Of a DNA stretch of 64,000 bases, positions 1 to 64,000 are shown one piece after another. The first letter of the stretch is position 1. The number at the start of each line of letters is the position of its first letter. This DNA comes from Gloeomargaritales cyanobacterium VI4D9 (GTDB taxonomy: Bacteria; Cyanobacteriota; Cyanobacteriia; Gloeomargaritales; Gloeomargaritaceae). The stretch is from the NCBI GenBank assembly GCA_927797885.1, contig OV696605.1, positions 2,703,157-2,767,156 of the forward strand, given 5' to 3'. Made by a program: the position numbers and the translations under genes. The notes under the pieces are model-generated. The model had not been told where the DNA came from, did no database searches, and was given only the letters and a program-made list of their open reading frames with translations.

Positions 1-150
1 AATTGGAATGCCCAACCGGCGATAGGCGTGTCCCTCCCCCACCATCGGTAAAGCGAGTACCTGTGCGCCCAAATTTTGGCAGGCTTGGGCAATCAAACTG
101 GCATTTAAGTCCTCCCCATGCCCGTTGCTGAGAAATAAAATGGTGGTCAT
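1..150 (-). CDS. LpxB-related glycosyltransferase-like protein (N-terminal part)
   Basis: The first 50 codons of a minus-strand gene that runs off the left edge. The visible protein begins MTTILFLSNGHGEDLNASL and continues with a GEGHAYRRLGI stretch. This matches the N-terminus of the lipid-A-disaccharide synthase-related family found in cyanobacteria and plants, whose substrate is not established and which is distinct from true LpxB. The ATG at 150 is chosen because the only nearby upstream ATG lies in another frame and meets a stop after a few codons. Only the N-terminal Rossmann strand is visible, so the family call rests on this segment alone. Confidence 0.6.
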   Translation of the reverse strand, partial: MTTILFLSNGHGEDLNASLIAQACQNLGAQVLALPMVGEGHAYRRLGIPI

Positions 151-177
151 GGGTGCAACATCATCTCCCTCATTTAT

Positions 178-283
178 GGACACCTCTATTTATTCACAAC
201 GATACAAAATTATCTCGCTGGAACCCTTATATCCAGGAGAACCAGAAGGGCTACGCCCCTGCGACCCATTTTTAGAAGTGCCC
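178..283. repeat. Miniature inverted-repeat element, family A (copy 1)
   Basis: It begins GGACACCTCTATTTATTC and ends TTTAGAAGTGCCC, which form an imperfect terminal inverted repeat. The interior carries the family signature GGAGAACCA, then GCTACGCCCCTGCGACCC. Related copies lie at 4215-4339, 23471-23580 and 60939-61051. The same terminal sequence bounds the IS5-family element at 36616-38084, so this is probably a non-autonomous IS5 derivative. Confidence 0.7.
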
Positions 284-413
284 TTATACTAAAATCCATT
301 CTGGCTCAAGGAATCACCTATTCCTGTAAAATTTCACTTGATAATACTGGTGGGGTGAACCCATGTTCAAAAGCACCAAAAATTATTTTCCTAAATTTAA
401 TTAAGGTTGCGCC

Positions 414-1499
414 ATGACCTATTTTCCTCCCAAACAACCGGCATTTAATTATTTACACCATTTGGCACTCATGTATGGGGATGCCCAACAGCCCTGGACT
501 GTGGATGACTTGAGCTTCTATGTCGTCCATCAATCGGCACCGGGCATTTGGCAAGATTGGTTATTTGATTCTTTTTTGTTTTTGAATATCGCCAGTAAAA
601 ATAAACGGGACTACCGGGCAGATATTAATTTAGGTACGACGATGAGCGGGGAAGGGGATTTTTTTGCCGCCTGTTCTCCCCAACCGGCAGGGGTCGCAGA
701 GTGGGAAGAATTGCTGGACTTTTACAGCGATGCGGTGCGAACCTTAAACCAAACCATCAAACAACTCATTCCCCATATTAACACCCCCTTAACCACCCAA
801 CGGAATGCGGTGTTGATGATCCCCTACCCCCACATCACCCAGGTGGATTTCGGTCGTTCCGGCTGGAATTTTTCCACCCAAGGGCAAAATTTAGACCAGG
901 CTACCCGTGCCCGTTTAAGTGCCTGTCAATGGTTTATTGAGGAATTAAAAAAACGCTTACCCGCCTGTGAATATGTACATATTTTGGGGGTCTATTGGAT
1001 GTTTGAAACCGTATTTCGCAGTTGGGAAGTGGATGACCATTGGTTGTTAAAAGAATTACGTCCATTCATTCATCAAATGGGATATAAATTCCTCTGGATT
1101 CCCTTTTATAGTACCTATAACATTCACCTGTTAGATGATTATCAAAACTATTATTTTGACCTGGCTTTCTTGCAACCCAATTATATGTTTTATCAACGGG
1201 GGGTCAATTTAGCCCAAGCTGCCCAAGCCGCCCAAAAACGCCAAGCCGGTTTAGAAATTGAATACTACTTAGAATTAGATGAACCCATTGCCGTCCAAGG
1301 GGAACGCCACCAGCGGTTTCGAGAATATTTGGATGGGGGAGTGACCTATGGGTATATGCGAGAATCTGCCTGTGCTTATTTTTTAGGTCAAAAATCCTTA
1401 GAACGAATGGCTATTCATCCTGACCCCCAGGAATGGGAATTTTATCAAGATATTTATCACTTTATCCGGGGCACCTATATCCCCAAATCCCTACGCTAA
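414..1499 (+). CDS. DUF4855 domain-containing protein
   Basis: A 361-residue protein without an evident signal peptide. It shows the WLFDSFLFL strand near residue 49, the MIPYPH segment, an FLWIPFY motif and a C-terminal YGYMRESACAYF stretch, the layout I associate with DUF4855. The family has a TIM-barrel or glycosidase-like feel, but no activity is established to my knowledge. The gene stands alone, with a divergent LpxB-like gene and a family A repeat upstream and the DUF6464-serS cluster 27 bp downstream. The ATG at 414 follows an AAGGTTGCGCC stretch with a weak ribosome-binding site. The family call is moderate and the function unknown. Confidence 0.6.
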   Translation: MTYFPPKQPAFNYLHHLALMYGDAQQPWTVDDLSFYVVHQSAPGIWQDWLFDSFLFLNIASKNKRDYRADINLGTTMSGEGDFFAACSPQPAGVAEWEELLDFYSDAVRTLNQTIKQLIPHINTPLTTQRNAVLMIPYPHITQVDFGRSGWNFSTQGQNLDQATRARLSACQWFIEELKKRLPACEYVHILGVYWMFETVFRSWEVDDHWLLKELRPFIHQMGYKFLWIPFYSTYNIHLLDDYQNYYFDLAFLQPNYMFYQRGVNLAQAAQAAQKRQAGLEIEYYLELDEPIAVQGERHQRFREYLDGGVTYGYMRESACAYFLGQKSLERMAIHPDPQEWEFYQDIYHFIRGTYIPKSLR

Positions 1500-1526
1500 A
1501 TTAGAGACACTGATTATTCCTTGCTC

Positions 1527-1916
1527 ATGGCACCAGAGTCCGTCCCCACCGAGATTTTACTCAACCAGTCCGCCCAACCCTTGGGGGAATTTTTACTTCC
1601 TGACCGTCCCCAACCCGGCAGTCCTGTGGAGGTGAACGGGCAACTTTACACCGTCCTCGAACGGCGGCATCGCTATCACTATCGGGGCGGTCGTTATCAA
1701 CTGCACAAGATGGCACTCCTGGTACAGGTTGCCCACCCTGACCGGAATCGTTGGCAAGGGCGATGGATCATTGGAGATGGTCGTTGTCAGTATAATGCCC
1801 TATCGGAATTAGTACGATGTGCCGTGAACCCCTCGGGTCCTTGCCGAGACTGTCCGAGTTTTGCGCCCGCTTCCGGTACAATCAGGGATGGCTCAGAGGG
1901 GAAACCATCGTGCTAG
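1527..1916 (+). CDS. DUF6464 family protein
   Basis: About 129 residues if the ATG at 1527 is used; a TTG at 1521 would add two residues. The core reads [19 protein letters not shown], then an [20 protein letters not shown] strand, typical of the small DUF6464 family that I know only from cyanobacteria. The C-terminus holds a CRDC pair and may bind metal, but that is a guess. The last 7 bases overlap the start of serS, so the two genes are probably translationally coupled. No function is assigned. Confidence 0.6.
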
Positions 1917-3181
1917 ACCTCAAACTCATCCGGGAACAGCCTTTACAGGTAGCCGAGCGGTTGGCGACCCGGCACGGGGAAGTTGATTTGCAACCGATTC
2001 TTGACCTGGATGAGCAGGTGCGTTCCCTGGAGAAACAACGCTCCCGTCTGCAAGCAGAAAGTAATGACATTGGCAAGCAAGTTGGTCAACTCCTGCGCTC
2101 CGGCGGTGCGGAAACCACTTTGGCAGACCTGCGGCAACGGGGGCAAGAACTGAAACAAATTTTGGCAAATCTAGAGCAACAGGAGCGAGAACTGCGGCAA
2201 AAATTAGAAGCATTATTATTACAATTGCCGAATTTGCCTGCCCCGGATGTGCCGGTGGGAAAGGATGAGAATCAGAATATTGAACGCTCTCGCTGGGGGG
2301 ATGAATATAAATCAAAAATAGACGTTTTACCCCATTGGGAAATTGCAGAAAAGCTACGCCTATTTGAAACGGAACGGGCTACTAAAATTGCCCAAAGTCG
2401 GTTTGTGACCCTGTGGGGGGCGGGGGCGGCTTTGGAACGAGCTTTAATTCAATGGATGTTACATCACCATATTCAACGGGGTTATATCGAAGTTTTGCCC
2501 CCTTTTTTAGTGAATAGCCAAGCCCTCACAGGTACGGGACAATTACCTAAATTTAGTCAGGAAAGTTTTGCCTGTCGGGACGATGATTTATGGTTAATTC
2601 CCACCGCTGAAGTACCCGTAACTAATTTATATCGGGATGAAATTTTAAGTGCGGAACAATTACCCATTTATCACTGTGCGTGGACCCCTTGTTTTCGCCG
2701 GGAAGCGGGTAGTTATGGGCGGGATACCAGGGGTTTGATTCGTTTACACCAGTTTAATAAAGTGGAATTGGTGAAAATTGTCCACCCGGAAACCTCTGCC
2801 CAAGAACATGAGCAATTGGTACGGGATGCGGCGACCCTTTTAGAAGCATTGAAACTGCCTTACCGAGTGGTTGAATTATGTACGGGGGATTTGGGATTTG
2901 GGGCACAAAAATGTTATGACCTAGAAGTTTGGTTGCCCGCCCAGAAAACCTATCGGGAAATTTCTAGTTGTTCCAATTTCGGGACTTTTCAAGCCCGTCG
3001 GGCTGGGATTCGTTATGGGGAACCGGGGAAAAAGGGTACGGAGTTTGTGCATACGCTCAATGGTTCAGCCTTGGCGGTGGGACGAACGATGGCGGCGATT
3101 TTGGAACAATATCAACAGCCCGATGGTCAAGTTTATATCCCGGAGGTATTGCAACCCTTTCTCGGTCGGGAAACCCTATGA
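1910..3181 (+). CDS. serS: Seryl-tRNA synthetase
   Basis: Charges tRNA-Ser with serine in the cytoplasm. The 423-residue product starts [11 protein letters not shown] and has the long antiparallel coiled-coil tRNA-binding arm at about residues 30-105. The class II catalytic core follows, with TGQLPKF, a motif 2 region around [15 protein letters not shown], and motif 3 as [17 protein letters not shown] choose the GTG at 1910: an upstream start at 1817 would add an unrelated N-terminus read out of frame through the DUF6464 gene. It overlaps DUF6464 by 7 bp, and its stop overlaps the next gene's start as ATGA, indicating one operon. Confidence 0.95.
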
Positions 3182-4197
3182 AATTGGGAGAGTGGTTTGG
3201 CTTATTCATCCTCGTTGTTGCGCTTTATATTCTATGGGAAATTCGTTATCTTTTACTGTTAGTTTTTGCCGCAGTTTTAGTGGCAGTAGCGTTGGATGGG
3301 GTAGTTAATTTCCTACGTCGGTGGCGGATTTCCCAGGGGATGGCAATTGGATTAACCCTATTTGCTTTACTCGCAATTATCATTACCCTTGTCACCTTAA
3401 TTATTCCCCCTTTTAGTAAAGAATTTGAAGAACTCATCAAACTGCTTCCCAAGGGGTTTCAAGCGGTGGCTCGTTGGTTAGAAAAATTACAACTCCAGAT
3501 TTTTGGAGAAACCCTGTTTAATTTTGCGACCAATGGGGATTTGCTTCGCCAGTTACAAGCCTTTGCCAATCCCTTACTCAGCCGGGGAATTAATTTCTTT
3601 TTTGATACGTTAGGTGGGGTACTTTCTATTTTATTAATTTTGGTTTTGTCCATCATGTTTCTTGCTGACCCAGCCGCCTATCGTCAGGGCTTTATTCGCA
3701 TATTTCCCTCTTTTTATCGCAATCGAGCCGACACCATTCTCAAACGTTGTGAAGTGAATTTGCGGGCATGGATGCTAGGGACACTGACGGCGATGTCGGT
3801 GGTGGGGATTCTCAGTTTTATCGGTTTATCATTATTGGGAGTGCGTTTATATTTTGCCCATGCCTTGATTGCCGGATTGTTTAATTTAATCCCCAATATT
3901 GGTCCAACATTGAGTTTGATTCCCCCGACGGTGATTGCTTCTTTAGATGCCCCTTGGAAGGCGATTGCAGTGGTCATTTTATATTTCTTTATCCAACAAA
4001 CCGATGCCTATTTTGTGACCCCTTATGTCATGTCTCAACACCTGGAATTACCCCCGGCTTTAACCTTGATGGCGCAGATTTTTTTCACAACTTTTTTGGG
4101 TCTGCCCGGACTGATTTTAGCCTTACCTTTGATGGTTGTGTCCCGGGTGTGGATTGAAGAAGCCCTGATGAAAGATATATTAGACCGTTGGAGATAA
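3178..4197 (+). CDS. AI-2E/PerM family membrane protein
   Basis: A 339-residue polytopic membrane protein. Hydrophobic segments lie near residues 5-45, 60-85, 145-170 and across the C-terminal half, with the family hallmark [14 protein letters not shown] and the [11 protein letters not shown] segment near the end. Members include PerM and TqsA and export or permeate diverse substrates; the substrate here is unknown. The start ATG overlaps the serS stop codon as ATGA. A longer reading frame opens further upstream inside serS, but it lacks family similarity there. A second paralogue lies at 58771-59841. Confidence 0.85.
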
Positions 4198-4214
4198 AGG
4201 GCATATTATTTTAC

Positions 4215-4339
4215 GGCACCTCTATTTATTCATACCAGCAGAAGGTTATCTCGCTGGCAGGCAGATATTCTGGAGAACCAAGGGCGGGGTGCCCCCCTGC
4301 GACCCCTAATTTTCTAATTTTCAATTTATAGAGGTGCCC
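4215..4339. repeat. Miniature inverted-repeat element, family A (copy 2)
   Basis: The left end is GGCACCTCTATTTATTCAT and the right end ATAGAGGTGCCC, a good terminal inverted repeat. The interior has GGTTATCTCGCTGG, then ATTCTGGAGAACCA and CCCTGCGACCCC. The right end runs into the 3' end of the amidase gene and supplies its last codons and stop. Confidence 0.75.
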
Positions 4340-6036
4340 TTGAGTCTCGATTGCCGCAACCAGGCTTCAATTCCCTGGGCTAAAGTTTGGGCAAGTTGGA
4401 TTTGGGCTTGGGAGTTCATAATCCATTCAAATTCCTGGGGATGGATCATAAAACCCAATTCCAAAAGCACCGCCGGACAGACGGTGGGACGGGTCAGGGC
4501 GAGATTATTCCAAAAAATTCCGTAGCTGGGACGCTGGGATTTTTGGGTTAGGTAATGATGCAAAAATACGGCTAAATCATGGCTTTGTTGGTGATACCAA
4601 AAGGTACCAATTCCCTGGGTGCCCCAGGCATCCCCAGCGTCGGGCAAAGCGTTGTAATGAATACTTAAAGCCAGATGGGGTTCCTGGGTTTGGATCAGGC
4701 GTACCCGCTCCGCTAACCCCACATCCGCATCGGTGGTACGGGTCAGGATGACTTCTGCGCCCCGGTGCCGCAAACGCTCGGCTAATAATAGGGACATCCG
4801 CAAATTCACCTGCTTTTCCGGTGTGCCATCGGGTCCCAAAGCTCCCAAGTCTTCGTTACCCCCATGACCGGGGTCGAGCAGGATTTTGATGCCTTTGAGG
4901 GAGTTGGCGGCTAATGGCGGTGGGTGACGGAGGGCTAAAATAAGTACATTATCCTGATAATGAACCCGGTAGCCCCAAGCCTGATCCGTCCGCAAATAAA
5001 AGCTGTAGCGAATTTGCCCAGGGTGCGTTTGTTGCCAAGTAAAGGTGTGAACCGCCGCCCCGTCATCCAGGCGAATCGTATCCGTTTGGGCGGTCGTATG
5101 CCAAAGCGTCAGATGCACAACCCCCGGTTCCTGGTGAATGGCAATGGGAATCGGGGTGGTCAAGGGGAAGTGAATTTCCGTCCAGTCCCGTCCCAGCCGA
5201 CTGCGTACCCCCCGCAGGATGGCTTGGGGCGCATCGGTGGTGACGTGGGTGGTCAGGTGCCGCCGGTGCAACCAACCCCCGTACCGCAATTGTACCCACT
5301 CCCCGGTTTGGGCAATCACCTGGTCTTGGGTGCCCGCAGGCAAGGGCGTTAGGCGGGAATAATCCGTACTTGGTCCCGTACGGGCAATGCCTTCTTCAGT
5401 CAGGGTCGCCACCTCGAACCGATTGTGGTCAAGAATCCTCACCCGCCCAGGGCTACGCCAGGTTTGACTGCCGTAAATCAATTCCGGGTGTCCCCAGTCG
5501 CCCGGTTGCCCAATCCGCAGACATCCTTGGTATTTTGTATTGTTAGTAACCGGGGAGTTATCAGGTGGGTTAATCAGTACGGCATCATTACCCAGGGGGG
5601 GCATGGTGGGAATGGGGAACAGTTCGGTTTGCCATTGCCCCAAACGCAGTTTTACCCCTTCGGTAGGGGGAAGTGCCGCCTGAAAACACAGGGGTTCTCC
5701 CGGTAGAGCGGCTACATCCACTGCCGGAACCAAGGGCGTGGCTTGTCCAGGGGGCAAAGTGCGGCGGATATGCAACGTGAGGGTTTGCGTCCCCGCTTGT
5801 ATCTGCACCCGATTGTCCCCCAAAACCAACGGGATGCTGGGGGCAAAATGACCGGCTGGGGAGCGTACAATCACCTGCCCATTCACCCGCACCGGTTCCG
5901 AGGGGTTGTGCGTACCGATGAGAAAAATCTGCGGGGCGGTGGTTTGATGCCCGTCGGGGGGATAGACCACCTGGAGCGCCGCCACTGGGGTTGCCCCCAC
6001 CAGCAGGACTCCCGCCGCAAGCAACCAAGGGGTCAC
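4321..6036 (-). CDS. N-acetylmuramoyl-L-alanine amidase (AmiC type)
   Basis: A periplasmic peptidoglycan hydrolase that cleaves the amide bond between N-acetylmuramic acid and the stem peptide, probably at septa. The 571-residue protein has an N-terminal hydrophobic export signal, a central beta-rich AMIN/SH3-like region and a C-terminal Amidase_3 domain. The zinc-binding pattern shows as LDPGHGG, a downstream acidic motif, SIHYNALPD and VLLELGFM. The GTG at 6036 shares one base with the cpcG stop codon, so the pair is co-transcribed. The final residues KGTSIN and the stop are encoded by the inverted repeat of the family A element at 4215-4339, so the native C-terminus was probably slightly different. 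Confidence 0.88.
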   Translation of the reverse strand: MTPWLLAAGVLLVGATPVAALQVVYPPDGHQTTAPQIFLIGTHNPSEPVRVNGQVIVRSPAGHFAPSIPLVLGDNRVQIQAGTQTLTLHIRRTLPPGQATPLVPAVDVAALPGEPLCFQAALPPTEGVKLRLGQWQTELFPIPTMPPLGNDAVLINPPDNSPVTNNTKYQGCLRIGQPGDWGHPELIYGSQTWRSPGRVRILDHNRFEVATLTEEGIARTGPSTDYSRLTPLPAGTQDQVIAQTGEWVQLRYGGWLHRRHLTTHVTTDAPQAILRGVRSRLGRDWTEIHFPLTTPIPIAIHQEPGVVHLTLWHTTAQTDTIRLDDGAAVHTFTWQQTHPGQIRYSFYLRTDQAWGYRVHYQDNVLILALRHPPPLAANSLKGIKILLDPGHGGNEDLGALGPDGTPEKQVNLRMSLLLAERLRHRGAEVILTRTTDADVGLAERVRLIQTQEPHLALSIHYNALPDAGDAWGTQGIGTFWYHQQSHDLAVFLHHYLTQKSQRPSYGIFWNNLALTRPTVCPAVLLELGFMIHPQEFEWIMNSQAQIQLAQTLAQGIEAWLRQSRLKGTSIN

Positions 6037-6800
6037 TACCGCCGCCGGGGCACTTTCGCCAGGAAGTCCAGTTCGCTGACCGTTACCACCGGATTGGTTT
6101 GGGGGCGGGTGTCCACCGACCGGGCGAGGGCGCGGTATTGTTGGGGGTCACCGGCTTGGGGGAATAATTTAATTCGTTCCTGCGCCCGTTTTTGGTAGTA
6201 GCGAATCATGACATGGTTCCAGTCAATTTGACCGATCCCCTCCTTCGCCCGATAATCACTGCCATAGCGGGGGGTGACTAAATTGAAGGGACGGCCTTCC
6301 ATGCGGCGGCGTTGGTACGGCACGGTTTGATCCCCGAAATTTTCCATGTATTCGTCGCTGTCCACCAATTCATTGACAAAGCCATTGAACCCCTGGGTGG
6401 CGATGCGAATGGACCAGGCAATGGTTTCACTTTGATTGTAGGCTTGACGGCCTAAAATTCGTCGTAAACACACATCCACCAGCCGATAATTATTATTCGT
6501 TGCCACCACCAAACGGTAGAACGGGTCGGATTGTGCCAAACCCCGGATGAAATCCCGCACCGTGATCGCCCGATTTTTCAACTGGGATTCCAGAGTCACC
6601 TGGCGACAGGATTTGAGAATCACGTGTTCGCTAAAAATTTGTCGGTAAGCCGCCCAAATCAGCCCAGCCATCTCATCGGCAGTGCCCACATCCTCCAGGC
6701 GGTAAATTCGGGGACTATCTTCGTTCAATTCAGCCCGACCAAAGTTCCGTACCCGATGGTTTTGGGTCGTGGGTCGGTAGGTGAGCAAAGGTAAGGTCAT
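6036..6800 (-). CDS. cpcG: Phycobilisome rod-core linker polypeptide CpcG
   Basis: Attaches phycocyanin rods to the allophycocyanin core of the phycobilisome on the thylakoid surface. With the ATG at 6800 the 254-residue protein begins [17 protein letters not shown], the standard CpcG opening; a further upstream start would add five residues that the family lacks. The PBS linker domain spans about residues 15-185, with the [21 protein letters not shown] and [14 protein letters not shown] motifs. The C-terminal tail after the linker domain is comparatively short. Its stop overlaps the amidase start. It is the only antenna structural gene in the window; the lyase gene cpcT lies at 45465. Confidence 0.93.
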
Positions 6801-6898
6801 GGCAACCAACTCCATCTCAGGGGTTTCCTTCAGCGTAGGCCAAGGGGTTCCCCCCAGTCCTCTAAAGTAACGTAATGTTAAGTTTTTTCTCAGTCGGG

Positions 6899-7018
6899 GG
6901 GCAACCCTACCTGATTAACGTCAGCTTGCGTGCCGTAGGCATAGCGAAACTTCCCAAAACCAAGGACGGGGGTGGTGCCCCTGCGACCCCTATTCCATTT
7001 TCATTTAGGATTGCTATA
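6899..7018. repeat. Miniature element, family C (copy 1)
   Basis: A degenerate left end (GCAACCCTACCTGATTAACG) and an intact right end, TTTAGGATTGCTATA. The interior has the signature GACGGGGGTGGTGCCCC followed by CTGCGACCCC. It lies between cpcG and the family E element. The ends fit a TA-target, IS630/Tc1-like element. Confidence 0.65.
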
Positions 7019-7039
7019 GAACTATAACGTTTACCCGTT

Positions 7040-7156
7040 TACAGTCTTTTGAGTGGTTATGGGATACAGTTGAACCCCACTTGCCGTAGGTCAATTATGG
7101 TAAGCCTTTAGGATAATCGAGGCTTTTTGTATCCTTGAATTGATAAATAGGCTGTA
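7040..7156. repeat. Miniature element, family E (copy 1)
   Basis: A 117-bp element from TACAGTCTTTTGAGTGG to AAATAGGCTGTA, ending in TA on both sides. The interior carries GGGATACAGTTGAACCC and GATAATCGAGGCTTTTTG. Nearly identical copies lie at 28110-28226 and, inverted, at 33968-34084. The TA-bounded ends suggest IS630/Tc1-type mobilisation. Confidence 0.75.
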
Positions 7157-7208
7157 CCATAACGAAACTGTCTTCCCGAGATGTTTCATCAATCACAAGC
7201 CTGTGGTT

Positions 7209-8075
7209 TTAGGTTGGTGGTGTACCCCGGCGACGAAACCGTTTCATTTGCTCCGTGAGCATATCCAGTTGCAAGTCCCCCAACCCCCTCAGCATGGCTT
7301 CCGCCGAGGCAAACCGATCCTTAGGATAGGGTTCTAAAGCCTTGTCCAACGTCTCCACCAAACTACTGGGCAAGTCGGGAAACTGATCCCGCCAGAGAAT
7401 TTTGCCACTTTGGGGGTCGGAATTGAACTCCTGGGGTTCCTTGCCGCTCAAAAGGTAAAGAGTCGTCATCGCCAAGCTGTATAAATCACTACTAAAAATT
7501 GGTCGCCCCATCCCCTGTTCCATCGGCATATATCCTAGGGAACCAATCACCATACTCGCCGCATTCGTACCATGCCCCAAGACTTCTTTCACCGCTCCAA
7601 AATCAATCAAAACCGGCTTATTATCAGCTTTGCGTAGCATGATATTCGGGGGTTTTATATCCCGGTGAATGATGCCTTTTTTATGGATATATTGCAAAAT
7701 TCCTAATACATCAATCAAAATCTGCACCACCTCCGAGGGGGGTAATACCCCTTCCCGTTGTACCTTCTGTTCTAAATTAATTCCCTCAATGAGTTCTTGC
7801 ACTAAATAAAATTTATTCTCCTCGGTGAAATAAGCGTAGAGCTTGGGAATAAAATTTGTTCCATTGCTCAAATCTTCTAAAATGGCCGCCTCCCGTTCAA
7901 ACCGGCGTTTTATTTCTTCATATACTTCGGGATTTTGGGTAGCGGGGCGCAATTGCTTGATCACACAGGGACGGCGGGAGGGGAGGAACGTATCCTCAGC
8001 CATGAACGTGATCCCAAATCCCCCTTTCCCCAAGGGAGCGGTCATCTGGTAGCGGTTGTTGAGTAATTTGCTCAT
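7209..8075 (-). CDS. Serine/threonine protein kinase
   Basis: A cytoplasmic Hanks-type kinase of 288 residues consisting almost only of the catalytic domain. Visible elements are the glycine loop GKGGFG (16-21), the ATP-anchoring lysine K40 in VIKQL, the catalytic loop HRDIKPPNIM with D139, the DFG metal-binding motif at about 158 and an APE-like MPMEQG segment. There is no transmembrane or sensor domain; the C-terminal 30 residues are basic. It sits alone, with a family E repeat just past its stop. The substrate is unknown. Confidence 0.9.
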   Translation of the reverse strand: MSKLLNNRYQMTAPLGKGGFGITFMAEDTFLPSRRPCVIKQLRPATQNPEVYEEIKRRFEREAAILEDLSNGTNFIPKLYAYFTEENKFYLVQELIEGINLEQKVQREGVLPPSEVVQILIDVLGILQYIHKKGIIHRDIKPPNIMLRKADNKPVLIDFGAVKEVLGHGTNAASMVIGSLGYMPMEQGMGRPIFSSDLYSLAMTTLYLLSGKEPQEFNSDPQSGKILWRDQFPDLPSSLVETLDKALEPYPKDRFASAEAMLRGLGDLQLDMLTEQMKRFRRRGTPPT

Positions 8076-8120
8076 GGGTCAAGCACTGGGTTCCTGATTC
8101 AGTTTAACGGGATATGCAGG

Positions 8121-10298
8121 TCAAGCAAATAAAATCGTGGTATGTCCCGCCCGGGGTTTGCTGTTTTGGGTGGATAGGGCTGGGGCAATCGGGACACTGG
8201 GGCGCAGGCTGTTGAGTTCCGCCAGGAGAATGGCACTGCTGTTGATCATCACCGCCAGCACCGGGTCGAGGGCGAAAAACACCCCCCCCAGCACAATACT
8301 CAGGTTGGGCACCACCACCAGCCCCAGGTTTTGGTAAATCACCGTCATGGTTTCCCGGGCGATCTGAATGCCATAGACCAAACTCCGCAGGTCATCCTGG
8401 GTCAAGATCACATCCGCCGTATCGGTAGCCAAAGCAGTCCCCCCCTGGAGTGCGATAGAAACACTGGCATAGGCCAAAACGGGGGCATCGTTGATCCCCT
8501 CCCCCACATAGGCCACCCGTTGCCCCTGGTGTTCAAATTGCTTGAGGACTTCCACCTTCTGGTCGGGCAGGAGTTCCGCATGCACCCGCTCCGGGGGAAT
8601 CCCCAGTCGTTCGGCGGTGATCTGGGCGGCTGGGAGCAAATCCCCGGTTAACACATAGGCAGTCAGTCCCATGTCCTGCAAGGCTTGCACGGCCAATTCG
8701 GCTTCGGGACGCAGGGGATTGGTCAACGCCACCACCCCCAACAGCCGTTCCCCCCGAGCCACATAGACCCGAGAATAGCCCGCTTCCCGCAGGTGGGGGT
8801 ACATCTGGTGGACTATTTCCGTATCAATTCCCTCCTCCCGCAACCACCGACCACTGCCAACCCGCACCACCGCCTCCCCCAAGGTCGCCCGCATCCCCTG
8901 CCCCGGCAACACCTCCACCGTGCCCACCGCCGCCGGTTCAATGCCAAAATCCTCCCCGTACTGCACAATCGCCAGGGAAGCCGGATGGAGCGAAGCCTTG
9001 CACAATGCGGTTGCCAACTCCAGCAGGGTAAACGTGTCGGTCTCCGGATCGATCAGGAACACATCAAACACCTGCGCCTGCCCCTGGGTGAGCGTACCGG
9101 TTTTGTCAAAGACGATGCCATCTACCTGCGCCAGCATTTCCAACGCCCGCCCGGAACGGATATACAAACCGTACTGCGCCGCCTGCCGTACCGCTGTCAA
9201 AATCGCCGTCGCCGAAGCCAACTTGACCCCCGTGCCGAAGTCCAACTGCAACAGTGCCAGGGCTTGGTGCCAGTTCCCCGTCAGGACAAACAATACCCCA
9301 CTGAGAAAAAGAATCGGTGTAATCGTCCATTCCCCCACCCGCTCCGCATAGTCCGACACCCGCGAATCCGGTTCCGGAGCCGCCTGCAAAAGCTCCAAAG
9401 CCTGACCCATGCGCGTATCCTTGCCCGTTTCCTCCGCCCGCACCCACAATTGCCCCCGCACCACCAACCCCGACGCATACACCCGGGTTCCCGGTTGGCA
9501 GGGCTGTAAACGCACCTCCCCGCTGAGATTTTGGTTGTCCACCAAGCCTTCCCCCCGTACCACCGTGCCATCCACCGGAATCCGCTCCCCGTAGGTCAAC
9601 ACCACCACATCCCCCTGTTCCACCGTCACCAAGGGCACCAGCACCTCCTCCCCCCGGCGTTCCACCCGCACCTGCACCGATGCCACATCCATCAACACCG
9701 CATGGCGGCGACTGGTTTGCCGTGCCGTAGCATCCCGTACCAGTTCCGTTGCCTCCCCAATCGTCAACTGCAAGGTAGGCGGCACATACTGCCCCTCCAA
9801 GGCATGGATCACCGTCCACAGACTATCCAACACGTCCAGATTTAACTTGCGCTCATGGCTCAAGGCGTGCCAACTGGAAATAAATACCGGTCTCGCCGCC
9901 CACAGCACCACCCCCATCATCACCCAAGCCGGAATCGGCACCTGCAACCCCGTTGTCGCTATCCCCAACCCCAAAGCCAACAACGGCCAACCAAATTGTT
10001 CCGCCCAATCCTCCTGGGAATCCTCTCCCCAAGCACCTTCCGCCTCCCCCCACGCCTGCGCCGCCTCCGTGATACAGGCCAGCACCGCCTGCCGCTCCCC
10101 CCCCTCCACCACCACACAGGCCGCCCAGATGGAACACCGCAGTCCCACCACCCCCGGCACCCGCTCCAACAACCAAAGCAAATATTCCCGATAGGCCGGG
10201 TCAACCGCCAGCAAGGGCACCCGCACCCGCACCCGCCCCGGCACCTCATGCACTACCCGATAGACGACCTGAGGAACCGGAGCAACGGCCAAGGACAT
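8121..10298 (-). CDS. Heavy-metal P1B-type ATPase, CPx motif absent
   Basis: A membrane pump of 725 residues that should couple ATP hydrolysis to metal translocation. The N-terminus (12-85) is an HMA-like fold without CxxC. The actuator motif appears as LSGE near 258, the phosphorylation site as DKTGTLT with D398, then TGD and GEGINDAP in the C-terminal half. The membrane helix before the phosphorylation domain reads LDFGTGVKLASATA at the place where CPC or SPC is expected, so this belongs to a non-CPx subgroup whose metal I cannot predict from motifs. It follows the metallothionein gene by 54 bp on the same strand, probably as one zinc- or cadmium-inducible operon. Confidence 0.85.
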   Translation of the reverse strand: MSLAVAPVPQVVYRVVHEVPGRVRVRVPLLAVDPAYREYLLWLLERVPGVVGLRCSIWAACVVVEGGERQAVLACITEAAQAWGEAEGAWGEDSQEDWAEQFGWPLLALGLGIATTGLQVPIPAWVMMGVVLWAARPVFISSWHALSHERKLNLDVLDSLWTVIHALEGQYVPPTLQLTIGEATELVRDATARQTSRRHAVLMDVASVQVRVERRGEEVLVPLVTVEQGDVVVLTYGERIPVDGTVVRGEGLVDNQNLSGEVRLQPCQPGTRVYASGLVVRGQLWVRAEETGKDTRMGQALELLQAAPEPDSRVSDYAERVGEWTITPILFLSGVLFVLTGNWHQALALLQLDFGTGVKLASATAILTAVRQAAQYGLYIRSGRALEMLAQVDGIVFDKTGTLTQGQAQVFDVFLIDPETDTFTLLELATALCKASLHPASLAIVQYGEDFGIEPAAVGTVEVLPGQGMRATLGEAVVRVGSGRWLREEGIDTEIVHQMYPHLREAGYSRVYVARGERLLGVVALTNPLRPEAELAVQALQDMGLTAYVLTGDLLPAAQITAERLGIPPERVHAELLPDQKVEVLKQFEHQGQRVAYVGEGINDAPVLAYASVSIALQGGTALATDTADVILTQDDLRSLVYGIQIARETMTVIYQNLGLVVVPNLSIVLGGVFFALDPVLAVMINSSAILLAELNSLRPSVPIAPALSTQNSKPRAGHTTILFA

Positions 10299-10352
10299 CC
10301 ATTCATTCCCAAAACAATTATCCCTAGCCTATCACCCCGGTTCCCCATCTAC

Positions 10353-10499
10353 CTAACAGGGACAACCCTCATGCCCACAACCCGGCCCCTGGGGATGCCC
10401 CTGGGCACAGGCCTCACTGCAATACACCTTGTCCCCCACCCGCAGCGCCGTCGCCGGATCAACTTGGCAAACGCACCGCTCACAATCACATTTCACCAT
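10353..10499 (-). CDS. smtA: SmtA-type metallothionein
   Basis: A 48-residue cytoplasmic protein beginning MVKCDCERCVCQVDP, with YCSEACAQGH in the middle and CGHEGCPC at the end. It has nine cysteines and two histidines in the cyanobacterial SmtA/BmtA arrangement, which binds a Zn4 cluster and also cadmium. It is preceded by a GGAGG ribosome-binding site eight bases upstream and by an SmtB/ZiaR-like operator at about 10532-10555. The P-type ATPase gene follows on the same strand. The cysteine spacing makes the call firm despite the small size. Confidence 0.93.
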   Translation of the reverse strand: MVKCDCERCVCQVDPATALRVGDKVYCSEACAQGHPQGPGCGHEGCPC

Positions 10500-10531
10500 C
10501 ACCGCACCTCCATAAAACGGAATGATTCAAT

Positions 10532-10555
10532 CATATATGAACATTTATTCATGTG
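10532..10555 (-). promoter_or_regulatory. Predicted SmtB/ArsR-family operator upstream of smtA
   Basis: The segment contains ATGAACATTTATTCAT (10537-10552), an imperfect inverted repeat of ATGAAyA half-sites. It closely resembles the operators bound by SmtB and ZiaR in other cyanobacteria, which are released by zinc. It lies about 35 bp upstream of the smtA start and also faces the divergent transaldolase gene. No SmtB-like repressor gene is visible within the window, so the regulator must be elsewhere. Confidence 0.7.
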
Positions 10556-10653
10556 TCAAGGGGAGGGGGAAACCTATAGTTGGTCTTAAGTCTGGGGGGG
10601 ATAGCCAAGCGCTTGGGGACAATAGGGTTACAGTCTGCCCAGGAGGGAAATGT

Positions 10654-11769
10654 ATGAATGCGCCCAATCCCCTGTTAGAGATTCCCCGGTACGGCCAGAG
10701 CATTTGGATGGACAATTTGAGCCGGAATTTGATCGTCTCCGGTGAATTACAGCGGTTGATCAGCACCCGGGGCATTTGTGGGATTACCTCCAACCCGGCC
10801 ATTTTTGAAAAAGCCATTGCCGGGAATGCCATTTACGATGCGGACATTATTGCCGGTGCCAAGGCGGGTTTGTCCGTGACCCAGATTTACGAATCCCTGG
10901 TCTTCAAAGACATTCAGGATGCCTGTGATATTTTTCGGCCCATTTATGATGCCACCCAAGGGTTAGACGGGTATGTGAGTTTGGAAGTCGCCCCGGAATT
11001 GGCGCGGGACACGGCCGGAACGGTGCGGGAAGCCCTGCGGTATGCCGAGGCCATCAACCGTCCCAACGTGATGATCAAAATTCCGGGTACCCCCGAGGGT
11101 CTGGCCGCGGTGGAGCAGGTGATCGCCGCCGGTATCAATGTGAATATCACCCTGCTGTTCAGTGTGCAAAGCTATGTGGACACCGCCTGGGCGTACATCC
11201 GGGGGTTAGAGGCACGGGTCGCCAAGGGGGAACCGATTGACCGGATCGCCTCCGTTGCCAGCTTTTTCCTGAGCCGGATTGACAGCAAGGTGGACAAGCT
11301 CCTCACGGCCATCGGCACCGATGCGGCCAAGGCGTTGTTGGGGAAAGTGGCCATTGCCAATGCCAAGGTGGCCTACGAGCGGTTCCAAGAAATTCTCCAA
11401 GACCCCCGCTGGCAAGCCCTCGCTGCCCAGGGAGCCAAGGTGCAACGCCTGTTGTGGGCGAGTACCAGCACCAAAAACCCCCAGTACAGCGATGTGATGT
11501 ACGTGGAGGAACTGGTGGGTGCCAACACGGTGAACACCCTGCCCCCGGAGACCATCGAGGCCTGCGCCGACCATTGCCACATCAGTGACCATCTGCGGGA
11601 TGGGTTTGACCAGGCGGAGCAGGTGCTGGCCCAGGTGCAGGCCCTGGGAATTGACCTGGACCAAGTGATGGCGGAATTGCTGGAGGAGGGGATTCAAAAA
11701 TTCATTGACCCCTTTACCGCTTTGATGCGTTCCCTTAGCGATAAGGTGGCGCAACTCACCCCCGCCTAG
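10654..11769 (+). CDS. tal: Transaldolase
   Basis: Cytoplasmic enzyme of the pentose phosphate pathway, transferring a dihydroxyacetone unit between sugar phosphates. The 371-residue protein has SIWMDNLSRNLI near the N-terminus, GITSNPAIFEKAI, and the Schiff-base lysine K142 in NVMIKIPGTPEG, followed by NITLLFS and a LWASTSTKNP segment. The start ATG at 10654 follows an AGGAGGG ribosome-binding site; an earlier in-frame start at 10522 would cover the smtA operator. The next gene tadA begins directly after its stop. Confidence 0.95.
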   Translation: MNAPNPLLEIPRYGQSIWMDNLSRNLIVSGELQRLISTRGICGITSNPAIFEKAIAGNAIYDADIIAGAKAGLSVTQIYESLVFKDIQDACDIFRPIYDATQGLDGYVSLEVAPELARDTAGTVREALRYAEAINRPNVMIKIPGTPEGLAAVEQVIAAGINVNITLLFSVQSYVDTAWAYIRGLEARVAKGEPIDRIASVASFFLSRIDSKVDKLLTAIGTDAAKALLGKVAIANAKVAYERFQEILQDPRWQALAAQGAKVQRLLWASTSTKNPQYSDVMYVEELVGANTVNTLPPETIEACADHCHISDHLRDGFDQAEQVLAQVQALGIDLDQVMAELLEEGIQKFIDPFTALMRSLSDKVAQLTPA

Positions 11770-12237
11770 GTGACTCCGGCCAGCCACACAGACTGGATGC
11801 GGTTGGCTCTGGCCTTGGCGGCGCGGGCGGGGCAAGCCGGGGATGTCCCCGTTGGTGCGGTGATTGTCAATGGGCAGGGGCAGTGTATTGCCCAAGCGGA
11901 AAATCAACGCCAGCGCACCCATGACCCCACCGCCCATGCGGAGATTCTGGCTCTGCGGCAGGCGGGCATGGCCTTGGGAACCTGGTACCTCACCGAATGT
12001 ACCCTGTATGTCACCTTGGAACCCTGTCCCATGTGTGCCGGAGCCTTGGTGAATGCCCGGATTGGTGCCCTGGTATATGGTGCCAGTGACCCTAAGGCTG
12101 GAGCCATTGACAGTGTGATCCAAGTTCCCAGTAGTCCGGCCTCCAACCATCGTTTTCCAGTGATTAGCGGCATTTTAGCGGCGGAATGTCGAGAACTTTT
12201 ACAAAATTGGTTTCGCCAGCGGCGGCACAGTCCCTAA
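11770..12237 (+). CDS. tadA: tRNA-specific adenosine deaminase
   Basis: Deaminates the wobble adenosine of tRNA-Arg(ACG) to inosine. The 155-residue cytidine-deaminase-fold protein shows the zinc-binding and proton-shuttle motif HAEILAL and the second zinc motif PCPMCAGA. The GTG start at 11770 abuts the transaldolase TAG, suggesting coupled translation; an ATG at 11797 is an alternative that would still keep the domain. The gene ends 40 bp before tRNA-Ala. Confusion with guanine or cytosine deaminases is possible, but the MCAGALVNARI segment favours TadA. Confidence 0.88.
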   Translation: MTPASHTDWMRLALALAARAGQAGDVPVGAVIVNGQGQCIAQAENQRQRTHDPTAHAEILALRQAGMALGTWYLTECTLYVTLEPCPMCAGALVNARIGALVYGASDPKAGAIDSVIQVPSSPASNHRFPVISGILAAECRELLQNWFRQRRHSP

Positions 12238-12277
12238 CAAGACACTCTCTGTGCCATAATAAAAAACGCATCATTAC

Positions 12278-12350
12278 GGGGCTATAGCTCAGTTGGTAGA
12301 GCACCTCAATGGCATTGAGGGGGTCAGCGGTTCGAGTCCGCTTAGCTCCA
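12278..12350 (+). tRNA. tRNA-Ala (anticodon GGC)
   Basis: A full cloverleaf can be drawn. The acceptor GGGGCTA pairs with TAGCTCC, followed by discriminator A. The D arm is GCTCAGTTGGTAGAGC. The anticodon stem CCTCA/TGAGG encloses the loop ATGGCAT, with anticodon GGC at 12311-12313. The T arm contains GGTTCGAGTCC. CCA is not encoded. The 3' end forms the left attachment site of the integrated element. Confidence 0.95.
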
Positions 12351-12369
12351 TCTTAAACCCATCTCAGAC
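12345..12369. other. Left attachment site (attL)
   Basis: Starts GCTCCATCTTAAACCC, whose first six bases are the tRNA-Ala 3' end. It matches the attR segment at 23 of 25 positions, and weaker similarity (AAGTCCT) extends beyond. Use of a tRNA 3' end is typical for tyrosine recombinases of this type. Confidence 0.8.
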
Positions 12370-12451
12370 CATCTCATTAAGTCCTGAAAGCCCCGCCCAG
12401 AGCCACTTTTAGATTACCCCTTCATCTTGTAAGGTCTCACGGCATCCCAGG

Positions 12452-12474
12452 TTATCCCCTAAAATTAGGGATAA
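12452..12474. promoter_or_regulatory. Palindrome between attL and the integrase gene
   Basis: TTATCCCCTAA is followed by TTAGGGATAA after two bases, an imperfect palindrome 44 bp before the integrase start. Its position fits an integrase or AlpA binding site, or an operator for the int promoter. No direct evidence separates these. Confidence 0.4.
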
Positions 12475-12517
12475 GGTTAGGGGCAGAAAAAATTTTGTAC
12501 TGCGTGGTTATCCCCAG

Positions 12518-13729
12518 ATGGGCAAAGGGCTGACGGATACGGCGATACGGGCGATTAGGGCGGTGGAGAAGGTCACCCGGTTTTATGACACTGGGGGGCT
12601 GTACTTGGAAGTGACCCCAGAGGGCGGGAAGCGGTGGCGCATCAAGTATTACTGGGAGCGCAAAGAGAAGCGGTTATCGTTGGGGACGTACCCGGAGATC
12701 AGCCTAAAGGTGGCACGGGAGCGGCGGGATGAGATTCGCTCTAAAGTGGCGCAGGGGATAGACCCTAGTGCGGAACGGCAAGCCCTCAAGGAAGCGCAAA
12801 TAGCGCAGGAATCCACACTGGAAGTAGTCGCTCGGGAATGGTTCATCAAGCATTCTCCCAAGTGGGCGGCCAGTCATGGGGAAACGGTTTTACGCAGGCT
12901 AGAACGGGACATTTTCCCTTGGCTGGGGGCGCAACCCATTGGGGATATTGATGCCGTGACCCTGTTGCAGACGCTCCGGCGGGTGGAACAGCGGGGCAGT
13001 CTGGAGACCGCCCATCGGGAATTAAATATCTGTAGCCAGGTGTGGAGATATGCGGTGGCAACGGGACGGGCGAAACGGGACATTACCTATGACCTGCGGG
13101 GGGCATTACCGCCAGTGCAAAAACACCATTTCCCCGCCGTGACCGACCCCCAGCAACTAGGACAGATTCTTAAACTGGTCTGGAGCTACTCGGGGTTCCC
13201 AGTGGTGTGTACTGCCCTAAAAATCGCACCGTATGTATTTGTCCGACCGGGGGAATTAAGGACTATGCGATGGGCGGATATTGACTGGTCAGCCCGGGAA
13301 TGGCGGTTTAATCTCAGCAAAACGGGACAGCCCCACATCGTACCGCTGGCGGAACAGGTGGTGGCATTGTTGCAGGAGCTACAGCCCATCACCGGGCGGG
13401 GCGAGTTTGTGTTCCCCAGTGGCCGGGGTGGTGGCCGCCCGATGAGTGATGGCGCAGTTCTGGCGGCACTGCGTACCCTGGGAATCCCCAAAGAAATTAT
13501 GACCGGGCATAGTTGGAGGGCGACCGCTAGAACATTACTCGATGAACACCTCGGGTTCCGGGTGGAACTCATCGAACATCAACTAGGGCATAACGTCAAA
13601 GACCCGTTAGGGAGAGCCTATAACCGCACACAATTTTTACGGGAACGACACAAGATGATGCGGGACTGGGCAGATTATTTAGACCGGCTCAGGTCAGTTA
13701 GGGTTGACCTGGTCAACCCTGACTTTTAG
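12518..13729 (+). CDS. int: Tyrosine-type site-specific integrase (DUF4102/P4 type)
   Basis: Catalyses integration and excision of the island. The 403-residue protein has an N-terminal arm-binding DUF4102-like domain (about 1-90, with LSLGTYPEISLKVARERRDE), a SAM-like core-binding domain (100-190) and a C-terminal catalytic domain. The active-site set is visible: R243 in VRPGELR, K268 in SKTG, H331 and R334 in GHSWR, H358 in HQLGH and the nucleophile Y368 in AYNRTQ. It lies directly next to attL and points into the element, as in P4- and PICI-type islands. The ATG at 12518 has no strong ribosome-binding site. Confidence 0.93.
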   Translation: MGKGLTDTAIRAIRAVEKVTRFYDTGGLYLEVTPEGGKRWRIKYYWERKEKRLSLGTYPEISLKVARERRDEIRSKVAQGIDPSAERQALKEAQIAQESTLEVVAREWFIKHSPKWAASHGETVLRRLERDIFPWLGAQPIGDIDAVTLLQTLRRVEQRGSLETAHRELNICSQVWRYAVATGRAKRDITYDLRGALPPVQKHHFPAVTDPQQLGQILKLVWSYSGFPVVCTALKIAPYVFVRPGELRTMRWADIDWSAREWRFNLSKTGQPHIVPLAEQVVALLQELQPITGRGEFVFPSGRGGGRPMSDGAVLAALRTLGIPKEIMTGHSWRATARTLLDEHLGFRVELIEHQLGHNVKDPLGRAYNRTQFLRERHKMMRDWADYLDRLRSVRVDLVNPDF

Positions 13730-13778
13730 TTGCAGGCAGGCTTTGATGAGACTTAATCAACATATTGGGGGCGAAAAA

Positions 13779-13958
13779 ATGCCGGAGAAACTCTTGAAGA
13801 TTAATGAATTGGTTGAGTACGTTGGGCTGAGCAGAAGTTCAGTCTACCGGTTAGCAAGTTTGAACCGATTTCCCAAACCCGTGCGGATTGGGATTCGTGC
13901 GGTGGCCTGGAAGTCGAGCGATATTAACGCCTGGCTGAGCCGATTGGGGACGGATTAA
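13779..13958 (+). CDS. AlpA-like excisionase/transcriptional regulator
   Basis: A 59-residue protein with a MerR-type winged helix-turn-helix: KINELVEYVGLSRSSVYRL, then a basic FPKPVRIGIRAVAWKSSDIN wing. This is the AlpA family pattern, whose members activate or direct excision in P4-like and PICI elements. The ATG at 13779 follows a GGGGG run; upstream in-frame starts at 13704 and 13746 would overlap or crowd the integrase end and lack family similarity. A GC-rich hairpin follows the stop. Confidence 0.85.
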   Translation: MPEKLLKINELVEYVGLSRSSVYRLASLNRFPKPVRIGIRAVAWKSSDINAWLSRLGTD

Positions 13959-13968
13959 CAAAAAAATT

Positions 13969-13996
13969 GCCCCCCAGGGCGGCGGCTCCGGGGGGC
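13969..13996 (+). terminator. Intergenic hairpin 1 of the island (alpA to primase)
   Basis: GCCCCCC pairs with GGGGGGC around a 14-base loop, followed by GTTTAGTT and then, about 20 bases later, the AGGAG of the primase gene. It resembles six other hairpins in the island that sit between gene stop and next ribosome-binding site, so it may be an attenuator or mRNA stabiliser rather than a strict terminator. Confidence 0.55.
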
Positions 13997-14033
13997 GTTT
14001 AGTTCAAAACAAAAACTCTAGGAGTATCCTACC

Positions 14034-16787
14034 ATGCAACACGCACTTAACGGACAAAATGCAGTACAATTTACCGCATCCAGTCCTAAGAATCCATGCC
14101 CAGTCTGTGGGCGCACTAAAGACGGCGATTGCCGGGTGACGAGTGATAACCGGGTATTTTGCCACAGTTATCAGCAGTACAAACCCGGTGAGACTCTCAG
14201 GGGTGCAGACGGACAAGAATGGGCTTGTGTTGGGCATACCACCGATGGCGCAGGGTGGGGGTTATTCCGAATTCACCAACCACTGGAGCAACGGGAACGG
14301 TGGCAGAAACCGCCCCGCCCAAAGTCGGAAAAAATCTACTATTACCCTGACCGCAACGGGAACCCCCTGGTACGGGTTAAGCGTGTTGACCGGGGAGACG
14401 GGACTAAAGAGTTTTATCAGCAACGGTGGGACGGGCAACAATGGCAACCGGGGTTAGGTGACTTAGACCGCTCCCTTATCCCCGTTTACCGGCATAAGAA
14501 TGTTAGGGCGGCGATTGCCCAGGGGGAACCCATCCTGTGGGTCGAAGGGGAAGCTACCGCCGATCTGCTATGGGAAATAGGACTAGCGACTACCACATCC
14601 ATCGGTGGCAGTGGCGGGTTTACCCGATACGGCAATTACACGCAGGATATAGCCGGTGCCAGCCTGGTTATTTGCCCCGACCGTGACGATAAGGGCTTGC
14701 AGTATGCTGACCAGGTGGCAAAAACTTTTGGGGCGACCCGGTGGCTGTATGCCGGGGATGCTGACCAGTGGAATAAGCCTAGCGATGGTTACGACCTAGC
14801 CGACTGGATCGCCGATCTACGCAACCAAGGTTTAGATAATGCCGCCATTAAAGCCCGGATTCTAGGGGCGATTAGCGACCGGCGGGAAAGCGTTATGTCT
14901 TGTCAGCCGGACGTTTCTGCCGTTTCAAAGCAAGAGGATGATAATTTATCCTTCCTAGAGCAGGCGGTAGATAGCCTGTATTCAGAAGGGCGATATATCA
15001 CACTAAACCAGCGTGACCTTTATCGCTGGGTGGGAACCCATTACGAGCTAACCCCGGACGATCTGGAGTTAGCCCGGATAACCGCCTATTGCCGGGGGCG
15101 CAAATTTAGCCCTAGCGTTATTAAAAACATACTGGAATTGCAGAAACTCGCAACGGGGATTACACAGGAGCAGGTGAACCCGGCGAACCATTACAACTGC
15201 AAAAACGGGGTACTGCGCTGGGAGTGGGACGGGAACACGCTACGGACGGAACTGCTACCCCACAACCCTGACCTTATATTTATTGACCCCCCGGCGGCAA
15301 CCTACAACCCGCAGGCTGATAGCACGGCGTTAAACCGCCTGTTGGAATGCCTAGAGCCGCAACCAAGAGAGATTTTAATTAGGACGTTGGCGTGTTCCCT
15401 AGACTTGCCAGCCATTAGGAAACGCAAAGCCAGAACCCCCAGAACGGTACTGCTCTATGGCACCGGCGCAAACGGGAAGGACGCTATTAGGACAGCGGTA
15501 TTCCGGCTATTTGGGGGACGGGGCTGTACCGCCGTTAGCTTAAGCGACTTCCAAGCCTATGACGCTGGGCGCAAATTCGGGTTAGCCGACCTGGAACACT
15601 CACGGGTCAACTGGCCTAGTGAAACCGTACCCGCCGGGAAATTAGACCGCATCGAGTCGCTAAAGTTGGTAACCACCGGCGACCCTATCAGTATTGAACG
15701 GAAGGGGATTCAGGAACGGCGCATGACCCCCCAGGCGGTGCTGTTATTCAACTGCAATCAGCCACCCAACATGACGGCGGCAACGGAAGCGATCAAGAGC
15801 CGCTACGCCATCATCCCCTTCACCAAGACCTACAAGGCTAACCCCGACCCCGCCAAAGGGGAACTGCTGGCAGACCCCAGGTTTAAGGATGACCCCAACT
15901 TCATTGACCGGGAAATACTCCCCGCACTGCTGAATCTGCTACTCGTAAAACTCCAGGCGGTGGCGACCGAGGGAATAGACTACAGTCCGGTGGCGGATCA
16001 GATTGATGAACTGCGCCGCCGTAGCAGTCACCTGGTGCAGTTCTGCGAAGATACTGGGCTGGTTGAAGACCCGGACGGCATGGTTTCCGTAACCGAACTC
16101 TGGGAGCGACTGGAAGCCTGGTACATACAGGAAAATTACCTGACTATCGAGCAGGGACAGCGGGGCGGCCAAAAGCGGAACTGGGAACACCCAGGCAACG
16201 GTGACCGATGCGTGACTGCCAGCCACCAAGTCCTACAGCGGTTTACCGAACTGTTCCCGAAGGTGCGGCGTAAAACAGACCGGGAGCGCCAGGGGACAGA
16301 CAAAGTGACCACTTACCTACACGGCGTAACCTTCCGTAAGGAAAATTCCGAAGCAAAGCCCAAAAAGAAATTACGGAGACGCTCCGGGGGCAAGCCCAAA
16401 AACATAATCGCAAAAATTCTGACGGGAATTTCGGATCAGGGGTCACCAGGGTCACCATGTACTAACGATAACGCCGCAAACCCCGTCATAGAGTCACAAA
16501 AAAACGGTGACCCTACCCAACACCATAGGGTCACCGGGGAGTCCCCAGGGGTCACTGCAGGGTCACCACCAGCGGCAAACGGTGACCCCTATGCCGGAAG
16601 TGGTGACCCTATGGTGACCCTACCAAGTGGGAAGGGTCACCGCCTGAAAACACCGATGAATACGGGGGAAAATAACCAAAATGCAGTACACGGTGACCCT
16701 GGTGACCCTGATCTCCAAATTCCCACCCAACAAAATGACGAGCATTTTATTCCCGATGATGAGGATGGCAGATATGAGTATTTTTAA
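14034..16787 (+). CDS. Primase-helicase replication protein (zinc finger, TOPRIM-like, SF3 helicase)
   Basis: The element's predicted replication initiator, 917 residues. A zinc-finger-like CPVCG with C22, C25, C33 and C43 opens the protein. A TOPRIM-like region follows, with E171 in ILWVEGEATADLL and CPDRDDKG near 214. From about 300 a D5/P4-type superfamily 3 helicase begins, with Walker A YGTGANGKDA at 475-484. In the Walker A the residue after the lysine is D483 rather than S or T. The last 120 residues are low-complexity and rich in GDP and VT pairs, because the DNA there is an array of GGTGACC iterons. The ATG at 14034 follows AGGAG at good spacing. It corresponds to pri-rep of PICI elements. 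Confidence 0.85.
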   Translation: MQHALNGQNAVQFTASSPKNPCPVCGRTKDGDCRVTSDNRVFCHSYQQYKPGETLRGADGQEWACVGHTTDGAGWGLFRIHQPLEQRERWQKPPRPKSEKIYYYPDRNGNPLVRVKRVDRGDGTKEFYQQRWDGQQWQPGLGDLDRSLIPVYRHKNVRAAIAQGEPILWVEGEATADLLWEIGLATTTSIGGSGGFTRYGNYTQDIAGASLVICPDRDDKGLQYADQVAKTFGATRWLYAGDADQWNKPSDGYDLADWIADLRNQGLDNAAIKARILGAISDRRESVMSCQPDVSAVSKQEDDNLSFLEQAVDSLYSEGRYITLNQRDLYRWVGTHYELTPDDLELARITAYCRGRKFSPSVIKNILELQKLATGITQEQVNPANHYNCKNGVLRWEWDGNTLRTELLPHNPDLIFIDPPAATYNPQADSTALNRLLECLEPQPREILIRTLACSLDLPAIRKRKARTPRTVLLYGTGANGKDAIRTAVFRLFGGRGCTAVSLSDFQAYDAGRKFGLADLEHSRVNWPSETVPAGKLDRIESLKLVTTGDPISIERKGIQERRMTPQAVLLFNCNQPPNMTAATEAIKSRYAIIPFTKTYKANPDPAKGELLADPRFKDDPNFIDREILPALLNLLLVKLQAVATEGIDYSPVADQIDELRRRSSHLVQFCEDTGLVEDPDGMVSVTELWERLEAWYIQENYLTIEQGQRGGQKRNWEHPGNGDRCVTASHQVLQRFTELFPKVRRKTDRERQGTDKVTTYLHGVTFRKENSEAKPKKKLRRRSGGKPKNIIAKILTGISDQGSPGSPCTNDNAANPVIESQKNGDPTQHHRVTGESPGVTAGSPPAANGDPYAGSGDPMVTLPSGKGHRLKTPMNTGENNQNAVHGDPGDPDLQIPTQQNDEHFIPDDEDGRYEYF
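16441..16707. repeat. Cluster of twelve GGTGACC iterons, candidate replication origin
   Basis: Twelve copies of GGTSACC (eleven exact, one GGTCACT) in 267 bp, in both orientations, starting at 16441, 16450, 16506, 16529, 16550, 16561, 16581, 16602, 16613, 16635, 16692 and 16701. Most extend to the 9-mer GGTGACCCT. They lie in the 3' end of the primase-helicase gene. P4-type replicases bind short GGTGAA-type iterons at their origin, so I infer an initiator-binding array. Confidence 0.7.
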
Positions 16788-17214
16788 TGTTCCCCGGGTG
16801 GGCGCAGGATACGGTGGCGGGGTCGTAACCGCCCGGCGCAAAGATACGGCAACGGGGTTGGTGGAGCTACAGGTTAACGGTCAGTGGCTTGTATTTGCTC
16901 CCCAGGTGAAAACGGCAGAAACGTCCGACCAACCTTACAAAGATGAAACCAATTTGAAAACGGCAGAAACGTCCGCTGGGGATGACATAAGCATTAAACC
17001 CGGCGACACAATCCGACTGGTTAACCGCCACTGCTGGGAAGCTCAATTATGGCCGGTCGGCACTCAAGCTACGGTGAAACTTGTCTGGGAAAACGGCACC
17101 CGCCTAGTCATTGAAACTCCCAAGAGCCGGAAGGATGACTATTGCTACACGGTGGATGCGGCTAACTGGCAAGTCGTAGCACCACCGCCAACAGACTTGA
17201 ATACACCGTTTTAG
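16774..17214 (+). CDS. Hypothetical protein of the island
   Basis: 146 residues from the ATG at 16774, which overlaps the end of the primase-helicase gene by 14 bp. An earlier start at 16681 in the same frame would read through the iteron array and is less likely. The protein begins MSIFNVPRVGAGYGG and has two copies of KTAETS at about residues 46-51 and 62-67. A C-terminal beta-rich part contains KPGDTIRLVNRHCWEAQ, resembling a small SH3-like or KOW-like barrel, but I do not recognise a family. Its position directly after the replicase suggests a role in replication or its control. Confidence 0.55.
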   Translation: MSIFNVPRVGAGYGGGVVTARRKDTATGLVELQVNGQWLVFAPQVKTAETSDQPYKDETNLKTAETSAGDDISIKPGDTIRLVNRHCWEAQLWPVGTQATVKLVWENGTRLVIETPKSRKDDYCYTVDAANWQVVAPPPTDLNTPF

Positions 17215-17559
17215 GGGGGGAACCATATCTATGCCCAAGAAGCAAAACAACGGCAAGTAGAATCGGGACGGCTTGAAGGAAAGGAAAAAGAAGGTTCTCC
17301 TAAACTAAAACTTCAGGCTGGGACGCCAGCGTCCCAACTAGACGAAAAGGTTAAGGATGGGTTAAGGGAGCTACGGGAGCAGGAGCGCAAATCTGCTACT
17401 AGGGCGGCGAAGGTGGTCGGTGTGGGGAGTACGGCGGTGAAGCAGGCGAAGGTGAATGAGTTTCAACAGTCCCTGCTGGTGGATCGTTGGCTGGCAACAC
17501 TCGACCAACAAACCAAAACCCCACGACCCAAAGGCCGTAAATTCAAGGTGAAATTCTAA
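17215..17559 (+). pseudogene. 5'-less DNA-binding protein remnant
   Basis: An open frame of 114 codons in the same phase as the preceding gene, directly after its TAG stop. It has no ATG start and no ribosome-binding site at its beginning. The encoded text YAQEAKQRQVESGRLEGKEK, then ERKSATRAAKVVGVGSTAVK, resembles the C-terminal part of phage or plasmid ParB-like/HTH proteins (arginine-rich linker followed by an AAxxxGVGxxxVxxA helix-turn-helix). It is either a truncated gene or, less likely, the readthrough tail of the gene at 16774. Confidence 0.45.
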
Positions 17560-17606
17560 TAAAACCTACCAGTTAGAATCAAAGTGTAATCCGCCCCCAA
17601 ACCCCC

Positions 17607-17768
17607 ATGAAAAATGAAGCCCCGCCCATTCAACAAATAACCCAATTAATCCCACTCACTCGACTTGAATTTCAGCAAAAAATCTTAAGGCAAATTCGTG
17701 ATGAGTTAGCCAAACAGGATGCGCTCGGGGAATTTTCAAAGGAATACCCACCAGATGATAGTCTTTGA
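17607..17768 (+). CDS. Small protein upstream of rusA
   Basis: 53 residues, beginning MKNEAPPIQQITQLIPL and ending EYPPDDSL. It overlaps the rusA start by 14 bp, as small coupled reading frames before rusA often do in phages. The middle is likely helical (FQQKILRQIRDELAKQDALG). There is no ribosome-binding site of note and no recognisable family. Counted as probable because of the tight overlap. Confidence 0.4.
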   Translation: MKNEAPPIQQITQLIPLTRLEFQQKILRQIRDELAKQDALGEFSKEYPPDDSL

Positions 17769-18117
17769 TGTCCCCTACCCAGCGTGTCCAAAACCCCGAC
17801 CCCGGTTTGTACGGAACGGATGGGCGCATCTGCCACCGAAATATGTCCACTGGAAGCGGGAATCAGCACCGCTACTGGTGACGCAGGCGAAAGCGCAAAA
17901 TCTCCCCATCCCCTTAAGCGACCCCTACCGGATTGAAATAACGCTGGTATCTCCCAGTTGCCGGGGCGACATTGACAACTGGTGTGGCAGTGTTTTTGAT
18001 GTGTTGGTGCAGTCAGGAATTTTGGCTGATGATAACCTCTCGGTCTTACCGGAACTGACTGCCAGATGGAAACGGGGGGTTCCCCAATGCACCGTGACCC
18101 TGACCCCCATCGGTTAA
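17755..18117 (+). CDS. rusA: RusA-like Holliday junction resolvase
   Basis: A 120-residue endodeoxyribonuclease predicted to cleave four-way DNA junctions formed during recombination or replication of the element. It opens with the family strand IVFDVPYPACPKPRPRF. The acidic metal site lies in GDIDNW (D72, D74) and in SGILADDNLS (D92, D93), with the basic WKRG near the end. The ATG at 17755 is preferred over 17719, which would add twelve residues without family similarity. The usual K/N after the DxDN motif is replaced by W, a small deviation. Confidence 0.85.
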   Translation: MIVFDVPYPACPKPRPRFVRNGWAHLPPKYVHWKRESAPLLVTQAKAQNLPIPLSDPYRIEITLVSPSCRGDIDNWCGSVFDVLVQSGILADDNLSVLPELTARWKRGVPQCTVTLTPIG

Positions 18118-18152
18118 ACTGAAATTAACCAAACGTTAAGAATAGGTTAAGG

Positions 18153-18608
18153 ATGCTAGACCGGGGACTAGATGATTTACAACGGCGGGCTGCTGACCTG
18201 GTGCTGGACGGCTGGCCGCTCAGTCGGATCAGCAGTTATTTGGAAGTCTCTAAAGTTTCTCTCTGCAAATGGAAAAAGTTACCCGCATGGAAGGAATATC
18301 TCGCAGAACAGACGGGGGAGGGACTAGAAGCTAGGAGCCATCGTGTACGTCGAGTGTGTGACCTTGCCTTAGAGACCATTGAAAGCGCATTAGTTGACCC
18401 CGAAATTGTGCCACTGAAACGGGCGGAACTCGCTATCAAATGGCTAACTTTAATTCGGGAATCTGTGACCCAGGCGGCGGCGGCACCTGCTCCCACCGAA
18501 GGGCGAGTACTGAATCAGGATGTGATCCGTCAGATCAGGGAAAAAGTCTATGGGATTTATGAAGCTGATTCAAAATTACCAAACACCCCCGTAGAAACTA
18601 GCGACTGA
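18153..18608 (+). CDS. Terminase small subunit-like HTH protein
   Basis: 151 residues. The N-terminal helix-turn-helix reads AADLVLDGWPLSRISSYL, then EVSKVSLCKWKKLPAWKEYL, the layout of phBC6A51-type and related TerS DNA-binding domains. A helical oligomerisation-like region (60-115) and a polar tail follow. In phage satellites a private TerS redirects the helper's packaging motor to satellite DNA. No large-subunit ATPase gene follows, as expected for a satellite. A plain HTH regulator is the alternative. Confidence 0.65.
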   Translation: MLDRGLDDLQRRAADLVLDGWPLSRISSYLEVSKVSLCKWKKLPAWKEYLAEQTGEGLEARSHRVRRVCDLALETIESALVDPEIVPLKRAELAIKWLTLIRESVTQAAAAPAPTEGRVLNQDVIRQIREKVYGIYEADSKLPNTPVETSD

Positions 18609-18735
18609 CTACGCAAAAGTTTGAGTACGCAAAATAACCCCCGCTAAAATGCCCTAGAAGGTGCCTGAATTTTGTTGGCTGTAGGATTCATCCTGATGTG
18701 GGATAAGCCGGGATATAGCGTGACTAGATGGGAAA

Positions 18736-18761
18736 CCCCCACCATCAAGGGACGGCGGGGG
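18736..18761. terminator. Hairpin 2 of the island, between convergent gene groups
   Basis: CCCCC (18736-18740) pairs with GGGGG (18757-18761) around a loop that contains a further short pairing. It lies between the plus-strand TerS-like gene and the 3' end of the minus-strand gene group, where a bidirectional terminator is expected. There is no strong T tract. Confidence 0.5.
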
Positions 18762-18769
18762 AATTGTGG

Positions 18770-19096
18770 TTACTGCTGGTGGCGGTTCAGGTAGTGTTCC
18801 AAAACCTGTTTGCCCAGCTTAGAAGCCTCCTCACGCTCACGCTCTAACTCTGCCAAGCGTTCTGGGGAAACCATATCGGCCAGGGGGCGACATTCGGGGT
18901 GAGCGGTCGCACTGGTGGCGGAATGTTCGCGCCGGTGTTCTATCACCTCATGGGCGGCGATCAGCAGATTAGCCATAGCCGCCTGTTGCAGACTATCCCC
19001 CCGTTCGCAAACCAGGGGCGCAACCGCTAGGACATTCTCGACAAACCCCAAACGGTCAGCATCACTGCCCAAAAAATGCCAATCAATTGCAGACAT
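18770..19096 (-). CDS. Hypothetical protein of the island
   Basis: 108 residues from the ATG at 19096, which follows GGAGG at eight bases; an upstream start at 19114 would precede that ribosome-binding site. The protein begins MSAIDWHFLGSDADRLGF. A helical middle (ANLLIAAHEVIEHRREHS) and a charged C-terminal helix (SPERLAELEREREEASKLG) follow. No family is recognised. It is the last gene of the minus-strand group. Confidence 0.6.
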   Translation of the reverse strand: MSAIDWHFLGSDADRLGFVENVLAVAPLVCERGDSLQQAAMANLLIAAHEVIEHRREHSATSATAHPECRPLADMVSPERLAELEREREEASKLGKQVLEHYLNRHQQ

Positions 19097-19131
19097 AAAG
19101 AACCTCCAAAACAACAGTTAACAGGGTAATT

Positions 19132-19154
19132 GGGGCAGTTTAACGCCATACCCC
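19132..19154 (-). terminator. Intergenic hairpin 3 of the island
   Basis: GGGG and CCCC enclose a loop containing GTTTAACG. It lies just past the stop of the gene at 19166-19549 and about 30 bases before the ribosome-binding site of the next gene, matching the other island hairpins. Confidence 0.5.
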
Positions 19155-19165
19155 AGGGCGGCAAA

Positions 19166-19549
19166 TTAACCGAGACTTTCGGACGGCTCCGGCTCCACCA
19201 ATGAAAGAATCTCCATAACCCGGTGGGCAATCTCCGCCGGGACGGTATTCTGCCCAGGCGGTAGCATATCCAAGTAACTGGCAACCCGCCAAATTGAGTC
19301 ACTCCCAAGGGTGGGGTGAAGGTATCTTGCCGCATGACGTTTGAGATAGGGATCGGATAAATCAACCGGGCAATTGTCATTATTGAGGGCTACGGCAACC
19401 GCTAATAATTCCCGGTGCATTGATTCCAAGGTGGGGATAATCAGGTTTTCCACAGTCTCAGGGGCAACGGTGCCACTGTGGAAAATGCCTAGCAGTGATT
19501 GCACCTGGTGGGCGCTTTTTCGAATGCGACTAGCTAAACTCAAATCCAT
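19166..19549 (-). CDS. Hypothetical protein of the island
   Basis: 127 residues starting MDLSLASRIRKSAHQVQSL, preceded by GGAG at suitable spacing. The N-terminal half is amphipathic helix (LASRIRKSAHQVQSLLGIFH, then ENLIIPTLESMHRELLAVAV). The C-terminal half includes DSIWRVASYLDMLPPGQ. It resembles the layout of the gene at 18770 (small helical protein behind a hairpin), but I see no clear homology and no known family. Confidence 0.6.
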   Translation of the reverse strand: MDLSLASRIRKSAHQVQSLLGIFHSGTVAPETVENLIIPTLESMHRELLAVAVALNNDNCPVDLSDPYLKRHAARYLHPTLGSDSIWRVASYLDMLPPGQNTVPAEIAHRVMEILSLVEPEPSESLG

Positions 19550-19583
19550 TGGTAATCTCCAAAATTCAAGGTGTATAAGGAAT

Positions 19584-19608
19584 GGGGGCAGTTTAACGTC
19601 CAGCCCCC
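19584..19608 (-). terminator. Intergenic hairpin 4 of the island
   Basis: GGGGGC (19584-19589) pairs with GCCCCC (19603-19608); the loop holds AGTTTAACGTCCA. It sits between the Rad52-like gene and the gene at 19166-19549 and shares the GTTTAACG loop with hairpin 3. Confidence 0.55.
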
Positions 19609-19619
19609 AGGACGGCTAT

Positions 19620-20036
19620 CTAGCGTTGGTACAGGTACAGCCCTAATCCAAACCGGGCGCAACACCGGCGGAAACATTGGGATTCAGCATTAGCCGCCGT
19701 TTCCCCGTAGCCGCTGGTATCCACCTTCTCAGAGCCGGTACTCTCACGGGTAATAATCCCGTCAGCAGTGGGAATTGATAACGAGCCGGTCATAATCAAT
19801 TCCCCGCCAATTTGCGAGACATTGGTAATCCTGAATTGCCAGCCGGGAGCGTATCTATCCAGCACCAAAACCGCCCGGTGCCAGGGGATATAGGTGATAG
19901 TCCTACCCCCTAACTTTTTGGTTTCTAAAACACTACTGGGGAGCGGTTTAGATAGGGCTTCAATCACTTGGGATAAACTCCATTCCCCCGGGGCGGTGGG
20001 GGCATTTGCAGGCGGTTTAACGGTGGTGTGCGTCAT
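19620..20036 (-). CDS. Rad52-like single-strand annealing protein
   Basis: 138 residues from the ATG at 20036; an in-frame ATG at 20051 contains the ribosome-binding site GGAG of the shorter form. The family signature lies at the C-terminus: GYGETAANAESQCFRRCCA, then RFGLGLYLYQ, matching the conserved AxxDAxKRAxxxFGxGLYLY pattern of Rad52/Rad22-type phage annealing proteins. The middle (WHRAVLVLDRYAPGWQFRI) is the usual strand-forming core. The expected role is annealing of single-stranded DNA during recombination-dependent replication. With RusA the element carries its own recombination pair. Confidence 0.78.
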   Translation of the reverse strand: MTHTTVKPPANAPTAPGEWSLSQVIEALSKPLPSSVLETKKLGGRTITYIPWHRAVLVLDRYAPGWQFRITNVSQIGGELIMTGSLSIPTADGIITRESTGSEKVDTSGYGETAANAESQCFRRCCARFGLGLYLYQR

Positions 20037-20088
20037 GGTTTTAGACTCCATTGTGTAGGGTTTAACGTTGTACAAACAATGCAGACAA

Positions 20089-20116
20089 GCCCCGCCAATC
20101 AAGGGACTAGCGGGGC
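20089..20116 (-). terminator. Intergenic hairpin 5 of the island
   Basis: GCCCCGC (20089-20095) pairs perfectly with GCGGGGC (20110-20116). It lies between the stop of the gene at 20124 and the start of the Rad52-like gene. A TTTAACG stretch follows nearby at 20061. Confidence 0.6.
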
Positions 20117-20123
20117 ATTGCCG

Positions 20124-20312
20124 TTACCAATCGTGTCCCATTTGCTCTAACTCCTCCCAGGTTTCCACACCCCAGGCGGCTAACATTTGTTCACGGTGCA
20201 TATCTTGGTAGTGGCACCATAATTCGTACTCTTCATCAGGGGTTAATTCCTGTTGGCAGTCGGAGCGTTCATCAGCACCGCTATCAAGTAACCCATCCTC
20301 AAATTCAAACAT
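20124..20312 (-). CDS. Small acidic protein of the island
   Basis: 62 residues from the ATG at 20312, preceded by GGAGGAA at eight bases; an ATG at 20327 includes that ribosome-binding site and is therefore rejected. The protein, MFEFEDGLLDSGADE and onward, is strongly acidic, with TPDEEYELWCHYQDMH and WEELEQMGHDW at the end. Small acidic phage proteins often mimic DNA or bind host enzymes, but nothing specific is shown here. Confidence 0.5.
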   Translation of the reverse strand: MFEFEDGLLDSGADERSDCQQELTPDEEYELWCHYQDMHREQMLAAWGVETWEELEQMGHDW

Positions 20313-20343
20313 GGCTAATTCCTCCATTGGTGATAAGTGAATT

Positions 20344-20367
20344 GCCCCCGGCGGTAGTGCCAGGGGC
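20344..20367 (-). terminator. Intergenic hairpin 6 of the island
   Basis: GCCCCC (20344-20349) pairs with GGGGC (20363-20367) around an inner palindrome. It lies between the gene at 20376 and the acidic small gene. Same position and form as the other island hairpins. Confidence 0.5.
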
Positions 20368-20375
20368 GGTGTACG

Positions 20376-20771
20376 TTAGCGGTTGCGATATGCCAGTTGC
20401 GTAAGTTCGTGACCGGCAATATCATCACCGTTATCCCACCGGATTAAGCCCTCAATAAACTCAAGCGGCGGCCGGTGCCACTTGATCTCGTAGGCATATT
20501 CGGTTAACCGCTCACTTTTGCGGGGGCGGGTGATGCCTTCCCCGTCAAATTGCCCGTTAACCTGCTCCGGGTAGGACTTCCATTTCCAATCCGGGCGCCG
20601 CTTCAAAACGTGGCTGTAGAATTTCTCAGCCTTTTCCTTGCAGTCAAACCCGATATAGGCGATGGACTTCCGCCGCTCAATATCCTCAATGGAACCGATG
20701 CGGGGCGACCACCGCACCCAGGACATGGTGGAACTGATAGACCGCACTCTAGCGTGTAGCTTGGTTTTCAT
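20376..20771 (-). CDS. Hypothetical basic protein of the island
   Basis: 131 residues beginning MKTKLHARVRSISSTMSW, preceded by AGGAG. It is basic, with WVRWSPRIGSIEDIERRKSI, then FYSHVLKRRPDWKWKSYPEQ in the middle and a polar end. No known family is recognised; the alternating basic and aromatic residues would fit nucleic-acid binding. It is the first gene of the five-gene minus-strand group and faces the RHH-like regulator gene divergently, so its promoter should lie in 20772-20950. Confidence 0.55.
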   Translation of the reverse strand: MKTKLHARVRSISSTMSWVRWSPRIGSIEDIERRKSIAYIGFDCKEKAEKFYSHVLKRRPDWKWKSYPEQVNGQFDGEGITRPRKSERLTEYAYEIKWHRPPLEFIEGLIRWDNGDDIAGHELTQLAYRNR

Positions 20772-20802
20772 GGCAAACTCCTATTAGTGATTGTTGAATT
20801 TT

Positions 20803-20827
20803 GCCCCTGCTCTAACCCGGCGGGGGC
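20803..20827 (-). terminator. Hairpin 7 of the island (leader of the minus-strand group)
   Basis: GCCCC (20803-20807) pairs with GGGGGC (20822-20827). It lies upstream of the first gene of the group, 25-30 bases before its ribosome-binding site, so it would be in the 5' leader and not after a gene. Confidence 0.45.
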
Positions 20828-20948
20828 GTTTTGTTGGGGAATGGAAGGTCTCATCCTTGGAGTAACACCTATGTCACCTCTGGGACGGTTTCTAGCCTTG
20901 CCGCTGGCTTATTTAATTCCCTTCCATATCTTTAATATAAACCATTTC

Positions 20949-21047
20949 ACACGAGTTGACAAGTGTAAATAGGGTATTTTGGTTTAGTATTTCTTATCGG
21001 TTGACAAGTGTGGTGATAAGATATACTTAACACGAGTTGACAGGAGT
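20949..21047 (+). promoter_or_regulatory. Triple operator/promoter repeat before the RHH-like gene
   Basis: Three copies of a GTTGACA-centred repeat: ACACGAGTTGACAAGTGT at 20949-20966 (imperfect palindrome with ACAC/GTGT ends), TTGACAAGTGTG at 21001-21012, and ACACGAGTTGACAGGAGT at 21030-21047. Each contains a TTGACA -35-like box; the middle one is followed after 17 bases by TACTTA. The third overlaps the ribosome-binding site. This layout fits autoregulation by the downstream protein. Confidence 0.6.
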
Positions 21048-21054
21048 GATGCCC

Positions 21055-21399
21055 ATGAGTGAGCGACCACAGAATAGACACCTAAAGCCATTCAAGCCCA
21101 AGGGTGACCAGCCCATGAGTGGCAGGCTATTTGTACGAGTGACCAGCGATATAGAGCAGTTGGTTAAGTCTTTGCCCGATAGTCCCGCATGGCTCCGGCG
21201 GGTAATCACTGAAGCGGCTAGGCGGGAACTGCTGGGGGAAAACGCATCTGCGCCCCCCCAGTTAACAGACAATTTGCAGGCGGAACCAGACCGGGCGGAA
21301 CTGGTGGAGCTACTGGACACTGCGCTGGGGATGACCAAGGCCAAAGACATCAAGCCCCTGCTAGAGAAAATCAAGGGCTTGCTGACCCAAGACCGCTAA
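21055..21399 (+). CDS. Ribbon-helix-helix-like regulator of the island
   Basis: 114 residues from the ATG at 21055, eight bases after AGGAG; the ATG at 21049 is too close to it. A strand-helix-helix pattern is visible: GRLFVRVTSDIEQLVKSLPD, then WLRRVITEAARRELLG, resembling RHH DNA-binding proteins. A helical C-terminal tail with ELVELLDTALG and IKPLLEKIKGLL may be a dimerisation or tetramerisation part. Its promoter carries three related repeats, so autoregulation and control of the divergent minus-strand group is likely. It is the last gene before attR. Confidence 0.6.
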   Translation: MSERPQNRHLKPFKPKGDQPMSGRLFVRVTSDIEQLVKSLPDSPAWLRRVITEAARRELLGENASAPPQLTDNLQAEPDRAELVELLDTALGMTKAKDIKPLLEKIKGLLTQDR

Positions 21400-21409
21400 A
21401 AAAGTCTCA

Positions 21410-21430
21410 CCCCATCCAACAAAAATGGGG
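21410..21430 (+). terminator. Putative terminator after the RHH-like gene
   Basis: CCCCAT (21410-21415) pairs with ATGGGG (21425-21430) around a nine-base loop, followed by AGCATTTT. It lies 10 bp past the stop codon and would insulate the island from host genes. Confidence 0.5.
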
Positions 21431-21514
21431 AGCATTTTGGGGGCACACAAAAATTAGTACAATCCCAAAAACCCTGCTATTACGGCATTACCCGGAACTG
21501 TTGGATGGAGCTCG

Positions 21515-21539
21515 GCTCCATCTTAAACTCATCTCGGAC
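21515..21539. other. Right attachment site (attR)
   Basis: Starts GCTCCATCTTAAACTC and matches attL at 23 of 25 positions. No intact tRNA is present on this side. Beyond it lie miniature-repeat fragments. Confidence 0.8.
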
Positions 21540-21583
21540 GGTTTCACAAAGTCCTACGATGCCTGCTTGCACAATCTCAAATT

Positions 21584-21834
21584 GGGCACCTCTATTTATT
21601 GATTCTTGTACCTATAGTCGTTCCGTTTTAGAATGCGACGCTTTTTAGGTATTTGCAATCGCTCTATTCCTTTCCAGGAGAGGGTTTGTAGGTGAAGGCG
21701 AACGTTGCAAACTTGTTTGAAATGACTATATTTGGTGATAAGCAGGACTTATACCAAACCTGACAAGGGTTTCAATCCCTTTGGCGAGAAGAAAGCGTAT
21801 CATTCTATACAATTCCAACCACAAATCCAGGAGC
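21584..21834. repeat. Repeat-rich gap with family G copy 2
   Basis: The stretch between attR and the NurA-domain gene has no gene. It holds a lone IS5-type terminus GGGCACCTCTATTTATTGAT at 21584 and then, at about 21729-21834, a copy of family G with TTTGGTGATAAGCAGGACTT and ACCTGACAAGGGTTTCAATC. The latter matches the element inserted in the transposase gene at 36743-36864. The terminal repeats of this copy are degenerate. Confidence 0.6.
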
Positions 21835-21842
21835 TTCACTAC

Positions 21843-23027
21843 TCAGGCCAAACTTTCCCGTTTGCGGCTCTCCTTAGCGGAAGGGAGGAGTTGCCCCAAC
21901 CCACTACGCTGGAGTTGCTCTTCAATCAGGGCAAAAAACCGCGCCCGGTCCCCCGCCCGCACCACCGCCTGATGGTGGGCTTCCGCCAGAGCCACCGGAT
22001 ACCCGTACCCCTTTTCCACCTGCGCCAGGAGTAAACTTAAGCCCTGGTCGAGTAATTTTTTTTCTGCCGCCACCCAAGCAGGAAACTCAACACGGGCGAT
22101 TTCTGTTCCAACATTTACATAACAAAATACAACCTGTTGCTCCCCGTAATGCTCCAAAATCCGGTTAGTACTGCGCCACAGGGGTCCCCGTTGTCCTGGT
22201 TCTAGCCAGGTTTGCATCAAGGTCGTGTCCCGCAGGGGTTTGAGTTTGTCGCAGGGGGCACCCTCCGTATGACCGTCACAGTGGTTCTGACAGTCCGGCA
22301 CCAGATGGGGACACAAGCCCAGCCGCAGGAAATTCATCACCTCCAGGGAACGCCCCGCACTCAGATAGCTCATTAGGGGTACGCCCAGGCGTTGACAGAC
22401 CTGCCATGCCTCAAAAATGGGGGTCAAAATCAACGACCGTGCCGGAGCAGGCAGACCCTCCAAAAACCAATAGGTCAGGGAACCATCCACCAGTGCCACT
22501 GCCGGTTCCGAGAGTCCCGCCCCCCGCCAATCCGTCGCCAGTTCCGCCAGGATGGTCGCCTCCAACTGGGTGCGCCGATGCCCCAGCCATTCTTCCGTCC
22601 GCATCCCCCATTGGCGGCATTGATACAAATCCTGGGATTGATAAAACACCTCAGGAATGCTATCCAAGCGGGGCAAACGCCCAGAGCCATAGTGTAAAAG
22701 CACGTAGCCAATGTTAATCAAATAGCAGTACACCGCTTCGTGGTGACTGGGGGAAATTTGGGAGCCATCGGTCGCCAACACCGTATGGACGGCGGGTGCC
22801 GGGGGAATGGTCACCCGGGTAGTCAGGGGTTCGAGGGGGACGGCGGGGGAAAACCCCAAACCCGACCCGGCGGACTGTATCCGTTCCAACCAATCCGGTT
22901 GTTGGTCAATGGCCTGGCGGAGTAATTCCTGAGCCACCTGAAGTTTTTGCCGGTTGGCGAGGGTTTCCTGGGTCAGGTAGCGGCTGAGGTCGGGTAATTG
23001 TCCCGCCAGTTTGTTGAAATCCAACAT
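21843..23027 (-). CDS. NurA domain-containing protein
   Basis: A 394-residue protein of the NurA nuclease superfamily (5'-3' nuclease with an RNase H-like fold). Acidic metal-binding motifs are visible as VLATDGSQISPS near residue 86 and ALVDGSL near 178, with the C-terminal EAHHQAVVRAGDRARFF helix carrying the conserved histidine. In archaea NurA works with HerA in break resection; many cyanobacteria carry this stand-alone form with an unproven role. The gene stands alone, with the island on one side and miniature repeats on the other. Confidence 0.75.
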   Translation of the reverse strand: MLDFNKLAGQLPDLSRYLTQETLANRQKLQVAQELLRQAIDQQPDWLERIQSAGSGLGFSPAVPLEPLTTRVTIPPAPAVHTVLATDGSQISPSHHEAVYCYLINIGYVLLHYGSGRLPRLDSIPEVFYQSQDLYQCRQWGMRTEEWLGHRRTQLEATILAELATDWRGAGLSEPAVALVDGSLTYWFLEGLPAPARSLILTPIFEAWQVCQRLGVPLMSYLSAGRSLEVMNFLRLGLCPHLVPDCQNHCDGHTEGAPCDKLKPLRDTTLMQTWLEPGQRGPLWRSTNRILEHYGEQQVVFCYVNVGTEIARVEFPAWVAAEKKLLDQGLSLLLAQVEKGYGYPVALAEAHHQAVVRAGDRARFFALIEEQLQRSGLGQLLPSAKESRKRESLA

Positions 23028-23167
23028 CGGTCATCCAGGATTTTTCAACTATTTTCACCTATGATATGGCTTGTGAGCAAAAACATTTACGCTTAGGGAG
23101 TCAAGGGTGCCAGGGCGTCCTCCCGTTGGCATTGTTAATTGGTGCGATGAAATTTACTATTAAGCAT

Positions 23168-23716
23168 CCAGAAGTGTTGAATCTTAAGATTTTGAGGGTT
23201 TGTGCCAAAATGTGCATCTCGCCTCATGATACAAAGCATTGTCATTTAGGAGCTACATTCTCATTTATAGCAATCCTACTTGATTTTCAAACAAAAATTT
23301 TTCAGAACCAAATGCGGGGGCGGTGCCCCTGCGACCCCCTGTTCCATTCTCATTTAGGATTGCTATATAACCAAAAATTTTCTCACTAAGGATTTTGCCT
23401 GACTTGAATTTATGAACTTTTGTTGCAGAGTCCAACACTACTGTTAAGCATCAACCTGCTGGTGACCTTAGGGCACCTCTATTCATTGGCACCACTGGAA
23501 GGTTATCTCCTTGGAATACCCATATTATTGAGAACCACAGACAGCGGCTACACCCCTAGAATTTATATTTAGAGATACCCCTTAGTACCAGTATAGCAAT
23601 CCTACTTGATTAACGTTAGCCTGCGTGCCCTAGGCATACAAAAATTCCCCAGAACTAAGTACGGGGGCAATCTGCCTGAAACCCCTGTGCTTCTGAACTC
23701 AGTTAGGATTGCTGTA
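23168..23716. repeat. Intergenic repeat cluster (families F, C, A, C)
   Basis: The gap from 23028 to 23939 has no credible gene. It holds, in order, a lone family F end CCAGAAGTGTTGAATCTTAA at 23168, a family C copy at 23276-23366 bounded by TATAGCAATCCTA and TTTAGGATTGCTATA, a family A copy at 23471-23580, and a second, degenerate family C copy at 23592-23716 (TATAGCAATCCTACTTGAT to AGTTAGGATTGCTGTA). Nothing else is recognised up to the flavoprotein start. Confidence 0.7.
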
Positions 23717-23939
23717 TGGACAATCTTTCCGCATAAACTGTCTCAGTTTTAACAAAAAACGACTATGATTTTTCTGTGGGTGCCAATTCATAAAGGTGTC
23801 CCGGAAGTGCTATTCATGTGTTAGCGGTTATCAGGAATCCGGGTGTATCCCCAGTCATCACAAAATGAAGTTTTTGCTGGCGATAGTTACCATTTGATGA
23901 GTAGGATGAACATCAAGAATGGTGGCTAAAGAGTGACCC

Positions 23940-25196
23940 ATGTCAGAAATGCACATTGCCGTTGTCGGTGGGGGAGCCGCCGGTTTTTTTGGAGCAATTC
24001 AGGCCGCTCGGCAATTTCCCCAGCTCCGCATCACGATTTTGGAAGCCCTACCCCAACCCCTGACCAAGGTACGCATCTCCGGCGGCGGCCGGTGCAATGT
24101 CACTCACCACTGCTTTGACCCGCTCCTGCTGAGCCAACACTACCCCAGGGGCGGCCAGGTGCTCCGGGGGCTGTTGACCCGATTTCAACCCCGGGATGTG
24201 CTGGCCTGGTTTGCCCAGGAAGGGGTGACGCTCAAAACTGAACCCGATGGTCGCATTTTCCCCTGTAGTGATGATAGCAGTACAATTACCACAGCGTTGG
24301 TGCGGGCGGCACAGCGGGCAAAGATCACCATCCAAAATCAGCATAAAATCCATACCATTCGCCGCCAAGGGGACGGGTTTCACCTGGAATGGTTGGGGGG
24401 CGGTTTGACCTGTGACCGGGTTTTGCTGGCGACGGGAAGTAATCCGGTGGGTTATGCCATTGCCACTCAGTTGGGGCATCGGTTAATCCCACCGGTACCG
24501 GCGCTGTTCACCTTGCACATTCCTGACCCGGCACTGTGGGCATTGGCGGGGGTGAGTCTGCCCCAGGTGCGTTTGAAATGGCTGGGCGAGGAATTACCCC
24601 GGCTGGCGCAAAAACATCGGGAACAGCAGGGAGCTTTGCTGATCACCCATTGGGGACTCAGTGGCCCGGTGGTACTGCGGTTGTCCTCCTGGTTGGCTCG
24701 TTCTTTGCACTCTTGTCAATACCAAGGGCAGCTCCAAGTGCATTGGTTACCGGCGTGGGGGCGGCAAAAATTGTATGAACAGTGTCAGTTATTACGCACC
24801 CAGGTGGCGGCGAAAACCCTCGGGAATTATCGCCCGGTGCGGGAACTGCCCCAGCGGTTGTGGCATTATTTACTTGCCTGCGCCCACATTCCCCAGCAAC
24901 GGCGGTGGGGGGAACTCTCCGGGCGGGAGTTGGAACAGTTGTTATTACAAATGACGGCGAAGGTCTATCCGGTCACGGGCAAAGGCATTTTCAAAGAGGA
25001 ATTTGTCACCTGTGGGGGGGTGCCCTGGGGGGAGGTGGATAGCCGCACGATGCACAGCCGGGTCTGTCCGGGGCTGTACCTGGCGGGGGAGGTGCTGGAC
25101 ATGGACGGACTGACGGGGGGATTTAATCTCCAGGCGGCGTGGACCACCGGTTGGATTGCTGGGCAGGCATTGGGAGCCAGGGATGAAAATGCCTAA
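23940..25196 (+). CDS. HI0933-family NAD(P)/FAD-dependent flavoprotein
   Basis: A 418-residue flavoprotein of the HI0933/YhiN family with unknown substrate. The FAD-binding Rossmann motif is HIAVVGGGAAGFFGAIQAA at the start, followed by the family signature KVRISGGGRCNVT near residue 42. The C-terminus has the FEEF-like IFKEEFVTCGGV, YLAGEVLDMDG and GGFNLQAAWTTGW segments. The ATG at 23940 is used; MHIAVVG four codons later is also possible. The next gene overlaps its end by 14 bp. Confidence 0.85.
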   Translation: MSEMHIAVVGGGAAGFFGAIQAARQFPQLRITILEALPQPLTKVRISGGGRCNVTHHCFDPLLLSQHYPRGGQVLRGLLTRFQPRDVLAWFAQEGVTLKTEPDGRIFPCSDDSSTITTALVRAAQRAKITIQNQHKIHTIRRQGDGFHLEWLGGGLTCDRVLLATGSNPVGYAIATQLGHRLIPPVPALFTLHIPDPALWALAGVSLPQVRLKWLGEELPRLAQKHREQQGALLITHWGLSGPVVLRLSSWLARSLHSCQYQGQLQVHWLPAWGRQKLYEQCQLLRTQVAAKTLGNYRPVRELPQRLWHYLLACAHIPQQRRWGELSGRELEQLLLQMTAKVYPVTGKGIFKEEFVTCGGVPWGEVDSRTMHSRVCPGLYLAGEVLDMDGLTGGFNLQAAWTTGWIAGQALGARDENA

Positions 25197-25869
25197 ACCC
25201 GCACCCGATGCCCCGCATCTATCCCCTTGGCTGACGGGAGCCGCCTATTACTTGGGTAAATATCTTGTATTTCCTTTGTACTTTGGTAAAATCACGATTA
25301 CCGGGCAGGAGCAGATTCCTGCGGCAGGGTCATTACTGGTCACGCCCACCCATCGTTCCCGTTGGGATGCGGTGTTGGTGCCCCATAGCGTGGGCTGGCG
25401 GGTGTCCGGGCGGCATCTCTATTTCATGGTGGCGGCGGAGGAGGTGCGGGGGTTCCAGGGCTGGTGGATTCGGCGGTTGGGGGGATTTCCGGTACAGCGG
25501 GAGAAACCGGGACGGGAGGCGTTGACCCAGGCGCTCACCCTGCTCAGCCGGGGGGATAGTTTGGTGATGTTCCCGGAGGGCAAAATTTCCCGGGAGGGGA
25601 CGCTCTTACCCCTGAAACCGGGGCCGGTGCATCTGGCGTTGCAGGCGGTGCAACACAACCCGGAATTAATCTTACATATTTTGCCTGTATATCTAAAGTA
25701 CAGCCATCCCTACCAACCCTGGCGTACCCAGGTGGTGATCCGAATTGGTGCCCCTTTGCGGGTGTTGCCGCCAACCGACCAATCCCTGCGCCAGGCGACT
25801 TTGGCGTTAACTGTTGCGCTCCGGGAGTCCCTGCTGGCTCTGGGTGAGGGCCTGCACCACCCGCTCTAA
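25183..25869 (+). CDS. 1-acyl-sn-glycerol-3-phosphate acyltransferase (PlsC-like)
   Basis: A membrane-associated acyltransferase of 228 residues that probably adds a fatty acyl chain during phosphatidic acid synthesis. The HX4D catalytic motif appears as THRSRWDAV, the second motif as GGFPVQRE and the third as MFPEGKISREG. The ATG at 25183 overlaps the end of the flavoprotein gene; an upstream start at 25156 would add unlikely sequence. Its 3' end overlaps the convergent murF gene by 63 bp. Confidence 0.82.
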   Translation: MKMPKPAPDAPHLSPWLTGAAYYLGKYLVFPLYFGKITITGQEQIPAAGSLLVTPTHRSRWDAVLVPHSVGWRVSGRHLYFMVAAEEVRGFQGWWIRRLGGFPVQREKPGREALTQALTLLSRGDSLVMFPEGKISREGTLLPLKPGPVHLALQAVQHNPELILHILPVYLKYSHPYQPWRTQVVIRIGAPLRVLPPTDQSLRQATLALTVALRESLLALGEGLHHPL

Positions 25870-27150
25870 CCCCAGGGAATGGGAGGCTTTGACCAACACC
25901 CGATCCCCCGGTTGCAGGTAGGCGTGCAGATGGGCAATCACCGTTTCCCGGTCGGGCAAAATTTCGGTGGGCACTGGCTTAGCCGCCGTCGCCAGGGGGT
26001 AGATTTCCGGGTCATTGAGTAGTATTAAATAATCATAATGTAATTCGCTAATTAACCGTCCGACCTGAGCATGGAGCGAGACGGAATGTTCCCCCAATTC
26101 CCGCATGGCCCCCAATACGGCGATGTGGCGCTGGCCGGGGGTTTGTTTCAGGGTGTGCAAGGTGGCGCAAACCGCTTCCGGGCTGGCGTTGTAGGTTTCG
26201 TCAAGCAGGAGAATATCCGGGGCAATTTGCCACCAGCGACTCCGCCCCGCCGGTAAATCCAAAGACAGGGGTTGGGTCGGCCAGGGCACCCCCAGGGTTT
26301 GGGCGACGACCAGAGCCGCCAAAAAATTCAGGGCATTATGTTCGCCAGGGAGGGGCAACGGGGCACGCCAATCCCCCACGATTAACTCCGACTCTGTGAC
26401 CTGCGCCTGTACATCCCCCTGGTGCCACCCATAGGTGCAAGTCGCCCCTTCCCACACCGCCCTTGCTGTATGATGTAATAACTCATTCTCCTGCCAGTAA
26501 ATGGCTGTGCCCTGGGGGTCGAGATGGGCAAACAGTTCACATTTCGCCTGGGCAATCGCCTCCCGGGAACCCAAGCGACCGATGTGCGCCGTTCCCACCG
26601 TGGTAATCACCCCCACATTGGGCTGAGCGATTTGCGCCAAGCGGGCGATTTCCCCCCGTCCCCGCATCCCCATTTCCAGTACCACATAATCGTAGTCCCG
26701 GCGCAGTTGCAGTAGGGTTTTCGGCACCCCGATGTCGTTGTTTTCGTTGGCGGCGGTTTTCAGCACCCGCCCCTGGGTGGACAGCACGGCGGCAATCAAT
26801 TCCTTGGTGGTGGTTTTGCCCGCCGAACCCGTGACGGCAATGACGGGGATGGTAAATCGTCGGCGCCACCAGGTCGCCAGGGTTTGGTAAGCCGTGAGCG
26901 TATCGGGCACCAGCAACAGCGGCACATCGGGGGAAAAAAGCTCCCGCTGGTGGACAATAGCCGCCACCGCCCCCTGTGCCACCGCCTGCGGGATAAATTC
27001 ATGCCCATCCCACCGTTCCCCCACTAAGGCGACAAACACTTCCCCCGCCCGCACCTGTCGGCTATCGGTAGTGATCCCGGTAACCGTGCCCCTAAGGGGT
27101 TGGCTGGGGGTTGCCCCCAGGATGGAAATCAACTGCTCCAGCCGCAACAA
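25807..27150 (-). CDS. murF: UDP-N-acetylmuramoyl-tripeptide--D-alanyl-D-alanine ligase
   Basis: Adds D-Ala-D-Ala to the UDP-muramyl tripeptide in the cytoplasmic phase of peptidoglycan synthesis. The N-terminal domain has TDSRQVRAGEVFVAL, the ATP-binding loop is VTGSAGKTTTKELI, and further Mur ligase motifs include NENNDIGVPKTLL, LGMRGRGEIARLA and LDETYNASPEA. I place the start at the TTG at 27150, about eight bases after GAGGAG; a TTG at 27165 would add five residues but lies upstream of that ribosome-binding site. Overlaps the acyltransferase gene tail to tail. Confidence 0.92.
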   Translation of the reverse strand: MLRLEQLISILGATPSQPLRGTVTGITTDSRQVRAGEVFVALVGERWDGHEFIPQAVAQGAVAAIVHQRELFSPDVPLLLVPDTLTAYQTLATWWRRRFTIPVIAVTGSAGKTTTKELIAAVLSTQGRVLKTAANENNDIGVPKTLLQLRRDYDYVVLEMGMRGRGEIARLAQIAQPNVGVITTVGTAHIGRLGSREAIAQAKCELFAHLDPQGTAIYWQENELLHHTARAVWEGATCTYGWHQGDVQAQVTESELIVGDWRAPLPLPGEHNALNFLAALVVAQTLGVPWPTQPLSLDLPAGRSRWWQIAPDILLLDETYNASPEAVCATLHTLKQTPGQRHIAVLGAMRELGEHSVSLHAQVGRLISELHYDYLILLNDPEIYPLATAAKPVPTEILPDRETVIAHLHAYLQPGDRVLVKASHSLGLERVVQALTQSQQGLPERNS

Positions 27151-27180
27151 AGGGCATCTCCTCAATGGTTCATCCTGATT

Positions 27181-27369
27181 TTACAGGTCTTCTTCCGCTT
27201 GGGCGTGATAGACCCGCACCAATTCGTGAATGGCAAAGTTCAGGACTTCCACCAGGGACTCGGGCGGCAGGAGGTCACAAATGCGCAGGATTTCCTCCAT
27301 CACCGCCTCTCGATTGATGGGGGGTGGGTGCTGTTGACGCTGTGCTAACGGCTCACTCACAGGATTCAT
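27181..27369 (-). CDS. Small hypothetical protein
   Basis: 62 residues from the ATG at 27369. The sequence MNPVSEPLAQRQQHPPP is followed by a predicted helical part with EEILRICDLLPPESLVEVLN and FAIHELVRVYH. The last part resembles small cyanobacterial proteins with an LPPE-x-LxExxxF motif, such as DUF2281-like antitoxin-type regulators, but the match is weak. The stop is 30 bp upstream of murF on the same strand, so it may be co-transcribed. Confidence 0.45.
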   Translation of the reverse strand: MNPVSEPLAQRQQHPPPINREAVMEEILRICDLLPPESLVEVLNFAIHELVRVYHAQAEEDL

Positions 27370-27429
27370 CGGGAGAAGTAAAGTGAGGGTGGTCGCAGAT
27401 GAGAAATAAACCGAGGTGCATAGCATTCA

Positions 27430-27799
27430 TTGTTCCTGACTCCCCTGTGGTAATGGCGAAGAAAATCATTTCTCCGTATTTTTACCCTAAAAGTTATCAC
27501 CCACTGTAGGGTCAAGGCTCCACAGCATAAAATATTTTTATAGAAATTTCCGGATATTTGCGGATGAAATTCCCCAATTGTCTATGCAATAAAGCCCAAT
27601 AACCACGGTTTATATCAACGTTTATGAGAATCATTACGGATACCAGCCAAAGGTTCCTCCCATGCCCGGGCAGTCTCTCTCAGAAACTTTACAAAAATTA
27701 TTGATCATTCCGTGAAATTAGGTTAAGCTATCGGGACAAGGTCAAAAAAATTGAGCTATGGTGTGCAGAATTACGCAGTTCATTTGAGGGGGAAGGTCA
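27430..27799. other. Intergenic region without a recognised feature
   Basis: About 370 bp between two divergent small genes. Reading frames here are at most about 26 codons. Some AT-rich stretches (TAAAATATTTTTATAG near 27527) look promoter-like. No miniature repeat of the families described here and no clear RNA gene was found. Confidence 0.5.
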
Positions 27800-28003
27800 A
27801 TGTTATTGGGGCGAGATCCACGGTTAATCCGGTTTTTACAAGAGGAATTGGCGGTATCGGCGGCTTCGATTGAGATGGCGATGCGGCGGGAGGATTCGGG
27901 GCAGGGGCCACTGCCGATGGTGCTATGGCGTTATGGGTTGATTAGTTTAGACCAATTGGATCAGGTGTTTGCTTGGTTGGATACCGTAGATGCGGTGAAT
28001 TAG
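27800..28003 (+). CDS. DUF2949 family protein
   Basis: 67 residues, matching the small DUF2949 family that I know only from cyanobacteria: RLIRFLQEELAVSAASIEMA near the start, and LPMVLWRYGLISLDQLDQVF, where the LWxYGLIxLxQLxxVFxWL pattern is diagnostic. Function is unknown. The ATG at 27800 follows a GGGGGAAGG ribosome-binding site. It is a single-gene unit. Confidence 0.75.
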   Translation: MLLGRDPRLIRFLQEELAVSAASIEMAMRREDSGQGPLPMVLWRYGLISLDQLDQVFAWLDTVDAVN

Positions 28004-28109
28004 GGTGGTACGCCCCCGCCTGAGGGTTTGGGCATGGGATGGATGGTGCCTATTCACCCGTGAGGATTTTTGCAATGAATCTATTCCTGTTGTCATTAGC
28101 AATACCGCA

Positions 28110-28226
28110 TACAGTCTTTTGAGTAGTTATGGGATACAATTGAACCCTAGTTGCTGTGGGTCAATCATGCTAAGCCTTTAGGATAATCGAGGCTTTTTGT
28201 ATCCTTTAATTGATAAATAGACTGTA
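28110..28226. repeat. Miniature element, family E (copy 2)
   Basis: A 117-bp copy, TACAGTCTTTTGAGTAG to AAATAGACTGTA, almost the same as the copy at 7040-7156 and the same length. The surrounding gap 28004-28510 has no gene. A lone family C right end, TTTAGGATTGCCATA, occurs near 28323. Confidence 0.75.
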
Positions 28227-28510
28227 TCTTTTTCCACTGTCAAATGGCTATTTAAGTTCGCTTTAAGTCATCAGAAATTTGCTTTCCCTAAAACAGACTG
28301 ATACTCGCCTTGTTCTATTATTATTTAGGATTGCCATAGCACCAGTCAGCAATGCCCCATCTGTGAGGTAGATTTCTGACTCCTTGGGGAGAGGGTAGCC
28401 GCCTCATTGTTCCCATGCCGGGGGGAAAATACTCGTCTATCCACGAGTCCCCAAGTGAGTCCCGGAGTGTGGGAAAATTCTAAAATAAATGCAATTTCTT
28501 TGGTTCCCGC

Positions 28511-30103
28511 ATGGCTATTGGCTATCTGGCGCTTGTATTACACGCTCACCTGCCCTTTGTCCGCCACCCCGAGAGCGATTACGTTTTGGAGGAAGAGTGG
28601 CTGTACGAAGCCATTACCGAAACCTACATCCCCCTGATTCGAGTCTTTGAGGGACTGCAACGGGATGGGATTGATTTCAAAATGACCATGAGTTTGACCC
28701 CGCCCTTGGTGCAAATGTTGCGGGACCCACTGTTGCAGGAACAGTATGACGAACACCTGGCGAAATTAGAGGAATTGGCGGAGTTGGAGGTCGAACATAA
28801 TCAGTACAATGGCCATATTCGTTATCTGGCGGAGCATTACGCCCGGGAATTTAATCTGATCCGGCAGACTTGGGAAGAGTACGACGGGGATTTGATTACG
28901 GCTTTTAAGCAATTTCAGGACACCAATAATCTGGACATCATCACCTGTGGGGCGACGCACGGCTATTTGCCTTTGATGCAGATGTATCCCCAGGCGGTGT
29001 GGGCGCAGTTGCAGGTGGCGTTTGAGCATTACCAGGAGCATTTTGGGCAACCCCCCCGGGGCATTTGGATACCGGAGTGTGCCTACTACGAGGGTCTGGA
29101 ACGAATGCTGGCGGATGTGGGGATTCGGTACTTCATTTGTGATGGACATGGGTTGCTCTATGCCCGTCCCCGTCCCCGTTATGGCACCTATGCCCCCGTA
29201 TTTACCGAAACCGGCGTGGCGGCTTTTGCCCGGGATCACGAAACTTCCCAGCAGGTGTGGTCCTCGGAGGTGGGCTATCCGGGCGACCCGGTGTATCGGG
29301 AATTTTACAAAGATATTGGCTGGGAGGCGGACTACGAGTACATCAAGCCCTACATCATGCCCAACGGTCAGCGCAAAAATGTGGGGATTAAGTACCACCG
29401 CATTACCCATCGCAACGGCAGTTTATCCGATAAAGCCCTGTATGACCCCTACTGGGCAAAGGAAAAAGCCGCCGAACACGCTGCGAATTTCATGTACAAC
29501 CGCACCCAGCAAATTGGGCATTTAGCGGAACTGATGCAACGTCCGCCGATTGTCACCGCCCCCTACGATGCGGAATTGTACGGCCATTGGTGGTACGAGG
29601 GGCCCTGGTTTTTGGATTTTCTTTTCCGCAAATCCTACTACGACCAGGATGTGTACGAGATGATCCATTTGAGCGATTATTTGCGCCGTCATCCCACCCA
29701 GCAGGTGTGCCGTCCCGCCCAGTCTAGTTGGGGTTACAAGGGCTTCCATGAGTATTGGTTGAATGAGACCAACGCCTGGATTTATCCCCACCTGCACAAG
29801 GCGACCGAGCGGATGATCGAACTTAGCCAGCGGGAACCCCAGGATCAGTGGGAATGGCGTGCCCTCAATCAGGCGGCGCGGGAATTGCTGTTGGCGCAGT
29901 CCTCGGATTGGGCGTTTATCATGCGAACCGGCACGATGGTGCCCTATGCAGTACGGCGTACCCGTTCCCATTTACAACGGTTGAATCGCCTGTATGAGGA
30001 CATTCGGGCTGGCAAGATTGACCGGGACTGGTTGACCCAGGTGGAACAAATGGATAACATTTTTCCTCATATCAACTACCGGGTGTATCGCCCCTTGGCT
30101 TAG
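28511..30103 (+). CDS. GH57 family 1,4-alpha-glucan branching enzyme
   Basis: A 530-residue cytoplasmic enzyme of glycoside hydrolase family 57 predicted to form alpha-1,6 branches in glycogen. The family opening is ALVLHAHLPFVRHPE. The catalytic nucleophile lies in GIWIPECAYYEGL (E189) and the acid in VTAPYDAELYGHWWYEGP (D353). The DUF1957 C-terminal helical domain contains SSWGYKGFHEYW and SDWAFIMRTGTM. The YDAELYGHWWYEGP segment separates branching enzymes from GH57 amylases. It is a single-gene unit. Confidence 0.88.
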   Translation: MAIGYLALVLHAHLPFVRHPESDYVLEEEWLYEAITETYIPLIRVFEGLQRDGIDFKMTMSLTPPLVQMLRDPLLQEQYDEHLAKLEELAELEVEHNQYNGHIRYLAEHYAREFNLIRQTWEEYDGDLITAFKQFQDTNNLDIITCGATHGYLPLMQMYPQAVWAQLQVAFEHYQEHFGQPPRGIWIPECAYYEGLERMLADVGIRYFICDGHGLLYARPRPRYGTYAPVFTETGVAAFARDHETSQQVWSSEVGYPGDPVYREFYKDIGWEADYEYIKPYIMPNGQRKNVGIKYHRITHRNGSLSDKALYDPYWAKEKAAEHAANFMYNRTQQIGHLAELMQRPPIVTAPYDAELYGHWWYEGPWFLDFLFRKSYYDQDVYEMIHLSDYLRRHPTQQVCRPAQSSWGYKGFHEYWLNETNAWIYPHLHKATERMIELSQREPQDQWEWRALNQAARELLLAQSSDWAFIMRTGTMVPYAVRRTRSHLQRLNRLYEDIRAGKIDRDWLTQVEQMDNIFPHINYRVYRPLA

Positions 30104-30171
30104 GATCATCAATGGGATATAGCTTGCGCTAAATTAATTCTAGAATCCTGTTTGTACTTCTTTGCACATCT

Positions 30172-30747
30172 ATGACCAAACCAGATCAACGGCCTAACCA
30201 TAAATCGGCTAAGCAAACCAACGAAAACAGTGTCGTTGAATGGGCTAAAACCATTGGGGTAAGTTTATTGCTCGCCTTCGGGATTCGGACGTTTGTGGCG
30301 GAAGCTCGTTATATTCCCTCCGAATCGATGTTGCCCACCCTAGAGGTGAATGACCGATTGATCATTGATAAAGTTACCTACGATTTTCGTACCCCAGAGC
30401 GGGGGGAAATCGTGGTTTTTCAGCCCACCCTTGCCCTCAAGGAGCAGGGATTTCGGGATGCGTTTATCAAACGGATTGTGGGCTTACCGGGTGAACAAGT
30501 GCAGGTCAAAAAAGGGATAGTTTTTATCAATGGCAAACCGCTTACGGAACCGTATTTGGCCGCTCGCCCGGATTATGAATATGGGCCGGTGGTGGTGCCT
30601 GCGGATCATTATCTGGTGTTGGGGGATAATCGCAATCACAGTTTCGATAGTCATTTTTGGGGCTTTGTCCCCCGCAAAAACATTATTGGGCGGGCGGCAG
30701 TGCGGTTCTGGCCACCCCATCGGATTGGGAGTATTAGCACACCTTAA
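30172..30747 (+). CDS. lepB: Signal peptidase I
   Basis: A membrane-bound serine protease that removes signal peptides from exported proteins. 191 residues, with one N-terminal transmembrane helix (about 22-43). The catalytic serine S52 lies in SESMLPTL, and the general base K100 lies in FIKRIVGLPGE. The LVLGDNRNHSFDSHFWG motif follows. A 16-residue polar N-terminus is cytoplasmic. A family C element starts 44 bp after the stop. Confidence 0.93.
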   Translation: MTKPDQRPNHKSAKQTNENSVVEWAKTIGVSLLLAFGIRTFVAEARYIPSESMLPTLEVNDRLIIDKVTYDFRTPERGEIVVFQPTLALKEQGFRDAFIKRIVGLPGEQVQVKKGIVFINGKPLTEPYLAARPDYEYGPVVVPADHYLVLGDNRNHSFDSHFWGFVPRKNIIGRAAVRFWPPHRIGSISTP

Positions 30748-30790
30748 CCGTCACAATAAAAGATTAAATTCGTAATTTTTGATTGTTATC

Positions 30791-30892
30791 TATAGCAATT
30801 TTACTTAATAAACAAATAGAAATTTTCCAGAACTAAGGACGGGGGCGGTGCCCCTGCAACCCCCTGTTTCATTCTCATTTAGGATTGCTGTA
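30791..30892. repeat. Miniature element, family C (copy 4)
   Basis: From TATAGCAATTTTACTTAA to TTTAGGATTGCTGTA, with interior CTAAGGACGGGGGCGGTGCC. It lies in the roughly 400-bp gap between lepB and the response regulator; no further feature was found in that gap. Confidence 0.7.
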
Positions 30893-31151
30893 GGTTTGGG
30901 TTTGTATAATAGGATACGCTTTTTTCGCCAAGGTAGCTGAAACGTTTGTCAGGCTTAGTACAAACTCTACTTATCATCAAATACTCAGGCGAACCATCTA
31001 ATTTGCCCACCTCCTGCTTTGTAATTGGCGGTGGTCAGGAACATGATGGTTAACTTTCAGTCTTGCTTCCAGAGTAATACCATGATGTGCCATGCGTTTG
31101 TATCCAAAGACCGGTATAGTAACAGATATTTGGGTCCCAGGAATCACCCCT

Positions 31152-31829
31152 ATGACCGAACCTAGTGTGGCTCGTGTCTTGCTCGTCGCTGGTGATAACT
31201 CCCTGCGGCAACGGTTGACTACTGACCTCAATGATGCGGGGTATCCCTGCCAACCCCTGGCGAACTCCAGCGAAGTGTACCCTTATCTGACCACGAATCC
31301 CGTCAGTTTGATTATCTTGGCCACTAGTCCCACCGGGTTGACCCTTTGCCGTCAGGTTAGCCAAACCCACCCCCAGCTACCGATTCTCCTACTTACCGAT
31401 GGGGATACCCTGGAGGAACGGGTGGCTTGTTTGGAATCTGGAGCTTGGGACTACCTCAGCCCGCCCTATCCCCGCAAGGACCTGCTCCACTGGCTCCACC
31501 TTTATGTGCAACCCCAGACCGAACCGGCAGAACGCTTGACCTTTGCGGACTTGACCCTGGATTTGAATACCCGCATTGCCCTGCGCCAACAACGGCAAAT
31601 CCAACTCACGATGAAAGAATTTGACCTGCTCAAATTTCTCATGCAAAATCCGGGGCGGGTGCTCACGCGCGAAGAAATCATGGAGCAGGTGTGGGGCTAC
31701 CAATCGGTGCATGAATCCAATGTCATCGAAGTGTATGTACGTTATCTGCGCTTGAAACTGGATCAGCCCGGGGAAAAACATCTAATTCAAACCGTGCGGG
31801 GGGTGGGCTATGTCCTCCGGGAACCTTAA
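31152..31829 (+). CDS. OmpR-family response regulator with degenerate receiver
   Basis: A 225-residue DNA-binding protein. The receiver fold (5-118) is kept, but the usual phosphoacceptor aspartate is replaced: the strand reads LIILATSPTG with A57 at the expected D. The acidic pair is reduced (LLVAGDN) and the KPF lysine is missing (SPPYPRKDL). The C-terminal winged helix is intact, with MKEFDLLKFLMQNPGRVLTR and NVIEVYVRYLRLKLD. It therefore probably works without phosphorylation. The ATG at 31152 gives the normal length; 31092 adds 20 unlikely residues. It overlaps the DUF192 gene by 20 bp. Confidence 0.88.
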   Translation: MTEPSVARVLLVAGDNSLRQRLTTDLNDAGYPCQPLANSSEVYPYLTTNPVSLIILATSPTGLTLCRQVSQTHPQLPILLLTDGDTLEERVACLESGAWDYLSPPYPRKDLLHWLHLYVQPQTEPAERLTFADLTLDLNTRIALRQQRQIQLTMKEFDLLKFLMQNPGRVLTREEIMEQVWGYQSVHESNVIEVYVRYLRLKLDQPGEKHLIQTVRGVGYVLREP

Positions 31830-32295
31830 ATCCTGGCTGTGGAGTGTGATGATCTGGGGTTGGCTGGGCAGTCCCATCGCCTTTGCCCAAACCCCCCAAA
31901 ATTTGCCAGTTCGTGCCCAATTTAAGCACAACGGCCAGCAGATTCTCCTGGAAGTGGCCTGGACACCGGAGCAACAGGCTCTGGGGCTGATGTACCGGGA
32001 ACGCCTGGAACCTAACCGGGGAATGTTCTTTCCCTTTCAGCCCCCCCGGCCGGTCAGCTTTTGGATGAAAAATATGCGTACCCCGATTGATATGGTTTTT
32101 CTCCATGAGAATAAAATTCTCGCCATTTTCCCTAAGGTGCCGCCCTGTACCACCCCCCGTTGCCCCACCTATGGCCCGGATGGCTTGGTGGATAGCGTGA
32201 TCGAACTGGCACCCGGGCGGGCAGAACAGTTGGGGCTCAAGGTCGGCGATACCCTCATCGTGCGCTGGATTCGGCCCAGTGGCGTGCCCAGGTGA
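31810..32295 (+). CDS. DUF192 family exported protein
   Basis: 161 residues with a likely N-terminal export signal (SWLWSVMIWGWLGSPIAFAQ), followed by the DUF192 beta-rich domain. Hallmarks are GLMYRERLEPNRGMFFPF, FWMKNMRTPIDMVFL and DSVIELAPGRAEQLGL. The function of the family is not known. It overlaps the response regulator gene by 20 bp, so it is read from the same mRNA, and it overlaps the convergent phosphohexomutase gene by 41 bp. Confidence 0.85.
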   Translation: MSSGNLKSWLWSVMIWGWLGSPIAFAQTPQNLPVRAQFKHNGQQILLEVAWTPEQQALGLMYRERLEPNRGMFFPFQPPRPVSFWMKNMRTPIDMVFLHENKILAIFPKVPPCTTPRCPTYGPDGLVDSVIELAPGRAEQLGLKVGDTLIVRWIRPSGVPR

Positions 32296-33661
32296 GCATG
32301 GTTTGCCCCTGTTCTGAAGTCGGCGATTCGCAGTACAAACGCAGGAGTGGTTCCGTGCCACTAAAGCGAATGAGCAACCAGCTTTGGTCATTGAGATAAA
32401 ATTTATATCCATCGCCACTCCAGGTTTTGACGACGGGCAGACCGGCAATTTCCGTAGGCGGTTGGGTCGCCAGTTGCTCTAACAATGCGTCCCGTACCCC
32501 CTTGTCGGCTAAAGGCACATCAATCCGGTTGTAGGTACTAACAAAATTTAGCTTTTGTTGGAGTTCCTGGTACTGCACCTCCAGGGGTTTTTGGGTAACG
32601 GCAATGGCTTCAAGCAGGTACAGCGCCGACAGCAGGGCATCCCGTTCCGGCAGATAATGTCCGTACCCAATGCCGCCGGATTCCTCCCCGCCCAACAGCA
32701 CCCCCCCCTGGAGCATTTCCTGGGCAATGTACTTAAACCCAATTGGGGTTTCCACCACCGGCAACCCGTAATACGCCGCCGTTTTGGCAATCAATTCCGA
32801 GCCGCTAATCGTTTTCACCACCCGCCCGCTCAACCCCCGGTGTTGCGCCAAATGCTGAATCAAGATAGGAATCAGCACCTGGGGCGAGAGAAAATTTCCC
32901 TGCCCGTCCATCGCCGCAATCCGGTCCCCATCCCCGTCAAACACCAGCCCCACCTGACTGCCCGTATGACTCTGTAAGGTACGCCGCAATTCCTCCAAAT
33001 AAGCAGGCAAGGGTTCCGGCGGATGCCCCCCAAACGACACATCCCGCTGGGTGCGCAATTCCTGCACACAACTGCCCAAAATACGGGTTAAACCCCCTGC
33101 CGCCGCCCCGTGCATGACATCCACCCACACCCGCCAGTTGGTCAAACCAGCCTGAATCTGCGGTACATCCACCTGCTTTTGTAAGGCATTCAAATAATCC
33201 GGCCAGGGGTCAAACCGCTGAATCCCACCGCCGGAACGCTGAAGTAGCGGTTGTTCTAACCGGGCTTCAATTTGCTTGGTAATTTCCGGGGCAACCGAGC
33301 CGCCAAAACTGCCTTTGACCTTCAACCCGTTGTATTCCGAGGGGTTGTGGCTGGCGGTAATTACCAATGCCCCCATTGCCTGGTGGTGGCGCACCTGATA
33401 ACTCAAGGCTGGGGTGGGAGCGGGTTGGTCTGCCAGTAAGACCTGAAATCCCGCTTGAGCCACTGCCTGCGCCGCCGTTTCAGCAAATTCCGGGGACAAA
33501 AATCGCCGGTCATAGCCGATCAAAATTGGCGCCGCCGCTTCCCCATGAACTTGAGCCAATACCGTAGCCGCCGCCTGTGCCGCCTGTGCTACCCGTGCAA
33601 AGGTAAATTCCCGGGCGATCACCCCCCGCCACCCATCCGTCCCAAAGCGAATTGGTTCCAT
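32255..33661 (-). CDS. Phosphoglucomutase/phosphomannomutase
   Basis: A 468-residue cytoplasmic alpha-D-phosphohexomutase that interconverts sugar 1- and 6-phosphates. The phosphoserine loop is ITASHNPSEYNGLK with S104. The metal-binding loop is FDGDGDRIAAMD, the sugar-binding loop GGEESGGIGYGH and the phosphate-binding loop RFSGTEPLLRLY. The length and motifs fit the ManB/PgmB group; whether glucose or mannose is preferred cannot be told. Confidence 0.9.
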   Translation of the reverse strand: MEPIRFGTDGWRGVIAREFTFARVAQAAQAAATVLAQVHGEAAAPILIGYDRRFLSPEFAETAAQAVAQAGFQVLLADQPAPTPALSYQVRHHQAMGALVITASHNPSEYNGLKVKGSFGGSVAPEITKQIEARLEQPLLQRSGGGIQRFDPWPDYLNALQKQVDVPQIQAGLTNWRVWVDVMHGAAAGGLTRILGSCVQELRTQRDVSFGGHPPEPLPAYLEELRRTLQSHTGSQVGLVFDGDGDRIAAMDGQGNFLSPQVLIPILIQHLAQHRGLSGRVVKTISGSELIAKTAAYYGLPVVETPIGFKYIAQEMLQGGVLLGGEESGGIGYGHYLPERDALLSALYLLEAIAVTQKPLEVQYQELQQKLNFVSTYNRIDVPLADKGVRDALLEQLATQPPTEIAGLPVVKTWSGDGYKFYLNDQSWLLIRFSGTEPLLRLYCESPTSEQGQTMLTWARHWAESSAR

Positions 33662-33967
33662 GTGCGCCGCTCCTATGTACGATTGATTTTATTTTAAGCG
33701 TTTATTTTTGAGTAAAACATCACCACTAAAGCGATAAATTAATTGGAAATTAGGAAGTGATCGAAGAATATCTCCCAGGGAAATTCGTTTTTTTTGTAGG
33801 TACTTTAATGGTTTGTTTGAATGCAAACCAGGGAAGACTTCCAGATGTTTTTTGGGTTTTCCTATGAAGCCGGACCTATCCTAGTGATTGGGTACATTTT
33901 CAGATGCAGTGCTAAGGAGTACAGTAGCAACACTTAGCAAACCAACTTTGGAAGCAGGATGGATTGA

Positions 33968-34084
33968 TACGGTCTATTTATAAATTAAAGGATACAAAAA
34001 GCCTCGATTATTCTAAAAACTCAGCATGATTGACCTACGGCAAGCGGGGTTTAACTGTATCCCATAACCACTCAAAAGACTATA
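33968..34084 (-). repeat. Miniature element, family E (copy 3, inverted)
   Basis: 117 bp, TACGGTCTATTTATAAATT to CTCAAAAGACTATA. It is the reverse complement of copies 1 and 2 with some substitutions, and it has the same length, arguing against long decay. Confidence 0.7.
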
Positions 34085-34115
34085 AGTAATAAATAATCAA
34101 GAGGTCTCTACTACA

Positions 34116-34225
34116 GGACACCTCTATTAATTCATGGCTATTAAGAATGACCCCCGCGTTATTGATAATTGCCGACGAAAGAATGGGACTTCCAAGCCAG
34201 TCATGTAAGTACAAAAATCAATAAA
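34116..34225. repeat. Miniature element, family B (copy 1, right end lost)
   Basis: Starts GGACACCTCTATTAATTCAT and continues GGCTATTAAGAATGACCCCC and CGACGAAAGAATGGGACTTC. It is nearly identical to 62959-63078, but its right terminus is replaced by the family C element that begins at 34226. Confidence 0.7.
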
Positions 34226-34603
34226 TATAGCGATCCTATTTAATTAACGGGTAGTGCTATCCAAGTAATTGTTTGTTATTATAAAATAATTACAAATGAC
34301 ACGATAGGTTGCCAATGAAGTCCCTGCCGTTGCCGAGGGTGGGCGGTCTAAGTCCCTAGGCAAATTAGGGGGGCAATTCCCAAAAAGCCTTATCTCATGG
34401 GCATTGGAGCCATCCACCATCTCGCTGGCTCCTCGTTGGTTGCCTTCAATGCCACACGACTTATCCCCCTAAAAATCCTTGTGACTCTTTTTTGAGCATT
34501 ACAAAGATAGCACTACCAATTAACGGACAAAAATTCCCCAGAACCAAGGACGGGGGCGGTGCCCCTGCGACCCCCTGTTCCATTCTCATTTAGGATTGCT
34601 ATA
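34226..34603. repeat. Miniature element, family C (copy 5), split by family D
   Basis: The left end is TATAGCGATCCTATTTAATT and the right end TTTAGGATTGCTATAG. The 268-bp family D element is inserted after AATTAACG, which is duplicated on both sides. Without the insertion the copy would be about 100 bp, the normal family size. Confidence 0.75.
34250..34517. repeat. Miniature element, family D (copy 1) with 8-bp target duplication
   Basis: Perfect 12-bp terminal inverted repeats GGTAGTGCTATC and GATAGCACTACC enclose 268 bp without a gene. The flanks AATTAACG at 34242-34249 and 34518-34525 are an exact 8-bp target site duplication. This points to a transposase from a family that makes 8-bp duplications. 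Confidence 0.85.
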
Positions 34604-34665
34604 GAGGTTCCCTACAGTCTTTTCTTTTATTATATTACAGGGTGTAATAACAACATTTCGCAAAC

Positions 34666-34859
34666 CCAGAAGTGTTAAATGTTAAGGAAAGGATACAAAA
34701 AATCGTGTTTCCAAGGCTAAGCATCAATATCTTCAAGTAAACGGGTTTGCAACTGTATCCCGTAACCGCTTAATAGGCTAAACTTGTGGTTTCTACCAAA
34801 CCAAAATACCACTTTTAATCTCTCTTTTCCACCCTTTGATTAACATTCAACACTTCTGG
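34666..34859. repeat. Miniature element, family F, with IS4-type ends
   Basis: Left end CCAGAAGTGTTAAATGTTAA and right end TTAACATTCAACACTTCTGG form a 20-bp inverted repeat with one mismatch. The left end matches the outer end of the IS4-type element at 63282. A degenerate family E sequence lies inside. Confidence 0.7.
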
Positions 34860-34947
34860 TTCTATACAATTCCAACCGCAAATCTAGGGAAGCCAGAACA
34901 TATCTTATGGCACCCATTTTATAATAACACAAAAAACTGTATCAACT

Positions 34948-35544
34948 ATGATTATTGGTCTCACCGGGGGAATTGCCACAGGTAAATCCACTGTCACTGC
35001 GTATGTAGAATATCAATACAACATTAAGACGTACGATGCGGACATCTACGCCCGAAATGCCGTTAAACCAGGGCAACCCGCTTTTGATACCATTTGCGAA
35101 CGCTACGGAACCTCAGTGCTGACCCCCGACGGGCAGTTAAACCGGGCTTGGTTAGGAGAGCGAGTATTTAGGGACACTTCAGAACGGCGGTGGCTAGAGC
35201 GGCTGATTCATCCCCTAGTGCGGCAACAGTACGAAGCAATGTACCAGCAGTTTGCCACCTCGGATACGCTGGTGGTGTTTAGCATCCCTTTGTTATTTGA
35301 GGCAGGAATGACCGATTTAGTCCAGCAGGTGTGGGTGGTTTGGTGTACGACGGGGCAACAATGTCAGCGGTTAATGGTTCGCAATTCCTGGACTGAGAGG
35401 CAGTGTTACGACCGGATCAACGCCCAATTACCCCTATTTCTAAAAATGTGGTGGGCGGATAAGCTTCTGGATAATTCCGGGACATTGACCCATCTTTATC
35501 AGCAAATTGATGCTTGCATTATCGAGTATTCCCAAAAAGTTTAA
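34948..35544 (+). CDS. coaE: Dephospho-CoA kinase
   Basis: Final enzyme of coenzyme A synthesis, phosphorylating the 3'-hydroxyl of dephospho-CoA. 198 residues, with the P-loop GLTGGIATGKSTVT at the start, the conserved YDADIYARNAVKPGQPAF region (usually D-A-D-x-x-A), HPLVRQQ near residue 90 and the lid-side VFSIPLLFEAGM. The stop codon TAA is directly followed by a family C element. The gene is isolated within the repeat zone. Confidence 0.93.
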   Translation: MIIGLTGGIATGKSTVTAYVEYQYNIKTYDADIYARNAVKPGQPAFDTICERYGTSVLTPDGQLNRAWLGERVFRDTSERRWLERLIHPLVRQQYEAMYQQFATSDTLVVFSIPLLFEAGMTDLVQQVWVVWCTTGQQCQRLMVRNSWTERQCYDRINAQLPLFLKMWWADKLLDNSGTLTHLYQQIDACIIEYSQKV

Positions 35545-35662
35545 TATAGCAATCCTACTTGATTTTCAAACAAAAATTTTTCAGAACCATACACCGCAGG
35601 TGCTTCTTTTACGGGGGCGGTGCCCCTGCGACCCTGTTCCATTTTTATTTAGGATTGCTATA
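35545..35662. repeat. Miniature element, family C (copy 6)
   Basis: TATAGCAATCCTACTTGATT to TTTAGGATTGCTATAG, inserted immediately after the coaE stop codon. The interior has the ACGGGGGCGGTGCCCCTGCG signature with a short extra segment before it. Confidence 0.75.
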
Positions 35663-35675
35663 GCTGTAAACATTA

Positions 35676-35797
35676 GGGAACCTCCATATTATTGATTTTT
35701 GTACTTACATAACAGGCTCGGAAGTCCCATTCTTTCCTTGGTAATTATCAATAACGCAGGGGTCATTCTCAATAGCCATGAATTAATAGAGGTGCCC
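35676..35797 (-). repeat. Miniature element, family B (copy 2, inverted)
   Basis: 122 bp from GGGAACCTCCATATTATTGA to AATTAATAGAGGTGCCC. Inverted with respect to the copies at 34116 and 62959. The ends match the IS5-type terminus. Confidence 0.75.
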
Positions 35798-35809
35798 TTG
35801 ATATACTCT

Positions 35810-35914
35810 CTGCTCTATTGATTAAAATTATTAGAACCAAGCGAAAAATTCATCCCTGGAATGCAGAAATTCTAAAGAACTAAGCTCCCCTGAGACCTAT
35901 TTTTAGAAATGCCC
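35810..35914. repeat. Degenerate family A remnant
   Basis: Only the right part is clear: GAGACCTATTTTTAGAAATG, then CCC, the usual family A right end. It overlaps the 3' end of the small gene at 35903 and supplies its last codons and stop. Confidence 0.5.
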
Positions 35915-36127
35915 TTGATGCAGAGCTTTCTCTCGCTGAATAGGCGGACAGGGGGTGTCCCCGTAACTACAGAAAACACAGCAATCACCTGGTTTGGGTG
36001 TTAGCTCCATGTCACACTGCGGACACTGCCAGAGGATTACACAGGAATTGACGGGCATGGTAGCTTCCGACCGGCTATGGCAACTGGGACAAGTTAATGT
36101 GCCAAAATTAGTAACTTCTTTCTCCAT
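35903..36127 (-). CDS. Cysteine-rich zinc-ribbon-like small protein
   Basis: 74 residues with CPSCHSRSEATMPVNSC, then WQCPQCDMELTPKPGDCCVF and CSYGDTPCPPIQ. Three CxxC-type pairs suggest a zinc ribbon plus a second cysteine cluster. The GDCCVFCSYGxxPCPPIQ motif recurs in small bacterial proteins that I cannot name. It is followed, in transcription order, by nothing, but it lies downstream of the DsrE-like gene on the same strand, and the two may form a thiol-related pair. The last residues (HQGHF) are encoded by a family A repeat end. Confidence 0.6.
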   Translation of the reverse strand: MEKEVTNFGTLTCPSCHSRSEATMPVNSCVILWQCPQCDMELTPKPGDCCVFCSYGDTPCPPIQREKALHQGHF

Positions 36128-36161
36128 GTAGATACCTAAGTTTTGGGGTAAGAAAGGTTTT

Positions 36162-36539
36162 TCATAAGGTAATCACTTGGTCAGGTTTGGCTTCTGCGAG
36201 GGCTTCGTAAAGTTGGGGGAAACATCCGCACACTACTCCTTCAACTAAACCCTTCGCCTTTACGGAGCCAGTGCCGCATTGGTCAAAGGTTCCTTCCGCC
36301 AAACCACGGCGCACCGCGCATTGGTCGCAGACCATCAGTAACATCCCATTTTGCTTGGCAATATGGGCGAGCCTTTCTCCCACCGGATCACCCGCACGTA
36401 AGCAAAAGATATTATCATCAAAAAACATCATGCCTACGACTTGGGCACCGTGATCCCCCCGTTCCAATTGTGGCAGAATCATGGTAGCCAATTTGAAGGT
36501 GCTGGCTAGGTTTGTGGCAAAGATATAGGCGACTTTCAT
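36162..36539 (-). CDS. DsrE-family protein
   Basis: 125 residues with the DsrE/F-like alpha-beta fold: VAYIFATNLASTFKLATMIL at the start and GAQVVGMMFFDDNIFCL in the middle. Cysteines lie in MVCDQCAVRRGLAEG and VVCGCFPQLYEAL, arranged as expected for persulfide transfer or thiol redox chemistry. It resembles DsrE-related proteins from sulfur relay clusters. It is probably co-transcribed with the cysteine-rich gene 34 bp downstream. Confidence 0.75.
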   Translation of the reverse strand: MKVAYIFATNLASTFKLATMILPQLERGDHGAQVVGMMFFDDNIFCLRAGDPVGERLAHIAKQNGMLLMVCDQCAVRRGLAEGTFDQCGTGSVKAKGLVEGVVCGCFPQLYEALAEAKPDQVITL

Positions 36540-36685
36540 TTTCCTTTCCTGAATAGATTCTTCTGACTAATAATATATAGCAATTCCAGAGGATTCAGAT
36601 GAGTAATTTACTCAAGGGCACCTCTATTAATTGATTTTGGGAGGGATTTGTGAGATAATTACTACTAACGACGTGGAGAGGGAAA

Positions 36686-37847
36686 ATGGGTCAAAAAGGA
36701 TTTTGGGATGAGCAAGAGCGGCGGGAAAAACTCAATCAAAAAGGTTCTCCTGAGTATTTGGTGATAAGCAGAGTTTATACTTAAGCCTGACAAGGGTTTC
36801 AGCCCCCCTAGCGACAGAAAAGCGTATCGTTCTATACAATTCCCACCACAAATCTAGGAGAGCCATCAAAAAAAGCCCATGCTGAAGTGGCTCAATGAAC
36901 ATATTAGCTGGGAAGATTTCCGCCCAATATTAGAAACAATATATGACAAGGAAAGAAAGAGCAATGCAGGTCGTAAACCCACCGACGTGATTGTGATGTT
37001 TAAATTGTTGATTCTCCAACAAATGTATGCCATTAGTGATGATGAACTCGAGTTGCAAGTGAATGACCGTATCTCGTTCATGGAATTCCTAGGATTGGGT
37101 ATCGAAGACGCTATCCCTGATGCCAAAACTATCTGGTTATTTCGGGATAATCTCGCTAAGCATGAGCTGGTCAAAGAACTATTTGCTCGCTTTGATAATT
37201 ACCTGAGAGAAAAAGGATATATTGTCGAAGTTGGCCAGATTGTGGATGCTACTCTCATTCCCGTGCCAGTTCAACGGAATACTCGGCAAGAAAATCAAGA
37301 AGTAAAGGAAGGGAAAATTCCTAAGCAATGGGAGGAAAACCCGCATGTTTTACGGCAAAAGGATAGAACTGCCCGTTGGGTAAAGAAAAATGGTGTCAGC
37401 TATTTTGGCTATAAAAATCATATCAGCGTGGATGTAAAATATGGTTTTGTGCGTCATTATGTGGTCACGGATGCCTCCGTGCATGACTCCCAAGTATTCA
37501 GTCAACTTGTGGATATTGATGGGTCGGAAATCTGGGGAGATAGTGCTTATCACAGCACGGATTTAGAATGGACGTTAGCCAGGATTGGGTTTACCAGTCA
37601 CATCCATGAAAAAGGCTACCGAAATCAGCCCCTAACCGCCGAGCAAAAGGAACGGAATCGCATCAAATCTCAAGTGAGAGCCAAGGTGGAACACGTATTT
37701 GGTCAGTGGGTAATGTGTCTTGGGGGTAAGTTCATGCGTCTGATTGGTAAAACCAGAGTAGAAGCGGCAATTGGGTTGAAAAATCTGGCTTATAATTTCC
37801 GCCGTTATGCGTTTTGGGAGCGGCGGCTGATAATCTGTGAGTTTTGA
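36686..37847 (+). pseudogene. IS5-family transposase, interrupted by a miniature element
   Basis: The N-terminal codons MGQKGFWDEQERREKLNQK (36686-36742) are separated from the rest (from KPMLKWLNEHISWEDFRP at 36876) by a 122-bp insertion. Removing it and one copy of the target duplication restores the frame exactly as KLNQKKPMLKW. The remaining 322-residue frame from 36879 has the DDE core: D in QIVDATLIPVP, D in IWGDSAYHS and E in KVEHVFGQWV. A shortened protein started at 36879 may still be made, but would lack the first 19-25 residues. Confidence 0.85.
36743..36864. repeat. Miniature element, family G (copy 1) in the transposase gene
   Basis: Ends GGTTCTCCTGAG and CTAGGAGAGCC are imperfect inverted repeats. 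The flanks ATCAAAAA at 36735-36742 and 36865-36872 are an exact 8-bp target duplication. The GGyTCTCC terminus and an AT-rich 8-bp duplication resemble ISL3-type transposition. A second, worn copy lies near 21729-21834. Confidence 0.85.
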
Positions 37848-38096
37848 CCCCCTACTAAGTCTCTTTTCAATCATATCTACACCAATCTATAAAACCCAGT
37901 CATCTTATAGCTAAACACCCAAAGGTTGACATAGATATGGGTCGCAGGGCGTAGCCACGCACTGGTTCTCCAGAATTTTTGAGGCGACAACCTTAACCTA
38001 CATAGCTATAGTACAAAAAAGTACTGAGCAATGACCTGCTGTTTTTGTGTTTCGTTCTCATATTTTGAATAAATAGAGGTGCCCTAGAAAGTACGC

Positions 38097-38451
38097 GGTA
38101 GTGCTATCCAAGTAATTTTTTGTTATTACAATATTACCACAATCAGCACCATGCCTTCTCAACGGAGTGGATGCCATTGCAGACGGTAGGCTCTTTACAG
38201 CCTATTCAGGGGTTACGGGATACGATTGTAAACCCGTTTGGTCTAAACCTCATTGGGGTCAAGCCTTGGAAAAACAGTTTTTTGTATCCTTTAATTTGTG
38301 AACAGACTGTAACTTCTCGGTAGTAAATTCCCGCCAAGCTTGAGCAATGTCTAACTTTACCCCGTGACGCTTCTCCCCGGAGCAGTAAAGCCACCTACCC
38401 GCCACAGAGTCCTTGCTACCATTTCTTGAGCATTACAAAGATAGCACTACC
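38097..38451. repeat. Miniature element, family D (copy 2) with family E inside
   Basis: GGTAGTGCTATCCAAGTAAT at the left and GAGCATTACAAAGATAGCAC with TACC at the right match copy 1 at 34250-34517. A family E copy, TACAGCCTATTCAGGGG to AACAGACTGTA (38196-38311), is inserted inside. It lies 12 bp from the right end of the IS5 element. The flanks match at only 4 of 8 positions, so no target duplication remains. Confidence 0.7.
38196..38311. repeat. Miniature element, family E (copy 6), nested in family D
   Basis: 116 bp with TA at both ends. The interior has GGGATACGATTGTAAACCCG and TTTTTTGTATCCTTTAATTT. It interrupts the family D copy at 38097-38451, so it arrived later than that element. 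Confidence 0.7.
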
Positions 38452-38487
38452 GCCAACGCCCAGGGCAAACTGGGTTTTGATGGGCTA

Positions 38488-38892
38488 CTACTGATTGGAA
38501 CAAAACGTGCGGGAAACCCGGCATGGTCCATATTGACTACAGGATTGCAGGGCATATTTTTCCGCTAGGGCAGGATTGCTCCCCCAGCCCGTGCCCACCG
38601 ACCCATCCCGGGTTTCCGCAATTGAACCACAGGCATTGCGAAACCATACCATTACCCGGCAGTCCCCTGTCCCAGCTCTGGCTTCACATTCCTCCAGGGA
38701 ACGGTTTTCCGCCGCTGCCCGGCTTCTGTAGCCCCAGGCATACCCCTGGGCACCCGTGCGTCGTGACCAACTGATGGCACCAAAGGTATCCGGTTGGGTG
38801 TTCCCGGCTGGCGCAGGCAAGGTGACGACCGCCACCGCCGTTACCAGGGCAATACCAAGCCAACGCACCGACCTACCCCAGGAGTTACTCAT
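38488..38892 (-). CDS. DUF4189 family exported protein
   Basis: 134 residues with a signal peptide (about 1-32, WLGIALVTAVAVVTLPAPAG), followed by a DUF4189 domain. Its hallmarks are FGAISWSRRTGAQGYAWGYR, then SLEECEARAGTGDCRVMVWF and SNPALAEKYALQSC. Six cysteines in the mature part probably form disulfides. The function of the family is unknown. It is a single gene next to the repeat zone. Confidence 0.82.
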   Translation of the reverse strand: MSNSWGRSVRWLGIALVTAVAVVTLPAPAGNTQPDTFGAISWSRRTGAQGYAWGYRSRAAAENRSLEECEARAGTGDCRVMVWFRNACGSIAETRDGSVGTGWGSNPALAEKYALQSCSQYGPCRVSRTFCSNQ

Positions 38893-38981
38893 AGCTTTGC
38901 CCCGAAATAATACTTGAGATTATGGAATGAACTTTTGGGAAGAGCCAGAGGTTTTCAACATTTGTAGAGTTTTTTTAATAT

Positions 38982-39794
38982 TTATTTGGGATTTGGGCAT
39001 TCCCCCAAGTGAATCTGCCCGGTGAGATAGCAGACCGCCCCGCCCCGGATTAGCACCCGTTCGGGCGTGAGGGTACACCACAATTCGCCGCCCCGGGGGG
39101 AGAGTTGGCGGGCGTGGAGTGCGGTTTTCCCTAGGCGTTCGCCCCAGTAGGGTGCCAGGGCACAGTGCGCCGAACCCGTCACCGGGTCTTCGGGAATGCC
39201 TGCTTGGGGGGCAAAAAACCGGGAGACAAAATCCACCCCTTGCCCGGGAGCGGTGACGATCACCCCCAAACAGTCCAGTTGCCGGAGTTGGGCGTAATCC
39301 GGTTGCAGGTTTTTGACCACGTCCGGGTCGCCGACCACCGCCATTACATCCCTGGGTGTGCGCCAGACCGCTTGGGGAGTGAGTCCCAACCCAGCAATTA
39401 ACTGCGCCGTCGGTTCCGCTGGGGTCAACGTCCAGCGGGGGAAATCCAGTTCCCAGAAATCCCCTTGTTTGCGAACGGTCAGGGTTTCCTGGCGACTTTG
39501 GAACCGCACCTGTTCACAACCGGGTTCCACAAATTTCCCCACCACGTAGGCCGCCGCCAGGGTGGCATGGCCGCACAAATCCACCTCCTGGGCGGGGGTA
39601 AACCAACGGATGTGGTAGCCGCCCGTCCCATCCGGCCAGAGAAACGCCGTTTCCGACAGGTGATTTTCCAGGGCAATCGCCTGACATAGCCCCGGGGAGA
39701 GGGGTGCCGTCAAGGGACAAACCGCCGCCGGATTGCCGCCAAAGAGTTGGTGGGTGAAGGCATCCACCTGGTACAATGGAACACGAAAATCCAT
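38982..39794 (-). CDS. PhzF-family isomerase/epimerase-like protein
   Basis: 270 residues from the ATG at 39794; an earlier start at 39836 adds 14 atypical residues. It has the PhzF fold signature: YQVDAFTHQLFGGNPAAVCP at the N-terminus, SETAFLWP with the catalytic glutamate, FTPAQEVDLCGHATLAAAYV and, in the second half, DPVTGSAHCALAPYW and LSPRGGELWC. The family includes phenazine isomerase and many uncharacterised members; the substrate here is unknown. Confidence 0.88.
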   Translation of the reverse strand: MDFRVPLYQVDAFTHQLFGGNPAAVCPLTAPLSPGLCQAIALENHLSETAFLWPDGTGGYHIRWFTPAQEVDLCGHATLAAAYVVGKFVEPGCEQVRFQSRQETLTVRKQGDFWELDFPRWTLTPAEPTAQLIAGLGLTPQAVWRTPRDVMAVVGDPDVVKNLQPDYAQLRQLDCLGVIVTAPGQGVDFVSRFFAPQAGIPEDPVTGSAHCALAPYWGERLGKTALHARQLSPRGGELWCTLTPERVLIRGGAVCYLTGQIHLGECPNPK

Positions 39795-39887
39795 AAGCAA
39801 AATGCTCACGGGTTTAATTGCTGAAGGAAAGTTCAAAAACTCCAGGTTATACTAAATAGACTACGTTTCCTTCATCGGCCAAACCCT

Positions 39888-40808
39888 ATGGACTTAAGCA
39901 TTCAACAAGGACTGGGACGCTTTCAGCAGGTAGATTACCATGCCATTTTGGGCGTGCCCCTGGATGCGGGTCCCCAGGACATTCGCCGCCGGTATATGCG
40001 GGTAGCGCGAGCCTTGCACCCGGACACCACCGGCCATCTGAGCGAAGAAGACCGGCAGATTGCCGCCCAACTCCTCTCCCGATTGGTGAATCCCGCCTAC
40101 GAAAAACTATTTAACGATAAGGTGCGGGCGGAGCATAACCTGATTTTGAAAATGATTGGCCAGCGGGTCGCCCAAGAAACCCTGCCTTTTGAAACTGAAG
40201 CCGCCAATCTGCTGTTGCGCCAATCCGACCCGGAAGCCTACTACCGGGAAACCTTGGGGAAACTCAACGAGCGGCAATTTGCCGTCCCCCACGAAACCAT
40301 GCAGGTGATCAACGAAATTAGCGAGCTGAATCTGGCGATGTTGCGCTGGCAGTATGCGGGGAATACGGTGGCCTTTGTGAATCGTCCCGCCCCCACCCCG
40401 GTTACGACCCCGGAAGCCCCAGCGGCCAGCACCCCACCCCCAGCCGCCCCCGAACCGGCGAAACCTTCCTTCCTGGATCAGTTCTACAACCGGGCGGAGG
40501 AATTGGTGCGGCTGAAAGATTATCCCGGTGCCCTGCGGGAACTGGATGATGCGTTGAAATTAGATAGTGGCGATGCCCGTTGTTTGAGCTTAAAAGGCTA
40601 TGTGTATCTCCAGACCAACCAACTGAAAATGGCGAAAATCCATTTTGAACGGGCCTTAAAACGGGATGCAAGTAATACTCGGGCGAGCCAAGGGCTAGAG
40701 GTGGTGGAGAAAATGCTGGCCAAACAAGCGAAAGAGAACGAGGCCAAAGCCAAAACCACCCCCGAGAAGAAAAAGGGCAAGGGTCTGTTCGGTTTCTTTG
40801 GTAAATGA
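39888..40808 (+). CDS. J-domain protein with TPR repeats
   Basis: 306 residues. The J domain at about 15-75 keeps the HPD motif (ARALHPDTTG), so it should stimulate a DnaK partner. A helical middle region, a proline- and alanine-rich linker (PAPTPVTTPEAPAAST) and at least two tetratricopeptide repeats follow (AEELVRLKDYPGALRELDDA and SLKGYVYLQTNQLKMAKIHF). The C-terminus is very basic and ends KKKGKGLFGFFGK. It lies 7 bp before hisZ, and the next three genes run in the same direction with minimal spacing. Confidence 0.85.
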   Translation: MDLSIQQGLGRFQQVDYHAILGVPLDAGPQDIRRRYMRVARALHPDTTGHLSEEDRQIAAQLLSRLVNPAYEKLFNDKVRAEHNLILKMIGQRVAQETLPFETEAANLLLRQSDPEAYYRETLGKLNERQFAVPHETMQVINEISELNLAMLRWQYAGNTVAFVNRPAPTPVTTPEAPAASTPPPAAPEPAKPSFLDQFYNRAEELVRLKDYPGALRELDDALKLDSGDARCLSLKGYVYLQTNQLKMAKIHFERALKRDASNTRASQGLEVVEKMLAKQAKENEAKAKTTPEKKKGKGLFGFFGK

Positions 40809-40815
40809 GCGGTAC

Positions 40816-41955
40816 ATGAGCTTCCAGCCGCCCACCGGGAGCCGGGATTTATTGCCCCTGGAGGTGATCCAGAAAACCTGGATTCGGGAACGGTTACAGG
40901 AAGCCTTTCACCGCTGGGGCTATCAACGGGTGGTCACCCCGACCCTAGAGCGGTTGGATACCCTGGTGGCGGGGGGACGGGTGCGCCCGGAGCGGGTGGT
41001 ACAAATTCAAGACCGGGATGGGATTTACGGACTGCGTCCCGATGTGACGGCTTCCATTGCCCGGGTGGCGGCCAGTCGCTGGGGGCAGGTGCATCATCCC
41101 CAACGGCTGTACTATGTGGCGAATGTGTTCCGTCCCCATCCCCAACGGGGGCATTGCCAGGAGTCGTTTCAGGTGGGGGTGGAACTGCTGGGAGCAGGGG
41201 GACTCTTGGCGGATGCGGAAATGTTACGGCTGTTGCAGGATGGTTTGACCGCCATTCACTTGCCCCCCTGGCGGGTGATTTTGGGGGAGGCGGGGTTGAC
41301 CCGGTTGTGGATTCAGGGGTTTCCCCCGGTTTGGCAGACCCCCGTGACCCAGGCACTCATCCATTTAGACCGGGTGGCTCTGGGGCAATTGCCCTCCCCC
41401 TGGCGAGAACAGGCGTTGGCGTGGCTGGATTTGCGGGGGGAACCAGCACAGGTTTTTCAACAGTTAAGCACCTGGGAACTGACACCAGCCCAGTGGCAAC
41501 GGGTAAATCACCTGAAATCTTTGGTGGAACTCCTGCCCGCTGGGTTTCCCCTGGTTGTGGATGTGAGCCTTTTGCAACCCTGGGATTATTACACGGGGAT
41601 CGTCCTGCAGGTGGCGGTGACCCAGGGGCATACGGTGCAGTTGGTGGGGCAGGGGGGGCGTTACGATGACTTGGTGGGTGCCTACCATCCCCAGGGGAAA
41701 ACCGTGCCGGGGATTGGCTTTTCCCTAAATTTGGAAACCCTGCATCAGCAACTTTTGCCCTTGGGGGTTTTGCCCCACCGCCCTGCCCGTCCCGATTGGG
41801 TGGTGATTCCCCGGGGGGAAAGGGCCTACCGCGCCGCCCTGGATCATGCCCAATCCCTGCGGCACCAATACCCCGACCAGCGGGTGGAATTGGCGCTGAC
41901 ACCGCCCCAGGAACCGCCCTCCCAGGGAGTGGTCTGGGTGGATGCCAGCGGTTGA
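40816..41955 (+). CDS. hisZ: ATP phosphoribosyltransferase regulatory subunit
   Basis: 379 residues of the HisRS-like fold. HisZ pairs with the short HisG to form the first enzyme of histidine synthesis. Hallmarks are PTGSRDLLPLE at the N-terminus, the motif 2-like YYVANVFRPHPQRGHCQESF and WDYYTGIVLQVAVTQGH. The class II motif 3 region GGRYDDLVGAYHP lacks the anticodon-binding domain typical of HisRS. The ATG at 40816 is used; a GTG at 40798 overlaps the previous gene. It ends 3 bp before the SpoIIE-type gene. Confidence 0.88.
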   Translation: MSFQPPTGSRDLLPLEVIQKTWIRERLQEAFHRWGYQRVVTPTLERLDTLVAGGRVRPERVVQIQDRDGIYGLRPDVTASIARVAASRWGQVHHPQRLYYVANVFRPHPQRGHCQESFQVGVELLGAGGLLADAEMLRLLQDGLTAIHLPPWRVILGEAGLTRLWIQGFPPVWQTPVTQALIHLDRVALGQLPSPWREQALAWLDLRGEPAQVFQQLSTWELTPAQWQRVNHLKSLVELLPAGFPLVVDVSLLQPWDYYTGIVLQVAVTQGHTVQLVGQGGRYDDLVGAYHPQGKTVPGIGFSLNLETLHQQLLPLGVLPHRPARPDWVVIPRGERAYRAALDHAQSLRHQYPDQRVELALTPPQEPPSQGVVWVDASG

Positions 41956-41958
41956 ACC

Positions 41959-43497
41959 ATGCCCTGGTCCCGTTACCGGCAACGGTTTGGGTTGCTGATC
42001 CTGATCATGAATGGGGTCGCCCTAGTGGTGGCGGGGGTGGTGATGCTGATTTTGTTTCGGGCGACGGTGCGAGAAAACCTGGCGCGGTTGCAGGAAACCA
42101 ACAATAGCCAAGCCCGCTTGCTGGAAGAAATTTTTTGGCAGACCCAAAGCCCCGAAATCACCCTGGGGATTGCCCGGGAAGCCGCCCGTCGTTTTACCGG
42201 TTCCGCCCGGACGGGGGAGTTTATCATCCTGATTCCCACCGGGGATGACTTCCAAATTTTCGTCAGCCGTTGGGATAATGTGGAACTGGAACTGGGGGTC
42301 AAGATTCAATCCCGCCAAACCTTACGCCAGGCAGGGGGCTTACTGGCGGCGATGGCTCGCACCCCACCCCGACGCTCCGTTGGGTTAATCCCTTTACCAA
42401 CCAAGCAACAGGTCTTAGCCGCCATCGAGCCGGTGCAGGGTTTGAATTGGGTGGTGGCCAACCAAATTCATCTGAGCGAGGTGCGGGAACCCTTTCTCCA
42501 CGCCAGTTGGATCGCCCTGGGGGCGGCGATGGTGGTGAACGTGCTGGGGGCGTTTCTCTTCCTGCGGGTGAGCAACCCGATGATTCAGCGCTTGGAGCGA
42601 TTGAATGAGGAACTGGAGGAAAAAGTCCAACAGCGCACCAACCAACTGGCAGCGGCCAATGCCCAGATTCAAACCCTCAACCGCCAACTCCAATCGGATA
42701 ACCTGCGCCTCCGGGCGGAAGTGGAGGTGGCCCGCCAATTGCAAGCCCTGTCCCTGCCCCGGCCCGAGGAATTGGCCCATACCCCCCAGTTGGCGGTCAG
42801 CGGTGTGATGTACCCGGCGACGGAGGTGGGGGGGGATTATTACGATGTCTATCCCCAGGGGCAACAGACCTGGTTGAGTATCGGGGATATTACCGGGCAC
42901 GGTCTGGAAAGTGGGGTGCTGATGCTGATGACCCAGGTGGCGGTACGGACGCTCCTCACCCGGGGGGAATCCTGCGGGGCGCATCTGCTCACCATTCTCA
43001 ATCGGGTGATTTATGACAGCGTGGCCCGCATGGGTTACGGCCGCACCCTCACCCTCACCCTGTTGCACCACGACCGGGGGCAACTGTCCATCACCGGACA
43101 ACACGAGGAAGTGATTATTTTGCGTACCAACGGGGCTTGGGAACGGATTGACACCCTGGATTTGGGGTTTCCCCTGGCCTTGGAACCGGACATTCAGCCC
43201 TACGTCCAGAACCGCCAAGTGCGCTTGCAACCGGGGGATGGGGGCATTTTATTCACCGATGGCATCACCGAAGCGGCCAACCCCCAGGGGGAACTCTACG
43301 GCATCGAACGGCTCTGCCAGGTCGCCCGCACCCATTGGCATCAGCCCGTGGCCAGGATTCAGCAGGCGATTATGGGCGATGTCCAAGCCTTTATTGGCCC
43401 GGCGGCAATTTTAGATGACATGGCCCTGGTGGTGTTCAAGTTTCAACCGGACGGGACATATCCCCCCAATCCGGGCGTACCCCCAGGGGAATCGTAA
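41959..43497 (+). CDS. Membrane-anchored PP2C/SpoIIE-type phosphatase
   Basis: 512 residues. Transmembrane helices at about 10-32 and 177-200 flank a periplasmic sensor region of about 140 residues. A coiled-coil/HAMP-like segment follows (ERLNEELEEKVQQRTNQLAA), then the SpoIIE catalytic domain with metal-binding motifs TEVGGDYYDVYPQG, SIGDITGHGLESG, GGILFTDGITEA and a final DDMALVV. The likely target is a phosphorylated anti-sigma-antagonist. Overlaps the convergent histidine kinase gene by 62 bp. A second SpoIIE-type protein lies at 61145. Confidence 0.85.
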   Translation: MPWSRYRQRFGLLILIMNGVALVVAGVVMLILFRATVRENLARLQETNNSQARLLEEIFWQTQSPEITLGIAREAARRFTGSARTGEFIILIPTGDDFQIFVSRWDNVELELGVKIQSRQTLRQAGGLLAAMARTPPRRSVGLIPLPTKQQVLAAIEPVQGLNWVVANQIHLSEVREPFLHASWIALGAAMVVNVLGAFLFLRVSNPMIQRLERLNEELEEKVQQRTNQLAAANAQIQTLNRQLQSDNLRLRAEVEVARQLQALSLPRPEELAHTPQLAVSGVMYPATEVGGDYYDVYPQGQQTWLSIGDITGHGLESGVLMLMTQVAVRTLLTRGESCGAHLLTILNRVIYDSVARMGYGRTLTLTLLHHDRGQLSITGQHEEVIILRTNGAWERIDTLDLGFPLALEPDIQPYVQNRQVRLQPGDGGILFTDGITEAANPQGELYGIERLCQVARTHWHQPVARIQQAIMGDVQAFIGPAAILDDMALVVFKFQPDGTYPPNPGVPPGES

Positions 43498-45379
43498 AGT
43501 GAAATTTGCTCCCCTGCCCCCGCCCCGCCGATTCCGCCCAAATTTGCCCCCCCAACCCACTGACAATCTGCCGACAAATCGCCAGCCCCAACCCCGTCCC
43601 CCCCACCGTGCGGCGCAAAGCCCCCTCCTCCTGGTAAAACCGGTCAAACACCGCCTGCAGTTGGCTGGGTTCAATGCCCCGCCCCGTATCTGCCACCACC
43701 ACCTCTAACATCTGCCCCGATTGCACCTGTGCCCGCACCGTCACCCGTCCCTCCGGGCCGGTAAATTTACAGGCATTGTCCAGAAGTTTGACTAACACTT
43801 CCACGATGCCCTCCCCATCGGTACGCAACAGGGGCAAATCCGCCGGTAAATCCACCTGAATCTGGGGCAAACGCTGTGCCCGGGAACGCAGGTGCGCCAA
43901 AGCCAACTCCACACATTCCGAGAGGGTAATCGCCTCACTTTGCCACTGCACCCGCCCACTTTCCAACCGGGACAGGGTGAGAAAATCCTGAATCAGTTTG
44001 TGCAAGCGTTCCGCATCGCTCATGGCCGCCGCCAACATCTCCTGGCGCACCGGGGCAGGCATCTCCGGCTCTGTCGCCAAACTTTCCAAACACACCTGGA
44101 TCGTGGATAGGGGGGTGCGCAATTCGTGACCGATGATGGCAATCAGATTGGTACGGGTGCGGTCCAGGGCTTCCAATTGCTGGTTCAATTCCGCCAAACT
44201 TTTGTACGCCTGCGCCTGCACCAACCCCAAGCCCACCTGGTTGGCAATCGCCGTCACCAAATCCAAATCCACCTCCCGCCAGGGGTAGGGCGCGCCGCCG
44301 CAGTGGTGCAATTCCAGCATCCCCAACAACATCCCCTGGTGAATAATCGGTGCCATCAACCAGGAACGCACCCGGTGCTGGGCGAGCAAGACCCGCAGCT
44401 GGTCGTATCCCCGCAATTCCGGGGCGGTGGTCACATCGTTCAAGCCAATCGCCCGGTCCCGCCCCAAGGCCAACCCAAACAGGGGATTTTCCCCCAAAGG
44501 CCAATCCACCCCCTTTAGGGATGGCACCCCCGGCGCCGTGTATTCGTACTCAATCCGGGCGGACTGGTGGTGCGAACGACAGCGGTATAAAATACAGCGA
44601 CATTCCGGGAAATTTTGCCCCAATTCCTGCACGGCAATCGGAAAAATTTGCTCCGGGTTGAGGGTACTGCGGATGGCAGAGGTGATTAAATTCACCAACC
44701 GTTGTTGCCGTTCCTGGTCGCTGAGGGCTCGGTAGGCTTTCAGGACTTTGTACTGACTGGACTGGAGATAGGTGACCAACCGCTCCACAAACGGGCCAGG
44801 GTGCAAGCCCGATGTGCCCGTGTCCTGCGGTTCCACCGTCAAGGCGTAGCGGGTCAGCGCCTGGTGAATTTTCTCGGCCAATTGGGGCTGGTAACTGAGA
44901 ATGCGTTCCAACAGCAGGCGGGTGACGGTCTGGCTCACAGGGCGGTCAAAGGTCCAAATCCCCTCAAACCGGCGGGCCTGATCCATCAAGGGGGTATCGC
45001 TCAGCCGTTCCCGGCAGACCAAACAGGCGGCGTAATGCTGACCGAGCACCACCAGATGCCATTCCTGCGCCAGGGGGTCTTGGGGGTCAAAGGGAATGGT
45101 GGCGTAGGGTTCGCTCACCTGGGCAAAATCCGTCTCCGGGGCGGCCAGGACATAGATTTGCGAGGTGTATTGGGCCAATTGGCGATAGCGACGGGTTTCC
45201 TGGCGGTAGTAGCGTTCCTTTTGGAAATTGGCAATTACCAAGGGTTCATCTCCACCGCCCAACACCTGGTCTTCCATCGCATGGGAAAGCGCCGTCAGGG
45301 ACGCTTTGAAATAAATCTGGGGTCGCAGATGGGGATGGGTCTGCAACAAATCCTGCAATAGGGAGGGAAAAAGCACCAT
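43436..45379 (-). CDS. DICT-domain hybrid sensor histidine kinase
   Basis: A 647-residue soluble kinase. The N-terminus (1-125) matches the DICT domain, a sensory module of cyanobacterial signalling proteins. A helical linker and a GAF-like domain (about 225-400) follow. The HisKA dimerisation helix carries the phosphorylated H418 in IIGHELRTPLST. The ATP-binding lid shows NACKFTGPEG, VVADTGRGIEPSQL and VGGTGLGLAICR. No receiver domain is present, and no partner response regulator is adjacent; the nearest is the degenerate one at 31152. Confidence 0.88.
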   Translation of the reverse strand: MVLFPSLLQDLLQTHPHLRPQIYFKASLTALSHAMEDQVLGGGDEPLVIANFQKERYYRQETRRYRQLAQYTSQIYVLAAPETDFAQVSEPYATIPFDPQDPLAQEWHLVVLGQHYAACLVCRERLSDTPLMDQARRFEGIWTFDRPVSQTVTRLLLERILSYQPQLAEKIHQALTRYALTVEPQDTGTSGLHPGPFVERLVTYLQSSQYKVLKAYRALSDQERQQRLVNLITSAIRSTLNPEQIFPIAVQELGQNFPECRCILYRCRSHHQSARIEYEYTAPGVPSLKGVDWPLGENPLFGLALGRDRAIGLNDVTTAPELRGYDQLRVLLAQHRVRSWLMAPIIHQGMLLGMLELHHCGGAPYPWREVDLDLVTAIANQVGLGLVQAQAYKSLAELNQQLEALDRTRTNLIAIIGHELRTPLSTIQVCLESLATEPEMPAPVRQEMLAAAMSDAERLHKLIQDFLTLSRLESGRVQWQSEAITLSECVELALAHLRSRAQRLPQIQVDLPADLPLLRTDGEGIVEVLVKLLDNACKFTGPEGRVTVRAQVQSGQMLEVVVADTGRGIEPSQLQAVFDRFYQEEGALRRTVGGTGLGLAICRQIVSGLGGQIWAESAGRGQGSKFHFTIPLGVRPDWGDMSRPVET

Positions 45380-45464
45380 GCCCGACTGGCAATTGACCGG
45401 TGTATTTTTAACAATAGAAGATTTTTACCCCGATGCTGGCCAAACGGTTAAAAATGGTTAAACC

Positions 45465-46022
45465 ATGAGTATTTCTACCAAGGAAATGACCCAGTTGGGC
45501 GACTGGTTGACGGGTTGGTTTGATAACCGCACCCAAGCCCTGGCGGAACCGGCCTGGTATGTGCATTTGTGGCTCTGGCAACGGTTGATTCCGGGGGGTA
45601 TCCAGGGGCAACCCGCCCTGTTTATCGAGCAGGCCAGTGCCCTCACCCCAGGGCAGGCGTACCGACCCAGGGTGATGGTACTCTTCCCTGACCAGGTGCA
45701 GTACTACAGTTGTCGGGAACCCCAAAAGTGGCGGGGCAGTGGGGCGCAACCGGAGCGATTGACCCCCCTGACGGCAGAGGATTTAATTCCCCTCCCCGGT
45801 TGTGTCCTGAATCTGCGGTACGAAAATGCCGAATATCAGGCCAGCCCCGCCCCTGGGTACCACTGTGAATTTGCGTACAACGGCCAGACCCGGCGGGTGG
45901 AGTTGGGGTGGCGGGTGAACGCCCAAACCTTGACCATCTACGACCGGGGGGTTGACCCCAGCACTGGGCAAGTCCTCTGGGGGGCCCTGATGGGGCCTTA
46001 TGTGTTTCACAAACGGGCATGA
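45465..46022 (+). CDS. cpcT: CpcT/CpeT family phycobiliprotein lyase
   Basis: 185 residues with the CpeT beta-barrel pattern: LGDWLTGWFDNRTQALAEPA, then HLWLWQRLIPG near residue 34, and MVLFPDQVQYYSCREPQKWR. The family member CpcT attaches phycocyanobilin to Cys-153 of the phycocyanin beta subunit. It works together with the antenna gene cpcG at 6036 as part of the phycobilisome system. Its TGA overlaps the ruvA start. CpeT of phycoerythrin is the alternative within this family. Confidence 0.82.
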   Translation: MSISTKEMTQLGDWLTGWFDNRTQALAEPAWYVHLWLWQRLIPGGIQGQPALFIEQASALTPGQAYRPRVMVLFPDQVQYYSCREPQKWRGSGAQPERLTPLTAEDLIPLPGCVLNLRYENAEYQASPAPGYHCEFAYNGQTRRVELGWRVNAQTLTIYDRGVDPSTGQVLWGALMGPYVFHKRA

Positions 46023-46621
46023 TCGGCTCCCTGACTGGGCAGGTGGCAGGGCTGAACCTCGTCCAGGGGAAATGGGTGGTCACCCTGGTGGTGCAGGGGG
46101 TGGGCTGGGAACTCCAGGTGGGGCAACGGTGCGGGCAGGGGCTAACGGCGGGCGGGGCGGCGCAATTGTTTACCCATTTGCAAATTCGGGAAGAACAGCC
46201 CGTCTTGTATGGCTTTAGCACGGTGGAGGAACGGGATTTGTTTCGGCAGTTGATCCGGGTGAATGGGGTGGGACCCCAGTTGGCCTTGGCTTTGCTGGAC
46301 ACCCTGACCCCGGCGGATTTGGTGCAGGCGATTGTCACCGGCAACACCGCTTTATTGAGCCAGACTCCAGGGGTCGGCGCCAAGACCGCCCAACGCTTGA
46401 GTTTGGAACTGCGCCAGCCCTTGCAACAGTGGCAGGGGGCACTCCCAAGCGCAACCATCCCCGCTACGCTTCAGGAGGAAGTCACCCTCACCCTGGGGGC
46501 ATTGGGGTACACTGGAGCGGAAATCAGCCACGCCCTCGCCCAACTGGCGCAGGACCAGGAATGCCAACCCAGTACAGATGTGGAACTGTGGATTCGCAAG
46601 GCGATTCGGTTGTTGAGTTAA
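46019..46621 (+). CDS. ruvA: Holliday junction helicase subunit RuvA
   Basis: 200 residues. It binds four-way junctions and recruits the RuvB motor for branch migration. The N-terminal OB fold starts MIGSLTGQVAGLN. Domain II holds the helix-hairpin-helix motifs VNGVGPQLALALLDTL and TPGVGAKTAQRLSLELR. The small C-terminal domain, for RuvB binding, has ALGYTGAEISHALAQL. Start overlaps the cpcT stop by 4 bp. The 3' end overlaps the convergent DEP-domain gene by 4 bp. Confidence 0.93.
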   Translation: MIGSLTGQVAGLNLVQGKWVVTLVVQGVGWELQVGQRCGQGLTAGGAAQLFTHLQIREEQPVLYGFSTVEERDLFRQLIRVNGVGPQLALALLDTLTPADLVQAIVTGNTALLSQTPGVGAKTAQRLSLELRQPLQQWQGALPSATIPATLQEEVTLTLGALGYTGAEISHALAQLAQDQECQPSTDVELWIRKAIRLLS

Positions 46622-47493
46622 GCCTGCGGCGCATCACTAGCTCCAAATTGGTAAAAATAATTCCCATCGCGGAATGGATGTTCCCCGGTGCAGTGGCGGA
46701 TTAAGCCCAACTTGCACAATTCTTCCCCCACCTGAACCGACTGTTTGCGGGTGAGTCCTTGGGTACGCATCAGCCACTCTACCGCTTCGGCACCCGTGAA
46801 GGACTGGGGATAGCGGCGGAATTGATACCAGCGGTCCTCCACCGGCAATTGGCTGACCATCGCCTGGAAAATGACTTCTAAATCCAGGCTGGGGGAGGCA
46901 GGGGTTTCGGTAGAGGTTCTCGTCACCATTGGGTTGGGTGGGGGGGTCGCCGGAGTGGGGAAGCGATAAAACGTATTGCCCCCTTGAAAATCCCCGTCCG
47001 GGGCATCCAGCCGTTGGATATATCCCGCCTTCAGCAAATCCTGCCCCAATTCCATCGCCTGCTTGCGGGTGAGTCCCTGGGTACGCATCAGCCATTCCAC
47101 CGCCTCACTGCCGACAAAGGACTGGGGGTAGGCTTGGAATTGATAGCGGCGGTCTTTGATTTCAACTCCAGTTTGGAGTGCCTGGGCAAGGGACGCCAGT
47201 GGTGGGAAGGATGCCGCAGGCGCATCGGGCGACGTGGGCTGGGATGGGGTCGTTATCGCAGGTTGACCCGGTTCATGCCACAGGACGTAACCAGCGGGGG
47301 TATCCACCAAAACACAGGCTAAACCGGCGGCTTGGTAGGGCGCAATCACCCGATGATAGTTTTCCCCTGGGGGAATCAACAGCCCTTTGATCAACACTTT
47401 TTCTTGCAGGACAATGCCGCCCATCTGATTGGCTACTGGGGTGCGCTGAATACTCCGCCAAAATTCAGCTTCTGTTAAAATCACTGGTTCCAT
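46618..47493 (-). CDS. Tandem DEP-domain protein
   Basis: 291 residues. The N-terminal 80 residues are of unknown type (ILTEAEFWRSIQRTPVANQM, then LVDTPAGYVLWHEPGQP). Two DEP domains follow, at about 100-180 and 205-288; each has the pattern DRxYQFxxYPQSFxGxEAVEWLMRTQGLTRKQ. They are separated by a proline- and threonine-rich linker. DEP domains usually act in membrane or protein targeting of signalling proteins and are uncommon in bacteria outside some cyanobacteria. The function here is unknown. Confidence 0.8.
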   Translation of the reverse strand: MEPVILTEAEFWRSIQRTPVANQMGGIVLQEKVLIKGLLIPPGENYHRVIAPYQAAGLACVLVDTPAGYVLWHEPGQPAITTPSQPTSPDAPAASFPPLASLAQALQTGVEIKDRRYQFQAYPQSFVGSEAVEWLMRTQGLTRKQAMELGQDLLKAGYIQRLDAPDGDFQGGNTFYRFPTPATPPPNPMVTRTSTETPASPSLDLEVIFQAMVSQLPVEDRWYQFRRYPQSFTGAEAVEWLMRTQGLTRKQSVQVGEELCKLGLIRHCTGEHPFRDGNYFYQFGASDAPQA

Positions 47494-47612
47494 CGGGGAC
47501 AGGGGATCGAGGTGGTCAAATTGAGCGTTGCTATTGTACCTTTAATTATCCTTATGTATCTAATCAGGTTTGTGGTTCAAAATTGGCGGCATGATTGGGG
47601 ACAGTTCCAGCG

Positions 47613-48329
47613 ATGACGGGCACGGTTTATTTGGTCGGGGCGGGTCCTGGTGACCCTGGTTTATTGACCCTCAAGGGCAAAACCCTTCTGGAATTGGCGG
47701 AGGTGGTGATCTACGATGCCCTGGTCAGCCCGCCCATCCTGGCGATGATCAACCCCCAGGCGGAACGGATTTTTGTGGGGAAATATCGGGGCTGGCACAG
47801 TTTACCCCAGGCGCAGATTACCGCCCTGCTAATCACCAAGGCGCAACAATATCAAACCGTCGTGCGCTTAAAGGCGGGGGACCCCTTTATTTTTGGTCGG
47901 GGGGGGGAGGAGGTAGCCGGTCTGCGGCAGGCGGGGATTCCCGTCCAGGTGGTGCCGGGGATCAGTGCGGGTTTGGCGGTCGGGTTTCCCCTCACCCACC
48001 GGCAGGTGAGTTCTAGCGTGGTCTTGGTCACGGGGCATGAGGCGGTGGAAAAATCCCAGGACTCGGTGAATTGGGAGGGCTTGGCGCAGTCCGCCGATAC
48101 CTTGGTCATCTACATGGGAATGCACCGCTTACCCCAGATCACGGCAGCGTTGATGCGGGGGGGACGGGCTGGAGAAACTCCGGTATGCGTGGTGCAGTGG
48201 GGCACTTGGTCGCAGGAACGGCGTTTGTATGCCACCTTGGGGACGGTGAATGATTTGGTTGCCCAGGCGGGTTTTACGGCTCCGGCAATCGTGGTGGTGG
48301 GAGAAGTCGTTGACCTGGAGCGGGTATGA
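47613..48329 (+). CDS. cobA: Uroporphyrinogen-III C-methyltransferase
   Basis: 238 residues. It uses two S-adenosylmethionine molecules to make precorrin-2, the branch point to siroheme and cobalamin. Family motifs are VYLVGAGPGDPGLLTLKG, the VRLKAGDPFIFGRGGEE glycine-rich loop, VVPGISAG and LTHRQVSSSVVLVTGHE. The ATG at 47613 is used; 47595 adds six residues. cbiD, a later cobalamin enzyme, lies 2.5 kb downstream on the same strand, but unrelated genes lie between. Confidence 0.92.
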   Translation: MTGTVYLVGAGPGDPGLLTLKGKTLLELAEVVIYDALVSPPILAMINPQAERIFVGKYRGWHSLPQAQITALLITKAQQYQTVVRLKAGDPFIFGRGGEEVAGLRQAGIPVQVVPGISAGLAVGFPLTHRQVSSSVVLVTGHEAVEKSQDSVNWEGLAQSADTLVIYMGMHRLPQITAALMRGGRAGETPVCVVQWGTWSQERRLYATLGTVNDLVAQAGFTAPAIVVVGEVVDLERV

Positions 48330-48360
48330 TGATAAGCAACGGGTCGCTTGGGGGCAAAGT

Positions 48361-49593
48361 ATGGAATTTGTGGTCATTGCTGTAATTGGGGTGGTGATTA
48401 TTACCACAGCCATTCGCAATTTGTATTACATTTGCCAACCCAATGAGGTCTTAATTTTTGCGGGCACGACCCGTTGGGTGCCATCCCTGCAACGGCGGGT
48501 GGGGTATCGGTTGGTCAAAGGGGGGAGTAGTTTGCGGATGCCCCTATTTGAGCGGGTTTTGCGCTTGGATTTGACCAATTTAATTATTGAACTTAAGGTT
48601 TCCGGTGCCTATTCCAAAGGGGGTATTCCCCTCAGGGTCGAAGGGGTGGCGAATATCAAAATTGCCGGGGAAGAACCGGTGATCCACAATGCCATTGAGC
48701 GGTTGTTGGGGAAAAATCGGGAAGAAATTAAACGCATTGCCAAAGAAACTTTAGAAGGGAATTTGCGGGGGGTTTTAGCCAGTCTCACCCCCCAACAGGT
48801 GAATGAGGATAAATTGGCGTTTGTCCGCAGTTTACAGGATGAGGCGGAGGAAGATTTAGGGAAATTGGGGCTGGTTTTGGATACCCTGCAAATTCAAAAT
48901 ATCTCCGACGATGTGGGGTATTTGGACTCCCTAGGGCGCAAACAACGGGCGGATCTCCTGCGGGATGCCCGGATTGCCGAAGCCCAAGCCCAGTCCCAAT
49001 CGGCGATTCAAGCCGCTGAAAATGCCCGGTTGACCGTGTTTGCCCAGATTGACTCGGAAATGCAGATTGTTCGGGCGGAAGCCCAACGGCGGATTCGGGA
49101 TGCGGTCACCCGCCGGGAAGCCCTGATCGCCGAAACCCAGGCGGAGGTGGGGGCAAAGCTCGCCCGTACCCAGGCGGATTTGGCAGTACAACGGGAGCGG
49201 ATTATGCAGGTGCGCCAACAACTCCAGGCGGATGTGGTCGCTCCGGCGGAAGCCCAATGCACCAGCGGCACGGAAACCGCCAAAGCCAATGCCGCCCAAA
49301 TTATTGAAGACGGGAAAGCCCTGGTGGAGGGGATGCGCCAACTGGCGGTCTCCTGGCAAAAGGCAGGTCCCTACGCCCGGCAAATTTTCCTGCTCCAGAA
49401 GCTCGAACCCCTTTTGCAAGCCCTAGCGGCTACCGTTCCGGCGGTGAAGGTGCAACAGGTGACGGTTTTGGATGGGACTTCGCCCATGATGGGGATGGTC
49501 ACGCTTTTGGAACAGGTGCGAGCCGCCACCGGGGTGGACCTGAAGCAATTGTTACCCTCCAAAACCCCACCAGCGAACGGCGCAGACCAGTAA
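48361..49593 (+). CDS. SPFH/flotillin-like membrane protein
   Basis: 410 residues with one N-terminal transmembrane helix (3-22, VVIAVIGVVIITTAI) and a band-7/SPFH domain (about 45-195) containing FERVLRLDLTNLIIELKVSG. A long alanine-, glutamate- and glutamine-rich coiled coil (220-330) follows, as in flotillins and NfeD partners. Members scaffold membrane microdomains. The frame is open further upstream through cobA, but the ATG at 48361 gives the family start. No NfeD gene is adjacent. Confidence 0.85.
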   Translation: MEFVVIAVIGVVIITTAIRNLYYICQPNEVLIFAGTTRWVPSLQRRVGYRLVKGGSSLRMPLFERVLRLDLTNLIIELKVSGAYSKGGIPLRVEGVANIKIAGEEPVIHNAIERLLGKNREEIKRIAKETLEGNLRGVLASLTPQQVNEDKLAFVRSLQDEAEEDLGKLGLVLDTLQIQNISDDVGYLDSLGRKQRADLLRDARIAEAQAQSQSAIQAAENARLTVFAQIDSEMQIVRAEAQRRIRDAVTRREALIAETQAEVGAKLARTQADLAVQRERIMQVRQQLQADVVAPAEAQCTSGTETAKANAAQIIEDGKALVEGMRQLAVSWQKAGPYARQIFLLQKLEPLLQALAATVPAVKVQQVTVLDGTSPMMGMVTLLEQVRAATGVDLKQLLPSKTPPANGADQ

Positions 49594-49636
49594 CCCTGCT
49601 ATACTTTGGGGCAAGGCAGTATTTCTACGGATTTAG

Positions 49637-50821
49637 GTGGACAACCTGGATGCCTACCACTGGGTGACGACAGCCCTGGATACCCTAGAACGTGCCCATT
49701 GGAAACGGAGCCTCAAGCAGGTCACCAGCCGCTCCGGGGCGGTTGTGGAAATTGGGGCGCAGAATGTCCTCAACTTCGCCAGCAATGATTACCTGGGGTT
49801 AGCCAGTGACCCCCGCTTGGTGCAGGCGGCTACCCGTGCCATGCAGGACTACGGGGTGGGGGCAACGGGTTCCCAGCTATTGAGCGGTCACCGGGCATTG
49901 CATCGCAAGTTGGAAATTGGTCTTGCCCGTTGGAAACGCACGGAGGAAGCCCTGGTATTCAGCAGTGGCTATGGGGCGTGCCTGGGTACGGTCACGGCTT
50001 TGGTGGGTAGCCGGGATGTGATTTTCCAAGACCAGTACAACCACAGTTGTCTGCAACAGGGAGCCAAGTTGAGCCAAGCGCAAGTGTATAGCTATAAGCA
50101 TAACGATATACAGCATCTTAAGGAATTATTAAAACAGTATCGTTCTCAGTACCGCCGTTGTTTAATTGCCACCGAAACCCTGTTTAGCATGGATGGGGAT
50201 TGTTGTCCCCTAGCGGAAATTTTGGATTTAGCAGAGCAGTACAACAGCATGGTGCTGGTGGATGAAGCCCACGCCAACGGGGTGTTTGGTCACAATGGCA
50301 TGGGTTGGGTGCAGGCGAGCAACTGCCAGGGACGACCCTTGGTGCAGGTGGGGAATCTCAGCAAAGCCCTGGGGAGTTTGGGGGGCTACGTGGCGGGGAG
50401 CAAGGTTTTAATCGAATACCTGCGGCACCGGGCACCCACTTGGATTTATAGCACCGGCTTATCCATCCCCGATACGGCGGCGGCGGCAATGGCGGTGGCG
50501 ATTGTCCAGGGGGAACCCCAGCGGCAACAACAGTTATGGCAGAACGTTCACCACCTGCGGGAAGGCTTGACCCAAGCGGGTTTGCCCCTGCTTTCCCCCG
50601 TGCCGTCCCCGATTGTCTGCCTGCCCCTGCGGTCTGCGGCGGTTGCCCAAGAATTGGAACCAGCGTTACTCCAAGCGGGGGTGTTTGCCGCCGTTGTCCG
50701 TCCCCCCACCGTGCCCACCAGCCGCCTGCGCTTGTCCGTCATGTGTACCCATACCCCCGCCCATATCCAGGAATTGGTGGGAATTTTGGCGGAATTTCGG
50801 GAGTGTTACGGGCATGGCTGA
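49637..50821 (+). CDS. bioF: 8-amino-7-oxononanoate synthase
   Basis: 394 residues, a fold-type I PLP enzyme that joins pimeloyl thioester and alanine in biotin synthesis. The opening NFASNDYLGLASDPRLV is typical. The PLP-binding residues lie in DQYNHSC, VDEAHANGVFG and NLSKALGSLGG with K243. The GTG at 49637 is used. It overlaps cbiD by 8 bp. Related enzymes of the alpha-oxoamine synthase family (Kbl, HemA) are less likely because of the YLGLASDPR and STGLSIP segments. Confidence 0.85.
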   Translation: MDNLDAYHWVTTALDTLERAHWKRSLKQVTSRSGAVVEIGAQNVLNFASNDYLGLASDPRLVQAATRAMQDYGVGATGSQLLSGHRALHRKLEIGLARWKRTEEALVFSSGYGACLGTVTALVGSRDVIFQDQYNHSCLQQGAKLSQAQVYSYKHNDIQHLKELLKQYRSQYRRCLIATETLFSMDGDCCPLAEILDLAEQYNSMVLVDEAHANGVFGHNGMGWVQASNCQGRPLVQVGNLSKALGSLGGYVAGSKVLIEYLRHRAPTWIYSTGLSIPDTAAAAMAVAIVQGEPQRQQQLWQNVHHLREGLTQAGLPLLSPVPSPIVCLPLRSAAVAQELEPALLQAGVFAAVVRPPTVPTSRLRLSVMCTHTPAHIQELVGILAEFRECYGHG

Positions 50822-51917
50822 AGCCGGTTATACCCTACCCGTGTTTGCCTGCGCCAGTGCGGTGGCGGCGTTTCATTACTTACAAACAGGGGAGGTTTTA
50901 GCAGTGGTCACCTTGGATTTGCTCGACCCCCCCGCAACCGCCGATATTCCCATCGAACAGGTGGCACCCTTGCCGGGGGGTGGGGTGTTGGCGATCACCC
51001 GTTCCCAGCCGGGGGATAATTTAGACCTGACCCGGAATACGCCGGTGTGGGCAGTGGTGGCTTGGGCAGAGGCAAACTCGGAACTCCCGCACCCATTACT
51101 AACCATTACCGGTGGATTTGGGGTGGGTTGGCAGAAAGAAACGGGGCAAGCGGCTATTTATCGCTACGCCCAGCGGTTGTTGTACCACCACCTGCGACCC
51201 GGTCGCCCCCTGCGGGTGGAAATCATCTTGCCCCAGGGACGGGTGTTGGCGGAACGCACCTCCAATGCCGCCTTTGGGGTGGTGGAAGGTTTAGCCCTGC
51301 TCGGCACCAGCGGCATCGCCCATCCCCTCAGTGCCCCGGAGCAATTGGACCGCTTTCGGGAGGAACTGCGCCAGAAGGCAGACCAAGGGAATTTGGTTTT
51401 TTGTATCGGGGAAAACGGTTTGGATTTAGCCCGCAGTTGGGGCATTCCTGAGAAGGTTTTAGTGAAAACCGGGAATTGGCTGGGTCCGCTGTTGGTAGAG
51501 GCATCGTTGTTACAAATTAAAAATATTATACTGCTGGGTTATCACGGTAAATTGTTGAAATTGGCAGGGGGTATTTTCCACACCCATCACCACCTCGCCG
51601 ATGCCCGCTTGGAAATTCTCACCGCCTGTGGTCTGCGCTGTGGGCTGTCCCTCCCCATCTTGCAAAAACTCTTGACCCAACCCACGGTGGATGCGGCGAT
51701 GACCTATCTACAGCAGGTGCAACCCCTCAAAGTACGAACATTGTATGAAGTGATTTTAGCCCAAATTCAACAGCGCACCCGGCAGTATCTCCAGGCGCAC
51801 GGGGGCAATCCTTTGGGGGTGGAAGTGATTTTGTTTAACCGTGAGCGGCAGGTGGTGGCGCAAACCCCTGGGGTAACGGCACACCTCAAGCAATGGCGGG
51901 GCGACGCTCTGCGCTAA
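50814..51917 (+). CDS. cbiD: Cobalt-precorrin-5B C1-methyltransferase
   Basis: 367 residues. CbiD methylates C-1 during anaerobic-type cobalamin ring synthesis. The N-terminal GYTLPVFACASAVAAFHYL, VTLDLLDPP, the GGFGVGWQKETGQAAI region and TSNAAFGVVEGLALLGTSGI are characteristic. The HGKLLKLAGGIFHTHHHLAD loop is strongly conserved in the family. The ATG at 50814 overlaps the bioF stop; earlier in-frame starts from 50613 lie inside bioF and give non-family sequence. Confidence 0.9.
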   Translation: MAEAGYTLPVFACASAVAAFHYLQTGEVLAVVTLDLLDPPATADIPIEQVAPLPGGGVLAITRSQPGDNLDLTRNTPVWAVVAWAEANSELPHPLLTITGGFGVGWQKETGQAAIYRYAQRLLYHHLRPGRPLRVEIILPQGRVLAERTSNAAFGVVEGLALLGTSGIAHPLSAPEQLDRFREELRQKADQGNLVFCIGENGLDLARSWGIPEKVLVKTGNWLGPLLVEASLLQIKNIILLGYHGKLLKLAGGIFHTHHHLADARLEILTACGLRCGLSLPILQKLLTQPTVDAAMTYLQQVQPLKVRTLYEVILAQIQQRTRQYLQAHGGNPLGVEVILFNRERQVVAQTPGVTAHLKQWRGDALR

Positions 51918-51956
51918 AATCCACAATAATCTGAATACGAGAGTGATGAGCGATTT

Positions 51957-52427
51957 ATGACCCAAACCGTTGCCGAGGTGATGACCGCCAACCCGGTGGT
52001 GACCTACCCCGAGACCCCGATTGAGGAGGCGATTGCCATCCTGGGGGAACACAAGTTCAGCGGACTGCCGGTGGTGAACGAACGGCATCAATTGGTGGGG
52101 GTGCTATCCAACCAGGATATTCTGGAACGCCAGGAAGGGGTGCGTCCGCCGGTGTTTTTTTGGTTTATGGATGCGGTGATTTGGCTGGAAAATCCCCACC
52201 ACTACCGGCAAGAACTGCACAAGGTTTTGGGGGCGACCGTCGGGGATGTGATGACCCCCAATCCAATCAGTATTCGCCCGGAGGAATTGGTGAGCGTGGC
52301 GGCACACAAAATGCACCAACATCGGATTCGCCGTCTGCCGGTGGTGAATTCGGAAAATCGGGTGGTGGGCATCCTCACCCGGGGGGATATTGTACGGAGT
52401 ATTGCCCTAGCTACGGCGGCAGAGTGA
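51957..52427 (+). CDS. CBS-domain pair protein
   Basis: 156 residues consisting of two CBS motifs (about 1-60 and 88-152), forming one Bateman module that usually senses adenosine nucleotides. The repeats read TVAEVMTANPVVTYPETPIE and TVGDVMTPNPISIRPEELVS, each followed by a GLPVVNE or RLPVVNS segment. A 35-residue insertion between the repeats contains FFWFMDAVIWLENPHHY, typical of cyanobacterial members. It is a single gene before glmS. Confidence 0.82.
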   Translation: MTQTVAEVMTANPVVTYPETPIEEAIAILGEHKFSGLPVVNERHQLVGVLSNQDILERQEGVRPPVFFWFMDAVIWLENPHHYRQELHKVLGATVGDVMTPNPISIRPEELVSVAAHKMHQHRIRRLPVVNSENRVVGILTRGDIVRSIALATAAE

Positions 52428-52558
52428 TGACAAAAACCAGCCTTATCCAGTACAATCAGCCTAATTCATTCGGCGTTGCTTTAATCTAAATTAAATAAAA
52501 TTAAAATACATTCTCGTTGGATGCTCAGCCCGGTTCGTTCCAACTGATGTGAGGGGTT

Positions 52559-54388
52559 ATGTGCGGTATCGTGGGCTATGTGGGGTTACAATCAGCCACC
52601 CCGATTTTGATGGAAGGGCTACGGCGGTTGGAATACCGGGGCTATGATTCCGCCGGGATTGCCTGGCAAAGTGACGGGGAAATTCACATCCTGCGGGCAC
52701 CGGGAAAATTGCACAATCTGCAAGCCCGTCTGCCGAATACGAATAGCCACATCGGGATTGGTCACACCCGCTGGGCAACCCACGGCAAGCCGGAAGAGCG
52801 CAACGCCCATCCCCATTGCGACAATCAGCACCGGGTCGCCGTCGTGCAAAACGGCATTATCGAAAACTATCGCCCCCTGCGGGAAGAACTCACTGCCCAG
52901 GGCTGTGTGTTTACCTCCGATACGGATACGGAAGTCATCCCCCATCTGTTGAGCCGATATTTACAAAATAATTACTCATTTCTGGAGGCGATGCGTCTCA
53001 CCGTTGCCCAATTGGAGGGGGCTTTTGCCATTGCCGCCATTGCCACCGATGCGCCGGATGAAATCGTCATTGCCCGTCAGCAGGCACCTTTGGTGGTGGG
53101 GTTGGGGCAGGGGGAATTGTTTTGCGCCTCCGATACCACCGCTTTGGTGAACCATACCCAGGCGTTTTTGAGTTTGGAAAATGGCGAATTGGCACGCCTC
53201 ACGCCCCTGGGGGTGGAACTGTACAGCTTTGCCGGGGAGCGAGTGCGGCGCTATCCTGAGCGGCTCACCTGGAGTCCCGTCCTGGTGGAAAAAGGCGGCT
53301 TCAAGCATTATATGCTCAAGGAAATCCACGACCAGCCGGGGGTCTTGCGCCAGGGGTTGGAGTCCCATCTTTTGGACGGGCAGATTGCTCTGGGACCCGT
53401 GCAGGAATTGTATCCCCAGGTGGAGCAAATTCAAATTGTCGCCTGTGGTACGAGTTGGCACGCCGGTTTGGTCGGGCAGTACATTTTACAGCAAGTGGCG
53501 CAGGTGCCCACCACCGTACATTATGCGTCTGAATTTCGCTATGCTCCGCCCCCCTACCGTCCCCGCACCCTCACCATCGGGGTCACCCAGTCCGGGGAAA
53601 CCGCCGACACCCTTGCCGCCTTGAGTTTGGAATCCAGCCGCCAGTTGACCGGTACGCCCTGGTTATTGGGGATTACCAACCGCCCGGAGAGTAGTTTGGG
53701 TCGCCTGGTGCCCTACGTGATAGACACCCGTGCGGGAATTGAAATTGGGGTAGCCGCCACCAAAACCTTTATCGCTCAGGTCGTTGCCTTTTATTTATTA
53801 GCCTTTGACCTAGCTTACCAACGGCAAATCCTCAGCCAAGAAAAACTAGAGTTATACTTAACCAATTTGCAAAAAATTCCCAACCAATTGGAGTGGATTT
53901 TAGAAACTCAGACCTCAGCTATTGAGCAACTTGCCTATGAATTTCAGGAAGTGCAACACGTGATTTATTTAGGGCGGGGTATCAATTTCCCGATTGCTTT
54001 AGAAGGGGCATTGAAACTGAAAGAAATTAGCTATATTCACGCCGAGGGTTATCCCGCCGGAGAGATGAAGCATGGTCCCATTGCCCTATTGGATAAGGGC
54101 GTGCCTGTGATTGCCATTGCCACCCCAGGAACCGTGTACGATAAAGTTTTAAGTAACGTACAGGAAGCCCGGGCGCGGGAAGCCCATATTATTGGGGTAG
54201 GTTCAGCCGCCAATACGGAAATCCCTGATTTATTTCAGGTGAATTTAACCATACCAGAAGTGCCAGAATTACTCTCTCCCTTAGTGACAGTTATTCCTTT
54301 ACAATTACTAGCGTATTACATTGCCGCCCATCGGGGTCTAGATGTGGATCAACCCCGCAACCTCGCCAAATCTGTTACTGTGGAATAG
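52559..54388 (+). CDS. glmS: Glutamine--fructose-6-phosphate aminotransferase
   Basis: 609 residues. It makes glucosamine-6-phosphate, the first step to UDP-GlcNAc. The nucleophile is C2 in MCGIVGYVG. The glutaminase domain has HTRWATHGKP and VVQNGIIENY. Two SIS domains hold ACGTSWHAGL, TQSGETADTLAAL and GRGINFPIALEGALKLKEIS, and the C-terminus DQPRNLAKSVTVE is complete. No glmS ribozyme is expected or seen in the 131-bp upstream gap. Confidence 0.95.
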   Translation: MCGIVGYVGLQSATPILMEGLRRLEYRGYDSAGIAWQSDGEIHILRAPGKLHNLQARLPNTNSHIGIGHTRWATHGKPEERNAHPHCDNQHRVAVVQNGIIENYRPLREELTAQGCVFTSDTDTEVIPHLLSRYLQNNYSFLEAMRLTVAQLEGAFAIAAIATDAPDEIVIARQQAPLVVGLGQGELFCASDTTALVNHTQAFLSLENGELARLTPLGVELYSFAGERVRRYPERLTWSPVLVEKGGFKHYMLKEIHDQPGVLRQGLESHLLDGQIALGPVQELYPQVEQIQIVACGTSWHAGLVGQYILQQVAQVPTTVHYASEFRYAPPPYRPRTLTIGVTQSGETADTLAALSLESSRQLTGTPWLLGITNRPESSLGRLVPYVIDTRAGIEIGVAATKTFIAQVVAFYLLAFDLAYQRQILSQEKLELYLTNLQKIPNQLEWILETQTSAIEQLAYEFQEVQHVIYLGRGINFPIALEGALKLKEISYIHAEGYPAGEMKHGPIALLDKGVPVIAIATPGTVYDKVLSNVQEARAREAHIIGVGSAANTEIPDLFQVNLTIPEVPELLSPLVTVIPLQLLAYYIAAHRGLDVDQPRNLAKSVTVE

Positions 54389-54597
54389 TTGAAAAAATTA
54401 GTGTTGTTGTGTGTGTACGCAGAAAATAAAGTTGTATACTCAAAAATAAAGTCGTATACTGAGATCAGTTCATCCACAGGGTTCGCCCTGAGCAATTCCC
54501 CGCTTCCATGTCTTTGAGGTATTTAGATAGCTAAGCATCGTTGCTCGACTGGCACACAAAGAATTGAGCAATTATATCTGAAATAAGAGGTAGGGTC

Positions 54598-55173
54598 ATG
54601 GCTCAAACTCAGGTCAAAAAGTTTACCTTCGCAGAGTTCCTCGACTATGATGCGGAGGATTATCGTGTTGAGCTAGAAAATGGGGAAATAATTATCATGC
54701 CTACTGCCAGTCCCCAACATATTGAAATCATTCGTTTTTTATACTCCTTAATTCAACAATACATAAACGATCATAATCTATCCCTAGAAATTTTTCCTGG
54801 CGGTATCGGTGTACGCACTGGTATCCGTTCGTCAAGAGAACCAGATTTATGTATTCTGCATCGGGAAGAGTGGGAAGCATTGCGTAAACAAAATCCCAAG
54901 TCAGCTATTGTTGAACGTCCGCCTTTACTGGTTATCGAGGTGGTCAGTCCGGGGAGTGAAAATCAGGAACGGGACTATCAAAAAAAACGGGAAGAATATA
55001 GGCAGATGGGCATTCCTGAGTATTGGATTGTTGACCCGGAAGAACAGAAGGTTACGGTGTGTTTATTGGAAAATGATGCTTACACATCTACTGAGTACAT
55101 GGGTCAGGCTCCCATTCGGTCGGGCTTGCTAACCGACTTAGCGTTAACAGTCGAGCAGTTATCTAGGTTTTAG
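54598..55173 (+). CDS. Uma2 family (DUF820) putative restriction-endonuclease-fold protein
   Basis: 191 residues with the PD-(D/E)XK-like Uma2 core: TFAEFLDYDAEDYRVELENG at the N-terminus, an acidic motif in SSREPDLCILH, then LLVIEVVSPGSENQERDYQK with the catalytic ExK-like pattern, and MGIPEYWIVDPEEQKVTV. The family is greatly expanded in cyanobacteria, and its biological role is unsettled. It is the first gene inside the 54.4-57.5 kb accessory patch. Confidence 0.82.
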   Translation: MAQTQVKKFTFAEFLDYDAEDYRVELENGEIIIMPTASPQHIEIIRFLYSLIQQYINDHNLSLEIFPGGIGVRTGIRSSREPDLCILHREEWEALRKQNPKSAIVERPPLLVIEVVSPGSENQERDYQKKREEYRQMGIPEYWIVDPEEQKVTVCLLENDAYTSTEYMGQAPIRSGLLTDLALTVEQLSRF

Positions 55174-55309
55174 ATTATTGCCCTAGACAAAACCTGTAAA
55201 TATTGGCAAAATAGGGTTATCTCCAGTGGTCTTCAATTAATAAAAAGATATTTTATGGGGCAAGTTAGACATATTCTGGAGTTATCTGCTAGTAGGGAGA
55301 TTCTTCCTA

Positions 55310-56360
55310 ATGGAAAATGAAAATTTATACCAGTTGCCACACTCAAAATGGCTAGATATTCCCATACTCGCTCGTATATTTACTGATAGAACTAATTCCT
55401 ATAAATTCCTCTTTTTATTGAGCATTATGCAGTTGTTAGAGAGAAGTCAGTTTAATCAAGATTTATTTAAGTTTAAGGATATTTTGGTCGGAATGCTAAC
55501 AATCACTTGGTATCCTCATTCTGTTTTTAATTTATCTTTTGGTTCTCAAGATATGATTGCTAGGGAGCTTGATACACTTAGAAATGAGTTAAAAATTGAT
55601 AGATATTTATCAGGGGTCTCTCAAAATGATCAGGAAAAAATAAGAGAGATTATCTCTCAGTGTAGTCTCAGTTCCACGACTATAGACCTACTAAGGTATG
55701 TACCTTATAGACTAATCAGACCCTTTTTTTCTGATCTACTAAGAGGACTTAGAGAGCAACAGGTTAATCAAAGAATTAGTGATCTTGCTGAGCAAGAATT
55801 TGAAAATCGTAAACCATTATATAAATTTAATCAATCAAGAGATAGCATTATTTTACATCCCCTTGTGGATTGAATATTTTCAAGTGAATTTTTCAATTGT
55901 TCGTGCGTGGGTAGCATGGGAGTTCCTACAGTATATGCAAGGTAAAAATCCGAGTACACCAGCTATTGCTAATAAGATTTTTCCTCCTCTCACACGGGAG
56001 CCAATGACACAACAAACTAACTTTTGGAGGCTTGTCGTTAAATATTCTCAAAATCTCTGTTGCATCTACTCAAATCAGATAATAGGGGAGGATTTCTCCC
56101 TAGATCATTACTTGCCTTGGACATTTGTAGCCCATAACCAATTATGGAATCTAATTCCTGTTCCCAAATCAGTCAATTCATCAAAGTCAAATAAAGTTCC
56201 AAGTGAGATTTATTTTGATAAGTTTATTCAAGTACAGCATCTTGGTTTGACCATCGCTAATGAACACATAAGTGGATGTAAATGGGCAGAATCATATCTT
56301 TTGGATTTAGGTTTCTCAACTAAGGATGAATTGCTGTCCTTAGAAAGTCTCAGAAGATAA
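55310..56360 (+). pseudogene. HNH-endonuclease-like gene with a one-base frameshift
   Basis: Two overlapping frames, 55310-55873 and 55779-56360, together encode one protein of about 350 residues. Deleting one C from the CCCC run at 55859-55862 joins them as HPLWIEYF. The C-terminal part has DHYLPWTFVAHNQLWNLIPV, the DHxxPWSFVxHDxLWNL pattern of an HNH endonuclease family associated with defence islands. The N-terminal 185 residues are helical and unrecognised. It is either a pseudogene, a slippage-expressed gene or a sequencing error. Confidence 0.65.
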
Positions 56361-56409
56361 TATACTTTGAAAGTAAAACCTCTAATTGCTCTAGCGATTA
56401 GTCAAGGAT

Positions 56410-57555
56410 TTGAGGGACAGTGGGTTTATAATCCAAGTGGACGGAATATCAACTAAACAGAATGTAGATAAAAAAGTTTTCAAAATAGCCATTCTTCCCA
56501 CAGAGCATAAAGCAGTTCTGGATACCTGTTCAGCTTTGAGCCAGAAAGGGTTGGCTGAAATCATTTTTCTTAAGGTTGATTCCCAGGCGCAAATAGACCT
56601 AGATCACTTGGAAAAAACCTGCTCTAAGGGAATTGATTTACTTTCTACAATGGCGGCGAACAATGAGGTTGGGACGATTTATCCCATTCAGCAGATTGGC
56701 GAAATTGCTCAACACTATGGCATTCCTTTTCTATGCGATGGCTCCCAGGCTGTAGGCAAAATCCCAATCAATTTTAGCGAATGGGGCATTACCTTCCTCG
56801 CCATCTCCGGTCATAAATTCTATGCCCCGAAAGGGATAGGTGCGCTAGTCCTCAGGAGAGGGCAACGATTGAAACCACTTATATATGGAGGTGGGCATCA
56901 ACGTGGGACTCGCTCTGGAACTCTGAATGTACCAGGAATTGTCGGACTGGGGGAAGCCTGTAGATTGCGGTCTAGGGAGATGGCTGAAGATGAACAACGA
57001 ATTGCTCAACAACGGGATCGCTTGCAATCCTTACTCCAAAGTGCCATCCCTCATTTAGTTGTGAATGGAGATTTACAGCATCGGTTGGCAGGCAATCTAC
57101 ACATATCTATTCCAGGAATCCCCAACAGTGCCGTGATTGCCAGAGTCAGAAACCAGTTAGCCATTTCAACAGGTTCAGCCTGTTCTAGTGGCGTGGAAAC
57201 TCCCTCTCATGTCCTGACTGCCATGAAATTACCCTCAGAAGTGATTGAAGGAGCATTGCGAATTGGGCTAGGGAAATTTACAACCGATGATGAAGTGGAG
57301 CAAGCGGCGGACATTTTAATTTCCGCCTATCCAATCTGTACTCAGAGACTAAAAACTCACAGATTAGCTGGGTGGACTGCCGCTGTCAGTATACAACTTT
57401 ATTTTCTCAAGACCTTCCCCTCCAGAGAGACGGTGGCGACTCCAGTATACGACTTTATTTTTGCAAGTCACGGAAAATTGGACGATAGAATCGGCATTTC
57501 CGGCTTTCTGAGTAGCGGATGCGCTACGCTATCACTATGCAAACTATCAGCATGA
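56410..57555 (+). pseudogene. DndA-like cysteine desulfurase, 5'-truncated
   Basis: The open frame encodes most of a class V aminotransferase-fold cysteine desulfurase from IAILPTEHKAVLDTC onward. PLP binding shows as DGSQAVGKIPINF and SGHKFYAPKGIGALVL with the lysine, and the persulfide cysteine lies in TGSACSSGVETPSHVL. About the first 85 residues, including the substrate-binding DNNAT segment, are missing. After about 57335 the frame continues into repeat sequence as a 70-residue unrelated tail. The NSAVIARVRNQLAIS region points to DndA of the phosphorothioation system, but no dndBCDE genes are nearby. Confidence 0.7.
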
Positions 57556-57610
57556 TCAACCGATGGCAAGTGGAGTACAACTGTATCCCATAACTACTCA
57601 AAAAACTGTA
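57545..57610 (-). repeat. Miniature element, family E, partial copy
   Basis: The sequence TACAACTGTATCCCATAACT and ACTCAAAAAACTGTA match the right half of the inverted family E copy at 33968-34084. The left half is missing. It lies just past the DndA-like frame. The rest of the gap up to 57739 holds only the ribosome-binding site of the next gene. Confidence 0.6.
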
Positions 57611-57739
57611 AGGACGATGGGTATATCTGCTTTGAACCCATCTCAATCAATCATCCCATCGCTGGCGGTGTACCCTACAGAAATGTGTTAGGATAACCCT
57701 GGATGTCGGTGCATTTGGTGTTTTGAGGAGTTACCGCCG

Positions 57740-58774
57740 GTGCCATCCTTCCCCAATGCTGGTGTGAGTGCCATTCGCCCAATTCAGGTGGGGGTGATTG
57801 GCGTGGGAAACATGGGACAGCATCATGTGCGGGTGCTGAGTTTTCTCAAGGATGTGCAACTGGTGGGGGTGGCGGATGTCGACGTGGAGCGGGGCTTAGA
57901 ACTCGCCAGCAAGTATCGGGTGCGATTTTTTGAAGATTACCGGGAACTGCTCCCCTACGTGGATGCGGTGTGTGTAGCGGTGCCGACCCGTTTGCACTAC
58001 GAGGTGGGCATGACCTGTATGCGCCAAGGGGTGCATATTTTGATGGAAAAACCGATTGCCGCCAGCATCAGCGAAGCCGAATTGTTGGTGAATGCCGCCG
58101 CCGAATACGATTGCATTTTGCAGGTGGGGCACATTGAGCGGTTTAATCCCGCTTTTTTGGAATTGCAAAAGGTGCTCCAACAGGAGGAAATTCTCGCCTT
58201 GGAAGCCCATCGCCTCAGCCCCTATTCCCAGCGGGCGAATGATGTGTCCGTGGTCTTGGATTTGATGATCCACGATATTGATTTGCTGTTGGAATTGACG
58301 GCGGCACCAGTGGTGAAACTGACCGCCAGCGGTACCCATGCGTCCGGTTCCGGTTATTTGGATTACGTCACCGCCACCTTGAATTTTGCCAACGGAGCCA
58401 TTGCCTGTTTAACTGCCAGCAAAGTGACCCATCGCAAGGTACGGCGCTTGACCATTCATGGCAAAAATTCCCTCACGGAAGCGGATTTTTTGAATAATGA
58501 AATTCTCATCCATCGTCACAGCCAAAAGGCGGGGCAAGTCCTCTACCGCCAGGATGAATTGGTGGAGCGGGTGTACACCAGCAATATCGAACCCCTGCAC
58601 GCCGAATTGGAACATTTTGTCCAATGTGTGCGGGGCGGCAATCAACCCTCCGTCGGCGGCGAACAAGCCCTGAAAGCCCTGCGTTTAGCCACCCGGATTG
58701 AACAGATTGCCCTGGACAGTCAGGCTTGGCAAGAAAACCTCGTGGGGCTGGAAAAATCCCTGCGGTTGCCCTAA
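57740..58774 (+). CDS. Gfo/Idh/MocA family oxidoreductase
   Basis: 344 residues. The NAD(P)-binding fold begins VGVIGVGNMGQHHVRVL near residue 18. The catalytic lysine lies in the conserved LMEKPIAASISEAE. The C-terminal Gfo-type beta sheet includes HIERFNPAFLELQ and DLMIHDIDLLLEL, the HDxxL/H region. The GTG at 57740 follows GAGGAG. UDP-N-acetylglucosamine dehydrogenases and similar sugar enzymes share the HIERFNP segment, but the substrate is uncertain. Its end overlaps the convergent permease gene by 4 bp. Confidence 0.85.
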   Translation: MPSFPNAGVSAIRPIQVGVIGVGNMGQHHVRVLSFLKDVQLVGVADVDVERGLELASKYRVRFFEDYRELLPYVDAVCVAVPTRLHYEVGMTCMRQGVHILMEKPIAASISEAELLVNAAAEYDCILQVGHIERFNPAFLELQKVLQQEEILALEAHRLSPYSQRANDVSVVLDLMIHDIDLLLELTAAPVVKLTASGTHASGSGYLDYVTATLNFANGAIACLTASKVTHRKVRRLTIHGKNSLTEADFLNNEILIHRHSQKAGQVLYRQDELVERVYTSNIEPLHAELEHFVQCVRGGNQPSVGGEQALKALRLATRIEQIALDSQAWQENLVGLEKSLRLP

Positions 58775-59841
58775 ACCACCACCGGTTCCCGCACGGGTTG
58801 GGTCTCCGGGGGACGGGCTTGGCGTAAACTGTCCGCCACGTTTTTGATCGAACCCGCCACCGGCACGGCAATCAATAACCCCAACAGCCCCGCCAATTTT
58901 GCCCCCAACAACAAAGACAGCACGATCCACACCGGATTCAAGCCCACCACATTTCCCAAAATCCGGGGTGCCACCAGATGCTCATTCATTTGCCCCAACA
59001 CCAGAGCCGTCGCCAACACCTTCAACCCCAGCCACACATTTTGCAACGTAATCAATAAACTAATCCCCACAATGCTCACCGCCCCCCCAAAGGGCACCAG
59101 ACTGGCTAACCCAATAATCAAGCCGAATAACAGGGCTAAAGGCACCTGCAACAGCACAAACGCCAGGGTCATCAGGGTACCCAAAATCACCGCAATCGTG
59201 GCTTGCCCCAGAAAATAGTTGTAAAAATTCCGGTGCAACGACTCCCGGATCAACAGCCCCAAAGGCGCCGGGAACCAGGAAAACAACCCCGACCACAGAC
59301 GTTCCCCAAACAAAACTAAGTATAGTGTTAGGACAAGGGTCACCAACACATCCACCGCCCAGCCCACCGTATCCACCGCCAAGCCCAACACCTGCGTCGT
59401 CAGGGTTTTCAACTGTCGGGACACCCCGGTGGTGAACTGTTCCGCCAAACCGCTCAAATCCAAATTCACCCGATGCGCCTGCGCCCAAGCCTCCAGCCCC
59501 TCCAACTGCGCCGTCCCGGAAGCCAACCAATTAGGGAGCCGCACCACCAGTTCATTCCCCTGCTTGAGGAGTACCGGCACCAAAGTAATGCCCGCCACCG
59601 TCAAGCCACTCAAAGCCACCAACAACACCCCCAAGACCGCCCAGGAACGGCGAATCCCCCAGGATTGCAGGAGTTTAATCGGATAATCCAGCAAAAACGA
59701 CAGCACCGTGGCAATGACCAGGATATTCACCAAGGGTTGCAGGTAATTGACCGTTTTGAGCAACAGCCAGCCATTCAACACCACCAGCGGCAAGGCCAAC
59801 CCCCAGGTCAACCAGGGGGAAATTTGAGCCACTACGCGCAT
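58771..59841 (-). CDS. AI-2E/PerM family membrane protein
   Basis: 356 residues, the second member of this family in the window. Transmembrane segments are evident at 12-50, 60-90 and throughout the C-terminal half. The signature region is GLASLVPFGGAVSIVGISLL, and the ending includes GLLGLLIAVPVAGSIKNVAD. An amphipathic segment with NLDLSGLAEQFTTGVSRQL lies in the middle. The start overlaps the end of the dihydrouridine synthase gene by 10 bp, so the two are probably co-transcribed. Substrate unknown. Confidence 0.85.
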   Translation of the reverse strand: MRVVAQISPWLTWGLALPLVVLNGWLLLKTVNYLQPLVNILVIATVLSFLLDYPIKLLQSWGIRRSWAVLGVLLVALSGLTVAGITLVPVLLKQGNELVVRLPNWLASGTAQLEGLEAWAQAHRVNLDLSGLAEQFTTGVSRQLKTLTTQVLGLAVDTVGWAVDVLVTLVLTLYLVLFGERLWSGLFSWFPAPLGLLIRESLHRNFYNYFLGQATIAVILGTLMTLAFVLLQVPLALLFGLIIGLASLVPFGGAVSIVGISLLITLQNVWLGLKVLATALVLGQMNEHLVAPRILGNVVGLNPVWIVLSLLLGAKLAGLLGLLIAVPVAGSIKNVADSLRQARPPETQPVREPVVV

Positions 59842-60869
59842 AACCGTTCCTCCCGGGGCAGTACCGCCAACCGCTCCATCGCCTCATCCAACAGGGACAA
59901 CCCCTCCGCCAGGGTTTGAAACTGGGCCACCGCCTGCCGCAACTGGGCGGCTCCCGGAAACTCCCGGGCGTACCAGGCCAAATGCTTCCGGGCTTGCCGC
60001 AACCCCATCTCCCCCTTGTACTCCCAGAGTGCCAACAGATGCTCCCGGGCGCACTGCAACCGCTGAACCGGCGTAGGGGCGGGCAACGGCTCCCCCGTGC
60101 GGAAAAAATGGTCAATTTCCCCCACCAGAAAGGGATAGCCCAGGGTGCCCCGGGAACACATCACCCCGTCCGCCCCCGTCAATTCCAGACAAGCCACCGC
60201 CGCCGGCACGGAAAAAACATCCCCATTGGCGATCACCGGAATCCGCACCACCTCCTTCACCCGGCGAATCCACTCCCAGCGGGCGGACCCCTGGTAGCCC
60301 TGCGCCCTGGTGCGCCCATGCACCGTGAGCAACTGTGCCCCCGCATCCTCCATCCTTTGGGCAAACTCCAGGATGTTAATTTCCTGGTCATTCCAGCCAA
60401 TGCGGGTTTTCACCGTCACCGGCACGGGTACCGCCCGCACCACCGCTTGCACAATCGCCGCCGCCAACTCCGGTTGCCGCAGGAGGGACGACCCCCCCCC
60501 ATTTTTAGTAATTTTATTCACCGGGCACCCCATGTTAATATCCACCAGTGCCGCCCCTTCCGCCACCGCCCGTTGCGCCGCCGCCGCCATAAAATCCGGG
60601 CGACAATCAAACAACTGAATCGCCACCGGCTGTTCCCCAGGATCCAACTCCATGATCCGGGGCAGTTGGCGCATATAGTGCAACCCCGTCGCACTCACCA
60701 TCTCCGTATAGAGCATCGAATGGGGGGCAAACCGCCGCACCAACCGGCGAAACACCAAATCCGTCACCCCCGACAAAGGGGATTGGAACACCCGGCTGTG
60801 TACCACCACCTCCCCAATCCGCAGGGGCGTTTGCAGGCGCATCCGTAAGCTAGGACTAAGCTCGGTCAT
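59832..60869 (-). CDS. dusB: tRNA-dihydrouridine synthase
   Basis: 345 residues, an FMN-dependent enzyme that reduces uridines in the tRNA D-loop. The TIM-barrel motifs are SPLSGVTDLVFRRLVRRF, NMGCPVNKITKNGGGSSLLR with the catalytic cysteine, VTVKTRIGW and HGRTRAQGYQGSA. Then IANGDVFS and GVMCSRGTLGYPFL bind FMN phosphate. The C-terminal helical domain is of DusB type. DusA or DusC are less likely by the GGGSSLLR segment. Confidence 0.9.
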   Translation of the reverse strand: MTELSPSLRMRLQTPLRIGEVVVHSRVFQSPLSGVTDLVFRRLVRRFAPHSMLYTEMVSATGLHYMRQLPRIMELDPGEQPVAIQLFDCRPDFMAAAAQRAVAEGAALVDINMGCPVNKITKNGGGSSLLRQPELAAAIVQAVVRAVPVPVTVKTRIGWNDQEINILEFAQRMEDAGAQLLTVHGRTRAQGYQGSARWEWIRRVKEVVRIPVIANGDVFSVPAAVACLELTGADGVMCSRGTLGYPFLVGEIDHFFRTGEPLPAPTPVQRLQCAREHLLALWEYKGEMGLRQARKHLAWYAREFPGAAQLRQAVAQFQTLAEGLSLLDEAMERLAVLPREERLCA

Positions 60870-60938
60870 CAGTGGGGCTGGCTGAATTACATCATTCTAA
60901 GATATTTAATTTAACAATTTAATTCATAATTATCATGA

Positions 60939-61051
60939 GGGCACCTCTTGCACCCATTGCCGGTTATGTCGCTGGAATACCCATACTAAATACACAGGCT
61001 ATCGAGAACCATACACCGCTACGCCCCGGCGAACCATTTTTAGAAGTGCCC
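60939..61051. repeat. Miniature element, family A (copy 4)
   Basis: 113 bp, GGGCACCTCTTGCACCCATT to TTTAGAAGTGCCC. The interior keeps GGTTATGTCGCTGGAATACC and ATCGAGAACCATACACCGCT. It occupies most of the 275-bp gap between the dihydrouridine synthase gene and the SpoIIE-type gene. Confidence 0.7.
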
Positions 61052-61144
61052 ATAATTAAATTGTGATTCACCTAGTAGGATCGGGCAGTCACCGGGGGAG
61101 TAAATATGGGAATTCCCATAACCCCTCCTATCCCCAGAAAACCT

Positions 61145-62245
61145 TTAGGCAAAACCAACCTGTAACAAACACAGGTCATCCGGCCACCCACCGGCGGGGC
61201 GAGGAATTTTCGGGAGCAACGCCTGGGGGGAAATCCCGGTCGCCAGCAGGTGATGCAGGGCTTCCCGCCCCCACAATTTTCCCTGGGGTTCCACCGGAAT
61301 CTCATAGACCCCATCACTGAATAAGTACAACTTCGCCCCGGGGGGCATCACCCGCTCATGGGTTTGGTAAGTGACCTCCGGGAACATGCCCACCGCCAAC
61401 CCCCGTCCTGGCAACACCTCCATCCCCTGACCATGCCACAGCACCGCCGCCGGATGCCCCGCACTCGCATAGGTCAAACAGCGACTCCGACGGTCATAGA
61501 CCCCATACCAAGCGGTGAAATACTTATCCTTGTGCTGTTCCATCGGGAAAAACCGGTTTAATAACGCCAACACCGCCGCCGGTTGGGTCACATCCGCCAC
61601 CGAACCCGAGCGCAACAAATTCAACACCGAAATAGATAACAAAGCCGCCCCCACCCCGTGCCCCGCCACATCAATCACATAAAAAACAAACCGGTTTTCG
61701 TCCAAATCAAAGTAATCAAAACAATCCCCCCCCAACTCCGTCGAAGGCACAAACACCCACTCCGCCGTAATCTCCCCCATCCGCCGGGGGGCAGGCAACA
61801 GGGAGCGCACATAACTTTCCGCCTCCGCCAGTTCATCCTCCAGACGTTGTTTTTGGTTTTGCAAATCCTGATTCAACTGGTGCAACCGCAACCCCGCCCG
61901 CACCCGCGCCTGCAATTCACTGGGATCAACCGGTTTGACCAAAAAATCATCCGCCCCACTGTCCAACCCCTGCACCCGGTCCGCCACCTGATCCCGGGAC
62001 GTGAGCAGGATAAAAAATGTCGTCGCCAACTCCGAGGACTGGCGCAGCCGTTGACACACCTCCAAGCCCGTCATCCCCGGCATCATCCAATCACAGATCA
62101 CCAACGCTGGCTGTAACTCCTGGGCGAAGTGCCAGCCCTGTACCCCATCCGCCGCCACCGTCACCTCATGCCCCTGCATCTTGAGATTGCGTTGCAACAC
62201 CAAGCGCATCGTGGGGTCGTCATCAATCACTAAGACTTTTGCCAT
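61145..62245 (-). CDS. Response regulator with SpoIIE-type phosphatase output
   Basis: 366 residues. The N-terminal receiver is intact: VLVIDDDPTMR, phosphoacceptor D52 in VICDWMMPGMTG, T in LLTSRD and K in FLVKPVDP. A coiled-coil linker (about 125-155, LHQLNQDLQNQKQRLEDELA) follows, then a PP2C/SpoIIE domain with TELGGDCFDYFDLD, VIDVAGHGVGAALLS and FSDGVYEI. The ATG at 62245 is used. It is divergent from the HATPase gene at 62284 with only 38 bp between, so they are probably a partner-switching pair. Confidence 0.88.
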   Translation of the reverse strand: MAKVLVIDDDPTMRLVLQRNLKMQGHEVTVAADGVQGWHFAQELQPALVICDWMMPGMTGLEVCQRLRQSSELATTFFILLTSRDQVADRVQGLDSGADDFLVKPVDPSELQARVRAGLRLHQLNQDLQNQKQRLEDELAEAESYVRSLLPAPRRMGEITAEWVFVPSTELGGDCFDYFDLDENRFVFYVIDVAGHGVGAALLSISVLNLLRSGSVADVTQPAAVLALLNRFFPMEQHKDKYFTAWYGVYDRRSRCLTYASAGHPAAVLWHGQGMEVLPGRGLAVGMFPEVTYQTHERVMPPGAKLYLFSDGVYEIPVEPQGKLWGREALHHLLATGISPQALLPKIPRPAGGWPDDLCLLQVGFA

Positions 62246-62283
62246 ATAATCTACAATAATGGAAATTTCCGCTACCACTTGAT

Positions 62284-62748
62284 GTGCCTCCTGGGAAACT
62301 TGTGACTCCTGCCCTGAGTACCAGCCGGATTGTGGTCAACTCGGACATAGACGCCTTAGCCCAGGTGCTAGATTGGTTTGCCCAGTTCAATGTCCCTCCC
62401 TTGACCTACGAAGTGTGGTGGTTTTGCCAGTTGGTTTTGGACGAAGGATTTACCAATGCGGTACGCCATGCCCATCGGAATTTGCCCCCCACCACGCCCA
62501 TCACCGTCGAAGTCCAGGTATTTACGGACAGGATTGAAATGCGGATTTGGGATCAGGGTGGGGAGTTTGACCTCAACCGCAAATTGCAGGAACTCGACCA
62601 AACGCCCCAAGACCTGGAACCAGAGGGAGGTATGGGGCTGATATTTTTACAAAAATTTGCGGATGTGGTGGACTACCGACACCATCCAGAACGACAGCAA
62701 AACTGCCTCTTTTTGCGTAAAAATCTCGTTGCCGTTGCCAGTGCCTAG
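62284..62748 (+). CDS. RsbW-like anti-sigma factor ATPase
   Basis: 154 residues of the HATPase_c_2 type. The N-box is FTNAVRHAHRNLPPTTPITV, the G1 box is RIWDQGGEFDLNR and the G2 region is EPEGGMGLIFLQKFADVVDY. Such proteins bind and phosphorylate anti-sigma antagonists and are opposed by SpoIIE-type phosphatases like its divergent neighbour. The GTG at 62284 is preferred; an ATG at 62282 is out of frame. No STAS-domain partner is seen in the window. Confidence 0.82.
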   Translation: MPPGKLVTPALSTSRIVVNSDIDALAQVLDWFAQFNVPPLTYEVWWFCQLVLDEGFTNAVRHAHRNLPPTTPITVEVQVFTDRIEMRIWDQGGEFDLNRKLQELDQTPQDLEPEGGMGLIFLQKFADVVDYRHHPERQQNCLFLRKNLVAVASA

Positions 62749-63281
62749 CCCGGGAAATCTCCTCAAAAATCCTGCATCTTTGCCACTCAATCTAAACAAC
62801 CATTCAACAGTCACACTTGAATGATGAGTAAAATTACAGTAAGTTCAAAAAAGTTTGCAACATTCGTCTTTGCCTACAATCCCTGTCCTAGAAGGGTATA
62901 GAGCGATTATAAATAACTAAAAAGTGTCGCAAATCGAAATGACCATACATTCTTTTAAGGACACCTCTATTAATTCATGGCTATTAAGAATGACCCCCGC
63001 GTTATTGATAATTGCCGACGAAAGAATGGGACTTCCAAGCCTGCCGTGTAAGTACAAAAATCAATAGACAGAAGTGCCTGATGTTGTACTGCGATAAACG
63101 CTGAAAAATTCTGTTACAGCGAGAGATTTGCTAAAATTATGTCCCAGGCCATCATCAGTAAATTGCAACTCTCGAAAAGGGTAACTGTAGGTGTCACCTG
63201 AACAATTACACCGTTAGCATTCGATTGTGTCTGCAACCCACAAATACATAGGGCTTTACTCAATTTGTAATATGGTTTCCC
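62749..63281. other. Intergenic region with one family B element
   Basis: About 530 bp without a gene. It contains the family B copy at 62959-63078. The part 62749-62958 is AT-rich and holds nothing that I can name. The part from 63079 to 63281 likewise has no credible gene; a 99-codon minus-strand frame there runs antisense into the IS4-type element. Confidence 0.5.
62959..63078. repeat. Miniature element, family B (copy 3)
   Basis: 120 bp, GGACACCTCTATTAATTCAT to CAATAGACAGAAGTGCC. Nearly identical over 90 bp to the copy at 34116 and complementary to that at 35676-35797. The ends match the IS5-type terminus. Confidence 0.78.
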
Positions 63282-64000
63282 CCAGAAGTGTTGAAAGGTA
63301 GGTAAAGGCAGAAAAAGAGGGGTCAAAATATGGTATTCTAATTCATATAAACCAAAACATGAAACAACTATGAAATTCAATTCTTTTCCCGGGATTGTCA
63401 AATTTTTACTCAAAGACCTGCCAACTAATGATTATCCAGTTCTAAATTCTCGCTTATTTTGTTCAATCTGGTTTGCTGGCATTTTAGACAAAGGAATCAA
63501 CAGTTTACGGGACTTATTTTACCAATTAAATCATGCGGGCATTAAGGTTGACTTATCCACGTTTTCTAAGGCGAACAAGACAAGAGACCCACAAATTTTT
63601 ATGCATCTTTATCATAAATTATTGCATTATATTGAGGAAGCTCATCCTGAAAAGAGGTTGGTTTTATGTCCTTTTGATGCTACCGTAATACCGCTGATGA
63701 GTAAGTTATTTTGGCTCCAAGGCTATCGCCAAGTAAAGTTAATAACCACTTTGAATCAAGATACGAAATCTACTGGTCATTTAATTGTTAGTCCTGGACA
63801 GGCACATGAGATTAATTTTGGTGAAGATATTGTGAAAATGCTACCGGAAAATGGAGTCGCAGTCGGGGATAGAGGGTTTTGCAGTCACAAAGTATTTGAA
63901 CAATTTATCGAAAATGATGCCCTTTTTATTATCCGTATTAAGTCGAATTGGAAATGGGATGAAAACTATCATATCACCACAGAACGAGGTAAGGCGAGAG
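63282..64000 (+). mobile_element. IS4-type insertion sequence (left part)
   Basis: The outer end appears to be CCAGAAGTGTTGAAAGGTAG at 63282, 88 bp upstream of the transposase start. The same end occurs as the inverted repeat of the family F element at 34666-34859. The right end lies beyond the window. Confidence 0.65.
63370..64000 (+). CDS. IS4-type DDE transposase (N-terminal part)
   Basis: The gene runs off the right edge after 210 codons. The protein begins MKFNSFPGIVKFLLKDLPTN, and a helical N-terminal domain is followed by the DDE core. The first catalytic aspartate lies in LCPFDATVIPLMS near residue 115 and the second in VAVGDRGFCSHKVFEQFI near 174. The third acidic residue would be beyond the window. 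The frame is intact so far. Lower C content than in the neighbouring core genes fits recent arrival. Confidence 0.82.
   Translation, partial: MKFNSFPGIVKFLLKDLPTNDYPVLNSRLFCSIWFAGILDKGINSLRDLFYQLNHAGIKVDLSTFSKANKTRDPQIFMHLYHKLLHYIEEAHPEKRLVLCPFDATVIPLMSKLFWLQGYRQVKLITTLNQDTKSTGHLIVSPGQAHEINFGEDIVKMLPENGVAVGDRGFCSHKVFEQFIENDALFIIRIKSNWKWDENYHITTERGKAR

Follow-up and report, generated by a model that had tools for sequence, protein, structure and literature searches.

The window, the whole stretch of 64,000 nucleotides analysed from Gloeomargaritales cyanobacterium VI4D9 (genome G000), carries an island at a tRNA-Ala gene that spans positions 12340-21521, or 9.2 kb core to core. The integration target, tRNA-Ala(GGC), occupies 12278-12350 on the plus strand and was the sole match of the Rfam scan; its 3' end doubles as the left core, attL GCTTAGCTCCAT, of the tRNA-Ala type (12340-12351, +). 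Beside it lies a P4-type tyrosine integrase of 403 aa (12518-13729, +), with Arm-DNA-bind_3, Phage_int_M and Phage_integrase Pfam domains all above cut-off. On the same strand follow an AlpA-type excisionase/regulator (13779-13958; AlpA, E 5.5e-17), a DUF5906 primase-helicase of cyanobacterial plasmid type (14034-16787; DUF5906, E 7.6e-11; best PHROG a primase, E 1.1e-33), a small protein weakly similar to a frame of genome G003 (16774-17214), a RusA Holliday-junction resolvase (17755-18117; RusA, E 4.7e-9) and a TerS-like protein (18153-18608). The minus strand encodes the small proteins m1 (18770-19096), m2 (19166-19549) and m4 (20124-20327), a Sak/Rad52-like single-strand annealing protein (19620-20051) and protein m5 (20376-20771). 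Three 21-nt repeats with TTGACA (20946-21047, +), candidate operators, are followed by a small regulator-like protein (21055-21399, +); the repeats are retained in the copy of the island at ssrA and were not found in islands L020 or L021. These profiles bear out the integrase beside attL, the AlpA, the primase-helicase and the RusA of a first-pass annotation. Its proposal that the last gene encodes an RHH-like regulator is not confirmed, no Pfam or PHROG match having been obtained up to E 0.1. As that annotation had also noted for capsid, portal, tail and large terminase, Pfam and PHROG picked out no structural, lysis or large-terminase gene in the 15 island frames; a portal match (E 0.032) in a 111-codon frame lacking a usual start codon was read as chance. 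Pfam and PHROG likewise recognised no ParA, ParB, ParM or relaxase in the island, and PADLOC gave no match in the 10 island frames other than integrase, AlpA, RusA, TerS and Sak.

The TerS assignment of 18153-18608 is made with moderate confidence. Pfam Terminase_5 is matched exactly at cut-off (20.3 bits) and a PHROG terminase small subunit at E 0.0011, and the G003 orthologue matches two PHROG TerS families more strongly than the window copy (E 7.8e-8 and 8.5e-7). The earlier identification has weak profile matches and a fold of low confidence behind it. The AF2 model (mean pLDDT 69) has an N-terminal HTH, two long helices and a short C-terminal helix; its best Foldseek match was the phage protein phBC6A51 (2ao9, E 0.056), with Sf6 TerS at rank 14 (E 1.5), and neither this model nor the Sak model, both of low confidence, gave a Foldseek match at E 0.001 or better. 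A search of 50,697 phage records returned one match (residues 6-61, E 0.01), while no relative was found in plasmids and none was confirmed in viral contigs. Outside the genus, weak matches occurred in 9 of 381 genomes of the class, the best at 41.9 bits. One relative (G331) lies 5.6 kb away from a large terminase, and HTH relatives on two small contigs in which no TerL was recognised (G110:C85 and G350:C7) adjoin primase-size genes and integrases.

The nearest relatives of the primase are cyanobacterial plasmid proteins, found in 54 plasmid records; among the 20 matches listed, all are cyanobacterial, at 32-43% identity. A scan of viral contigs with the primase gave no confirmed relative. Near the 3' end of the gene, 11 copies of GGTGACCC on both strands are packed into 269 bp (16440-16708) and occur nowhere else in the island, which makes this segment a candidate replication origin. 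Comparable arrays, in which an exact 8-mer is present 5-15 times per 400-bp window centred at 0.85-0.93 of the gene, were seen in 11 of the 16 primase genes examined and were absent from the other 5; controls gave 2-4 copies in the first 65% of the gene and at most 3-4 in 40 shuffles each. Seven of the 12 plasmid primase relatives examined carry such an intragenic array. The Sak protein also has its nearest relatives on plasmids (22 records, each bearing a cyanobacterial name, with identities up to 53%), and scans with it gave two loci at 44% identity in viral contigs and no relative in genome contigs. That it is Rad52-like, as first annotated, agrees with the Rad52/Rad22 annotation of relatives at 34% identity (those at 48-53% are annotated DUF1071 or hypothetical) and with the two top fold matches of its model, both human RAD52 (E 0.007 and 0.008); on the other side, SSAP_Sak is matched below the Pfam cut-off (E 5e-4) and the model is of low confidence (mean pLDDT 63).

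The island is a member of a modular family of related, satellite-like integrative elements in Gloeomargarita, a lineage regarded as the cyanobacteria closest to plastids. Five TerS-bearing elements were found in three species: at tRNA-Ala, ssrA and tRNA-Gly in this genome, at tRNA-Arg in G001 and at ssrA in G003. In each of the five elements the TerS-like gene comes after RusA, and this includes two with different integrases and replication genes. The first-pass annotation had named close homologues confined to full prophages as evidence against a satellite; the close relatives do not follow that pattern, and in the sibling islands, partly scanned, no structural gene was recognised in the proteins scanned. 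The copies resident in G000 are mosaics in which identical tracts adjoin diverged ones: the tRNA-Ala and ssrA islands share an identical tract of 3.9 kb, the iterons of the ssrA sister are mostly of another type, and its RusA is the allele of the tRNA-Gly island (~8.2 kb). All named genes are intact frames, with dN/dS of 0.12-0.32 across the genes measured (terS, 0.12 and 0.18; sak, 0.20 and 0.32; m5, 0.24 against the tRNA-Gly sibling; rusA and int); against G003, terS and rusA were saturated and their dN/dS not computable.

The integrases of the tRNA-Ala and ssrA islands are identical at 403 of 403 residues, and the integrases closest to them likewise use these two kinds of site. In the integrase tree, from which 9 of 51 loci were excluded (L120 with 11 stops; L147-L150, L152 and L154-L156 partial), tmRNA and tRNA-Ala labels, compared with each other, are mixed and cluster no more than shuffled labels (of 500 shuffles, 187 and 192 scored as low). 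A viral-contig scan with the integrase gave two loci at 23-26% identity. In other bacteria, prophages occupy ssrA; no prophage was seen at these attachment sites in the loci read.

The direct repeats first noted at both ends correspond to an imperfect repeat of 46 nt (12340-12385 and 21510-21555, 80% identity), and the boundary had been misread: the right core, GCTCGGCTCCAT (21510-21521, +), is of the ssrA type and belongs to a swapped right end. Judged from their sequences, the terminal repeats are not a single attL/attR pair. The adjoining stretch (21522-21555, +) is similar in sequence to the left end of this island; another element may once have stood here in tandem, leaving this remnant. 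Reciprocally, the right end of the ssrA sister bears the tRNA-Ala core and flank, so that the right ends of the two islands are exchanged in the G000 assembly (one assembly, method unknown). The flank 3' of tRNA-Ala in G002 has a single match that starts at the tRNA end, and it lies at the right end of the G000 island at ssrA (116 nt, 88%). This exchange of core and flank may reflect either recombination between islands or misassembly. An assembly error over the identical tract, with no real inversion, would account for the swapped ends only and is possible but doubtful: the tract exceeds short reads, is free of mismatches in the aligned columns and comes from an assembly of unknown method, whereas the tRNA-Ala and tRNA-Arg islands of G001 show the same inverted right-end exchange. 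In their readable parts, a portion of each being N, these two islands have one inverted common stretch of 382 nt at 73% identity, end repeats and matches below 30 nt aside. Long-range synteny is no test of the inversion because the genes flanking the islands are scattered across G002; a 121-bp match between the right flank in the window and the region downstream of ssrA in G002 was dropped as synteny, being an interspersed repeat with many copies.

In the part of the description consulted, Gram-negative PICI such as EcCICFT073 carry an integrase, a replication module and a master regulator and lack structural and lytic genes; they are typically about 12-15 kb, use attachment sites never used by prophages, have an origin directly 3' of the initiation gene with an AT-rich stretch between two iteron sets, transcribe their genes rightward and depend on a phage for induction and packaging (PMC6092414). 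With respect to that description, the island shares the integrase, the AlpA, here the inferred master regulator, the primase module, a TerS-like gene (TerS is optional in PICI), the chromosomal attachment site and the lack of structural and lytic genes. It differs in its size of 9.2 kb, in iterons lying inside the primase gene rather than 3' of it, and in an opposite-strand gene set that includes Sak; its primase is closest to those of plasmids. P4-like satellites similarly have a P4-type integrase, an AlpA/Vis-like regulator and a large primase-helicase with iterons, which P4 possesses. They also carry the capsid-size and helper-exploitation genes Sid, Psu and Delta, names that do not appear among the Pfam and PHROG matches of the island (distant versions are possible), whereas the island has TerS-like, RusA and Sak genes. 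Tycheposons, the tRNA-integrated satellites of marine picocyanobacteria, are likened to it by tRNA integration and cyanobacterial host, not by gene comparison, and belong to a different lineage. PMC11389934 names them as proposed satellites. The cyanobacterial DUF5906 plasmids Nostoc p057_O and Stanieria pSTA7437.03 share the primase-helicase with an iteron array in the 3' part of its gene; unlike the island they have annotated par genes, are 16 and 68 kb long and, in the annotation seen, list no AlpA-RusA-TerS set. In the partial literature collection, no paper on DUF5906 in cyanobacteria was found and, from titles and abstract openings, no description of a satellite in Gloeomargarita.

We lean towards the view that the island is a phage satellite on a plasmid-type replicon. 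AlpA would promote excision and expression, the excised circle would replicate from the intragenic iterons by means of its own primase, and RusA and Sak would act on the replicating DNA, processing and recombining it; the mosaic structure and the swapped ends would follow from this. The TerS-like protein would mark island DNA for packaging by the large terminase and capsid of a helper phage. Exchange of the segment that determines replication specificity, the primase tail with its iterons, may be what allows two near-identical islands to share a cell. The satellite reading, already put forward in the first-pass annotation, is partly supported by a tRNA-integrated set of integrase, AlpA, primase and TerS-like genes in which no structural gene was recognised; against it stand the plasmid-type primase and Sak, the weak TerS profiles, the low-confidence fold and the failure to find convincing helper genes in the host genome among the three families searched (TerL, HK97 capsid and Mu-F). 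Matches to phrog_2 (terminase large subunit) in 5 of 7 genomes, at 18.6-22.9 bits, were rejected as helper: five of the seven fall in frames of 668-725 aa that recur in five species and were taken for a host ATPase, and the remaining two run through stop codons.

The main rival, which we hold to be rather unlikely, is an integrative plasmid that is never packaged, namely a cyanobacterial DUF5906 replicon that acquired a P4-type integrase, resides in the chromosome and spreads by uptake or on a non-phage carrier; the TerS-like HTH protein would then serve in replication, copy-number control or regulation. The plasmid relatives of primase and Sak, the intragenic iterons of plasmid primases, the HTH proteins near primase-size genes and integrases on G110:C85 and G350:C7, and the presence of ParA or ParM in 6 of the 14 primase or Sak plasmid records opened (in the stretch seen) all speak for it, but the island has no recognised partition gene or relaxase, its AlpA, integrase, RusA and TerS-type profile match are features of phages and satellites, and the dN/dS of terS is low. 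That the island is instead what remains of a temperate prophage after loss of its structural genes is improbable. G001 does carry Mu-type head-gene fragments at two places, immediately past the right end of its tRNA-Arg island and around 798-802 kb; however, the named genes are intact with the dN/dS given above, the compact content is common to five elements in three species, Mu_F (PF04233) was matched only in G001 among the genomes searched and not in G000, HK97 capsid (PF05065) in none of 7 genomes, and no TerL was convincing.

A broader proposal, offered tentatively, combines a new satellite lineage on a plasmid replicon, one integrase that uses ssrA and tRNA-Ala interchangeably, exchange of a primase-tail-plus-iteron cassette that averts replication conflict between co-residents, and recombination between islands, perhaps aided by Sak and RusA, that repeatedly inverts the host chromosome. 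Recombination among resident islands could be a source of genome rearrangement in Gloeomargarita. If real, satellites with a plasmid-type replicon would mean that hitchhiking elements can derive from autonomous ones. For one family of cyanobacterial plasmids, the iterons within the primase gene provide an origin that can be tested and would be of use in vectors. The two near-identical islands constitute a natural experiment on incompatibility and on integrase recognition, the same 403-aa protein being present at ssrA and tRNA-Ala.

The 9.2-kb island that follows tRNA-Ala(GGC) in the window (12340-21521; the window is 2703157-2767156 of the single 3.16-Mb contig of genome G000) carries, in order, genes for an integrase, AlpA, a DUF5906 primase-helicase, small proteins, RusA and a TerS-like protein, then an opposite-strand set (m1, m2, a Sak/Rad52-like gene, m4 and m5) and a small regulator-like gene. 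A scan of 15 island frames revealed no recognisable structural, lysis, relaxase or partition gene. The dN/dS ratio was 0.12-0.32 for terS, sak, rusA, m5 and int where computable, two comparisons being saturated, and 0.69 for the regulator-like gene. A 111-codon open frame lacking a usual start codon (17224-17559), whose protein is 100% identical in the sister island at ssrA, is perhaps a gene remnant or a frameshift product.

Sequence comparison indicates that the window island is a member of a family and not a single relic. A TerS-like gene is also carried by the sister island at ssrA of G000 (the ssrA copy). The G000 island at tRNA-Gly(CCC), L020, differs from the window island in its integrase and replication genes and has the same rusA-to-regulator cassette, although m2 has no match in it and its TerS is broken by a ~107-nt interruption and a frame change. 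In the same genus, the tRNA-Arg island of G001 (L021) has a different integrase and primase, a RusA (Pfam), a TerS and a partial second TerS copy, and the contig with the ssrA element of G003 stops soon after TerS. The proteins scanned, a part of the content of these four elements, included no recognisable structural gene. The tRNA-Gly island also holds a phage-type gene (L020:7865-8116; PHROG nucleotide kinase, E 1.2e-26). Separately, G001 contains two sets of Mu F-like head-gene fragments (L021:2886-4846 and G001:C1:798587-801906), one of them directly outside an island's right end; by our reading G-like head-gene fragments are present too, and no intact prophage was seen at these loci in the stretches read.

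Of 51 integrase loci, 42 entered a tree together with two further integrases (44 in all). The window integrase falls there in a seven-row clade with support 89/94, not starred, within which a starred six-row clade is nested. The clade spans Cyanobacteriota, Pseudomonadota and Bdellovibrionota, and its sites are ssrA (4) and tRNA-Ala (3), with no others; the RNA genes displayed for it all have 3' ends in CTCCA or CTCCACCA. As the integrases at ssrA and tRNA-Ala of G000 are moreover identical, these data point to one integrase serving both sites.

In the assembly the right ends of these two islands are swapped. In the tRNA-Ala copy GCTTAGCTCCAT is the left and GCTCGGCTCCAT the right core, and in the ssrA copy GCTCGGCTCCAT is the left core and GCTTAGCTCCAT the right, followed by AGACATTTCAGCC. 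In G002, where no island protein match was found in the stretches around tRNA-Ala or ssrA, TAGCTCCATAGACATTTCAGCC directly follows tRNA-Ala. Just one match of this flank in G000 starts at the tRNA end, and it stands at the right end of the ssrA island (88% over 116 nt); shorter parts further along the flank match elsewhere in G000 too. Each G000 island thus bears the other's right core, and re-pairing the cores un-swapped gives a perfect 12-mer for each. Since the islands lie in opposite orientations, recombination between them would invert ~1.45 Mb. Such an inversion of G000 is probably real; an assembly error is a possible source of the swapped ends. The tRNA-Ala and tRNA-Arg islands of G001 are a second case, in another species: at its end the tRNA-Arg island bears, inverted, the right core of tRNA-Ala type, and the 3' half of tRNA-Arg recurs as a 53-nt copy with 4 mismatches ~11 kb downstream of tRNA-Ala, oriented like the tRNA-Ala island, at a place where ARAGORN finds no tRNA gene. 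In their readable parts, part of each island reading N, the two G001 islands have in common one inverted 382-nt stretch (73% identity), besides end repeats and matches below 30 nt.

The G000 islands are also mosaic. The tRNA-Ala and ssrA copies agree in every aligned column of 12345-16237 and of other tracts (16733-17482, 18947-20025 and 20515-21431). Their identity is 42-74% at 16238-16732 and 85% (379/447) at 17633-18082; in the latter stretch the ssrA copy equals the tRNA-Gly island at 447/447 positions. We read the mosaic as recent exchange among the three resident islands, which Sak and RusA might drive.

The window island has 11 exact GGTGACCC words, all of them within 16440-16708, a candidate replication origin inside the primase gene. 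In the whole window 16 such words occur where 3.9 are expected, a count reached in 0/100 shuffles. In the ssrA copy this region holds five GGTGACCC as well as words of the AGGCTTCCA and AGGGTTCCA types. Sixteen primase genes were examined, 4 from Gloeomargarita and 12 from plasmids, the latter chosen among the best 20 of 54 plasmid records. In 11 (4/4 and 7/12, respectively) one exact 8-mer occurs 5-15 times in 400 bp, in windows centred at 0.85-0.93 of the gene; in the remainder (L158, L160, L161, L162 and L164) the count never exceeded 4. Eight different iteron words were found across the array-bearing genes, one common to three Nostocales plasmids and another to both G000 islands, which means that some of these cases are not independent of each other. 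Together with the iterons, the diverged primase tail could form a single exchangeable specificity unit.

We regard four features as each very probably real: the family, the dual integration site, the mosaic and the array of iterons. Whether the window island is packaged by a helper phage through its TerS-like protein or is an integrative plasmid is less certain, and we lean slightly towards a satellite life cycle. The AlpA, integrase and RusA genes and the TerS-type profile matches count for it, as do weak fold matches to phBC6A51 and to the TerS of Sf6 and a relative of the TerS-like protein 5.6 kb from TerL in G331. Against it count the kinship of the primase and Sak to plasmid proteins, the weakness of the TerS evidence and the lack of helper signs in the helper-gene families searched. 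A missing resident helper is nevertheless compatible with a satellite, because some genomes bear hitchers without any possible helper, as noted in PMC11389934.

Outside the genus, the G331 locus near tRNA-Phe (L103:15187 to L098:11900) is perhaps another satellite-like element: it has a serine recombinase (Pfam Resolvase), a DUF3854 primase, a TerS-like gene and a TerL, and the few of its proteins that were scanned included neither a capsid nor a portal. Contigs L097 (G110:C85) and L100 (G350:C7), of 9 and 10 kb, each carry a primase-size gene, a tyrosine integrase and a TerS-like HTH protein, and no TerL was recognised on them by eye. Lastly, window positions 21613-21733 and ~23165-23370 hold MITE-like interspersed repeats of ~100-120 bp, which match at least dozens of places in G000 and G002, and further ones in G001.

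Follow-up and report, generated by a model that had tools for sequence, protein, structure and literature searches.

The window, i.e. the whole stretch of 64,000 nucleotides that was analysed, contains a patch of ~3 kb directly downstream of glmS (52559–54388, + strand; NCBIfam TIGR01135, 798 bits; open reading frame stop at 54388). Four exact copies of the word AAAATAAAGTYGTATACT flank this patch, two on the + strand (54423–54440 and 54443–54460) and two on the − strand (57388–57405 and 57444–57461). A preliminary description of this DNA had reported paired words in opposite orientation at both ends, an interior more AT-rich than its surroundings, and no transposase inside. All three points held: the words are exact at the positions given above, the GC content is 0.404 in the patch interior versus 0.535 in the remaining window, and no transposase gene was found within the patch. 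The 3′ end of glmS is attTn7, the target of Tn7 elements of the TnsD type, and Tn7 inserts ~25 bp behind glmS.

With three mismatches allowed, 0.06 words were expected by chance in the window, and none of 100 shuffled windows reached four words. A search of the whole 3,162,419-bp genome found no further exact copy of AAAATAAAGTYGTATACT, and the lone extra match with at most two mismatches, at 1841023, is located inside another left end of the same family. Between the inverted word pairs, identity reaches 20–21 bases. The preliminary description had named a common solitary intergenic repeat as the case against its own reading; this case is excluded by the genome-wide word search and by an array search of 390 cyanobacterial genomes described below.

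On the glmS side, a terminus of the TGT type, TGTACGCAG (54414–54422, + strand), begins 25 bp after the glmS stop, and similar termini occur at other glmS loci. The right end of the window consists of this terminus followed by AAAATAAAGT. Two putative TnsB-type sites adjoin it, namely R1 (AAAATAAAGTTGTATACT, T form; 54423–54440, + strand), assigned by word match, position and pattern, and R2 (C form; 54443–54460, + strand), at 20 bp from R1. In an alignment with L022, the array of the congener G003 holds three sites here; hence, one 20-bp unit is missing from the window. Judging from its position, the 5-bp sequence GTGTG adjoining the right terminus (54409–54413) occupies the place of a would-be target duplication, of which the partner terminus is lost. 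The right end thus lies proximal to glmS at the attTn7 position. The limits of 54423–57461 in the preliminary description fit the words but not the element, whose start at 54414 lies 9 bp before the first word and which is recognisable to 57514.

On the far side, the putative TnsB-type sites L3 (inner, T form; 57388–57405, − strand) and L2 (middle, C form; 57444–57461, − strand), both assigned by word match, are 56 bp apart, as compared with 20 bp on the glmS side. Both ends therefore carry multiple sites in inverted orientation, dense on the right and spaced on the left. From the middle towards the outer site, a left-end core (57462–57514, − strand) is conserved with the loci L023 and L025 and ends 4 bp into the outer site (AGTA, 57511–57514). 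Left ends of other loci have three sites and a TGT terminus, whereas the left end in the window has two sites and no terminus. Since it follows L023 only to 57514 and then turns into host sequence, the outer site and the left terminus have been lost. TGT…ACA is thus not present at both ends; the right terminus is kept and the left one is gone. A scan of a contig collection that may not include records close to the genome of the window gave no match to the left-end core, and a plasmid search found homologues of the desulfurase and HNH genes only, the element itself being absent.

A dispersed host repeat of ~70 bp, with ~40 genomic copies, lies near the broken left end (57541–57612). It is also present in G003 and G004, and partial copies occur in the window at 7039–7085, 28110–28171 and 34021–34086. 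The next host gene encodes a Gfo/Idh/MocA-type oxidoreductase (57740–58774, + strand); this gene is located far from glmS in G003 and G004.

The first cargo gene is an intact Uma2-family gene of 191 aa (54598–55173, + strand; PF05685, 9.7e-39; PADLOC PDC-S03). Its dN/dS ratio in comparison with G003 is about 0.15, while that of glmS is 0.03. It is the sole cargo gene with both an intact frame and signs of constraint, although part of this signal may predate the decay. It is followed by an HNH-nuclease pseudogene (55310–56456, + strand; HNH_4, PF13395, 4.5e-9), with the frames 55310–55873 and 55779–56360. Its lesions are a one-base insertion causing a frameshift near 55858 and a nonsense codon TAA at 56358–56360, with a remnant of the frame to 56456; intact homologues have 364–441 aa. 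The third gene is a fragment of an SspA/DndA-like cysteine desulfurase, a class-V aminotransferase (56464–57360, + strand; PADLOC PDLC02657, 6.3e-102, DndA; PDLC02759, 9.6e-102, SspA). Alignment with full-length relatives revealed that its first ~80 residues are deleted and its native C-terminus is lost, and the reading frame continues into the left end, to 57555. Hence, the Uma2, HNH and DndA-like genes of the preliminary description are all present by profile, but the HNH gene is a pseudogene and the desulfurase is truncated at both ends.

The nearest relative of the HNH–SspA pair is the locus L108 in G110 (84% identity), where the desulfurase N-terminus lies directly behind the HNH gene. 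Compared with L108, the window has only a deletion of ~240 bp. The gene order in L114 had suggested that sspH was lost between HNH and sspA, but this idea was rejected, as HNH and sspA adjoin each other in L086, L108, L109 and L110. The combination of SspB, SspC and SspD with the desulfurase was not found in the patch, which holds the SspA fragment only, and SspD was found neither in the window nor in its genome. L108 has no Tn7-like ends within its 11 kb, so that the link of the cargo to the transposon rests on two congeners, the window's organism and G003.

G003 carries the same right end (three sites versus two) at the same site behind glmS, and the same Uma2–HNH order, with 82.5% identity over the aligned part. 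Its HNH copy contains two in-frame TAG codons, and other repeats have taken the place of its far end. Because the HNH lesions differ between the window and G003, the two copies must have decayed separately. Three congeners and a further genus of this family (G002, G005, G006 and G007) have unrelated sequence behind glmS, in which no such sites occur. G004 has a single site with a TGT terminus at 142 bp behind glmS, which is probably another scar. No clean empty site could be demonstrated among these relatives, in which the glmS neighbourhood is rearranged and the downstream gene of the window lies elsewhere.

To compare these ends with those of other cyanobacteria, we searched 390 cyanobacterial genomes for arrays of two sites 20 bp apart, with the reversed pattern as control. 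Arrays with the 20-bp period were found in 14 of the 390 genomes, whereas the reversed pattern gave two matches. Nine of the matched loci, among them the window and G003, have the array immediately downstream of glmS. In L035, L040, L042, L047 and L048 the array is directly followed by tnsA, and tnsB, tnsC and TniQ or TnsD genes are located farther inside the related loci. Pfam domains in representative loci comprise the N- and C-terminal domains of TnsA, the Mu transposase C-terminal domain, TniB/AAA, TniQ and a glmS-type TnsD (PF15978, 8e-116). Automated placement put the terminus 23–26 bp after the glmS stop in six further loci, but took an inner site for L035 and L048; read by eye, the L035 terminus lies 25 bp after the glmS stop. 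The left ends of L023, L025, L026, L076, L081 and L082 have a terminus of TGT plus six bases, followed by the outermost site. The 5-bp flanks at the two ends differ in the complete-looking elements L076, L081 and L082, so the far end of these three elements is not well defined.

In L026 (G040), the left end of one Tn7-like element, 5 bp (AAACT) and the right end of a second one follow each other at 2794–3034, as tandem insertions, and a TnsA-like gene is found at 1097–1726. In L082 (G352; 139–1919, reverse strand), a patch of 1.8 kb downstream of glmS combines a single right-end array with an IS-like transposase gene and apparently three nested left ends, has no tns gene, and is another derelict at attTn7. 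Two left ends are solitary. The one in L023 (9766–9906; contig 2 of G003, 87 kb and possibly a plasmid) lies behind a fragment resembling a specificity subunit. The one in L025 (9902–10041), from the window's own genome (G000:C1 1,840,901–1,841,040), is located upstream of a holA-like gene and adjoins three near-identical tandem copies of an apparently nuclease-like gene of ~180 aa; no right end was found for it.

The ends in the window closely resemble those of Tn7. The E. coli Tn7 end, TGTGGGCGG plus ACAATAAAGT, has a full match in E. coli genomes, 25 bp after the glmS stop and between glmS and the TnsA gene. As in Tn7 (TnsABCDE), the window has a TGT terminus 25 bp past the glmS stop and 9 bp before the first site, the sites are near-identical (ACAATAAAGTCTTAAACTGA in Tn7 versus AAAATAAAGTCGTATACTGA in the window), and a dense right end by glmS is combined with a spaced left end, an arrangement also described for the ends of Tn7 (PMC11406308). 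Unlike Tn7, the patch lacks tns genes and a left terminus, measures 3.1 kb only and carries other cargo. With the cyanobacterial glmS-associated Tn7-like elements (L076–L080; type I-B1 CASTs in the literature) it shares the site family, the 20-bp period of the right end and the target. In contrast to the patch, those elements have tnsA by the right end, and then tnsB, tnsC and tnsD/tniQ.

None of tnsA, tnsB, tnsC and tnsD was found within the patch, and neither TnsA nor a glmS-type TniQ/TnsD was found in the genome of the window. The one TniQ of this genome is part of a type V-K CAST with Cas12k. This CAST is located at G000:C1 ~156,700–178,200 (L024 6724–9553, L115 5556–8290) and comprises TnsB, TnsC, a short TniQ, a MerR-like regulator and Cas12k (NF038191, 670 bits), with a type I restriction-modification set in between. 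Since the patch lacks tns genes and the genome lacks TnsA and a glmS-type TnsD, we filed the patch as a remnant rather than as a functional Tn7-like element.

The HNH protein has homologues in 69 of the 390 cyanobacterial genomes (E ≤1e-3), with 39 outside the genus at strong scores. In L111, L113 and L114, PADLOC identified SspB, SspC, SspD, SspH, SspA/DndA and Uma2-type candidates among the neighbours of the HNH gene, and the usual gene order is sspB, sspC, other genes, HNH, sspA. At least one of SspA/B/C/D was located within ~10 kb of the HNH gene in 20 of 27 loci, as compared with 0 of 20 shifted controls in the same genome set, although defence genes cluster generally and these controls do not allow for clustering. 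The test was not blind to the HNH–SspA pair either: the HNH gene had been picked for lying beside an SspA-like fragment, and the 27 loci came from the HNH search. From this proximity to Ssp genes we take the cargo of the patch to be part of an Ssp island. True SspD is present in 50 genomes, 15 of which also have the HNH gene (Fisher p = 1.5e-5), within 7 kb in at least 12 of these. Hence, the HNH gene often but not always accompanies SspD, being present in about one quarter to one third of the SspD genomes.

Taken together, the patch is very probably what is left of a glmS-targeting Tn7-like transposon (TnsABC + TnsD) that can no longer move, with damaged cargo from an Ssp island. The observations behind this reading are the sites, their position at glmS, the homologous arrays beside tnsA, the insertion shared with the congener, the loss of one terminus, the pseudogenes and the HNH–Ssp linkage. 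We infer the following order of events. In a common ancestor of the window's organism and G003, a TnsD-directed insertion would have occurred 25 bp downstream of glmS, with the right end toward glmS. The words, from their position and pattern, would be the TnsB binding sites of this element, densely packed with a 20-bp period at the right end and set wider, at 56 and ~66 bp, at the left end. In related elements the tns genes start next to the right end; here they would have been lost or never carried, and the left terminus would have been lost later, beside the dispersed host repeat. As cargo, the element would have carried the 3′ portion of an island for single-strand phosphorothioation (Ssp) defence, with Uma2, the HNH nuclease and SspA in this order. 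Tn7-like elements are known to carry many defence genes as cargo (PMC8649781). With only Uma2 intact, the patch should today neither transpose nor make phosphorothioate DNA.

A finer reading within this explanation, which does not contradict it, is that the patch derives from a type I-B1 CAST rather than from a plain Tn7-like element. I-B1 CASTs are relatives of Tn7 with a glmS-targeting TnsD and occur in cyanobacteria only (PMC11406308). We regard this descent as rather unlikely, since the patch retains neither cas or tns genes nor a CRISPR array, and the assignment would have to be made from the ends.

The preliminary description had left a choice between a defence-island remnant and a non-autonomous unit with cargo. 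Our results agree with the remnant of a mobile element that carries genes of a defence island, but a working non-autonomous unit does not fit well, and both the Tn7-like nature of the patch and the attTn7 site had been missed. Such a unit would be a mini-Tn7 that can still be mobilised, its ends being served in trans by TnsABCD from another element. Each end has indeed kept two perfect sites, the right terminus is intact, and related left ends exist on the 87-kb contig of G003, possibly a plasmid, and elsewhere in the same genome. However, without the left terminus and the outermost site there is no usual transposase cut at that end, and the genome has no TnsA or glmS-type TnsD to offer. Moreover, the congener has its patch at the same place with a differently broken far side, and two of the three cargo genes are dead. 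We therefore consider mobilisation in trans very improbable. That host intergenic repeats just happen to bracket a few genes, as the many dispersed repeats of the genome and the one by the patch might suggest, is refuted by the confinement of the exact words to this locus and by the recurrence of spacing, terminus and glmS position beside tnsA in other genera.

Within the Tn7-like remnant, the cargo is the more useful outcome, because it pointed to a family of HNH nucleases that is frequently accompanied by SspABCD genes in cyanobacteria. Invariant residues of this family are D259, H260 and N283, and it aligns with the HNH domain of Cas9. The predicted structure has a mean pLDDT of 84 and a helical N-terminal part without a convincing match in the PDB. 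Structure searches gave low-scoring matches to the HNH domain only (Cas9 and the Gme HNH nickase), and the matches listed included no sulfur-binding domain. The HNH protein matched none of the PADLOC models of Ssp effectors. Similar to the SspABCD systems with SspE or SspFGH, the known Ssp effectors (PMC8092258), the patch has an SspA-like desulfurase, and related loci join HNH and Uma2-type genes to SspB, SspC, SspD and sometimes SspH. Unlike those systems, the window and its genome are without SspD.

According to a review, it is in Cyanobacteria that modification without restriction occurs most often (PMC12707154). The Dnd restriction genes DndFGH have been reported absent from cyanobacteria (PMC8569181). 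This reported lack of restriction, the recurrent linkage to Ssp genes and the D-H-N residues make the HNH family a candidate for an unrecognised effector of cyanobacterial Ssp systems, which may serve as a lead. More specifically, it is conceivable, if somewhat short of an even chance, that these proteins form an undescribed nuclease family of ~380 aa with a Cas9-type D-H-N site, which is a partner of SspABCD and acts as the missing restriction or phosphorothioate-sensing effector of modification-without-restriction systems. As a transposon remnant, the patch is ordinary; it illustrates how, in a small cyanobacterial genome, former defence traffic leaves lasting scars at a glmS landing site. 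If the HNH protein is the missing partner, the question of modification without restriction would become directly testable in a heterologous host.
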